From positions 1-37,945 of the forward strand of contig JASEFU010000012.1 in assembly GCA_030018455.1 (NCBI GenBank): DNA of 37,945 nucleotides, written 5' to 3'. Each line of letters opens with the position of its first letter. The stretch's first letter is position 1. Below are positions 1 through 37,945 of this stretch, piece by piece. The position numbers were made by a program, and so were the translations under genes. The notes under the pieces were generated by a model that had not been told where the DNA came from, searched no databases, and was given only the letters and a program-made list of their open reading frames with translations. This stretch comes from Dehalococcoidia bacterium (lineage in GTDB: Bacteria; Chloroflexota; Dehalococcoidia; DSTF01; JALHUB01).

Positions 1-93
1 CGCATTTACAACACCGTGCGCCCTCATCAGGCGCTGAACTACAAGACGCCATGGCTGGTAGTGTGTGAAGAACGACAACGGCGGACGGCATAG
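1..93 (+). CDS. IS481/IS3-type transposase, C-terminal fragment
   Basis: Thirty residues are visible before the TAG at 91-93. They include YNTVRPHQALNYKTP, the hallmark end of the DDE integrase core (rve_3 region) in IS481 and IS3 family transposases. The frame is open to the window edge, so this is the 3' end of a gene that starts outside. The protein would catalyse cut-and-join transposition of the element. The catalytic DDE residues are not in view. Confidence 0.8.
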   Translation, partial: RIYNTVRPHQALNYKTPWLVVCEERQRRTA

Positions 94-119
94 TGTCACC
101 AATGTACTGAACGAGTACA
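94..119 (+). repeat. Terminal inverted repeat of the IS, with internal palindrome
   Basis: This begins directly after the transposase stop codon. It contains a perfect palindrome, TGTACT (103-108), GAACG, AGTACA (114-119), and ends in ACA, as expected for the outer end of a TGT...ACA element. The partner repeat is outside the window. Confidence 0.55.
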
Positions 120-124
120 CTGTC

Positions 125-153
125 TTGAGCTTAGCAGTTCAGAGTGCTAAAGT
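125..153 (+). promoter_or_regulatory. Sigma70-type promoter for the RodZ-like gene
   Basis: TTGAGC (125-130), a 17-base spacer and TAAAGT (148-153). It starts six bases beyond the presumed IS end. Transcription would begin around 160, at or just before the TTG start codon at 163, so the message would be leaderless or nearly so. No Shine-Dalgarno sequence is visible here, which fits. Confidence 0.5.
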
Positions 154-162
154 AATGTACCG

Positions 163-900
163 TTGATGTACGAGAAACCGGCAGGAGCGGCCGCAGCGGC
201 GCTAGGAAGGACCCTTTCGGAGACCCGCAGCGCCCGCGGCTTCACCCTCGACGACGTCGAGCGCGAGACGCGCATAGCCAAGCGGTACCTGGAGGCGCTG
301 GAGCGGGAAGAGTTCCACGTACTGCCGGCGCCCGTCTACTGCCGCGCGTTCCTGCGCACTTACGCGCAATTCCTGGGGCTCGACCCGAAGCAGGTGCTTT
401 CGCTCTACCCCGAAAAGGGAAAGGAGCCGGAGATGGCGCCGCTGCCCCAGGTGTCCAAGCCGCCTCCTCCAACTCTCTCGCTCAACTGGATTATCTCGGG
501 CGGAGTCGTGCTCATCCTTCTGCTGGCAGGCGTCCTGCTCTATCAGTCGGGCTCCAGCGAGGGTGGTCCCGTGACCGCGCCAGGGGCGGCGAGCACCGTG
601 GCCGCCGAACAGCAGGGCGCGGGAGCCGAGGAGCCGAACCCCGAAGCAGCCGCTCGCGCCTCTGCTTCCGCGGTTGAAGGAGAACCCGCGATCGATGAGG
701 CGACGATGCCGGATGTCCGGGGATCCACCCTTCCCGACGGCCTGCGCGCCATTCCCAATGTGGGCATCGAGTGGGTGGTAATGTCGGTCTACAGCGACAG
801 CGTGCCCGCCGGCGTCATAATCAGCCAGAGCCCTTCTCCAGACAGTGAGGTGAGCGCGGGCGCTGTCGTGACGCTAACCGTCAGCCGCGGCAGTTCCTGA
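163..900 (+). CDS. RodZ-like HTH membrane protein with C-terminal PASTA domain
   Basis: A 245-residue single-pass membrane protein. Residues about 15-82 form the RodZ/HTH_25-type helix-turn-helix, including FTLDDVERETRIAKRYLEAL and a following YCRAFLRTYAQFLGLD. A proline-rich linker leads to a membrane helix at about 109-128, then an Ala/Glu-rich spacer, and a PASTA domain from about 182 (MPDVRG...) to 242. RodZ links the cytoskeleton to cell elongation, and PASTA domains bind peptidoglycan or muropeptides, so a cell-envelope or shape role is likely. Classical RodZ carries a different beta domain outside the membrane. TTG (163) is followed by ATG (166) and either could be the start. rimO follows 52 bases downstream. 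Confidence 0.8.
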   Translation: MMYEKPAGAAAAALGRTLSETRSARGFTLDDVERETRIAKRYLEALEREEFHVLPAPVYCRAFLRTYAQFLGLDPKQVLSLYPEKGKEPEMAPLPQVSKPPPPTLSLNWIISGGVVLILLLAGVLLYQSGSSEGGPVTAPGAASTVAAEQQGAGAEEPNPEAAARASASAVEGEPAIDEATMPDVRGSTLPDGLRAIPNVGIEWVVMSVYSDSVPAGVIISQSPSPDSEVSAGAVVTLTVSRGSS

Positions 901-952
901 CTCCCGGCCCTCGATGCAGCCCGCCTGAAAACGCCAACCACACGGATCTGCC

Positions 953-2266
953 TTGCGCTATCATCTCGTCACCCTGGGCTGCCCTAAGAATGCCGTCGAC
1001 TCGCGCCGGCTGGAGTGGCTGCTGGGTGAGCGCGGCGCCCAGTCTTCGCCCCTGAAGACGGCCGATTTCATCATCGTCAACACGTGCGGGTTTATAGACG
1101 CGGCGAAAGAGGAGTCGATAAACGCCGTCCTCCGTCTGGCGATGAACAAGCGGCCGGGGCAGAAGCTCCTGGTCGCGGGCTGCCTGACGGAGCTCTACGC
1201 GGCGCAACTGGCGGAGGAGATCCCCGAGATCGACCACCTGTTTGGAGTCGAGGCGTGGGATGCCATCCTGCGGCTCATCGACGGAGCGGACGCGGGGGAG
1301 AAGGCGAAGGACGGACCGAAAAGGCGCGAACCCGCCGCTGCCGCGCCCAGCGCCTACCTCAAGATCGCGGACGGCTGCAACGCCCGCTGCAGCTTCTGCG
1401 TGATCCCCCGCATCAAGGGCCGCCTTCACAGCACCCCGCCCGCGGAAGTTGTCGCCGAGGCGCGCCGCCTGGCCTCGGAGGGCGTGCGGGAGCTTGTGCT
1501 CGTCGCCCAGGACACGACCGCCTACGGACGCGACCTCGGCATGCGCGACGGCCTCCCCGCGCTCGTCGAGCGGCTGGCGGCGGATGTGCCCGAAGCTGCC
1601 TGGATACGGATCATGTACGCTTACCCCGGCCACATCACCCAGCGGTTGCTGCGGGTTATGGCGGCAACGCCGCAGGTCTGCCACTACCTCGACGTGCCGC
1701 TGCAGCACATAAGCGCGGATGTTCTTCGCCGGATGCGCCGCCCTCACGATGCGCTGGAGACCCGCCGCATGCTGGAGCGGGTGCGCGGCGCGCTGCCCGA
1801 CGCGGCCCTTCGCACCACGTTCCTTGTCGGCTTCCCGGGCGAGACGGAGCGCGACTTCGGGGAGCTGCTCGATTTCGTGCGCGAGGTGAAGTTCGAGCAT
1901 GTGGGAGCGTTCACGTTCTCCCCGCAGGAGGGCACAGAGGCGGCGCGGCTGCCTGATCAGGTCCCCGAGAGGGTGAAGCGGCGGCGCTACCGGGAGCTGA
2001 TGGAGACGGCGCGGCGCATTTCTCTGGGACGGAACCGCGAGTGGCTGGGCCGCGAGATGGTGGTGCTGGTAGAATCGGGTTCCGCGAAGTCGAAGTCAGG
2101 CGAGCGGGTGTTCGCCGGCCGCTCATACCGCGACGCCCCGGAGATCGACGGGCTGACGCTCTGCACCGGTGAGGCGACGCCGGGGGAGATGCTCACCGTC
2201 CGCATCAAGCGCGCTCTCCCCTACGACCTGCTGGCGGAGCGCGTCGACGCGCCGTCTCCCGGCTAG
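953..2266 (+). CDS. rimO: Ribosomal protein S12 methylthiotransferase RimO
   Basis: A radical-SAM enzyme that adds a methylthio group to the conserved aspartate of ribosomal protein S12. The N-terminal UPF0004 domain carries three cluster-binding cysteines (C10 in LGCPKN, C45 in NTCGF, C77 in AGCLTE). The radical-SAM cluster is C142-x3-C146-x2-C149 in DGCNARCSFC. A TRAM domain ends the protein. LGCPKNxVDS and the 437-residue length fit RimO rather than MiaB or MtaB. The start is a TTG codon at 953, placed directly before the conserved YHLVTLGC strand. The stop shares a CTAG with the stop of the convergent ylxP-like gene. Confidence 0.95.
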   Translation: MRYHLVTLGCPKNAVDSRRLEWLLGERGAQSSPLKTADFIIVNTCGFIDAAKEESINAVLRLAMNKRPGQKLLVAGCLTELYAAQLAEEIPEIDHLFGVEAWDAILRLIDGADAGEKAKDGPKRREPAAAAPSAYLKIADGCNARCSFCVIPRIKGRLHSTPPAEVVAEARRLASEGVRELVLVAQDTTAYGRDLGMRDGLPALVERLAADVPEAAWIRIMYAYPGHITQRLLRVMAATPQVCHYLDVPLQHISADVLRRMRRPHDALETRRMLERVRGALPDAALRTTFLVGFPGETERDFGELLDFVREVKFEHVGAFTFSPQEGTEAARLPDQVPERVKRRRYRELMETARRISLGRNREWLGREMVVLVESGSAKSKSGERVFAGRSYRDAPEIDGLTLCTGEATPGEMLTVRIKRALPYDLLAERVDAPSPG

Positions 2267-2556
2267 AGCGCCTCCACGAGCTCGATCTGCGCGTCGAGCA
2301 TCTCCGCGTCGAGGCGGCTGTGGCGCACGAAGCCCACCACCTTCTCCAGGGTCTCGCTGACGTGCCGGCTGCTGTTCGACACGCAGGTCAGCCCCAGAGA
2401 AGCTATCTGCCAGCTATCCTGGTGGTCGATCTCGGCGATGGAGACGTTGTAGCGGTTGCGGACGCGGGTTATCAGCGACTTGATTACCTGTCGCTTTCCT
2501 TTCAACGAGGCGTTTTCCGGCAAACGAAGCACAATACGGCACGCTCCGATGGTCAT
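2263..2556 (-). CDS. DUF503 / YlxP-like protein
   Basis: A 97-residue protein of the DUF503 (YlxP) family, recognised by the start MTIGACRIVLRLPENASLKGKR and the following SLITRVRNRYNVSIAEID. YlxP proteins are small cytosolic proteins usually found near translation and ribosome-maturation genes (nusA-infB-rbfA). Their molecular role is unsettled, and RNA binding has been suggested. Here it is the last gene of a minus-strand operon, its start overlapping the scpB stop by four bases. Its TAG overlaps the rimO TAG in one CTAG. Confidence 0.85.
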   Translation of the reverse strand: MTIGACRIVLRLPENASLKGKRQVIKSLITRVRNRYNVSIAEIDHQDSWQIASLGLTCVSNSSRHVSETLEKVVGFVRHSRLDAEMLDAQIELVEAL

Positions 2557-3101
2557 TCCCCCTGTCCCCCCTCCGATAAGTCATCCGGCAGCGGCGGCAT
2601 GTCCTCGCGGCGCTCGAGCCCGAAGTGCTCCAGGAAGCGCACGGTGACGCCGAGAAGCACCGGCCGGCCCGGCGTGGCTGCCCTGCCGACCTCCTGGATG
2701 AGGTTGCGCGCCAGAAGCGTGGCGACCGCGCCGTCGGAGTTTACGCCCCGTATCGCTTCGATGCCGGCTCGCGTAATCGGCTGCTTGTACGCGATGATGG
2801 CCAGGGTCTCGAGGGCGGCGGTGGAGAGCCGCTGGTTGTGGTCCATGTTCAGAAAGCTCTCGACGTAGCGCGCCGCCTCGGGCGCCGTCACCATCTGCAC
2901 CAGGTCGCCCTCGCGCTGAATGCGGACGCCCCGCTGCCGGCACTCCTCCGCCAGCTCCTCGACCGCCTTCTCGACCTCGCCCACCGGCCAGTGGATGCTC
3001 CTCGCGAGGACGGCAAGCTCCACCGGCTCCTGGGCCACGAAGAGTATGCTCTCGAGGACCGGCTTTATCCTTTCAACCGGAGGTCGTCGTATCCGTGGCA
3101 T
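2553..3101 (-). CDS. scpB: Segregation and condensation protein ScpB
   Basis: A 182-residue protein with the ScpB double winged-helix layout: ILFVAQEPVEL near the N-terminus, then LSTAALETLAIIAYKQPITRAGIEAIRG, the most conserved stretch of the family, then the second winged helix (GRPVLLGVT). ScpB is the kleisin-interacting subunit of the bacterial SMC-ScpAB complex that organises and segregates the chromosome. Its usual partner scpA is not adjacent and does not lie in this window. The polar tail (EDMPPLPDDLSEGGQGE) is unconserved. It is the third gene of the mtaB operon. Confidence 0.93.
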   Translation of the reverse strand: MPRIRRPPVERIKPVLESILFVAQEPVELAVLARSIHWPVGEVEKAVEELAEECRQRGVRIQREGDLVQMVTAPEAARYVESFLNMDHNQRLSTAALETLAIIAYKQPITRAGIEAIRGVNSDGAVATLLARNLIQEVGRAATPGRPVLLGVTVRFLEHFGLERREDMPPLPDDLSEGGQGE

Positions 3102-3146
3102 CGTTCCTGGCGGACAGTCAGCAGGAGTACTTCTTCCGCCCTCCTG

Positions 3147-3797
3147 CTAACCTTCCCTTTTCTCCTCTTCTGCCTCTCCCTCGGGTCCTTTTTCAGCGGA
3201 AGCGGCGATGCCGGTCTCCGGCTGGGGAGCCGGAGGCGGCGGAGCGAATTCGAGGCCCGGCGGCGGCTCGACGTAAGTGATGTGGATGCGCGGCGGCCGC
3301 GAAAGCCTCACTTTCATCGTCGCCAGGGCGTCGCGTGTCAGGCCCGATGCCTGATCGGCGATGGCGGCGATATCGTGCTCGGGGCTTACCTGCAAGTGAA
3401 GGGCGACCGCGACGGCCTTGCCCTGCGAGGACACCCTCGCCCGCGAGCTCGTCACACCGCCGACGCCTCCTGTAAGCTGCTCCAGACGGCGGCCGATGGC
3501 GTCGGTGGAGAGAAACGCCTTCCCTCCTTCGACCTCTCCGATTTCGACCATCCGCGACGGCCCCGGTGACAGCTCGAGAAGAAGAACGATGAGCGCGATA
3601 ACGCCGATGATGGCGCCGCCCAGCGTCAGCACGAGTCTCGCCGTGTTGTTTTCATGGGCATCGACGTATTCGACGAGATCGCCCATGCGGTCGACGGCGT
3701 CGCCGCTGAACCCCCAGGCGAGCACTATCACGGCAACGACGGCGACGATAAGGGCAAGGGAGCCAAGGACAACAATGAGGCGGTTGAAAGCGTTCAT
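3147..3797 (-). CDS. amaP: AmaP-like membrane protein (Asp23 anchor family)
   Basis: A 216-residue protein with two N-terminal membrane helices (about 6-29 and 57-78) joined by a short loop. An Asp23/Gls24-like soluble domain follows (about 85-170; MVEIGEVEGGKAFLST, VSPEHDIAAIADQASGLTRD). This is the architecture of AmaP, the membrane anchor of the alkaline-shock protein Asp23 in Firmicutes. No separate Asp23 gene is visible here. The C-terminal tail is rich in Pro, Glu and Lys. The gene starts nine bases after the mtaB stop, so it is probably co-transcribed. The symbol is by similarity only. Confidence 0.72.
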   Translation of the reverse strand: MNAFNRLIVVLGSLALIVAVVAVIVLAWGFSGDAVDRMGDLVEYVDAHENNTARLVLTLGGAIIGVIALIVLLLELSPGPSRMVEIGEVEGGKAFLSTDAIGRRLEQLTGGVGGVTSSRARVSSQGKAVAVALHLQVSPEHDIAAIADQASGLTRDALATMKVRLSRPPRIHITYVEPPPGLEFAPPPPAPQPETGIAASAEKGPEGEAEEEKREG

Positions 3798-3806
3798 CTC
3801 GTCCTC

Positions 3807-5081
3807 CTAGTCGATCAGTTCTCCCCGCAGGGCGCCGTCCTCGCGATGCAGGAGCCTCGTCATGGTCAGCGTGTTCTCCAGCGGGCTATCGCTGGGAGCG
3901 AGCACCCTCGCGTAGTTGCCGGTCAACCCCTCCCAGAGTCCGCCGTTCTGCTTCTCCCACAGCACAAGCGACGTCGTCCCTGCGAGACGCTCCAGGAAGC
4001 GCGCGTGCAGCCGCTCCGCCAGCGCCAGCAGGCGTGCCACGCGTTCACGTTTCACCGCCTCAGGCACAGGGTCAGGCATCCCGGCCGCCAGCGTGCCGGG
4101 CCGGCGCGAAAAGGGGAAAACGTGAACACCGGAAAGCTCCGTCTCTTCGCAGAGACGGCAGGTCGCCTCGAAGTCGGCCTCCGTCTCGCCCGGGAAGCCG
4201 GCGATGACGTCGGTGGTGACGGCGGCGTCGGGAAGCGCCTCGCGGATGTCGCGGACGACTCGCCGGAAGTCGTCCGACGTGTAGCGGCGGCGCATTCGCC
4301 CCAAGACGGCGTCGCTGCCGCTCTGCAGGGGGATGTGGAAATGACGGCAGAGGCGGGGGTCGTCCCACAGCCGCAGCAGCGCGGGCGAGAAGTCAGGCGG
4401 TTGCAGCGACGAGACGCGGATGCGACGGATCGGCGTCTCGCGCAAAACGGCGGAGACGAGCGCGTGGAGGCTGTCGCCGGTGTCACTGCGGTACGCGCCC
4501 AGTTGCGTGCCCGTCAGCACAACCTCGGTCGTGCCCGCTTCGGCGCGGGCGCGCACCTCCCGCAGCACCTCTTCGCGCGGAACGCTCCGTTCCGGGCCGC
4601 GGGTGCGCGGCACGATGCAGAACGAGCAGACCTGGCTGCAACCTTCCTGGACCTTGACGAAGGAGCGGGTGCGCAGCGGGCAGGCGGAACAGGAGCGTTC
4701 GTGCGCTGTTGGGGCGAGGCCGCCTTCCATGAGCAACGCGGCGGCCCTGCGCTTGTCCCTGCCAGCGAGCGCGAAATCGGCGCCGGCGTCCCGCATCACC
4801 TGCGCCCCTTCTGCCTCGACGGCGCAACCGGCCGCGATGATCTTCGCTTCGGGCGACAGGCGGCGCGCCAGGCGCACGTAGTGTCGCGACTTGCGGGAAG
4901 CGACGTGGGTGACGGCGCAGGTGTTGATGACGAAGGCGTCAGCGGGGGCGGCGCGGTCGGTCAATTGCCAGCCGGCGGCGGCCAGGTCGCGCGCAATCGC
5001 TTCCGACTCGGCCTGGTTGAGCTTGCAGCCCAGGGTCAGCACGGCGGCGCGTTTGGGGGCGGACAGCGAGAATCGCTTCAC
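3807..5081 (-). CDS. mtaB: tRNA threonylcarbamoyladenosine (t6A37) methylthiotransferase MtaB
   Basis: A radical-SAM methylthiotransferase that converts t6A to ms2t6A at position 37 of ANN-decoding tRNAs. The UPF0004 domain has cysteines C19 (LGCKLNQAES), C55 (NTCAVT) and C86 (AGCAVE). The radical-SAM cluster is C148-x3-C152-x2-C155 in EGCSQVCSFC, followed by IVPRTRG. LGCKLNQAE separates MtaB from MiaB and RimO. A CSAC pair at 131-134 just before the radical-SAM core is seen in related proteins. The 424-residue length is normal. The start is a GTG at 5081, behind a strong promoter at 5114-5141, and it heads the operon mtaB-amaP-scpB-ylxP. Confidence 0.95.
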   Translation of the reverse strand: MKRFSLSAPKRAAVLTLGCKLNQAESEAIARDLAAAGWQLTDRAAPADAFVINTCAVTHVASRKSRHYVRLARRLSPEAKIIAAGCAVEAEGAQVMRDAGADFALAGRDKRRAAALLMEGGLAPTAHERSCSACPLRTRSFVKVQEGCSQVCSFCIVPRTRGPERSVPREEVLREVRARAEAGTTEVVLTGTQLGAYRSDTGDSLHALVSAVLRETPIRRIRVSSLQPPDFSPALLRLWDDPRLCRHFHIPLQSGSDAVLGRMRRRYTSDDFRRVVRDIREALPDAAVTTDVIAGFPGETEADFEATCRLCEETELSGVHVFPFSRRPGTLAAGMPDPVPEAVKRERVARLLALAERLHARFLERLAGTTSLVLWEKQNGGLWEGLTGNYARVLAPSDSPLENTLTMTRLLHREDGALRGELID

Positions 5082-5113
5082 TGCGAGCTTCGGCCTTCGC
5101 TGGAATCGCCTTC

Positions 5114-5141
5114 ATCATACCCTAAGGATCAGGTATGTCAA
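5114..5141 (-). promoter_or_regulatory. Sigma70-type promoter of the mtaB operon
   Basis: Reading the minus strand: TTGACA (5141-5136), a 16-base spacer and TATGAT (5119-5114). The -35 is perfect and the -10 matches five of six. The predicted start lies around 5107, leaving a leader of about 25 bases before the GTG of mtaB. Confidence 0.75.
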
Positions 5142-5170
5142 ATTGCGATCAGCCGTGAGAGGGGCCGCCT

Positions 5171-5281
5171 CTAGCTGCAGTGGGTGAAGCCGCAGATGGG
5201 GCACCGGATGCAGCCCTCGCCGTGAACCAGCGGGCCGCCGCAATCGGGGCAGCGATGGGAACTGATCCTTCTCCTTGACAC
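5171..5281 (-). CDS. 36-residue zinc-ribbon microprotein, NrdJ-tail-like
   Basis: A small reading frame with GTG start at 5281 and TAG at 5173-5171. An AAAGGAGG ribosome binding site sits six bases upstream, and a perfect -35 box lies further up. The peptide has C11-x2-C14 and C27-x2-C30 (CPDCGGP, CPICGF), with extra cysteines at 24 and 35, so it should bind one zinc ion. The pattern CPxCG...GC..CPxCGxxxC resembles the C-terminal tail of B12-dependent ribonucleotide reductase (NrdJ), but no reductase body precedes it. It could be a free-standing relative of that tail or an unrelated zinc ribbon. Its promoter holds an SOS-box-like palindrome, which suggests a damage response. Function unknown. 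Confidence 0.72.
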   Translation of the reverse strand: MSRRRISSHRCPDCGGPLVHGEGCIRCPICGFTHCS

Positions 5282-5325
5282 GGCGCGCCTCCTTTCTAGA
5301 GCATCTGTTCTATTTACTACTCGCA

Positions 5326-5354
5326 ACAGTAACAGAACAGGCGTTCGTTGTCAA
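5326..5354 (-). promoter_or_regulatory. Promoter of the zinc-ribbon gene
   Basis: On the minus strand: TTGACA (5354-5349), a 17-base spacer and TACTGT (5331-5326). The -35 is perfect, and the -10 keeps the key T1, A2 and T6. The predicted start is around 5319, about 38 bases before the GTG. Confidence 0.65.
5334..5347 (-). promoter_or_regulatory. LexA/SOS-box-like operator between -35 and -10
   Basis: The minus strand reads CGAACGCCTGTTCT, that is CGAAC-N4-GTTCt. The Gram-positive LexA (DinR) box is CGAAC-N4-GTTCG, so nine of ten conserved positions match. It lies wholly inside the promoter spacer, where a repressor would block polymerase. A further half-site, CTGTTCT (5305-5311), forms a seven-base inverted repeat with AGAACAG (5334-5340). 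The LexA motif of this lineage is not known from this window, so LexA control is inferred. Confidence 0.5.
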
Positions 5355-5395
5355 GAGAGGACCGTTTTGCCGCTCGGAGGCGGATCAGGCGGAGG

Positions 5396-5515
5396 CTATT
5401 CCGAGGAGAGCCACTGGAGGAGCTGCTGCATCTTCTCCAGCAGCCACTGCACCCGCTGCTGGTCGGTCAGCAGCAGCACGGCGACAACGAGGACGGCGAT
5501 ACCGAGTTCGGGCAC
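5396..5515 (-). CDS. 39-residue single-helix membrane peptide
   Basis: GTG start at 5515, TAG at 5398-5396, with a GGAAGGAG ribosome binding site four bases upstream and a near-consensus promoter. Residues 3-16 (ELGIAVLVVAVLLL) form a short hydrophobic helix. Residues 17-36 are polar to amphipathic, rich in Gln and Leu, with Trp at 24 and 35. This looks like a small inner-membrane protein with a cytoplasmic amphipathic helix, like many regulators or stress peptides. I do not recognise the family. It lies upstream of, and on the same strand as, the zinc-ribbon gene, but each has its own promoter. Confidence 0.65.
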   Translation of the reverse strand: MPELGIAVLVVAVLLLTDQQRVQWLLEKMQQLLQWLSSE

Positions 5516-5545
5516 GGCGCTCCTTCCCGATAACGAGATATCAGC

Positions 5546-5573
5546 ACTATAGCATCCCGTCTGCCGCTGTCAA
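5546..5573 (-). promoter_or_regulatory. Strong promoter of the small membrane peptide
   Basis: On the minus strand: TTGACA (5573-5568), a 16-base spacer and TATAGT (5551-5546). The predicted start is around 5539, leaving a leader of about 24 bases. It is among the best promoter matches in the window. Confidence 0.75.
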
Positions 5574-5588
5574 CCGGCGCCCGGCCGC

Positions 5589-5618
5589 TTGCCGCCTCGC
5601 GCCCGCCGCCCCTATCAT
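5589..5618 (+). promoter_or_regulatory. Candidate promoter of glycerate kinase
   Basis: TTGCCG (5589-5594), an 18-base spacer and TATCAT (5613-5618). The start would fall near 5625, 18 bases before the ATG at 5643. It lies back to back with the minus-strand promoter at 5546-5573. Confidence 0.45.
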
Positions 5619-5642
5619 GGCCGTGCCGGACCAAAGGCGACG

Positions 5643-6782
5643 ATGCGTTTCTTGATAAGTCCCCAGGAGTTCAAGGGCAGCCTCTCCGCCGAAGAGGCGG
5701 CGCAGGCCATCGCACGGGGCCTGCGGCGCGCCTGGCCCGAGGCCGAGCTGGACGTCGCGGCCATGGCCGACGGCGGCCCGGGCACCGTCGCCGCCGTACT
5801 GTCGGCGGGCGGCGGCCAGGCGCAGAAGACGGTGGTGAGCGACCCTCTCGGCAGGCCCGTAGAGGCCGTCTGGGCGCTCCTCGACGACGGCCCGGCTGCG
5901 GTCATCGAGATGGCGGCGGCGTCAGGGCTTGTCCTGCTCTGCCCCGAAGAGCTGGACCCGCGCCGCACGACCACCTACGGGACCGGCGAGCTGATCGGGG
6001 CGGCGCTGGACGCCGGCTGCCGCAGGCTGACGGTGGGCGTGGGCGGCAGCGCCACGAACGACGGCGGCGGCGGCATGGCGCAGGCGCTGGGCGCCCGCCT
6101 CCTCGATGAGCAGGAGCGCGACCTCCCGCCCGGCGGCGCAGCCCTTGCCCGCCTGCACCGCATCGACCCCTCCGGCCTCGATGCGCGCCTAGCGGATGTC
6201 CGCGTGCAGGTGGCTACCGACGTGACGAACCCCCTGTGCGGCGACCTCGGCGCTTCGCGAGTGTACGGGCCGCAGAAAGGGGCGACGCCGGAGGCAGTGG
6301 AGGAGCTGGAAGCGGCGCTTTGCCGCTATGCCGAAATCGTGCGCCGCGACCTGGGAGTCGATATCGCCGACGCGCCGGGCGCCGGCGCCGCGGGAGGGCT
6401 CGGCGGCGGGCTCATCGCTTTCCTGAAGGCGGAGGTACGTCCGGGGGGCGAGCTTGTGGCCGAGGCGATAGGCCTGAGGGAGCGAATGAAGCGGGCAGAC
6501 GTTGTGCTCACGGGCGAAGGGCGCCTGGACAGGCAGACGGGTTTCGGGAAGACGGTGGCCACCGTCGCGCGCATGGCGAAGGAGGAGAAGCGGCCGGTGA
6601 TAGCGCTCGTGGGCGGCATCGAGGAGGACAGCGCCGCGACAGAAGATATCGACGCGGTGCTGTCGATTATTTCGCGGCCGATGACGCTCGCCGAAGCGAT
6701 GACAGAAGCGGCCGGTCTGCTCGAGGACGCGGCCGCGCGGGCGGCGGCGCTCGCGCGCGGCGGGTATTTCCCGCGCCGTTAG
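5643..6782 (+). CDS. Glycerate kinase (GckA/GlxK-type, family 1)
   Basis: A 379-residue enzyme that phosphorylates D-glycerate with ATP, feeding it into glycolysis or the glyoxylate/serine routes. Family 1 features: the opening LISPQEFKGSLSAEEAAQAI, the ADGGPGT motif near residue 40, TTYGTGELIGAALDAG, VGVGGSATNDGGGG, GAGAAGGLGGGL and VLTGEGRLDRQT. The ATG at 5643 was chosen because it directly precedes the conserved LISPQEFKGS strand and follows an AAAGGCGA site. Upstream in-frame codons would lie in the promoter. Its stop overlaps that of the convergent membrane-protein gene. The product could be 2- or 3-phosphoglycerate. Confidence 0.93.
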   Translation: MRFLISPQEFKGSLSAEEAAQAIARGLRRAWPEAELDVAAMADGGPGTVAAVLSAGGGQAQKTVVSDPLGRPVEAVWALLDDGPAAVIEMAAASGLVLLCPEELDPRRTTTYGTGELIGAALDAGCRRLTVGVGGSATNDGGGGMAQALGARLLDEQERDLPPGGAALARLHRIDPSGLDARLADVRVQVATDVTNPLCGDLGASRVYGPQKGATPEAVEELEAALCRYAEIVRRDLGVDIADAPGAGAAGGLGGGLIAFLKAEVRPGGELVAEAIGLRERMKRADVVLTGEGRLDRQTGFGKTVATVARMAKEEKRPVIALVGGIEEDSAATEDIDAVLSIISRPMTLAEAMTEAAGLLEDAAARAAALARGGYFPRR

Positions 6783-7192
6783 GGCGCCCCCGCTTCCGGC
6801 GCCCTGCTCCGCGTCGGGAAGTTCAGCAGCACAAGGATCAGGAACGCCACCGCTACCGCCACCGGGATCACCACCTCTTCCAGGTCGAACGTACCCGCCG
6901 CCAGGTGGAATACGGCGGTGGCTATCGCGACCAGTTGCTGGATCACAGCGACCCAGAGAATGCCGCGATAGCGGAACGGGTCCCGCGCGGCGTAAAGGTA
7001 AAGGATGGCAGGCACGATGAGCGCTCCGCTGAGGGCCCTGGCGGCGAGCACGCCCTGCAGATCACCGTCGATCTCGAAGACAAAGGTGTCGGCCAGCAGT
7101 TGGATCACGAACCCCAGCGCATCCCACGCGGCGAGCAGTACCAGGATGATTTGAAGTCGGCGAGTTGGAGTGGACCTTCCCTGTTGCTCCAA
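6779..7192 (-). CDS. Four-helix membrane protein, unknown function
   Basis: A 137-residue hydrophobic protein with about four membrane helices (near 12-33, 45-65, 78-98 and 107-128) and short loops. A charged N-terminus (STPTRRLQ) and an Ala/Pro tail flank them. No catalytic motif is visible and I do not recognise a named family, though small DoxX/BphX-sized proteins have this look. It starts with TTG at 7192 behind a GGAGG site, and a TATACT -10-like box lies upstream. It converges tail to tail with glycerate kinase. Confidence 0.65.
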   Translation of the reverse strand: MEQQGRSTPTRRLQIILVLLAAWDALGFVIQLLADTFVFEIDGDLQGVLAARALSGALIVPAILYLYAARDPFRYRGILWVAVIQQLVAIATAVFHLAAGTFDLEEVVIPVAVAVAFLILVLLNFPTRSRAPEAGAP

Positions 7193-7279
7193 TTACTTTT
7201 CCTCCCTTCTTCTTCAGTATACCCGCCCCGGCAAGGACATGAGGGGAAACTCGCGCCCGCCTTCCTGGGGAGTAGATGG

Positions 7280-7648
7280 CTAGCCCATGCCCAGCTCCTC
7301 GACCGCCTGCTCGGACATTCCGAAGAAGTGCGCGATTTCGTGGAGGACCGTCTTCCGCACCTCTGCCATCAGCTCTGTCTCGTCGGGGAAGTCGGCCTCC
7401 AGGGGCTCCTTGAAGATGGTTATCCTGTCGGGGGGCACGAGGGTGTAGTTGCCCCCGCGCTCCGTGAGGGGGACGCCGTCGTACATGCCGTAGAGCCGCT
7501 CGCCGCGCTTGATGCCGTGGAGGCGCAGGTCGCGCCGGTCGGGACGCCGCCGTATGACCACGTCGACGTTCGTCAGGTGCTCTCGAAACGGAGGGGGGAT
7601 ATCGGAGAGAGCCTTAAATACAAGCCGGGCAAAACGGCGGGACGTCAA
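7280..7648 (-). CDS. Minimal zincin-like metallopeptidase
   Basis: A 122-residue protein with the zinc-protease motif HEIAH at 103-107, G110 and E118, that is HExxHxxGxxxxxxxE. This spacing matches the small 'metallopeptidase family protein' (zincin_1, DUF1025-like) group, where the two histidines and the downstream acidic residue hold zinc. The preceding ITIFKEPLEADFPDETEL is also typical. These are cytosolic, single-domain proteins without a signal peptide, and their substrates are not established. It follows the unknown gene at 7701-8159 on the same strand, 52 bases downstream. Confidence 0.82.
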   Translation of the reverse strand: MTSRRFARLVFKALSDIPPPFREHLTNVDVVIRRRPDRRDLRLHGIKRGERLYGMYDGVPLTERGGNYTLVPPDRITIFKEPLEADFPDETELMAEVRKTVLHEIAHFFGMSEQAVEELGMG

Positions 7649-7700
7649 TTTCGTCTACCTGCGGAGGCGAGGCCGGGATGAGCGGCCCGGAGAAGAGCCG

Positions 7701-8159
7701 CTACCCCCTCTTCGGCTGGTCCTGGCTCTGACACTCCCACAGCGCCTGATATCCCTTCCCGCGAATCGCCGCCTGGACTTCCGCTCGCTCCAGGTAGAGG
7801 AGCTCGCGCAGCACTTCGTCGCACTGCTTGCCGATGCCGGGATGTCCGGTGTCGATCAGCCGCTGGACGACCGCGGGCCAGATACGGTGGGTGACGAGGC
7901 TATCGATGTGCTTTGGCCACCAGATGGCGCAGATCTTCTCAGGGACGCGAAAGCGGGGCCGCAACTGCTTGAGGCGCTGAAACCCTTCCTCTGCCGACTT
8001 CACATGCGGCACGACTTTGACCATGGGGCCGTCGACGGCGCTGCAGCGGGTATCGATCACGAGGTGCTGGCTCATTACGACGAAGCGGAAGGCGATTATC
8101 TCGGCCGACGCTATCGTCTGCAGTATCTCTTCGACGTTGAGCTCGTAATCGTTGTCCAT
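7701..8159 (-). CDS. Conserved-looking hypothetical protein
   Basis: A 152-residue soluble protein I cannot assign. It begins MDNDYELNVEEILQTIASAEIIAFRFVVM, then a segment suggestive of a substrate pocket (VIDTRCSAVDGPMVKVVPHVKSAEEGF), and a helical second half with WPKHIDSLVTHRIWPAVVQRLI. No signal peptide or membrane helix is seen. A GGAG site lies five bases before the ATG and a promoter candidate sits at 8231-8259, so the gene looks real. It is probably co-transcribed with the zincin gene. Confidence 0.7.
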   Translation of the reverse strand: MDNDYELNVEEILQTIASAEIIAFRFVVMSQHLVIDTRCSAVDGPMVKVVPHVKSAEEGFQRLKQLRPRFRVPEKICAIWWPKHIDSLVTHRIWPAVVQRLIDTGHPGIGKQCDEVLRELLYLERAEVQAAIRGKGYQALWECQSQDQPKRG

Positions 8160-8230
8160 TATCTCCAGGCGCGCGTCTCAACCGGCCGGAGCGACAACAG
8201 GCGCTCCAGGAAGGATTGCCCCTTGCCATA

Positions 8231-8259
8231 ATGCTAGCACCAGCTTCCCTTACGCTCAA
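8231..8259 (-). promoter_or_regulatory. Candidate promoter for the 8159/7648 gene pair
   Basis: On the minus strand: TTGAGC (8259-8254), a 17-base spacer and TAGCAT (8236-8231). The leader would be about 65 bases. An ATTATG overlapping it downstream is an alternative -10. The stretch 8160-8400 holds this promoter and the divergent one at 8319-8348, and no gene. Confidence 0.4.
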
Positions 8260-8318
8260 GGTTCGAATCTACCGCGCAGAGATAACGGGTCGCCCTCCGC
8301 CACCCGCGCGCCGGGCGG

Positions 8319-8348
8319 TTGACAGCAAATGGCAAGTTCCTTGAAGAT
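8319..8348 (+). promoter_or_regulatory. Candidate promoter of the lipoprotein gene
   Basis: TTGACA (8319-8324), an 18-base spacer and GAAGAT (8343-8348). The -35 is perfect and the -10 is weak. Transcription would start near 8355, which excludes the ATG codons at 8329 and 8347 as starts and supports the GTG at 8401. Confidence 0.45.
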
Positions 8349-8400
8349 GACTCCAGTGTGCCGGATACCCGCTCGGTCCTTCGCTGGATGGGATGTTGGC

Positions 8401-9540
8401 GTGTGTGGTAAGAACGGGAGCACACGATTCCTGCTCCCCCTGATGCTGGCCCTGGCCGCCGCCCTGCTGCTGAGCTGCGGCGGCGGCGGCGACGATTCCG
8501 CCGCGACGCCCTCGGTATTGCCCCGAGACCTGAACATCGGCGCTCCCCGTTCGTTCGAGCTGGGGGTCGGCGCCTTCCCCAGTGAGCCGACGCGCCAGGG
8601 CTACGAGAAGGCCTTTGTCTTCGCGGCGGAGGCAGGCGAGCTGGTGCTGATCCAGCGGGCGCCGCCCTGGAAGGAGTTCCTGCCCGGCGGCGCGCTCTCC
8701 GATGACACGCGCCAGACGACAGCGGAGGAAAAGCGCCTGACGGACGAAAACGGCCTGTCGCTGCTCTACGCCATAGACCCCACCGATCCCGCAGACCGCA
8801 GCCGGTTGCAGGGGCTGCCCGAAGGCATCAAGGACAGGACCTTCGCCAACAAGGACGTAAGAAAGGCGTTCGTCAATTACGCCAAGTACGTCGCCCTGAA
8901 CTATCACCCCAAGCTCCTCGCCCTCGGCGTCGAAGTCAACATGTACTATCACCGCCAGCCCGACGACTTCGACAACTTCCTCAGCCTGTACGCTGAGGCC
9001 TACGACGCAGTCAAGAGCGTTTCGCCGGACACGCTGGTCTTCCCCATCTTCCAACTGGAGGAGATGTACGGCCTGATCGGCTCGGAGAAGGAACTGAGCA
9101 GAGAGTGGACGCTGCTGCGCCGGTTCGAGCCCAGGCTCGACGTTGCCGCCTTCAGCACCTATCCAAGTTTCGTGTTTGAGAACGTGGACAGCATGCCCGA
9201 CGACTACTGGAAGAAGATAGCCGAGCACACCAGCCGGCCGATCGCCATCGCCAGCGCCGGCTATTCCTCGGAGACCGGGCGCGAAGGGCTAAGCACGGGC
9301 TCGGAGGCCGACCAGGCGGCGTTCGTGCAGCGACTGCTCAGCGAAGCAGAGGCGCTGAAGATGCCCTTCGTTGTCTGGCTGACCGGGCACGATCCCGCCC
9401 TGCCTGCCGAGGCCCCGTTCGATCTCTACAATCACATGGGGCTTTGCCGCAGTGACGCGAGCTACAAGCCGGCATGGTACCTGTGGCTGGAGCAGGCCAT
9501 GCGCCCCCTCGATGACGACCTGAAGGCGGCAGGAGAGTAG
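8401..9540 (+). CDS. Secreted lipoprotein with glycosidase-like TIM-barrel features
   Basis: A 379-residue predicted lipoprotein. Starting at GTG 8401, the signal peptide is a charged segment (CGKNGSTR), a hydrophobic core (FLLPLMLALAAALLL) and the lipobox LLSC with the lipidated Cys at 26, followed by GGGGDD. The mature domain resembles clan-A glycoside hydrolase barrels: KYVALNYHPKLLALGVEVNMYY has the strand-4 'E-N' shape of GH53/GH42-type enzymes, and DVAAFSTYPSF and IAIASAGYSSETG look like later strands. The family is uncertain and it may be a non-catalytic relative. It ends four bases from the convergent acyl-CoA dehydrogenase gene. Confidence 0.72.
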   Translation: MCGKNGSTRFLLPLMLALAAALLLSCGGGGDDSAATPSVLPRDLNIGAPRSFELGVGAFPSEPTRQGYEKAFVFAAEAGELVLIQRAPPWKEFLPGGALSDDTRQTTAEEKRLTDENGLSLLYAIDPTDPADRSRLQGLPEGIKDRTFANKDVRKAFVNYAKYVALNYHPKLLALGVEVNMYYHRQPDDFDNFLSLYAEAYDAVKSVSPDTLVFPIFQLEEMYGLIGSEKELSREWTLLRRFEPRLDVAAFSTYPSFVFENVDSMPDDYWKKIAEHTSRPIAIASAGYSSETGREGLSTGSEADQAAFVQRLLSEAEALKMPFVVWLTGHDPALPAEAPFDLYNHMGLCRSDASYKPAWYLWLEQAMRPLDDDLKAAGE

Positions 9541-9544
9541 ACGC

Positions 9545-10699
9545 CTACCCGTAAACGAGGTCGCGGTCGAGGAGCGCGCGCGACACGATTACGCGGTGTA
9601 TCTGGCTCGTCCCCTCGACGATCATGAGCTGCCGGGCATCCCGGTAGTGCCGCTCCAATGGATGGTCGCGCATGTACCCCTGCGCCCCCAGCACCTGCAA
9701 CGCGTCTGAAGAGACGCGAACGGCCGCCTCGCTGGCGAAAGCCTTGGCGATGGACAGGAAGTGCGCGTCCTCCTTCTTGAACCGCCCCTGGTCGACCAGC
9801 CACGCCGCCTGATAGGTGAGGAGACGCGCCGCCTCGATCTGGATCGCCATCTCGGCGAACATGAACTGGATCGCCTGCAAATCGACGATCGGCCCGCCGA
9901 ACGCCTCCCTCTGGCGCGCGAATTCGAGCGCGTACGAGAGCGCGCCCTCGGCAAGCCCCAGCCCGCGCGCGGCCACGATAGGGCGGATGCTGTTCAGCGT
10001 GTACATGGCAGTGCGGAACCCGCCCCCAAGCTGATAGGCGGCGGGTATGCGGCAGTCCTGGAAGCACAGGAGGGCGGTGGCGATGCCCCGCACACCCATC
10101 TTCTCGTCGAGGCGCGTGACGGAGAAGCCGGGCGTCGTCGTCGGAACGATGAAGCCGGAGACGCCGCGGGAGCCAAGAGAGGGATCGGTCTTGGCGAATA
10201 TGGAGACGTAGTCGGCGACAGCGCCGCCGGAGATGAACGCCTTCTCACCGTTTATCACGAAGTCATCGCCATCGCGCACGGCCCTCGCCTGGATGGCGGC
10301 AGCGTCGGAGCCCGCGTTGGGCTCGGTCAGGCCGAAGGCGGCTTTCATCGAGCCGTCGGCTATGGGCGGGAGGAACTGCCGCTTCTGCTCTTCCGTCCCG
10401 CCGATGACGATGGGCTGCGTGGGCAGCGCGCTGAGGAGAAGCATGAGGCCGGAAGAGCAGCAGTACTTTGCCACCTCTTCGACGGCGAGGGCGAGGGCGA
10501 GGAAGCCGGCGCCGCTGCCGCCATACTGCGTCGGGATGGTGAGGCCGAACAGGCCGGCCTCCCGGAAGACAGCAAAGATATCGTGCGGGTACTGCTCTGT
10601 CCTGTCGACCTCAGCGGCGCGCGGCGCCACGCATTCTCTGGCGATGCGCTGCGCCGTAGCCCGGATCAGGTTGTGCTCTTCCGACAACTGAAAGTCCAT
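9545..10699 (-). CDS. Acyl-CoA dehydrogenase
   Basis: A 384-residue flavoenzyme that oxidises acyl-CoA to enoyl-CoA, passing electrons to ETF. Standard family landmarks are present: MDFQLSEEHNLIRATAQRIA at the N-terminus, FGLTEPNAGSDAAA (FAD/substrate loop), INGEKAFISGGAVADY, RQREAFGGPIVDLQAIQFMFAEM, and the C-terminal VEGTSQIHRVIV, whose Glu is the usual catalytic base. The ATG at 10699 was chosen for its AAGGAG site, and the upstream in-frame extension is unconserved. The acyl chain it prefers cannot be told from sequence alone. It is monocistronic and divergent from the SAM riboswitch operon. Confidence 0.93.
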   Translation of the reverse strand: MDFQLSEEHNLIRATAQRIARECVAPRAAEVDRTEQYPHDIFAVFREAGLFGLTIPTQYGGSGAGFLALALAVEEVAKYCCSSGLMLLLSALPTQPIVIGGTEEQKRQFLPPIADGSMKAAFGLTEPNAGSDAAAIQARAVRDGDDFVINGEKAFISGGAVADYVSIFAKTDPSLGSRGVSGFIVPTTTPGFSVTRLDEKMGVRGIATALLCFQDCRIPAAYQLGGGFRTAMYTLNSIRPIVAARGLGLAEGALSYALEFARQREAFGGPIVDLQAIQFMFAEMAIQIEAARLLTYQAAWLVDQGRFKKEDAHFLSIAKAFASEAAVRVSSDALQVLGAQGYMRDHPLERHYRDARQLMIVEGTSQIHRVIVSRALLDRDLVYG

Positions 10700-10777
10700 C
10701 TGTCGCTCCTTAGCGGTGAATGGTCGAGGGCGCCGCCCCGGGGCCACTGCTTCGGAAAGAAAGCTGTGCAATTCGGC

Positions 10778-10807
10778 TTGACGCTGAAGGGCGCCGGTTC
10801 CTAAAAT
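10778..10807 (+). promoter_or_regulatory. Promoter of the SAM-riboswitch operon
   Basis: TTGACG (10778-10783), an 18-base spacer and TAAAAT (10802-10807). The transcript would begin near 10814, about 20 bases before the riboswitch P1 stem. Confidence 0.7.
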
Positions 10808-10833
10808 AGACTAACAAGCGAATAGAGTAAACG

Positions 10834-10949
10834 CTCTTATCAAGAGTGGTGGAGGGCCCGGCCCGACGAAGCCCGGCAACCGGTCCGTAGGAGGTGCCCG
10901 CGGATACGGTGCCAAGTCCGACCCTGCCGGCGGCGGGGAAAGATGAGAG
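10834..10949 (+). promoter_or_regulatory. SAM-I (S-box) riboswitch
   Basis: The conserved core is plain: TATCAAGAGTGGTGGAGGG, then CCCGACGAAGCCCGGCAACC, GGTGCCAAGTCC and GAAAGATGAGAG. The P1 stem pairs CTCTTATC (10834-10841) with GATGAGAG (10942-10949), eight pairs with one G-U. S-box RNAs bind S-adenosylmethionine and shut off expression. Here the next structure is an intrinsic terminator (10962-10988). Bases 10944-10951 (TGAGAGTT) can instead pair with AACTTCTCA (10962-10970), with one bulged U, forming the antiterminator when SAM is low. Confidence 0.96.
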
Positions 10950-10961
10950 TTGGTTTCGCAG

Positions 10962-10988
10962 AACTTCTCACACCACGAGAAGTTTTTT
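10962..10988 (+). terminator. Riboswitch-controlled intrinsic terminator
   Basis: AACTTCTC (10962-10969), a seven-base loop and GAGAAGTT (10977-10984), running into six T residues (10983-10988). It lies 12 bases after P1 and before the mtnA ribosome binding site. Binding of SAM stabilises P1, frees this hairpin and stops transcription. Confidence 0.92.
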
Positions 10989-11017
10989 GTTGCCCGCCCG
11001 CAGGAGAAAGCGCAGCC

Positions 11018-12058
11018 TTGGAAGCCATAGCCTGGAGCGAGGGAAAAGTCGTCCTGCTCGACCAGTCGCGCCTTCCGTTTGAGGAGACATACATCGAGAT
11101 CGAAGACCACGAGGCGATGGCGCAGGCGATCCGCCAGATGCGGGTGCGCGGCGCCCCCGCCCTGGGGATCGCCGCTGCCTACGGCGTCGCGCTCGCCGCC
11201 CGTTCCGCCGTCTCACAGGGCAGAGCGCCGCTCGCCGCTGCCGAAGAAGCGGCCGCCGTGCTCGACTCGACGCGGCCGACGGCGCGCAACCTCCGCTGGG
11301 CAATCGAACGCGTGCTGGATGCCGTCCGGGCCGCGCCCGATGATGCCATTCCCGCGGCAGCGCTGGCGCAGGCCCGCCGCATCCACGAGGAGGAGCGCGA
11401 GGCCAACCGCGAAATCGGGCGGCTGGGCGCCGCGCTCATCTCCGACGGCGCACACGTGCTCACCCACTGCAACGCCGGCGCGCTCGCCACGGCGGGCTAC
11501 GGTACGGCGCTGGGCGTCCTGCGGACGGCTTGGGAGCAGGGGAAGCGCCTCCACGTCTTCGTCGACGAGACGAGGCCGCTGTTGCAGGGCGCGCGTCTGA
11601 CTGCGTGGGAGCTACGGCAGTGGAGGATACCGTTCACCCTTATCGTCGACGCCGCGGCCGGCTCCCTGATGAGACGGGGCGCCGTCTCGTGCATCGTCGT
11701 GGGCGCGGACCGCATCGCCGCCAACGGCGACGTGGCGAACAAGGTCGGAACCTACCCCCTGGCCGTCCTGGCGAAGGAGAACGGCGTCCCCTTCTACGTG
11801 GCAGCGCCGTCGGGCACGATAGACCTCGCGCTCCCGCAAGGCGATGAGATACCGATCGAGGAGCGGGCGCCGGAAGAGGTGACGAGCGTCGCCGACCGGC
11901 GGATCGCCCCGGAGGGCGTCGAAGCGTTCAACCCCGCATTCGACGTGACTCCTCACCGCTACGTCTCCGCGATCATCACCGAGCGCGGCATCGTCCGCGA
12001 GCCGTACGACGAAGGGCTGGCGCGGCTGTTAGCGGTGAGAGCCGCGACGAAAGGTTAA
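11018..12058 (+). CDS. mtnA: S-methyl-5-thioribose-1-phosphate isomerase MtnA
   Basis: A 346-residue isomerase of methionine salvage, converting methylthioribose-1-P to methylthioribulose-1-P. Conserved parts: VVLLDQSRLPFEE, MRVRGAPALGIAAAYG, VLTHCNAGALATAGYGTALG (the catalytic cysteine) and VVGADRIAANGDVANKVGTY (the catalytic aspartate), as in the eIF2B-related MtnA family. The start is TTG at 11018 with AGGAGA ten bases upstream. The open frame runs back to 10943, but that extension is riboswitch and terminator and cannot be coding. It heads the SAM-controlled operon. Confidence 0.95.
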   Translation: MEAIAWSEGKVVLLDQSRLPFEETYIEIEDHEAMAQAIRQMRVRGAPALGIAAAYGVALAARSAVSQGRAPLAAAEEAAAVLDSTRPTARNLRWAIERVLDAVRAAPDDAIPAAALAQARRIHEEEREANREIGRLGAALISDGAHVLTHCNAGALATAGYGTALGVLRTAWEQGKRLHVFVDETRPLLQGARLTAWELRQWRIPFTLIVDAAAGSLMRRGAVSCIVVGADRIAANGDVANKVGTYPLAVLAKENGVPFYVAAPSGTIDLALPQGDEIPIEERAPEEVTSVADRRIAPEGVEAFNPAFDVTPHRYVSAIITERGIVREPYDEGLARLLAVRAATKG

Positions 12059-12065
12059 AGAGGCA

Positions 12066-13022
12066 TTGATTGGTTTCAGCGATTTCCTGAACGCCGACCC
12101 GACCGACTGGCTCCTCGAGGAGGAGAACCCCTCGGTGCGCTACCTCACGCTCCGCACCATCGTCGAAATGCCGGAAGACCACCGCGCAGTGCAGCAGGCG
12201 AGGCGCGAGATAATGGAACGCGGGCCGGTGCCGGCCATTCTCCAGGCGCAGCATCCGGAAGGGTACTGGCTCAAGCCCGGGGCGGGCTACAGCCCCAAGT
12301 ACAGGGCCACGATCTGGCAGATCAAGTTCCTCGCCCAGCTCGCCGCCGATGGCTCCGACCCGCGAGTGGCGAAAGGATGCGAGTACGTCCTGGGCCACAG
12401 CCGCGCCCGCAACGGCGCCTTCTCGATAACCGGCGTCCCAAGCGCCGCCATCGATTGCCTCAACGGCAACCTCATCCACGCCTTCATCTCCCTCGGTTAC
12501 GGGCGCGACGAGAGGGTGCAGGAGGCGGTCCATCAGCTCTGCGCGTCGATTTCCGAGAAGCACTTCCAGTGCGCCGCCAACGCGAAGCTTCCCTGCGGCT
12601 GGGGCGCCGTCAAAGCTCTGCTTGCCTTTACCGCCATTCCGCCGGAAGAACGGAACAGCGAAGTGAAGGCGGCAATAGAAGAGGGCGCCGACTTCCTGTT
12701 GAGCCGCAATCCGGCCGTCGCCGACTACCCCTGCTGGGAGCGCGTGAGTTCGACCTGGCAGAAGTTCGGCTTCCCGCTCAGCTACAGCAGCAACGTCCTC
12801 GAAGCGCTGTGGGTGCTGGCGGAACTCGGCCACGGCAACTCGCCCGTGCTCGGCGACGCGCTGAAACTCGTGCTCTCAAAGCAGGACGCACACGGCCGCT
12901 GGAAGATGGAGAGCAGCCTCAACGGCAAGATGTGGGCCGACATCGAGGCGAAGGGCAAGCCCAGCAAGTGGGTCACCCTCCAGGCGATGCAGATGCTGAA
13001 ACGCGTTTACGGGGGCTATTGA
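12066..13022 (+). CDS. Alpha/alpha-toroid (prenyltransferase-repeat-like) protein, unknown function
   Basis: A 318-residue soluble protein with repeated helical hairpins ending in G-x-W/F turns: GYWLKPGAGYSPKYRATIWQ, NGAFSI, LPCGWGAVKALLAF, GRWKMESS. This is the look of squalene-cyclase/prenyltransferase alpha/alpha barrels. The DxDD and zinc-ligand motifs of the catalytic families are not obvious. Conserved-looking Cys, Trp and His residues (ISEKHFQCAANAKLPCGWG, YPCWERVSSTW) could form a pocket. The TTG start lies seven bases after the mtnA stop, and the stop overlaps the mtnP start (TGATG), so it is translationally linked to two methionine-salvage enzymes. The real substrate is unknown. Confidence 0.75.
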   Translation: MIGFSDFLNADPTDWLLEEENPSVRYLTLRTIVEMPEDHRAVQQARREIMERGPVPAILQAQHPEGYWLKPGAGYSPKYRATIWQIKFLAQLAADGSDPRVAKGCEYVLGHSRARNGAFSITGVPSAAIDCLNGNLIHAFISLGYGRDERVQEAVHQLCASISEKHFQCAANAKLPCGWGAVKALLAFTAIPPEERNSEVKAAIEEGADFLLSRNPAVADYPCWERVSSTWQKFGFPLSYSSNVLEALWVLAELGHGNSPVLGDALKLVLSKQDAHGRWKMESSLNGKMWADIEAKGKPSKWVTLQAMQMLKRVYGGY

Positions 13023-13912
13023 TGGCCGAGGCGGAAGTGGCCGTAATCGGCGGCAGCGGTTTCTACCAGATGAAAGGACTGAGCGACCGCGAGGAGCTGC
13101 GGCTCTCGACACCCTTCGGCGAGCCCAGCGACAGACTCGTCCTCGGCGTGCTCGCGGGGCGCCGCGTCGCTTTCCTGCCGCGGCACGGCGTCGGCCACCG
13201 GTTGCTCCCCTCGGAAGTGCCCTCCCGCGCCAACATCTACGCTCTGAAGACGCTGGGCGTGCAGCGGATCATCTCCATCAACGCCGTCGGCAGCCTCCGC
13301 GAGGAGATCGCTCCCCGCCATCTCGCCGTTCCCCACCAGCTCATCGACAGGACGCGCGGCCGGGCCGGCACGTTCTTCGGGCGGGGCATTGCCGCCCACG
13401 TATCGTTCGCCGAGCCCTTCTGCCCCGACCTCAGCGCCGCCCTCGTCGGCGCCGCGAACGAGGCGGGGGCCACCGTACACGACGGCGGGACAATGGTGGT
13501 CATCGAGGGGCCGCAGTTCTCCACAAGGGCGGAGTCCGAGCTGTACCGTTCGTGGGGAGCGGGCCTCATCGGTATGACAGGCGTGCCGGAGGCGAAGCTG
13601 GCGCGGGAAGCCGAGATCTGCTACGCCAGCCTCTCCTGCGTCACCGACTACGACGTCTGGCGAGAGTCATCGGACTCCGTGACCGCCGAGATGATACTGG
13701 AGAACCTGTCGGAGAACGTGCAGACCGCGCAGCAGGTAGTGGCCCTGGCCGTCGAGAAGCTGCCCGCCAAGCGCGACTGCCTCTGCGCAAACGCTCTTAG
13801 CGACGCCCTCGTGACCCCGGCCGATCTCGTGCCGGAGCAGGTCAAACGCGATCTGGCGCCCATCATAGGAAGGTACATGCCCGCGCGGTCGGGCAGGGGC
13901 GCCGATGGTTAG
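13022..13912 (+). CDS. mtnP: S-methyl-5'-thioadenosine phosphorylase MtnP
   Basis: A 296-residue PNP-family phosphorylase that splits methylthioadenosine with phosphate into adenine and methylthioribose-1-P, the substrate of MtnA. Family motifs: VIGGSGFY, LSTPFGEPSD, LPRHGVGHRLLPSEVPSRAN, INAVGSLREEI (phosphate site), VVIEGPQFSTRAES and IGMTGVPEAKLAREAEICYA, then VTDYDVW with the base-contacting Asp. Length and GPQFSTRAE fit MTAP rather than ordinary purine nucleoside phosphorylase. The ATG overlaps the preceding stop by one base and its own stop overlaps the next ATG by eight bases. Confidence 0.95.
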   Translation: MAEAEVAVIGGSGFYQMKGLSDREELRLSTPFGEPSDRLVLGVLAGRRVAFLPRHGVGHRLLPSEVPSRANIYALKTLGVQRIISINAVGSLREEIAPRHLAVPHQLIDRTRGRAGTFFGRGIAAHVSFAEPFCPDLSAALVGAANEAGATVHDGGTMVVIEGPQFSTRAESELYRSWGAGLIGMTGVPEAKLAREAEICYASLSCVTDYDVWRESSDSVTAEMILENLSENVQTAQQVVALAVEKLPAKRDCLCANALSDALVTPADLVPEQVKRDLAPIIGRYMPARSGRGADG

Positions 13913-14837
13913 AGTGAAGCTTTTCCGAGGGGCCGCCGTTGCGCAAGAGAAGACCGTCTACGTCGTCCGGCGCCTAGAGGAGCGCGACGAGATACGGCGC
14001 CGGCTGGAAGAAGAGCGGATCTACGCCGCCTATGCCCTGGCGCAGCTCGAGGCGGGGGCGTTCGAGAGATCGGAGTGGTGGCTCTCGCGGGGCGACGGCG
14101 GAGAGGCGCTGCTCATGCACTCGAAGGCGGGCCTGGGGAACGCGCTCGTCGCGCTCGGCGATGCGCCCGCCCTGGCGGCGGCGCTCAGCCTGCACCCCGG
14201 CCCACAGAACACCTTCGCCACCTTCCGACTCGAGCATCTCGACGTCATGCGGCGCTGTTTCATCCTGGCGCAGTCTGAGCCGATGGCCCGCATGGTCGTC
14301 ACTCGCGACGCCTTCGAAGCGGCGCCCACGCTGGAGGCGGAAGCCGACGGCGCGCTCGTCGTGCGGCGCCTCGACGAACGCGACATCGGCCGCGTGAACC
14401 GGCTCTACCGCAGCGAGGGGAGCCACATGGAGTACCGGGCCCATCATCTGCGAGGAAACGTCTACTTCGGCCTCTTCGAGGACGGGCGGCTGGTGTCGGT
14501 GGCCGGCACGCACTCCATCGCGCGGGAGAGCGGCATCGCTGTGGTGGGCAACGTCTTCACCCATCCGCTCTATCGCGACCGCCACTACGGCCTGCGCGTT
14601 ACCAGCGCCGTCACCGAAGCGCTTCTCGAGACGTGCCCTGAAGTAGCGCTCACGGTGCATCCGGAGAACGCGCCCGCCGTGCGCGCGTACGCAAGGCTGG
14701 GCTACCAGCAGGACTGTGAGATGATCGAGGCGGGCGCTTCGCGGAAGGACATACTCGGTCTGGGAAGCCTCTTCCGGCGGCTGCTGGCGCGGCGTCGGGG
14801 TCGGGGCCCGGGCGAAGAGATCGTGATTTCGAGTTAA
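13905..14837 (+). CDS. GNAT-family acetyltransferase (FR47-like)
   Basis: A 310-residue protein with a C-terminal GNAT fold. NVYFGLFEDGRLVSVAGTHS, AVVGNVFTHPLYRDRHYGLRVTSAVTEALLE (the acetyl-CoA loop region) and LTVHPENAPAVRAYARLGYQ are typical. The N-terminal half (about 1-150) is a second, less conserved domain, as in FR47-like double-GNAT proteins. The substrate is not predictable. Its start overlaps mtnP, so it belongs to the SAM-controlled operon, yet it is not a known salvage enzyme. The basic C-terminal tail (FRRLLARRRGRG) is unconserved. Confidence 0.85.
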   Translation: MVRVKLFRGAAVAQEKTVYVVRRLEERDEIRRRLEEERIYAAYALAQLEAGAFERSEWWLSRGDGGEALLMHSKAGLGNALVALGDAPALAAALSLHPGPQNTFATFRLEHLDVMRRCFILAQSEPMARMVVTRDAFEAAPTLEAEADGALVVRRLDERDIGRVNRLYRSEGSHMEYRAHHLRGNVYFGLFEDGRLVSVAGTHSIARESGIAVVGNVFTHPLYRDRHYGLRVTSAVTEALLETCPEVALTVHPENAPAVRAYARLGYQQDCEMIEAGASRKDILGLGSLFRRLLARRRGRGPGEEIVISS

Positions 14838-14853
14838 CGGAAGACATTTCTAG

Positions 14854-16149
<1,296 letters not shown>

Positions 16150-16183
16150 CATCATTCAACGTCCGGCTTTTGAGGAGGGAGAC

Positions 16184-17410
16184 ATGTCTACAACTTTCAT
16201 GACGTCGCCGTCGCTGGTGCTGACTTCGGAATCCGTGACCGAGGGCCACCCCGACAAGCTGTGCGACCAGATATCGGACGCCATTCTCGACGCGATTATC
16301 GCCCAGGATCCTTTGGCGCGCGTCGCCTGCGAGGCGGCGGCGACGACCGGCCTCGTCTTCGTGACGGGCGAGATCACGACGAGCTGCTACGTCGAGATCC
16401 CCGAGATCGTCAGGCAGACCATTCACGACATCGGCTACACGCGGGCGAAGTACGGCTTCGACTACGAGACGTGCGGCGTCATCGTCTCCATCAAGGAGCA
16501 GTCGAAGGACATCGCGATGGGCGTGGAGCACTCGCTGGAGTACCGCGAGCACCTATCGGACGACGAAGAGATGGAGCGGGGCGCCGGCGACCAGGGAATG
16601 ATGGTCGGCTTCGCCTGCACGGAGACGCCGGAGCTCATGCCGTTGCCGATATCGCTCGCGCACAGGCTCTGCCGGCGGCTGGCGCAGGTGCGCAAGGACG
16701 GAACGCTCGGCTATCTGCGGCCGGACGGCAAGTCGCAGGTGACGGTCGAGTACGCGTACGGCGTGCCGAAGCGGGTCGACGCGGTGGTGATCGCGGCGCA
16801 GCACGACAAGGTGGTGAAGCAGGAGGTGCTGCGCAAGGAGATCATGGAGCTTGTGATCCGCAAGGTCATCCCGCCGGAGATGCTCGACGAGCACACGAAG
16901 TACTTCATCAACGCGACGGGCCGCTTTGAGATCGGCGGGCCGATGGGCGACGCCGGGCTGACGGGGCGCAAGATCATCGTCGACACATACGGCGGGATCG
17001 CGCGGCACGGCGGCGGCTGCTTCTCGGGCAAGGACCCGACGAAGGTCGACCGCTCGGGGGCGTATGCGGCGCGCTACGTGGCGAAGAACCTGGTCGCCGC
17101 GGGCCTGGCCGACCGGCTGGAGCTGCACGTATCGTACGCCATCGGCGTGGCGCGGCCCACGTCGCTTTCCGTCGAGGCGTTCGGGACGAATCGGGTGCCG
17201 GAGGAGCGGATACTGGAGCTGGTGCGGGAGCACTTCGACCTGCGTCCGGAGGCGATAATCCGCGGGCTGCGGCTGCGGCGTCCGATATACAAGGCGACGG
17301 CGGCGTACGGGGCGTTCGGCCGGGAGGACATCGACGCGCCATGGGAGGCGACGGACAAGGCGGAGCTATTGCGTCGGGAGGCGGGCCTCCCCGTCGCCCG
17401 CGAGAGCTAG
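16184..17410 (+). CDS. metK: S-adenosylmethionine synthetase MetK
   Basis: A 408-residue enzyme joining methionine and ATP to give SAM, the ligand of the riboswitch at the head of this operon. Motifs: [19 protein letters not shown] (methionine/ATP site), the GDQGMM hexapeptide loop and [19 protein letters not shown] (triphosphate site). The ATG at 16184 has a near-perfect GAGGAGGG ribosome binding site. It is the last gene of the SAM module. After its stop the sequence turns into hairpin repeats. Confidence 0.97.
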
Positions 17411-17423
17411 CCCGGGTTCGTAG

Positions 17424-17442
17424 GGCCGGCATCTTGCCCGCC
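17424..17442. repeat. GGCGGGCA-type hairpin, copy 1 (imperfect)
   Basis: GGCCGGCA-TCT-TGCCCGCC, eight pairs with one C-C mismatch, just after metK. It may serve as the operon's 3' end, but no T-tract follows. Same family as 17766, 18540 and 21654. Confidence 0.7.
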
Positions 17443-17511
17443 GATGTGCCTGTCAACGGATACGGGAACAGATAAACGGACGGCGCACGCGCCGCCCTCG
17501 AATCGGGGGTC

Positions 17512-17530
17512 CAGGGGGCAGAGCCCCCTG
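17512..17530. repeat. Hairpin repeat, CAGGGGGC-AGA-GCCCCCTG
   Basis: Perfect eight-base stem with an AGA loop. Related in stem and loop style to 18860-18874 and 21620-21640. Confidence 0.8.
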
Positions 17531-17537
17531 ACGGGGG

Positions 17538-17560
17538 TTTCAGGGGGTGTCCCCCTGAAA
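17538..17560. repeat. Hairpin repeat, TTTCAGGGGG-TGT-CCCCCTGAAA
   Basis: Perfect ten-base stem with a TGT loop. The TGT/ACA-loop type recurs at 18712, 18736 and 21556. Confidence 0.8.
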
Positions 17561-17582
17561 TCGATTCCTATATAACAGACCT

Positions 17583-17597
17583 GGGTGGGTGGGTGGG
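17583..17597 (+). other. Perfect four-run G-quadruplex motif
   Basis: Four GGG runs separated by single T residues. This pattern forms very stable parallel quadruplexes in vitro. It lies about 260 bases upstream of the nucleotidyltransferase gene on its coding strand, just after a TATAAC (17571-17576) that could be a -10. Confidence 0.7.
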
Positions 17598-17657
17598 AAA
17601 GGCGAGCGCACGCTTGCGGTGACACCGGGCTGCGGCCGCGCGCCACGGGAAAGCGAA

Positions 17658-17711
17658 AGAGCGAGGGAGCCTTTGTTTGCGCTGGTGCTGGCGGGCGGTA
17701 AGGGGGAGCGG
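17658..17711 (+). pseudogene. Truncated duplicate of the nucleotidyltransferase gene start
   Basis: These 54 bases are identical, except for one base, to 17845-17898, which holds the ribosome binding site, TTG start and first dozen codons of the nucleotidyltransferase gene. The copy breaks off after the codons for LAGGKGER and runs into a repeat. It is therefore a broken gene start with no body. Confidence 0.85.
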
Positions 17712-17721
17712 GACATTTGCA

Positions 17722-17750
17722 GCACCCCGGCCTGAAGGCCGGGGCATCGG
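17722..17750. repeat. Dispersed GGCCTGAAGG palindromic repeat, copy 1
   Basis: CCCCGGCCT-GA-AGGCCGGGG followed by CATCGG. A diverged copy with the same flanks is at 32011-32039, inside the ribosomal operon, 14 kb away. Confidence 0.8.
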
Positions 17751-17765
17751 ATCGTAAACTCACAG

Positions 17766-17784
17766 GGCGGGCATCCTGCCCGCC
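17766..17784. repeat. GGCGGGCA-type hairpin, copy 2
   Basis: GGCGGGCA-TCC-TGCCCGCC, perfect eight-base stem with a three-base loop. It lies between the truncated gene start and the true gene. Confidence 0.8.
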
Positions 17785-17859
17785 GGCGGCCAGATAGGGC
17801 GGCGGGTCGGGTACCGAGCCCCGACCCTGCCGAGATGAGGGAAGAGAGCGAGGGAGCCT

Positions 17860-18564
17860 TTGTTTGCGTTGGTGCTGGCGGGCGGTAAGGGGGAGCGGCT
17901 GAGGCCGCTCACTTCCGACCGCCCGAAACCGATGGTCCCCGTCGCCGGACGCCCCATCCTCGAACACCACCTGGCGTGGCTGCGCGAGAACGGCGTCACC
18001 GACGTCGTGCTGCTGTGCGGCTACCGCCACGAGGCCATCGAGTCGCATTTCGGCGACGGCGCCCGCTTCGGGCTGCGCGTCCGCTACTCGGTGGAGGACG
18101 AGCCGCTGGGCCGCGGCGGCGCGTTCAAGCTGGGCTGGCGTCAAGTGCCGGAGAGCGAACGCGTCGTCATCGGCACTAACGGCGACAACATGGTCGAGCA
18201 GCCGCTGGCGCCGCTCCTCCGGCAGCACGAGCGCACGGGCGCGACGGCGACGGTGATGCTGGCGCCTCTGCGCAGCCCCTTCGGCGTCGTGCGACTGCGC
18301 GGCAGCCGCATCCTCGGGTTCGACGAGAAGCCGCTGCTGCCCTACTGGGTGAACGCGGGGGTGTACGCGCTGGGGCGCGAGTTCTTCTCGATGCTGCCGG
18401 ACGTGGGCGACCACGAGACGACGGTGTTCCCGGCGCTGGCGTCGGAACGGCGGCTGTACGGGTTCAAGAGCCGGGCGTACTGGAAGCCCATCGATACGTT
18501 GAAGGACGTGCGGGAGGCCGAGGAGCACTTGCACGGCATGGCGGGCAAGATGCCCGCCCTATGA
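17860..18564 (+). CDS. NDP-sugar nucleotidyltransferase (mannose/glucose-1-phosphate type)
   Basis: A 234-residue nucleotidyltransferase: FALVLAGGKGERLRPLT signature loop, RPKPMVPVAGRPILEHHL, GTNGDNM (metal-binding Asp region) and FDEKP, as in GDP-mannose or dTDP/UDP-glucose pyrophosphorylases. It joins a sugar-1-phosphate to an NTP. With the two downstream genes a mannose route is plausible, but the nucleotide and sugar are not certain. The TTG start follows GAGGGAG. The last nine residues (GMAGKMPAL) and the stop are encoded by a hairpin repeat. A remnant of the likely original tail, ALKDVREAEEHVEERG, follows in the same frame at 18568-18618. Confidence 0.9.
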   Translation: MFALVLAGGKGERLRPLTSDRPKPMVPVAGRPILEHHLAWLRENGVTDVVLLCGYRHEAIESHFGDGARFGLRVRYSVEDEPLGRGGAFKLGWRQVPESERVVIGTNGDNMVEQPLAPLLRQHERTGATATVMLAPLRSPFGVVRLRGSRILGFDEKPLLPYWVNAGVYALGREFFSMLPDVGDHETTVFPALASERRLYGFKSRAYWKPIDTLKDVREAEEHLHGMAGKMPAL

Positions 18565-18598
18565 GGAGCGTTGAAGGACGTGCGGGAGGCGGAAGAGC
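18497..18598 (+). repeat. 30-base direct repeat flanking a hairpin insertion
   Basis: Bases 18497-18526 are repeated at 18569-18598 with two mismatches. The offset is 72 bases, exactly 24 codons. Between the copies lies the GGCGGGCA hairpin. Confidence 0.85.
18540..18558. repeat. GGCGGGCA-type hairpin, copy 3, inside the gene end
   Basis: GGCGGGCA-AGA-TGCCCGCC, perfect stem, followed by CTATGAG, whose TGA is the stop codon of the nucleotidyltransferase. Confidence 0.85.
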
Positions 18599-18618
18599 AT
18601 GTGGAGGAGCGGGGGTGA
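18565..18618 (+). pseudogene. Detached original C-terminus of the nucleotidyltransferase
   Basis: Reading on in frame past the TGA at 18562-18564 gives GALKDVREAEEHVEERG and a TGA at 18616-18618. The first part repeats the DTLKDVREAEEH of the gene. It is not translated unless the stop is read through. Confidence 0.7.
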
Positions 18619-18661
18619 CCCTCGCGCCCCCAGGGCCGCGCGAAGATGCGTGGTTCTTCCC

Positions 18662-18683
18662 GCCTGCCTGCCGGCAGGCAGGC
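18662..18683. repeat. 22-base perfect palindrome
   Basis: GCCTGCCTGCC followed directly by its reverse complement. A partial version occurs at about 21601-21615, next to the other hairpins downstream of the isomerase gene. Confidence 0.8.
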
Positions 18684-18711
18684 CCACCCGCCCTAGATAA
18701 GTCAATAAACC

Positions 18712-18756
18712 CAAGGGGACACCCCTTGAACCCCGCCAGAGGGGACACCCCTCTGG
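18712..18756. repeat. Two tandem ACA-loop hairpins
   Basis: CAAGGGG-ACA-CCCCTTG (18712-18728) and CCAGAGGGG-ACA-CCCCTCTGG (18736-18756), both perfect. Same loop type as 17538 and 21556. Confidence 0.8.
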
Positions 18757-18859
18757 ACTCCCCGATAGTTCGGGAGCGAGGACCTGGGGACGAGTGCCGG
18801 ACATTAAGGACTAGCGCACACCCCTGTGAGCCGGCAGGCGGGCCCTGAACCCTTGGCAA

Positions 18860-18874
18860 AGGGGCTCTGCCCCT
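18860..18874. repeat. Hairpin repeat, AGGGGC-TCT-GCCCCT
   Basis: Perfect six-base stem with a TCT loop, the reverse-strand form of the AGA loop at 17512. Confidence 0.7.
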
Positions 18875-18905
18875 CTGCACTCCCCGTTCAGACAAGGGGT
18901 TGCGT

Positions 18906-20351
18906 GTGGAGAGCGTGATTAAGTTCGGGACGGATGGGTGGCGCGCCGTTATCGGCGAGGACTTCACGTTCGATAACGTGCGGGCGTGCGCGCAAAGCGT
19001 GGCGCTCTTCCTCAAAGAGAGCGGCCTCGCCCGGCGGGGCCTCGTCGTCGGTTACGATACGCGCTTTGCCTCCGAGGACTTCGCGGCCGCCGTCGCCGAA
19101 GTCGTCGCCGCCAACGATATCAAGGTCTATCTGTGCGACCGCGCCTGCCCGACGCCGACCGTCTCCTACGCCATCCTCGACAAGGGCGCGGGCGGAGCGG
19201 TCGTCGTTACGGCGAGCCACAATCCCTGGCGCTGGAACGGCTTCAAGTACAAGCCGGAGTACGCGGGGAGCGCCTCGCCGGAGGTCATCCAGCGGCTGGA
19301 GGCGCCCTTGCCGCGCATCCTGGCGTCGGGCCCGCCGCCACGCATCGGGCTCGACGAAGCGGAGCGCCGCGGGCTGCTCGAACGCTTCGACCCGCGGCCG
19401 CCGTACCTCGCGCAACTGGCGCGCCTGGTCGACCTCGGATCGCTGCGGGCATCCGAGCTGAAGGTTGTCGCCGACCCCATGTACGGCGCCGGCATGGGCT
19501 ACCTGCGCGCGTTGCTCTCGAGCGGGCGGCTCAGGGCGCGCGAGCTGCACGACGAGCGCAACCCGTTGTTCCCCGGCCTTCACTCGCCGGAACCCATCGG
19601 GCGCAACCTGGGGGAACTGTCGGCGGCCGTGCGCGACGAGAAGGCGGACGTCGGCCTGGCGTTGGACGGCGACGCCGACCGCGTGGGGGTCGTCGACGAG
19701 AATGGGCGTTACGTCGACCAGTTGCAGGTGTTCGGGCTGCTGGCGTACTACCTGCTGGAGGTGCGGGGCGAGCGCGGCCCGATCGTAAAGTCGCTGACGA
19801 CGACGCGCATGGTGCAGCGGCTGGGCGAACTGTACGGCGTGCCCGTCTACGAGACGGCCGTCGGGTTCAAGTACCTGGGGCCCCGCATGATCGAGACGGG
19901 CGCGCTCATCGGCGGCGAAGAGAGCGGCGGCTACGGCTTTCGCGGCCACCTGCCGGAGCGCGACGGCGTAGTGGCGGGCCTGTACTTTCTTGATTTCATG
20001 GCGCGAACAGGAAAGCGGCCGTCGGAGCTGCTGGCGGAGCTGTACGAGCGCGTGGGGCCGCATCACTACGACCGCATCGACGTCCACATGCGGCCGGAGG
20101 AGCGCGACGACGTCCTGCGCCGCGTCGACGAGAGCCGGCCGCGCGAGCTGGCGGGCGTCGCCGTCGTCGAGCGCGACACGATAGACGGCTACCGCTTCGA
20201 TCTCGAGAACGGCGGCTGGCTGCTCATACGCTTCTCGGGCACGGAGCCGCTCATCCGCATCTATACGGAGGTGCCGGATCCGGCGCTGGTGCCGCGCATG
20301 CTGGCGGCGGGCCGCGAGCTGGCGGGACTGCCGGCGGCAAAGGAGGGCTAA
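18906..20351 (+). CDS. Phosphomannomutase / phosphoglucomutase (alpha-D-phosphohexomutase)
   Basis: A 481-residue enzyme interconverting hexose-6-phosphate and hexose-1-phosphate through a phosphoserine. Four signature loops are intact: KFGTDGWRAVIGEDFT at the start, VVTASHNPWRWNGFK with the catalytic Ser, LALDGDADRVG for magnesium, and GGEESGGYGF for sugar recognition, plus FSGTEPLIRIY for phosphate. GTG 18906 was chosen because AAGGGG (18894-18899) is six bases upstream. The TTG at 18900 touches that site. It should supply mannose- or glucose-1-phosphate to the upstream nucleotidyltransferase, and is followed after two bases by the isomerase gene. Confidence 0.93.
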   Translation: MESVIKFGTDGWRAVIGEDFTFDNVRACAQSVALFLKESGLARRGLVVGYDTRFASEDFAAAVAEVVAANDIKVYLCDRACPTPTVSYAILDKGAGGAVVVTASHNPWRWNGFKYKPEYAGSASPEVIQRLEAPLPRILASGPPPRIGLDEAERRGLLERFDPRPPYLAQLARLVDLGSLRASELKVVADPMYGAGMGYLRALLSSGRLRARELHDERNPLFPGLHSPEPIGRNLGELSAAVRDEKADVGLALDGDADRVGVVDENGRYVDQLQVFGLLAYYLLEVRGERGPIVKSLTTTRMVQRLGELYGVPVYETAVGFKYLGPRMIETGALIGGEESGGYGFRGHLPERDGVVAGLYFLDFMARTGKRPSELLAELYERVGPHHYDRIDVHMRPEERDDVLRRVDESRPRELAGVAVVERDTIDGYRFDLENGGWLLIRFSGTEPLIRIYTEVPDPALVPRMLAAGRELAGLPAAKEG

Positions 20352-20353
20352 CC

Positions 20354-21418
20354 ATGCACGCGCTCGACGACCCGGAAACATACGCGCGCCTGGACCCCGA
20401 CGACCTGCGGGGCCGCATCGCCGGGCTGCCGCAGCAGTGCCGCGACGCGTGGTCGCGGGCGAGGGCGTTCCCCTTCCCGCCGCGGTTTGCGGAAGCGGAG
20501 CGCATTGTCGTGCTCGGCATGGGCGGCTCGGCGATAGCGGGCGACATCCTGCGCTCGCTGGCGTCGCGGTCGTCGCGCAAGCCGGTGCTTGTGCATCGCG
20601 GCTACGACCTTCCGCCGCTGGCGGACGACGAACGGGCGCTGGTCGTCGCATCGAGCAAGAGCGGCGACACGGAGGAGGTGTTGTCGTCGTTCGGGCGGGC
20701 GCTGGAGACGCCGTCCCAGAAGCTGGTGATGACGACGGGCGGCCGTCTGCTCGACATCGCGCGCGAGCGGGGGATCGCGGCGTACACGTTCGAGTACGCG
20801 GGCGAGCCGCGTTCGGCGCTGGGGCACAGCCTGATGCCGCTCCTTGTCCTCGGCGAGCTGGCCGGCGTGTTGCCGTCGCAGAAGGAAGCGGTCGCCGAGT
20901 CGATAGCGCTCATGGAGGAGATGCGCGGCGAGATCGGCGTCGACGTGCCGTTCGAGCGAAACGAGGCGAAGCAACTGGCGTCGCGGCTGACGGGGAAGCT
21001 GCCGGTGGTCTACGGAGGGGAATGGCTGGCGGAAGCGGCGCACCGCTGGAAGACGCAACTCAACGAGAACGGGAAGGTGTGGGCCTTCTACGAGGAGCTA
21101 TCGGAGGCGAACCACAACGCTATCGAGGGTTACGGGCTGCCGCGCGAAGTGTCGGAGAAGGCGCATGTGGTCTTCCTGTACCATCCGAAGCTCAACCCAC
21201 GCATCATCCTGCGGATCAACGGCACGCATGACGCGCTGGCGGCTGCCGGCGTGAGCGACGACAAGGTGATCGTGCGCGGCGACAGCGAGCTTGCGCGGGT
21301 GCTGACGGCGATCTTCTTCGGCGACCACGCGAGCTACTACGTGGCGATGTTGAATGGGGTGCGTCCCTCGCCCGTGACGTCGATACAGCACCTTAAGGGC
21401 TGGCTGGCGGAGAAGTAG
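20354..21418 (+). CDS. Bifunctional phosphoglucose/phosphomannose isomerase
   Basis: A 354-residue SIS-domain isomerase of the archaeal/bacterial PGI/PMI family, converting fructose-6-P to glucose-6-P and mannose-6-P. Seen: IVVLGMGGSAIAGDIL (first SIS strand), VASSKSGDTEEVL (phosphate loop), and EANHNAIEGYGLP with the catalytic Glu and His. The loop is usually SYSGNTEE, so the K and D in SSKSGDTEE are a variation. The ATG has a strong AAGGAGGG site that overlaps the end of the mutase gene. Together with that gene it forms a two-step path from fructose-6-P to hexose-1-P. Confidence 0.92.
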   Translation: MHALDDPETYARLDPDDLRGRIAGLPQQCRDAWSRARAFPFPPRFAEAERIVVLGMGGSAIAGDILRSLASRSSRKPVLVHRGYDLPPLADDERALVVASSKSGDTEEVLSSFGRALETPSQKLVMTTGGRLLDIARERGIAAYTFEYAGEPRSALGHSLMPLLVLGELAGVLPSQKEAVAESIALMEEMRGEIGVDVPFERNEAKQLASRLTGKLPVVYGGEWLAEAAHRWKTQLNENGKVWAFYEELSEANHNAIEGYGLPREVSEKAHVVFLYHPKLNPRIILRINGTHDALAAAGVSDDKVIVRGDSELARVLTAIFFGDHASYYVAMLNGVRPSPVTSIQHLKGWLAEK

Positions 21419-21555
21419 CTACGCTTGGCGTTGCGTACCAAACGGTCTGTTGGCACGCAGCACGAAGCGTCGCAATTGAGGGTAGCCGCTGCCGCTGCTC
21501 GTAACATTAGCGTCCATCTTCCCACCCTCCCGCCCACAAGCGTTATTTGGGTTTC

Positions 21556-21570
21556 AGGGGGACACCCCCT
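21556..21570. repeat. Hairpin repeat, AGGGGG-ACA-CCCCCT
   Basis: Perfect six-base stem, preceded by GTTTC as in the 17538 copy. Confidence 0.75.
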
Positions 21571-21619
21571 CCTGTGGCGGGCAGGCCTGAAAACCCCCGC
21601 TTGCCGGCAGGCAGGCCCG

Positions 21620-21640
21620 CCAGAGGGCTCCGCCCTCTGG
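21620..21640. repeat. Hairpin repeat, CCAGAGGGC-TCC-GCCCTCTGG
   Basis: Perfect nine-base stem with a three-base loop. It could act as a bidirectional terminator, but no T-tract adjoins it. Confidence 0.8.
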
Positions 21641-21653
21641 GCTCCCTTACCGC

Positions 21654-21672
21654 GCCGGGCAAGATGCCCGGC
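21654..21672. repeat. GGCGGGCA-type hairpin, copy 4
   Basis: GCCGGGCA-AGA-TGCCCGGC followed by CTATGG, as in the 18540 copy (CTATGA). It sits 36 bases beyond the rpsI stop and is the first structure the ribosomal transcript meets. Confidence 0.8.
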
Positions 21673-21707
21673 CTATGGAATCGGTTGAACGGGAAGCCCC
21701 AAGGGCA

Positions 21708-22100
21708 TTAGCGCTTGGTGTACTGAGGGGCCTTGCGGGCGCGCTTCAGACCGTACTTCTTGCGCTCCTTTACGCGCGGATCGCGGGTCAGGAGGCCGTG
21801 GGCGCGCAGCGGCTTCTTCAGGTTCTCGTCCGCTTCGACGAGGGCGCGCGCGATGCCGTGCGCGATGGCGCCGGCCCAGCCGCTAATGCCGCCGCCTTCC
21901 ACCTTCACCTGGGCGTTGAACTTGCCCTCACTCTCGGTCACCTGCAGCGGCCGCAGCACCTGTATCTGATGCGCGGGACGGACGAACACCTCTTCCAGCG
22001 GCTTCCCGTTGATGATCACCGTGCCCGCGCCCGGATAGAGGCGCACGCGCGCCACGGCGCTCTTCCTTCGTCCTGTCCCGGAGTGGTACTGCTGGTTCAA
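21708..22100 (-). CDS. rpsI: Ribosomal protein S9
   Basis: 130 residues, usual length. [17 protein letters not shown] at the start, and a [17 protein letters not shown] tail of the type that reaches the P-site tRNA. The TTG start at 22100 overlaps the L13 stop by four bases, with AGGAGA just upstream. It is the last gene of the ribosomal supercluster. Confidence 0.97.
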
Positions 22101-22786
22101 GGCTGATTCTCCTCTTGTGCTGTCTGCTCCGGCAGCTCGCCTTCTTCAGTCACGGCGGCCTGCGCGGTGGCCTCCTTTTCGATGTCAGCCGTCTCCGGCG
22201 TTTGTTCTGCTTCTGCAACGCCTGTCTCTGTCTCCGCCGTCTGCTCCCCTTCCGTCACGGCCGTCGGAGGCGCCTGTTCCTCTACGGCGGCCTTCTCCGG
22301 CTCGGCAGAGGGCGCCTTCGCTTTCGCTTCCGACGGAGCGACCGCGGCCGGCGGCGCGCCCCTCTTCCCCGCGCGGACCTGCGCCTCGTGCGGGTGTTCG
22401 GGGCCGGCGTAGACCTTCAGATGGCGCCGCAGCTTCGCGCCCAGCCGGTTGTGCGGCAACATGCCCCGAACGGCGTTCTCGATGACGCGGGTCGGGCGGG
22501 TGGCCATCATCTTTTCAAGCGTCGTCTCTTTGAGCCCGCCCGGGTACATCGAGTGGCGGTAGTAGATCTTCTCGCGCATCTTGTTCTTGCCGGTGATGCG
22601 CACGCGGGCGGCGTTCACGACGACAACGAAGTCACGCATGTCGAGGTGAGGCGTGAAGTTGGGCCGGTGCTTGCCCCGCAGCAGCGACGCCACGCGCGCC
22701 GCCACGCGCCCGAGCGACTGGTCGGCGGCGTCCACCACGTGCCACTGAGGGACGATCTCTTTCGCCTTAACGCTGTATGTCTTCAT
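22097..22786 (-). CDS. rplM: Ribosomal protein L13 with long acidic C-terminal extension
   Basis: A 229-residue protein. Residues 1-140 are a normal L13 ([65 protein letters not shown]). L13 binds 23S rRNA early in 50S assembly. From about residue 145 a low-complexity tail rich in Ala, Glu, Thr and Pro adds some 85 residues, where most L13 proteins end. The ATG at 22786 precedes the conserved KTYSVKA. The start overlaps the truA end by 20 bases. Confidence 0.95.
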
Positions 22787-23621
22787 TCTCTGTCTCATCG
22801 CTTATTCTCACGTCGCGGTATGTGACGCGCGCCAGATACAGCCCGTGCGCCGGCGCCGCCGGCCCGGCCTTGCCCGACTCCGGCCGTCGCAGCATCGCCT
22901 CGAAGTCGTCCGGGGCCATGCGCCCGAGCCCGACCTCCACGAGGGCGCCCACCGTCCGGCGGACCTGATGCGGCAGAAAAGCGTCCGCCTCCATCGAGAA
23001 GACGACGATGTCGCCTTTCCGGCGCACCTCCGACCGGTAGACCGTGCGCACGGTGCCCCCTCGCGGGGACGACAGCCTGCCGGCGAACGACGCGAAGTCG
23101 TGCTTACCGGTGAGACAGCCTGCCGCGCGCGCCATCGACGCCGCGTCCAGCGCGTCCGCCACGTGCCACGCGCGATTGCGCAGCAGCGGCGAAGGCGCCG
23201 GGCCATTATAGACCAGATAGCGGTAGAGCCGCCTCCGCGCCTGCCGCCGTGGGTCGAAGCCGGGCGGCGCCTCCAGCGCCCGCTTAACGGCGATGTCGTC
23301 CGGCAGCCAGTGATTGAGGCCGCGACGGAAGACCTCCGTCTCGTGGCGCGCCGGAGTCAGGAATGATGCGACCTGCCCGCAGGCGTGGACGCCGGCGTCG
23401 GTGCGGCCCGCAAAGGCCACCCGATGCCTTTCTCCGGTCAGCTTGTAAAGCGCTTCTTCCAGCTCTTGCTGGACTGTCGGCGCGTTCTTTTGAATTTGCG
23501 ATCCGCCGTAGCGGCTACCATCGTACTCCAGCAGAAGAGCGATGCGCCTCAGCCCCGTCTCTTCCTCTCGCCTGGCGCGCCGGCTGTTTTTTTTCCGCGC
23601 GCCGGCGGCAGGGCCCGGCAT
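22767..23621 (-). CDS. truA: tRNA pseudouridine(38-40) synthase TruA
   Basis: A 284-residue enzyme that isomerises uridines 38-40 of the tRNA anticodon stem. The catalytic aspartate is in [46 protein letters not shown] and [17 protein letters not shown] are also typical. A basic 20-residue N-terminal extension precedes the core. The ATG has AGGAGG four bases upstream. It lies between rplQ and rplM, a common arrangement in Gram-positives and Chloroflexota. Confidence 0.95.
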
Positions 23622-23632
23622 GGCGCCTCCTG

Positions 23633-23983
23633 TCAGACGAGCTCCAGCCGCGCCATCTCCGCGCCGTCGCCGAGGCGGGGCCCCAGCTTCACGATGCGGG
23701 TGTAGCCGCCGTGACGGTCCGAGTAGCGCGGCCCCAGCTCATCGAAGACCTTCTTGACCACGGCGGGGTCGTTCACAACGCGCAGGGCCTGGCGGCGCGA
23801 GTGCAGGCTCCCCTCCTTGCCGAGGGTAATGATCTTCTCGGCCATGCCCCGCACTTCCTTCGCCTTCGCCTCCGTGGTCTGCACCTTCTCGTAGCGCAGC
23901 AGATCGGTGACGAGGCCGCGGAAAAGCGCCTTCCTTTGCGGCGTCGATCTGTCAAACTTGCGGCCGGCAACCCGATGTCTCAT
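23633..23983 (-). CDS. rplQ: Ribosomal protein L17
   Basis: 116 residues, normal length. Conserved start [20 protein letters not shown], then [29 protein letters not shown] and a [22 protein letters not shown] end. It follows rpoA, as in nearly all bacteria. Confidence 0.97.
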
Positions 23984-24013
23984 GATTCCGTTCCAGAGAA
24001 GGAGGCCGGAGCG

Positions 24014-25153
24014 TTACTCCTCTTCCGCTCCCCCTTCTTCTTCCTCCTCTCCCTCTGGCTCTTCGCCTTCTCCTTCTTCCTCTTCTTCCTTCAGCCCTGA
24101 GATATCCTTGCCGGAGCGGCGAAGCGCCTGGAGAAGGGCCGCGCCGAGGGCGCCGAGCGATGCGTCTTCCTCCTCTTCCAGGCTGAGCACTTCCTCGCCT
24201 ATGTCCTCGCCTTCCTCCGCTTCCGGTTGCAGGAAGCCCATCTGAACAAGCTTGGCCCTGAGCTCATCGTAGGACTTCCGTCCGAAGTTGCGCAGCGCCA
24301 GCAGCTCGTCCTCGCTCTTCTCCAGCACCTGGCCGACGGTCGTGAAACCGCTTCGCTTCAGGCAGTTGTAGGCGCGCACGGAGAGATTAAGGGCCTCGAT
24401 GGGCGTATTGTAGCGGTCGGGCGTGAGGGCGGCCCCCATGCCGAGGCCGCGCTCCACCATCGCCGGCTGCGGCTTGCCAAGCCGGGCGAACAGCCCGAGT
24501 TGTTCTGTGAGAATGCCCGCGCTCCGGCTGATGGCGTCGACGCCCTTGATCGTGCCGTCCGTCCACACCTCGAGGACGAGGCGGTCGTAGGTGGTCACCT
24601 GGCCGACGCGCGTGCGTTCGACGCGGTAGTTGACCTTGCGCACAGGGGTAAAGATGGCGTCGACGGGGATCACACCGATCGGCAGGCCGTCGCGCTCGCC
24701 CGCGGGCACGTAGCCGTGGCCGGGCTCGACGTTGAACTCGACGGTCAGGTGAGCTTCGTCCGAGTCGAGCGTGGCCAGGTGCTGCTCCGGGTTGACGATC
24801 TCGTAATCGGCGGGCACCTGTATGTCCTGGGCGGTGATGACGCGCTGTCCTGAGGCCTCCAGGTAAAGCTTGGCGGGCCGGTCGGAGAGGGCGCGCAGCC
24901 GGATCCCCTTCACGTTGAGGAGGAACTCGATCGTGTCCTCTTTGACGTGAGGGATGGTGGAGAACTCGTGCTCCACCTCTTCTATCCGCACCGACGTGAC
25001 GGCGGCGCCGGGAAGCGAGCTCAGGAGCACCCTGCGGAGCGCGTTGCCGAGCGTAGTGCCGAATCCCGACTCCAAAGGCTCCGCGACGATCCGGGCATAG
25101 GTGTCATTGCTTTCCTCGATCTCAATCTCCGGGGCCACCAGTCCCGTGTCCAT
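24014..25153 (-). CDS. rpoA: RNA polymerase alpha subunit with acidic tail
   Basis: A 379-residue alpha subunit. The N-terminal assembly domain has RIVAEPLESGFGTTLGNALR and VLLSSLPGAAVTSVRI. The C-terminal domain (about 230-300; TPIEALNLSVRAYNCLKRSGFTTVGQV, LRNFGRKSYDELRAKL) binds UP elements and activators. After it come about 70 extra residues dominated by Glu, absent from most alpha subunits. The ATG at 25153 was chosen over the TTG at 25195 for its GGGAGG site and the usual N-terminus. Confidence 0.96.
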   Translation of the reverse strand: MDTGLVAPEIEIEESNDTYARIVAEPLESGFGTTLGNALRRVLLSSLPGAAVTSVRIEEVEHEFSTIPHVKEDTIEFLLNVKGIRLRALSDRPAKLYLEASGQRVITAQDIQVPADYEIVNPEQHLATLDSDEAHLTVEFNVEPGHGYVPAGERDGLPIGVIPVDAIFTPVRKVNYRVERTRVGQVTTYDRLVLEVWTDGTIKGVDAISRSAGILTEQLGLFARLGKPQPAMVERGLGMGAALTPDRYNTPIEALNLSVRAYNCLKRSGFTTVGQVLEKSEDELLALRNFGRKSYDELRAKLVQMGFLQPEAEEGEDIGEEVLSLEEEEDASLGALGAALLQALRRSGKDISGLKEEEEEGEGEEPEGEEEEEGGAEEE

Positions 25154-25230
25154 GGCGCCCTCCCGATCTGAATCAAAGAATTGCGGAGCGATCAATTATC
25201 CAGCCTCCAGTTGTTTTCGCTGCGGCCCTA

Positions 25231-25854
25231 CTATCGCGAGTAGTACTCTACGATAACCGCCGGGTCGAACTTCGCCCCCGCCTCGACGGCCTCCGGCATG
25301 CGCTGCACCCGCCCGATCATGTTCTCGACGTCCAGGCTCAGCCAGGCGGGTATCTCCCTGCTCTTGACCGTTTCGCTGACCATCTGGAAGTACTCCGTTT
25401 TCTTCCCTGACTCGGTCCAGCTGACGACGTCGCCTTCTCTAACGTGGGCAGACGCGATGTTCGTCTTCCTGCCGTTGAGCGCTATGTGCCCGTGATTGAC
25501 GATCTGGCGGGCCTGCGCGCGGGAATCGGCGAACCCCAGGCGGTAGACGACGTTATCGAGACGGCTTTCGAGCAGCCGGATGAGGTTGTCGCCGGTGATG
25601 CCGGGCCGTCTCACCGCCTCGGCGTAATAGCGCCGGAACTGGCGCTCGAGGACTCCATAAGCGTAGCGCGCCTTCTGCTTTTCGCGAAGCTGAAGCGCGC
25701 GGTCGGAGATGCGACGACGGCGGGCTATCCGGTAGCCGGGCGGCTGGGTGCGCCGCTGCAGGGCGCACTTCGACGCGCAGCTATCGCCCTTGAGGAGCAG
25801 GGGCTCCCCGTAGCGGCGGCATATTCGACACCTTGGTCCGCGATATCTTGCCAT
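25231..25854 (-). CDS. rpsD: Ribosomal protein S4, zinc-binding form
   Basis: 207 residues. The N-terminal cysteines (RCRICRRYGEPLLLKGDSC and ASKC) form the zinc site of the C+ form of S4. The S4 RNA-binding domain is LESRLDNVVYRLGFADSRAQARQ, then VNHGHIALNGRKTN. S4 nucleates 30S assembly. The ATG at 25854 starts the universal ARYRGPRC. Confidence 0.97.
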   Translation of the reverse strand: MARYRGPRCRICRRYGEPLLLKGDSCASKCALQRRTQPPGYRIARRRRISDRALQLREKQKARYAYGVLERQFRRYYAEAVRRPGITGDNLIRLLESRLDNVVYRLGFADSRAQARQIVNHGHIALNGRKTNIASAHVREGDVVSWTESGKKTEYFQMVSETVKSREIPAWLSLDVENMIGRVQRMPEAVEAGAKFDPAVIVEYYSR

Positions 25855-25880
25855 TAAGAACCTATCTCCTTCAGCCGCCC

Positions 25881-26276
25881 TTATACGCGCCTGCGCTTGG
25901 GAGGGCGGCAACCGTTGTGCGGTATGGGGGTAACGTCGCGGATGCTGAGGACGGAGAGTCCGGCGCTCTGGAGAGCGCGGATCGCGGCCTCGCGACCGCT
26001 GCCGGGCCCCTTGACGTAGACATCGACCTGGCGCATGCCGTGATCCATCGCCTTGCGCGCGGCCTGCTGAGCGGCGAGCTGCGCGGCGTAGGGCGTGCTC
26101 TTTCGCGAGCCCTTGAACCCGGATGAGCCGGAACTGCTCCAGGCGATGGTGTTTCCCGCCGGGTCGGTCATCGTTATCAGGGTGTTGTTGAAGGTGGACT
26201 GGATGTAAGCCCGGCCGCGGGGGATGGACTTGCGTTCCCGTCTCCTCGTCCTGGGTTTGCCTTTCTTGTCGGCCAC
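25881..26276 (-). CDS. rpsK: Ribosomal protein S11
   Basis: 131 residues. [34 protein letters not shown] and [17 protein letters not shown] are conserved, with the [15 protein letters not shown] end. The GTG at 26276 gives the expected N-terminus. The frame is open upstream into rpsM, but that part is not S11. Confidence 0.96.
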
Positions 26277-26292
26277 GTTACTTCCGCCTCTC

Positions 26293-26676
26293 TTACTTCT
26301 TGGCCGCCGAGCGACGCTTGCCGGCAACGGTGCGGCGCGCGCCCCGCTTGGTGCGGGCGTTGGTGCGGGTGCGCTGTCCGCGCACGGGCAGCCCGCGCCG
26401 GTGCCTGATGCCGCGATAGCAGTTGATCTCTATCAGCCGCTGTATGTTCTGTCGCACCTCACGGCGCAGATCGCCCTCGACCATGTACCCGCGGTCGATC
26501 ACCTCGCGGATGCGGTTGATCTCGTCATCGGTCAGGTCGCGCACCTTAACGGCTGGATCGACCTTTGTCTGGGCGAGGATCTTTTCCGCCTGTGAGCGGC
26601 CGATGCCGTAGATGTACGTGAGCGACACGCCCACCTTCTTGTCATTCGGGATATCGACTCCCGCGATACGGGCCAT
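26293..26676 (-). CDS. rpsM: Ribosomal protein S13
   Basis: 127 residues. [15 protein letters not shown], the [14 protein letters not shown] helix-hairpin segment and the [22 protein letters not shown] tail that contacts the A- and P-site tRNAs. It sits between rpmJ and rpsK, the standard order. Confidence 0.97.
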
Positions 26677-26716
26677 AATTCCTCCTCTCCCTGCCGGGAC
26701 AGGGCAGCGTGCCGCC

Positions 26717-26830
26717 CTATCCCTGGCGCTGCTTGTGCTTGGGATTAGGACAGATGACCATGAGCACGCCGCGCCGCTTGACGATGCGGCACTTCTCGCA
26801 GCGCACCTTGACCGATGCTCTCACTTTCAT
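26717..26830 (-). CDS. rpmJ: Ribosomal protein L36 (zinc form)
   Basis: 37 residues, a normal L36. [19 protein letters not shown], then [16 protein letters not shown]. The zinc ligands are C11, C14 and C27 with the final His. ATG at 26830, TAG at 26719-26717. It lies between infA and rpsM, as usual. Confidence 0.96.
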
Positions 26831-26859
26831 CTCTGAGTCCTCTCAGGACCCCCGTTTCG

Positions 26860-27078
26860 TTACTTGAACCGGTAGGTTATTCGTCCTCTCGTCAGGTCAT
26901 ACGGCGAAAGCTCAACCAAGACGCGGTCGCCCGGCAAGATCCTTATGAAGTTGAGCCGTATCTTTCCTGAGACGTGGGTGAGGACGCGATGCCCGTTAGC
27001 GAGCTCAACGCGGAACATGGCGTTGGGCAGGGCTTCTTTCACCACGCCTTCTACTTCGATTGTCTCTTTCTTCGGCAT
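26860..27078 (-). CDS. infA: Translation initiation factor IF-1
   Basis: 72 residues, a single OB-fold. [20 protein letters not shown] and [18 protein letters not shown] are family-typical. IF-1 sits in the 30S A site during initiation. It follows map after a short gap and precedes rpmJ. Confidence 0.97.
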
Positions 27079-27109
27079 AACCTCCCCGAAGGGTCGTGTG
27101 CGCCGCCGC

Positions 27110-27859
27110 TCAGGGCAGCGTCAGTATCGTCGCGCCATCCTTGTCGATGGCGATGGTATGTTCGAAATGGGCCGAAAGCTTCCCATCGATAGTGCTTACC
27201 GTCCAGTTGTCGGCGTGCCGTTTTGTCCGCCAGTCGCCGGCGTTCACCATGGGCTCGAGGGCAAGCACCATCCCCTTTCTCAAGACAGGCCCCCTGTCGG
27301 GCGGGCCGAAGTTCGGCACCTGCGGCTCTTCGTGCATCTTGCGCCCGACGCCGTGCCCGACGTACTCGCGCACGACCGAGTAGCCGTTTGATTCCGCTTC
27401 CCTCTGTATGGCGTGCGAGATGGCCCCCAGAGGCACGCCATCGCGCGCTGCCTCTATTCCTTTGTAAAGCGCTCTTTCGGTGACCTCGATGAGCCGCGCC
27501 GCCTCCGGGCTGACCTTCCCCACAGGCACGGTTACCGCGGCGTCGCCCACAAAGCCCTTGTACGTGGCGCCGAGGTCGATGCTGACGATGTCGCCCTCCT
27601 GGAGCACCCTCTCGTCCGGTATCCCGTGGACGACCTCATCGTTCACCGAGACACAGACGCTGGCCGGGTAGCCCTGGTAGCCCAGAAAGGTAGGCGTGGC
27701 GCCGCGGGCCGCGAACTCGCGCCTCACTACCCTGTCGAGTTCCTTCTCCTTGAGTCCCGGCCTGACCTCCCTTGTCAGTATCTGGAGGACCTGCGCGACT
27801 ATGCGCCCTGCCTCCCGTATTATTTCGATTTCGTCGTCCGACTTTATGATTATGGGCAT
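27110..27859 (-). CDS. map: Methionine aminopeptidase, type I
   Basis: A 249-residue metalloprotease that removes the starting methionine from new proteins. Metal ligands are visible in order: the two Asp in [19 protein letters not shown], His in [14 protein letters not shown], Glu in [10 protein letters not shown] and Glu in AHFEHTIAI. No SH3-type N-terminal extension is present, which marks the plain class Ia form. It follows adk directly. Confidence 0.97.
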
Positions 27860-27864
27860 CGCGG

Positions 27865-28527
27865 CTACACGGCTCCGCGAGAGGCCGCTCCGATCGCCCT
27901 CAGAAGGTCGCGCGCTACCTCTTCCGCCTCTCGCCCGCCGTCGACCTCCGTCAGCTTCCCCTGACCTCGGTAGAAATCGATCAGGGGAGCGGTCTGCTGG
28001 TTGTAGACGGCGAGCCGGTTCCTGACCGTTTCCGGCTTGTCGTCGTCCCGCTGGTAGAGATCACCGCCGCATTTGTCGCAGCGGCCGCGCTCCCTAGGCG
28101 GATTGAACGACTCGTGATAGACGGCGCCGCACTGGCGGCACGTCCAGCGACCGCCGAGGCGCCGCACGACCTCCTCTTCTCCGACGTTTATGTACAGCAC
28201 CTGATCGACCGCCTGCCCGCGCGCCGAGAGCGCCTCGTCGAGGGCGCGCGCCTGCTCCGTTGTGCGCGGAAAGCCGTCGAGCAGGACGCCCTGCGCCGTG
28301 TCCGGGCGGCCTATGCGGTCGAGCAGCATCCGCACCGTCAGGTCGTCGGGCACAAGCTCGCCGCGGCCGACGTACGCCTGCGCTTGCTTGCCCAGCTCCG
28401 TCTGGTTGCGGATGTTCTCCCGAAAAAGGTCGCCCGTGGCGATGTGAACAACGCCGGTGCGGGCCACGATAGCCTCCGCTTGTGTGCCCTTGCCCGCGCC
28501 GGGCGGCCCCAGGAGTATCAGGAACAA
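27865..28527 (-). CDS. adk: Adenylate kinase, zinc-lid form
   Basis: A 220-residue kinase balancing ATP, ADP and AMP. P-loop LLGPPGAGKGTQ near the start, ATGDLFREN (AMP site), and VLLDGFPRTTEQA. The lid carries two Cys pairs, CRQC and CDKC, so it binds zinc as in Gram-positives. TTG at 28527 is the likely start, directly before FLILLGPP. The open frame runs further upstream inside secY, but that part is a shadow. Confidence 0.95.
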   Translation of the reverse strand: MFLILLGPPGAGKGTQAEAIVARTGVVHIATGDLFRENIRNQTELGKQAQAYVGRGELVPDDLTVRMLLDRIGRPDTAQGVLLDGFPRTTEQARALDEALSARGQAVDQVLYINVGEEEVVRRLGGRWTCRQCGAVYHESFNPPRERGRCDKCGGDLYQRDDDKPETVRNRLAVYNQQTAPLIDFYRGQGKLTEVDGGREAEEVARDLLRAIGAASRGAV

Positions 28528-28544
28528 GACCTTTCCCTTATATT

Positions 28545-29876
28545 CTAGCGTATAAAGCCCGCGTAGTTCCTCATCAGAAGCTGCGCTTCGAGTTGTTTCA
28601 TGGTATCGAGTACAACGCCGACAACGATGAGCAGGCCGGTGCTGCTTATCGTGAGCGCCTGGACGTCCGTAAACGAGGTGGCAATGTACGGCACGACGGC
28701 TACGAACCCCAGGAAGAGGGCGCCCGCCCACGTGATCCGCACCAGCACCCGCATGATGTAGTCCTGCGTGGGCCGTCCCGGCCTTATGCCGGGCACGAAC
28801 CCGCCCTGTCGCTGCAGGTTCTCCGCCAGGTTCTGCTGCTGAAAGATGACCAGCGTGTAGAAGAAGGCGAAGGCGACCACGAGCACGAAGACCATGACAT
28901 AGTAGGGAGCGTTGCCGGGGCTGAACGTGCCGGAAATGAACTGGGCAACGTTGCGCACCCACTCCGTGTTCGAACTCTCGAATGACTGGGCGACGGTGGC
29001 GGGAAAGACCACGAGCGAAAAGGCGAAGATGAGCGGGATCATGCCGGCGGAGTTGACGCGCAGCGGAATGTGCGTCTGACCGGACTGACGGTACATGCGG
29101 CCGCCGCGGAACATGCTGCGGGCAAACTGCACCGGAACACGCCTCTGCGCCTCGTAAAAGTAGACGATGAGACCAACCAGGGCCACGCCGAGCACAGCCA
29201 GCAACCCGATGCCGGCGAGACCGGCGTCGGAGTTGGCGATGCTGGGCAGCAGCGAGGGCATGCCCGCTACGATGCCTCCAAAGATGATCAGCGAGATGCC
29301 GTTGCCGATGCCGTTCTCGGTTATGAGCTCGCCCAGCCAGACGAGGAACATCGTCCCGGCGGCCATCGAGGCGACGGCGGCGAACGTGGGCAGGGCCTCG
29401 TCGCCGGAGAAGCCGATGCCGCTGATCGCCCCGAACCTTTCGAGCACCAGGAGCTGGCTGTAGCCCTGCAATACCGCCAGGGGCACCGTCATCCAGTGGG
29501 TGTAGAGCGTGATCTTGTTGCGCCCCTGCTCCCCTTCCTTCGAGAGGGCCTGCAACGCGGGCACGATGGGGATGAGGAGCTGCATGATAATCGTCGCCGT
29601 GATGTACGGATAGACGCCCATCGCCGCCACGCTCAGGCGCCTGAGCGCCCCGCCGCTGAAGAGGTTGAGGAACCCGAGCACGGCATTGCCCTCGAACACG
29701 TCCTTGAGCTGGTCGGGGTCCACGCCCGGGATCGGCACGTGAGCGACGAAGCGGAAGACCGTCAGAATGCCGAACGTGAAAAGAAGGCGCTTCCGGATGT
29801 CCGGCTGCTGAAACGCCTCGATGACCGCCGTCAGGAGACGCGGCATGACGGGCTGCGACGCGGTCCTAGTCGCCAC
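28545..29876 (-). CDS. secY: Protein translocase subunit SecY
   Basis: A 443-residue channel protein with about ten membrane helices. Conserved segments: RKRLLFTFGILTVFRFVAHVPIPGVD, LNLFSGGALRRLSVAAMGVYPYITATIIMQLL, and the cytoplasmic loop with FVPGIRPGRPTQDYI, where ribosomes and SecA dock. SecY forms the pore of SecYEG. GTG at 29876 overlaps the L15 end by 11 bases. An ATG at 29846 (MPRLL) is an alternative start. Confidence 0.96.
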   Translation of the reverse strand: MATRTASQPVMPRLLTAVIEAFQQPDIRKRLLFTFGILTVFRFVAHVPIPGVDPDQLKDVFEGNAVLGFLNLFSGGALRRLSVAAMGVYPYITATIIMQLLIPIVPALQALSKEGEQGRNKITLYTHWMTVPLAVLQGYSQLLVLERFGAISGIGFSGDEALPTFAAVASMAAGTMFLVWLGELITENGIGNGISLIIFGGIVAGMPSLLPSIANSDAGLAGIGLLAVLGVALVGLIVYFYEAQRRVPVQFARSMFRGGRMYRQSGQTHIPLRVNSAGMIPLIFAFSLVVFPATVAQSFESSNTEWVRNVAQFISGTFSPGNAPYYVMVFVLVVAFAFFYTLVIFQQQNLAENLQRQGGFVPGIRPGRPTQDYIMRVLVRITWAGALFLGFVAVVPYIATSFTDVQALTISSTGLLIVVGVVLDTMKQLEAQLLMRNYAGFIR

Positions 29877-30321
29877 GCGCCACCTCCTCGACAGTGCCTC
29901 CCGCCGCCTCTATCTTGCGACGCGCGCTCTCCGAGAACCTGTGCGCGCGCACCGTCACCGGCACGCCGATCTCGCCCGTTCCGAGCACCTTGACCGGCGC
30001 GCGGCGGCTCTTCACCAGCCGCGCCTCGAGGAGCGACTCAGGCGTGACTTCGGCGCCGGCGGGAAAACGCGCGAGATGCGATACGTCCACTGTCTGGTAC
30101 TCCACGCGAAAGATGTTGGTGAAGCCGCGCTTACGGGCCATCCGCCGGATGAGGGGGAGCTGTCCACCCTCAAAGCCGAGACGGGGCCCGCCGCCGGCGC
30201 GCGCCTTCTGGCCCTTCAGGCCTTTGCCGGAGTAGGTGCCGTGACCGCTGCCGTTGCCGCGCCCCACCCGCTTTCGGGGGCGGCGCGCGCCTTCCGGCGG
30301 CTTCAGTCCGTGCTGCTCCAC
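29866..30321 (-). CDS. rplO: Ribosomal protein L15
   Basis: 151 residues. KPPEGARRPRKRVGRGNGSG and TYSGKGLKGQKARAGG form the conserved basic arm, followed by FEGGQLPLIRRMARKRGFTN. It precedes secY with overlap, as in the standard spc operon. Confidence 0.97.
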   Translation of the reverse strand: MEQHGLKPPEGARRPRKRVGRGNGSGHGTYSGKGLKGQKARAGGGPRLGFEGGQLPLIRRMARKRGFTNIFRVEYQTVDVSHLARFPAGAEVTPESLLEARLVKSRRAPVKVLGTGEIGVPVTVRAHRFSESARRKIEAAGGTVEEVARGD

Positions 30322-30324
30322 CAG

Positions 30325-30507
30325 CTACTCCTCCTCCACACTGATAAGATGTTGCACCTTCTGTATCATACCACGCACAGCCGGCGAGTCTTCGTGAACG
30401 ACGGTTTGTCCCAGGCGCCGCAGACCCAGGGCGCGGATCGTCCGCTTCTGGTCGAGGCGGTACCCGATGGCGCTCTTCCTCCAGGTTATCTTAAGCGCCG
30501 GCGCCAC
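30325..30507 (-). CDS. rpmD: Ribosomal protein L30
   Basis: 60 residues. [20 protein letters not shown] and [23 protein letters not shown] are typical. GTG start at 30507 with GGGAGG six bases upstream, overlapping the end of rpsE by 17 bases. Confidence 0.95.
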
Positions 30508-31018
30508 TCTCCACCTCCCGAGCGCGGGCGACGGCGAGACGTCGCGCCCGCACGGCGTTCGGGTCCCTGAGCCGCGACAGGCCCAGCATCGTCGCCTTCA
30601 CGACGTTGATGGGGTTGTCGCTGCCCAGCGATTTCGCAAGCACGTCCTTGATCCCCGCCGCTTCGACGATGGCGCGCACGCCGCCCCCGGCAATAACGCC
30701 GGTGCCCGGAGCGGCTGGCTTCAGCAGCACTTCGGCGGCGCAATACTTGCTCAGCACCTCGTGCGGTATGGTGGTGCCGGAAAGCGGAACGTCGACGAGG
30801 CTCTTGCGGGCGATGGCAGAACCCTTCCGGATCGCCTCGGCGACCTCGCGGGCCTTGCCCATGCCGAACCCGACCCTGCCCCTCCCGTCGCCCACGACGA
30901 CGATGGCGCTGAAGTGAAAACGGCGTCCCCCCTTCACCACCTTTGCCACGCGGTTGATGTTGATCACCTTTTCCGAGAGTTCCGGCTCAGCCGCCTGTAC
31001 CTGCTCCGCTGTCACCAT
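30491..31018 (-). CDS. rpsE: Ribosomal protein S5
   Basis: 175 residues. [20 protein letters not shown] and [17 protein letters not shown] (S5 double-stranded RNA domain), then [21 protein letters not shown]5 guards decoding accuracy. ATG at 31018 was chosen because GAGG lies nine bases upstream. A TTG at 31024 is too close to it. Confidence 0.96.
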
Positions 31019-31029
31019 TCGCAATACCT

Positions 31030-31398
31030 CTAGAACTTCAGGCCGGCCGCCCGCGCCGCTTCCGCCAGGGCCTTCACCCGGCCGTGAAACTTGTAGCCGC
31101 CGCGGTCGAAGACGACCTGTTGTATTCCCTTCTCAATAGCGCGCCGCCCGATGAGCTCTCCGACGAGGCCGGCGATATTTGTCTTCGTCTTGCTGTCCAT
31201 CCGACTCCGCACCGCCTGTTCGAGGTCAGAAGCGGCGACAAGGGTACGGCCGGAGTCGTCGTCTATTACCTGCGCATAGATGTGCGAGAGGCTGCGGAAG
31301 ACAGCGAGGCGCGGCCTTCCGGGGGTGCCCTTGACCCTGCGTCTCACCCTCTTATGACGCCTCTTCCTGGCAGCTACGGCGGTCCTCTCTTCTGCCAT
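31030..31398 (-). CDS. rplR: Ribosomal protein L18
   Basis: 122 residues. [26 protein letters not shown]-type basic start (5S rRNA contact), [20 protein letters not shown] and [20 protein letters not shown]. It binds 5S rRNA with L5. Confidence 0.97.
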
Positions 31399-31404
31399 CT
31401 CTCT

Positions 31405-31953
31405 TTATCCTCGCGCGGCCTTGCCAGCCTTACCGGCCTTCCGCCGCACATACTCGCCGGCGTAGCGGATGCCCTTGCCCTTGTAGGGCTCCGGCGGCCG
31501 CAGGGCGCGAATATCAGCGGCTACCTGGCCGACCATCTCTTTATCGCTGCCGCGCACGTGGACGCGGTTCGTGCCTTCGGCATCGAACGTTATGCCCGGC
31601 GGCGGCGCGACTTCCACCGGGTGGGAGAAGCCGAGGCTGAGAACGATGTTGTCGCCGCGCTTCTCGACGCGGTAGCCCACGCCGTGGAACTCGAGCGTCT
31701 TCGTGAAGCCGTCGCTCACCCCTTGCACCATGTTGGCGATGAGGCTGCGCGTCAGCCCGTGAAGGGCGCGCTGCTGCGGGCTGTCGTTCTCGCGCTCCAC
31801 CGTGATGATGTTGCCCTCCTGGCGCACCGACATCAGGGGCGAGACTTCGCGGGAAAGCTCTCCCCGCGGGCCGCGAACGGTGACGCGGCCGCCCTCGATG
31901 CTCACCTGCACCTTGTCGGGTATCGTTATCGGTAGCCGTCCTACTCTGGACAT
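31405..31953 (-). CDS. rplF: Ribosomal protein L6
   Basis: 182 residues. MSRVGRLPITIPDKVQVSIE, VTVRGPRGELSRE, and the second domain with ALRPPEPYKGKGIRYAGEYV. The ATG at 31953 has AGGTGG close upstream. The longer open frame to 31983 is not conserved. An unusual 163-base gap separates it from rpsH. Confidence 0.96.
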   Translation of the reverse strand: MSRVGRLPITIPDKVQVSIEGGRVTVRGPRGELSREVSPLMSVRQEGNIITVERENDSPQQRALHGLTRSLIANMVQGVSDGFTKTLEFHGVGYRVEKRGDNIVLSLGFSHPVEVAPPPGITFDAEGTNRVHVRGSDKEMVGQVAADIRALRPPEPYKGKGIRYAGEYVRRKAGKAGKAARG

Positions 31954-32116
31954 TCCACCTGCCTCTGCGCCGCGCCCCAACACGGCCCGGCATAATCCGC
32001 CTGCATCTCTACACCGCGGCCTGAAGGACGCGGCATCGGTTCCCCTTTTCCGACCGCAGTTTCCTCCCGCTCGTCTCGGCGTCCCGCCGTCCTCACGCGC
32101 GGCTCCCTTCTCCCAT
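31954..32116 (-). other. Gap inside the spc operon between rpsH and rplF
   Basis: These two genes are usually only a few bases apart. The 163 bases contain the dispersed repeat at 32011-32039 and no gene. No clear promoter or terminator with a T-tract is seen. Confidence 0.65.
32011..32039. repeat. Dispersed GGCCTGAAGG repeat, copy 2
   Basis: ACACCGCGGCCTGAAGG and ACGCGGCATCGG match the 17722-17750 copy at most positions, including the flanking CACC and GCATCGG, but the stem has a mismatch here. Confidence 0.7.
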
Positions 32117-32515
32117 CTACCAGACGTAGCAGAGGACTTCGCCGCCGACGTGACGTCGCCAGGCCTGCTGCCCGGTCATGATTCCCTGCGGGGTCGATAG
32201 TATAGCCACGCCCAGCCCGCCGTAGACGCGCGGTATCTCCCGTTTTTGCACGTAGACGCGCAGGCCCGGCTTGCTCACCCGCTTCAGGCCGGTGAGCACC
32301 GGCTCCTTCTTGCCGGTGTACGCCAGTTTGATCCTCAGGAAGCGGCGCGGGCCCTCGACGGCTTCTTCGTAGCCCTCTATGAAGCCCTCTTCTTTGAGCA
32401 CGCGGGCGATAGCGACCTTCATTTTGGAGCTGGGAAGGCGCACCTCGTCGTGCCTAGCCATGGTGGCGTTGCGTATCCGCGTCAACATATCGGCAATGGG
32501 GTCGGTAATATTCAT
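32117..32515 (-). CDS. rpsH: Ribosomal protein S8
   Basis: 132 residues. [34 protein letters not shown] and the C-terminal [31 protein letters not shown]8 binds 16S helix 21 and in many bacteria also controls its own operon. Confidence 0.97.
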
Positions 32516-32572
32516 GCAATCGCCTCCTCGTGGGGTCTTTCCGTCGTTCTGCCCAACGTCCTGGTCAGCCCC

Positions 32573-32758
32573 TTACCAGCTCGATTTCTTGACGCCGGGC
32601 AACTGGCCCTCAAGGGCCAAGCGCCGGAAACAGATGCGACACATGCCGAACATGCGCATATACGCCCGGGGCCGCCCGCAGATGCGGCAGCGGTTCTTCT
32701 GCCGCACCGGGTACTTCGGCGGGCGCCGGGACCTCACTATCTTTGATACTTTCGCCAC
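32573..32758 (-). CDS. rpsN: Ribosomal protein S14, zinc-binding (type Z)
   Basis: 61 residues, the short zinc form. The two pairs CRIC (24-27) and CRIC (40-43) hold zinc. [20 protein letters not shown] and the GVKKSSW end are standard. Confidence 0.97.
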
Positions 32759-32768
32759 TGCTACTCCT

Positions 32769-33314
32769 CTAATTCCGGCTGAAGGGCATGCCCATCAACT
32801 GGAGCAGCCTCTTGCCTTCCTCATCGGTTTTCGCCGTCGTCACTATCACCACCTGCAGGCCGCGGATGCGGTCTATCTTGTCGTATTCGATCTCGGGGAA
32901 GATCAACTGCTCACGCAGGCCGAGACTGTAGTTGCCGCGCCCGTCGAAGCCCTTGTTGGAGACGCCGTGAAAGTCGCGGATGCGCGGCAGGGCGGCGTTG
33001 ACCAGCCGGTCGTACAGCTCCCACATGCGGTCGCCGCGGATGGTGACCATGAGCCCGATGGGGTTCCCCTGGCGGATCTTGAAGTTGGCTATCGAACGCT
33101 TGGCACGGGTGATGACCGGTTTCTGGCCGGTTATCGCCGCGACGTCGGCCGAGGCGGAGTCCAGCGCCTTCGCGTTCTGGAGCGCTTCGCCGAGCCCGAT
33201 ATTGACGACGATCTTCTCGAGCCGCGGCACCTGCATCGGGTTGCGGTAGCCGAACTCCCGCATGAGAGCGGGGGCCACTTCTTGTTTGTAGTACTCTTTC
33301 AGTCTTGGGGCCAA
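32769..33314 (-). CDS. rplE: Ribosomal protein L5
   Basis: 181 residues. [40 protein letters not shown] and [17 protein letters not shown]5 binds 5S rRNA. TTG at 33314, with TAGGAG just upstream, gives the usual length. The frame is open to 33353 inside rplX. Confidence 0.95.
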
Positions 33315-33322
33315 CTTCGCTC

Positions 33323-33637
33323 CTAATCGATGAACTCGCCGCACTTGCGGCAAACACGCGCCTTGACGCCGTCGGGTCTGACCGCGAAGCCGACCCTCGT
33401 CGGGCGGCGGCAGCTTTTGCAGATGAGCATGACGTTCGACACGCTGAGGGGCGCCTCACGCTCGATGATGCCCGCCTGCGTGCCGTGGGCCTGCGGCTTC
33501 TGGTGGCGCTTCACCATGTTCACGCCCTGCACGACAACGCGGCCCTCGGCCCGCAGGACACGACGTACGGGCCCCTGCTTGCCGCGGTCCTTTCCGGCGA
33601 TGACGAGAACTGTGTCGTCGCGCTTGATCTTGTTCAT
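33323..33637 (-). CDS. rplX: Ribosomal protein L24
   Basis: 104 residues. A KOW motif in [20 protein letters not shown], then [10 protein letters not shown]. Two cysteine pairs, CKSC and CRKC, near the end suggest a zinc site. The ATG overlaps the rplN stop by four bases. Confidence 0.96.
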
Positions 33638-34002
33638 ACTACCTCCGGCGCAAGGGAGACTATTTTCATGAAGTTCTTGTCCCGAAGCTCCCTGGCCACG
33701 GGGCCGAAGATCCGCGTCCCTCTTGGGTTCTCGCGGTCGCCGAGAATGACGGCGGCGTTGTCGTCAAAACGGATGTAGGAGCCGTCGCGACGCCCGTAGG
33801 TCTTGACGGTGCGAACGACAACCGCCCTCACGACATCGCCCTTCTTTACGCTGCCGCCCGGCTGCGCCTGCTTAACGCTGGCCACTATGACGTCGCCGAC
33901 GCGGGCATAGCGGCGCCCCGAGCTGCCCGGCACCTGGATGCACATTATCTGGCGGGCGCCCGTGTTGTCGGCGACTTTGAGGCGCGAGTACTGCTGGATC
34001 AT
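33634..34002 (-). CDS. rplN: Ribosomal protein L14
   Basis: 122 residues. [36 protein letters not shown] and [20 protein letters not shown]. It is highly conserved, and coupled to rpsQ upstream and rplX downstream by ATGA overlaps. Confidence 0.98.
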
Positions 34003-34568
34003 TCCTTTTCTTCTTCCGCCTGCTCCTCGCCGGCTTGCTCTGTTTCAGCCGCCGCCGCTTCTTCGACCTCGGCGGGCTCGGCCTCGCTTTCAGCAGCCGC
34101 GTTAGCTTCGGCTTCGGGCTCCACTTCGCTCTCGGCGGCTGCTTCCGCTTCCGCCGCTGCCGCTTGCTCGCTTTCGGCTTCTGTCTCGGCCGGCACTTCG
34201 GCGGGGGCCTCGGCCACCGCTTCCGCCGCTGCGGGGGCCTCCGCTTCGGGCGGCGGCGCCTGCGCGGCCAGCTCTTCGAGCACGGAGGCGCCGATCTCGC
34301 GCGGCGCGATCTCGGCGACCTCGCGACGGGTGATGACCTCGGCGACGCGCCAGCGCTTCTCCCGCGACAGGGGCCGGCTTTCCACGATCCGCACCGTGTC
34401 GCCTACGGAAGCGGCCCCCTTCTCGTCGTGGGCCTTGTAGCGCAACGTGCGGCGCATTGTCTTCTTGTACAGGGGGTGCCGCTTGTGCTTTTCGACGGCG
34501 ACGACGACGGTCTTCGCCATCTTATCGCTTACGACGACGCCCACCTGTGACCTGCGGCGTGTGTACAT
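33999..34568 (-). CDS. rpsQ: Ribosomal protein S17 with about 100-residue acidic tail
   Basis: 189 residues against the usual 80-90. The OB-fold core is residues 1-85 ([58 protein letters not shown]). Beyond about residue 90 the chain is almost only Ala, Glu, Pro and Ser. The ATGA overlap with rplN shows that the tail is translated to the end. Confidence 0.96.
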
Positions 34569-34571
34569 GGT

Positions 34572-34820
34572 CTAGGCCTTCTCCCCCTGAGCGGTCTCCC
34601 AGAGCGCGGCAAGCTCTCTTTCCCGCTGTATCGTCTTGATGCGTGCGATCTGGCGCGACGTCTTCGGCAGCTCGCGGTGGTTGGCGAGCTGACGAGTCGA
34701 TATCTTGAGCCGCAGCGAGAAGAGTTGCCGGTACGACTCTTCGAGCCGCCGCGCCAGCTCCTCGTCGGAGAGGTCGCGGAGCGCCTCCGCTCCCGCTTTC
34801 TTTTTGCGACGCGCCATCAC
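34572..34820 (-). CDS. rpmC: Ribosomal protein L29
   Basis: 82 residues. [20 protein letters not shown] and [19 protein letters not shown] are typical of the two-helix hairpin near the exit tunnel. GTG at 34820 is followed at once by ATG. The rplP stop overlaps both. Confidence 0.96.
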
Positions 34821-35239
34821 TGCGCCCCCTCGTGCTCACGGACTACAAAACGCGTTTCCAGGGGCAGCTTGTGGGAGGCGAGCCGCATCGCCTCCTCGGC
34901 GACTTCGCGACGCACTCCGGCCAGCTCGAACATGACGCGGCCCGGCTTGACGACGGCGACCCAGCGGTCGGGGCTGCCCTTGCCGCTTCCCATGCGGGTC
35001 TCGGCCGGCTTGGCAGTTACCGACTTATCGGGGAAGATGCGGATCCACACCTTGCCGCCGCGCCGGACATAGTGTGTTATGGCGCGCCTCGCCGCCTCTA
35101 TCTGGCGCGAGTCGACCCAGGCGCGGCCCACCGCCTGCAACCCGTACTCGCCGAAGCTGACCTCATTGCCGCCGCTGGCGTCGCCGCGCATGCGGCCCCT
35201 GTGCATTTTCCGGTGCTTTACCCTCTTGGGCTGAAGCAT
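34817..35239 (-). CDS. rplP: Ribosomal protein L16
   Basis: 140 residues. [60 protein letters not shown]16 helps place A-site tRNA. Normal length. Confidence 0.97.
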
Positions 35240-35242
35240 TAT

Positions 35243-36013
35243 CTACTCCGATTGTTCCTCTTCCACTGCGGCAGGCTCCCCATCGGCGGCGGGCGCGGGC
35301 TCCGTCTCGGCGGAAGGCGCGGGCTCCGTCTCGGCGCTCTCGGGCGGGCGGCCCTCCTCCGCCGCTGCGGGGGGCGCCGCCTTCGGTTCGGGTAAGACCT
35401 CGCCCTTGTATATCCAGACCTTGACGCCGATGCGGCCGAACGTCGTGTGCGCCTCCGCCGTGCCGTAGTCGATGTCGGCGCGGAGGGTGTGCAAAGGCAC
35501 CTGGCCCGCCTTTTCCGTCTCGCGGCGCGACATCTCGGCGCCGCCCAGACGGCCGCCCACGGTTATCTTTATCCCCTGGGCGCCCCGCTGAAGGGCTCGC
35601 GTCACCGCCTGCTTCATGGCGCGACGGTGAGACACACGCCGGCTGAGCTGCTCGGCAACGCTGTGAGCGACGAGCCGCGCATCGATCTCAGGCTGCCTTA
35701 TCTCGACGATGTTCACGCGCACGCGCCGGCCCGTCAGGTTCTCGAGCTGCTGACGGAGTTCATCGACCCGCTGTCCGCCGCGTCCGATGACGATGCCGGG
35801 CCGGGCAGTGTGAACGGTGACCGACACCATGTTGGCGTTGCGATCGATCTCAACGCGCGAGATGCCGGCGTCGGGCAGGCTTTTGTTGATGGCGCTCCGT
35901 ATCTGCAGGTCCTCGTGCAGGAGGTCGCTGTAGTGCCGGTCGGCGTACCACTTGCTCTGCCAGCCGTAGATGACGCCCAGGCGGAAGCCGGTGGGATGGA
36001 CTTTATGACCCAT
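35243..36013 (-). CDS. rpsC: Ribosomal protein S3 with acidic C-terminal extension
   Basis: 256 residues. [20 protein letters not shown], the KH-domain GXXG in [16 protein letters not shown], and [20 protein letters not shown]. From about residue 212 an Ala/Pro/Glu tail adds some 40 residues. The start overlaps the rplV stop by one base. Confidence 0.96.
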
Positions 36014-36348
36014 TATGACTCCTCTTCGACGACGACGGTTATGTGGCTGGCGCGATGCAGTATGCGGCCGGCCCTGCCCCGCGCACGCGGCCGCAGGCGC
36101 TTGAGGCGCGGGGCCTCGTCGGCGTAGGCGGCCTTGATGCGCAGGTCCGACTGCGCGATCTGATAGTTGTTCTCAGCGTTGGCCGCCGCCGACTTGACGA
36201 CCTTGGCGACGAGCCGGGCGCTGGGAACGGGCATGTAGCGAAGCATGTTCAGCGCCTCGTCGACTCGCTTGCCCGGCAGGTGTTCGAGCACCAGCCGCAC
36301 TTTGCGCGGCGATACGCGTATCTGCTTCGCTCTGGCCCTGACTTCCAC
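36013..36348 (-). CDS. rplV: Ribosomal protein L22
   Basis: 111 residues. [40 protein letters not shown] and the [18 protein letters not shown] end, whose hairpin lines the exit tunnel near macrolide sites. GTG start at 36348. Confidence 0.97.
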
Positions 36349-36352
36349 GTTC

Positions 36353-36643
36353 TTACTTTCTCCGGACCTGCGTAGTCTGGGCGCCGCGCCCGCCGTGGCC
36401 GCGGAACAGCCTGGTCATGGCGAATTCGCCGAGCTTGTGCCCGACCATGTTCTCGGTGATGAAGATGGGCACGTGCCGCCGCCCGTCGTGCACGCCGATG
36501 GTCATGCCTACCATCTCGGGCATGATCGTGGAGGCGCGAGACCAGGTGCGGATGATGGCGCGCTGCCCCGACCGTCGCACGGTCTCCACCTTCTTCATTA
36601 GCTTAGGGTCTACGAAAGGTCCCTTCTTGGTAGAGCGTGACAC
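36353..36643 (-). CDS. rpsS: Ribosomal protein S19
   Basis: 96 residues. [39 protein letters not shown] and [22 protein letters not shown] start at 36643. Its ribosome binding site overlaps the L2 stop. Confidence 0.97.
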
Positions 36644-36652
36644 TTGTCTCTC

Positions 36653-37486
36653 CTAGGCCCTGTGCCTGCTCCTCGCGATGTACCTGTCGGTGTCGCGCCG
36701 CCGCCGTGTGCGATATCCACGCGCGGGCTTGCCCCAGGGGGTCTTGGGCCCGGGCATGCCGATGGGCGCCTTGCCCTCGCCCCCGCCGTGCGGGTGATCG
36801 CGCGGGGTCATGGCGGAGCCGCGGACGGTCGGCCGCCGTCCCCGCCAGCGGGAGCGTCCCGCCTTGCCGAGCTTGATCATGCTGTTCTCGACGTTCCCCA
36901 CCTGCCCTATCGTGGCGACGTTGCCGATGGGAACGCGCCGCACTTCGCCGGAGGGGAGCCGCACGAGGGCGTAGTCGCCTTCTTTCGCCATCAACTGCGC
37001 GGCGGCGCCGGCGCTGCGCACGATCTGGCCGCCCCTGCCGTTGTGAATCTCGATGTTATGGATGTTGGTACCCGTTGGAATGTCCCGCAAGGGCATGGCG
37101 TTACCCGGCCGGATGTCGGCGCCGGGGCCCGTCTCGACGGTGTCGCCGACCTGCAGGCCAACGGGGGCGAGGATGTACCTCTTTTCGCCGTCACGATAGT
37201 TGATGAGGGCGATGCGCGCGCTCCGGTTCGGGTCGTACTCTATGGCGGCGACTCGTCCCGGCACGCCCGTCTTGTCGATGCGGCGGAAGTCGATAATGCG
37301 GAGCTGCCGCGCCGCGCCGCCGCCGCGGTGCCGCACGCTTATGCGCCCCTGGTTGCTGCGTCCGCCCTTGCGCTTCAGGGGCGCCAGCAGCGATTTCTCG
37401 GGCCGCTTCTTCGTGACCTCGTCAAAGGTGAAGCCGCTCATTCCCCGCCGTCCGGGCGATGTCGGCTTGTACTGCTTGACTCCCAT
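36653..37486 (-). CDS. rplB: Ribosomal protein L2
   Basis: 277 residues. [20 protein letters not shown], and the peptidyl-transferase-centre loop [15 protein letters not shown] with the conserved His, then [15 protein letters not shown]. Normal length and highly conserved. Confidence 0.98.
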
Positions 37487-37526
37487 TTCGTTCCGCTTCT
37501 CCAGGCCCGCTGCAGGCCCGCCGGCG

Positions 37527-37823
37527 TTAGACTCCTTCGATAAGTTCTATCTTGTGCCCCGGCTGGAGGGTGACCACGGCCTTCTTCCAGTCGGGGGCGG
37601 CCGCCGGCCCTCGCCGGAAACGCCGCACTTTGCCGCGCACGTTCATGACGTTGACGGCCTTGACTTCGACGCTGAAGGCGATCTGGACGGCCTCCTTGAT
37701 CTGTTGCTTACTCGCCTGCTTTGCGACTTCGAACACGTACTGGTTCTGCCCGGCGAGCACGGTGCTCTTCTCGGTTACGAGGGGCCGCCGCAGTATGTCG
37801 TACGGGTGCAGTTCCTTAGGCAC
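37527..37823 (-). CDS. rplW: Ribosomal protein L23
   Basis: 98 residues. [39 protein letters not shown] and [14 protein letters not shown]23 docks trigger factor and SRP at the tunnel exit. GTG start at 37823 with GAGGAGG upstream, overlapping the preceding stop. Confidence 0.97.
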
Positions 37824-37945
37824 TTCCGGCCTCCTCGCCCGTGCCGGCGGCCTTCGGGCGACGCCGCGTGCGCGGAGCAGGCGGGGCCTCCTCGGCAGGT
37901 GCGGCGGCCTTGGCGCGACGTCGCGGCGCGGGAGCGGGCGGCGTC
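37816..37945 (-). CDS. rplD: Probable ribosomal protein L4, C-terminal tail only (partial)
   Basis: Forty-two residues run from the window edge to a TAA at 37818-37816, overlapping the rplW start by eight bases. They are low complexity, rich in Ala, Pro, Arg and Glu, with two imperfect repeats (APRRRAKAAAPAEEA and RTRRRPKAAGTGEEA). No conserved L4 residue is visible. The assignment rests on position, since L4 precedes L23 in the S10 operon. If correct, this L4 also has an added tail, basic rather than acidic. Confidence 0.65.
   Translation of the reverse strand, partial: TPPAPAPRRRAKAAAPAEEAPPAPRTRRRPKAAGTGEEAGSA

Follow-up and report, generated by a model that had tools for sequence, protein, structure and literature searches.

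Gene, promoter and neighboring genes

The window, i.e., the whole analyzed stretch of 37,945 nucleotides from a Dehalococcoidia bacterium, carries a tiny unannotated gene on the minus strand (5281-5171). It is comprised of 36 codons, with a GTG start codon (5281-5279) and a TAG stop codon (5173-5171), and encodes the peptide MSRRRISSHRCPDCGGPLVHGEGCIRCPICGFTHCS. The homologues have a comparable start; the first-pass annotation needs correction in that the start codon is GTG. The two CxxC pairs noted there are present, but the six cysteines form a single array, C-x2-C-x9-C-x2-C-x2-C-x4-C.

The promoter has a perfect −35 hexamer, TTGACA (5354-5349, minus strand), similarly placed in most homologous loci, and the Shine-Dalgarno sequence AAGGAGG (5294-5288, minus strand), 6 nt upstream of GTG, is strong; both agree with the initial reading. 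A predicted LexA/SOS box, CGAACGCCTGTTCT (5347-5334, minus strand), lies within the −35/−10 spacer, where it had been placed before, and is kept in homologues. However, the −10 element itself is poor, as the −10-like TACTGT (5331-5326, minus strand; spacer of 17) has three of six matches to TATAAT by our reading of the sequence. In addition, a second predicted box, AGAACAGATGCTCT (5311-5298, minus strand), located between the promoter and the ribosome-binding site, had been overlooked. Both boxes were recognized with a matrix built from lexA promoters, and paired boxes recur in homologous loci.

The downstream neighbor is an mtaB-type tRNA methylthiotransferase gene (3807..5081, minus strand; TIGR01579, 381.7 bits, above the cutoff). 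It has its own promoter-like sequence, TTGACA (5141-5136) and TATGAT (5119-5114), and probably lies outside the transcription unit of the peptide gene. The adjacency is seen again in several relatives. Still, co-transcription with mtaB is unlikely to be the main point, given this promoter-like sequence and the different neighbor in some relatives. Genes that we take, by sequence recognition, to encode glycerate kinase, Asp23-like and ScpB-like proteins also recur near the peptide gene. Directly upstream, at 5515-5396 (minus strand), is a gene for a 39-aa microprotein with a single transmembrane (TM) segment, VPELGIAVLVVAVLLLTDQQRVQWLLEKMQQLLQWLSSE, with a good ribosome-binding site and its own sigma70-like promoter. 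It is kept in this position in several relatives (e.g., MTEFGLAILLIGALLITDRERLEWVSAKVRELSEWLST), has no SOS box, and gave no match in family-model searches.

Conservation and likeness to the NrdJ tail

Besides full-length NrdJ, a search of 148 related genomes yielded stand-alone homologues of the peptide that are spread over many members of the order and the class. There are about 50 of them across Dehalococcoidia, the assignment to Dehalococcoidia or Chloroflexota being that of a named genome collection. Across 400 evenly sampled genomes of the phylum, the matches listed included clear stand-alone copies from Dehalococcoidia only; most other listed matches fell in NrdJ-sized frames, and a few in short frames. 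All six cysteines are present in each of 54 aligned 25-codon cores; the search pattern demanded five of them and left the sixth free. This last cysteine is missing from two further homologues outside the 54 cores. In the core alignment, pN/pS was 0.32 in the coding frame compared to ∼1.5 in either of the others; third codon positions carried twice the variation of the first and second ones. Judged from this pattern of substitutions, the peptide gene is real, and this frame alone is subject to strong purifying selection, which bears out the proposed 36-residue microprotein. The first-pass annotation had named a lack of homologues with the same start and cysteines as an argument against itself; the homologues share the cysteines in addition to the comparable start. 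Many of them have an arginine-rich N-terminus.

A scan of viral sequences mainly matched NrdJ tails or unrelated ribbons. One IMG/VR phage contig carries, among structural-looking genes, a 75-aa stand-alone NrdJ-tail-like ORF ending in CPDCGGPLVPGGGCPVCAVCGWSECS (L238:4873-5099), and nrdJ is absent from the listed ORFs around it.

The best curated match of the peptide is NF006417, a model of B12-dependent ribonucleotide reductase (RNR), with E=5e-8 at positions 728-759 of 759. The match is well under the whole-protein cutoff, as expected of a fragment corresponding to the last 32 positions. The runner-up NCBIfam family followed at 1.4e-4, and every Pfam ribbon match was under its cutoff. The cysteine spacing is that of the NrdJ1 tail of the source genome, CPDCGSLLVFAEGCLVCRSCGYEKCG, and the resemblance to the NrdJ tail suggested earlier thus stands. 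By these comparisons, the peptide is a homologue of the C-terminal zinc/redox domain (CRD) of NrdJ. It is not fused to the RNR catalytic barrel, as the stop-to-stop frame spans 59 codons and the peptide occupies 36 of them.

The mean identity is 58% between the stand-alone peptides and NrdJ1-type tails, and 75% among the stand-alone peptides, which group together (the best split misplaces three sequences, with support of 0.77 over 25 columns). The motif CP[VILA]C is invariant in the stand-alone peptides, while local NrdJ1 tails read CRSC or similar. A recent copy of the 3' end of the local nrdJ is ruled out by this separate cluster and by consistent differences from NrdJ1 tails of the same genomes. 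From the alignments, the peptide gene looks old and vertically inherited.

The role of the CRD cysteines has been studied in the Stackebrandtia NrdJ, where all six tail cysteines are needed for electron transfer with TCEP; four were assigned to zinc and two to a redox pair (PMC5704485). Transferring these roles, we predict that C11, C14, C27, and C30 are the zinc ligands and that C24 and C35 form the redox pair. The AlphaFold model is a small zinc-ribbon-like beta fold of moderate confidence (mean pLDDT 81, pTM 0.46). Sequence and fold searches of the PDB with the peptide gave nothing convincing; the fold neighbors were zinc ribbons of TFS4, L37ae, Csl4, and RNA polymerase, none of them significant.

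The peptide shares with the NrdJ CRD the six-cysteine array C-x2-C-x9-C-x2-C-x2-C-x4/5-C and an end one residue past the last cysteine (PMC5704485, PMC9669993), the core reading CPICGFTHC in the peptide and CRSCGYEKC in the local NrdJ1. Unlike the CRD, it is a free 36-aa chain with its own predicted SOS promoter and has neither the catalytic barrel nor a TSCPD/IscU-like domain.

LexA boxes at the peptide gene and elsewhere

The source genome encodes both LexA (lexA at C3:57862) and RecA (recA at C1:345677). To score the boxes, we used a matrix derived solely from the lexA promoter sites of genomes of the class other than the source genome, which read AGAAC-N4-GTTC[T/G] with the consensus AGAAC-N4-GTTCT. 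A LexA motif differing from GAAC-N4-GTTC in this lineage had been named in advance as counting against the SOS assignment; the lineage motif is the above consensus. At the source locus, box 1 scores 17.1 bits, the maximum being 18.7, and box 2 scores 11.3 bits. In the 220 nt upstream of the first cysteine, a box of at least 8 bits was found in 52 of the 57 peptide loci, compared to 5.5% of control windows from the same loci, and two boxes in 48 of the 57, compared to 0.1%. The proposed LexA site is thereby borne out by an independently derived motif. Among the five box-less loci, L204 is an NrdJ fragment, L041 is cut by a contig end, and L033, L042, and L213 have open frames so long that their promoters may fall beyond the scanned region.

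The expectation that the same box would precede other genes of the genome held in part. It is present before lexA (AGAACATGTATTCG), and the same layout is found upstream of two Y-family (IMS) polymerases; the promoters of recA and nrdJ1 in the source genome have no box, while recA promoters of several relatives do. An identical box at C8:11938 was rejected as a chance site, since it falls within a coding sequence, presumably that of a GreA-like protein, a name given by sequence recognition. The motif is not in excess genome-wide: with at most one mismatch, we counted 21 sites per strand versus 30 for the reversed control pattern. Hence, the argument for LexA rests on conservation, not on counts.

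This absence of over-representation and the box-less recA would fit operators of another repressor or chance palindromes, with the gene lying outside the SOS response. Against such an explanation stand the origin of the motif in lexA promoters, the paired boxes in most of the peptide loci, and the boxes at the Y-family polymerases and at recA of relatives, and we consider it very improbable. Taken jointly, and judged from the sequences, a conserved gene and its predicted control by LexA seem close to certain.

The palindrome GAAC-N4-GTTC inside a promoter is also known from the LexA regulons of Bacillus and Mycobacterium (PMC3323433, PMC4234289), from which the present case differs by the consensus AGAAC-N4-GTTCT and by the paired operators on a microprotein gene. 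We found no description of the SOS regulon of Dehalococcoidia in the literature searched, nor any mention there of a stand-alone NrdJ tail as a member of a LexA regulon.

SidA and YneA are products of very short LexA-controlled genes and are membrane proteins; SOS microproteins of the DinQ/SidA/YneA type act on the membrane or on division. Escherichia coli dinQ is likewise a very short gene under LexA control, but DinQ is a membrane protein (PMC3567139), and the peptide looks like a soluble zinc/thiol ribbon.

Boxes were also seen at other genes. A second candidate SOS microprotein, the 30-aa single-TM peptide MGSLIVAVWVVAAALYLVWQWWSRELADGA, is encoded at G000:C9:36407-36318 (minus strand; loci L152/L286), with two LexA boxes, AGTACATGTGTTCT and CGAACAGATGTACT, flanking its promoter; its homologues in G001, G002, and G004 likewise have paired boxes. 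The likeness of this peptide to SOS division inhibitors of the SidA type is limited to size and topology. Boxes in a promoter layout further occur in G000 at C5:163137 and C5:169820 (L154) and at C1:422592 (L095). The genes behind the boxes at C5:163137 and C1:422592 had no match in a family search. Downstream of the box at C5:169820 lies a gene for a coiled-coil protein, along with one for a phage major head protein (phrog_212, E=8e-78), and the box and gene content together predict a LexA-controlled prophage or phage-like cluster.

NrdJ genes and the possible role of the peptide

Two adjacent nrdJ genes lie on C2 of the source genome, while the peptide gene is on C12. Both NrdJ paralogues have cysteine-rich tails of their own, one of the NrdJ1 type and one of a second type, CMNCGWIMTRSGTCYRCENCGSTSGC. 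Therefore, the peptide is an extra copy and does not replace a missing tail. The separate polypeptide with a zinc finger is reminiscent of NrdJb of split class II RNRs, but NrdJb carries an IscU-like domain and its partner NrdJa is tail-less (PMC9669993), whereas the peptide is a ribbon only. Accordingly, the peptide does not belong to a split RNR of the NrdJa/NrdJb kind, as the NrdJ paralogues are tailed and the peptide lacks a TSCPD domain. Of the 29 peptide-bearing genomes, 28 were found to have NrdJ, the lone exception being 77% complete, but NrdJ is in any case common in the class.

In eight of the 23 peptide-bearing genomes analyzed for it, nrdJ1 has an SOS box of at least 12 bits, compared to ∼0.8% in controls (upstream regions L247, L250, L252, L253, L255, L256, L261, and L266). 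Examples are CGCACAGACGTTCTGGTATAAT, seen in both G005 and G007, and AGAACGTGTGTTCT, from G038. Five of these eight genes come from one family, so the genomes are not independent and the binomial value makes the evidence look stronger than it is. Many Dehalococcoidia seem to have class II RNR itself in their SOS regulon, and the nrdJ1 boxes support, at the level of sequence, a role of the peptide linked to RNR.

We suggest that the peptide gene forms an SOS unit by itself. With LexA dimers on its two operators, the microprotein would be repressed, and DNA damage would lift this repression. The product would be a free C-terminal cysteine-rich zinc ribbon of class II RNR, in which zinc bound by C11, C14, C27, and C30 would bring C24 and C35 close to each other at one end. 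For NrdJ, this ribbon would be an additional dithiol shuttle, free to diffuse and working in trans, that re-reduces the active-site disulfide and so provides more dNTP during repair. In the Stackebrandtia enzyme, electrons pass between subunits and tails can serve neighboring subunits, while neither a thioredoxin nor a glutaredoxin could be identified as the donor (PMC5704485). The most likely reading is an accessory redox shuttle (or modulator), induced by the SOS response, that acts on NrdJ in trans; action through NrdJ of any kind is fairly probable, and the redox shuttle is our leading explanation, with slightly less than even confidence. Several observations speak against the shuttle. Both paralogues are already tailed, so it meets no obvious need; the separately expressed Stackebrandtia tail restored no activity in trans, although the protein aggregated (PMC5704485); nrdJ1 of the source genome has no SOS box, and the peptide gene does not lie near nrdJ; similarly shaped zinc ribbons bind RNA polymerase or ribosomes; and two homologues lack the last cysteine. 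On the whole, the first-pass annotation, which had proposed tuning of dNTP supply or electron delivery in trans, is partly supported.

The same anatomy would be expected of an SOS-induced inhibitor or modulator of NrdJ, a free ribbon competing with the enzyme's own tail for the active-site cleft or disturbing CRD-dependent oligomerization, so that dNTP supply is throttled or its balance changed while forks are stalled. The tails already present on both NrdJ proteins would fit, as would the fact that the CRD mediates oligomer formation (PMC5704485). Yet a pure competitor would not require both redox cysteines, which are invariant in the 54 cores, and the boxed nrdJ1 of some relatives argues for more NrdJ activity, leaving inhibition rather unlikely. 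The ribbon might also act independently of RNR and, once SOS is induced, bind to nucleic acid, to RNA polymerase, or to the ribosome, with the variable basic N-terminus as the contact. While the fold neighbors and the arginine-rich N-termini point this way, the extra cysteine pair in its NrdJ-like placement is foreign to those ribbons, and the top NCBIfam match is the NrdJ tail, not one of the Pfam ribbons; we regard such a role as unlikely. Finally, a peptide that arose from an NrdJ tail and has since lost its tie to NrdJ could be a general thiol/metal protein of the damage response, such as a zinc store or a disulfide reductant for repair enzymes. The separate cluster with its invariant CP[VILA]C, absent from local NrdJ1 tails, agrees with this; however, such a protein, which we consider quite improbable, leaves unexplained the LexA operators at nrdJ1 in several genomes and the near-constant company of NrdJ, common as NrdJ is in the class.

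Class II RNRs of the CRD type occur widely. Thioredoxins and glutaredoxins, tried as reductants with a single such enzyme, did not work (PMC5704485). A conserved free copy of the CRD under predicted SOS control is a concrete candidate for electron delivery or control in trans, and would tie DNA-damage signaling to dNTP synthesis in Dehalococcoidia. The sequences suggest that DNA-damaged cells may supplement dNTP synthesis with a free redox tail. We tentatively propose that in Dehalococcoidia a damage-inducible diffusible thiol microprotein is an in-trans electron carrier for class II RNR that raises the SOS dNTP supply; if so, the peptide would supply part of the reducing route of CRD-type NrdJ enzymes.

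In one clade (L161, L164, L166, L175, L177, L179, L183, and L190), the ribbon is preceded by QLR[LMF]xLF, which we take to resemble bacterial beta-clamp-binding motifs and which could tether the peptide to the replisome.
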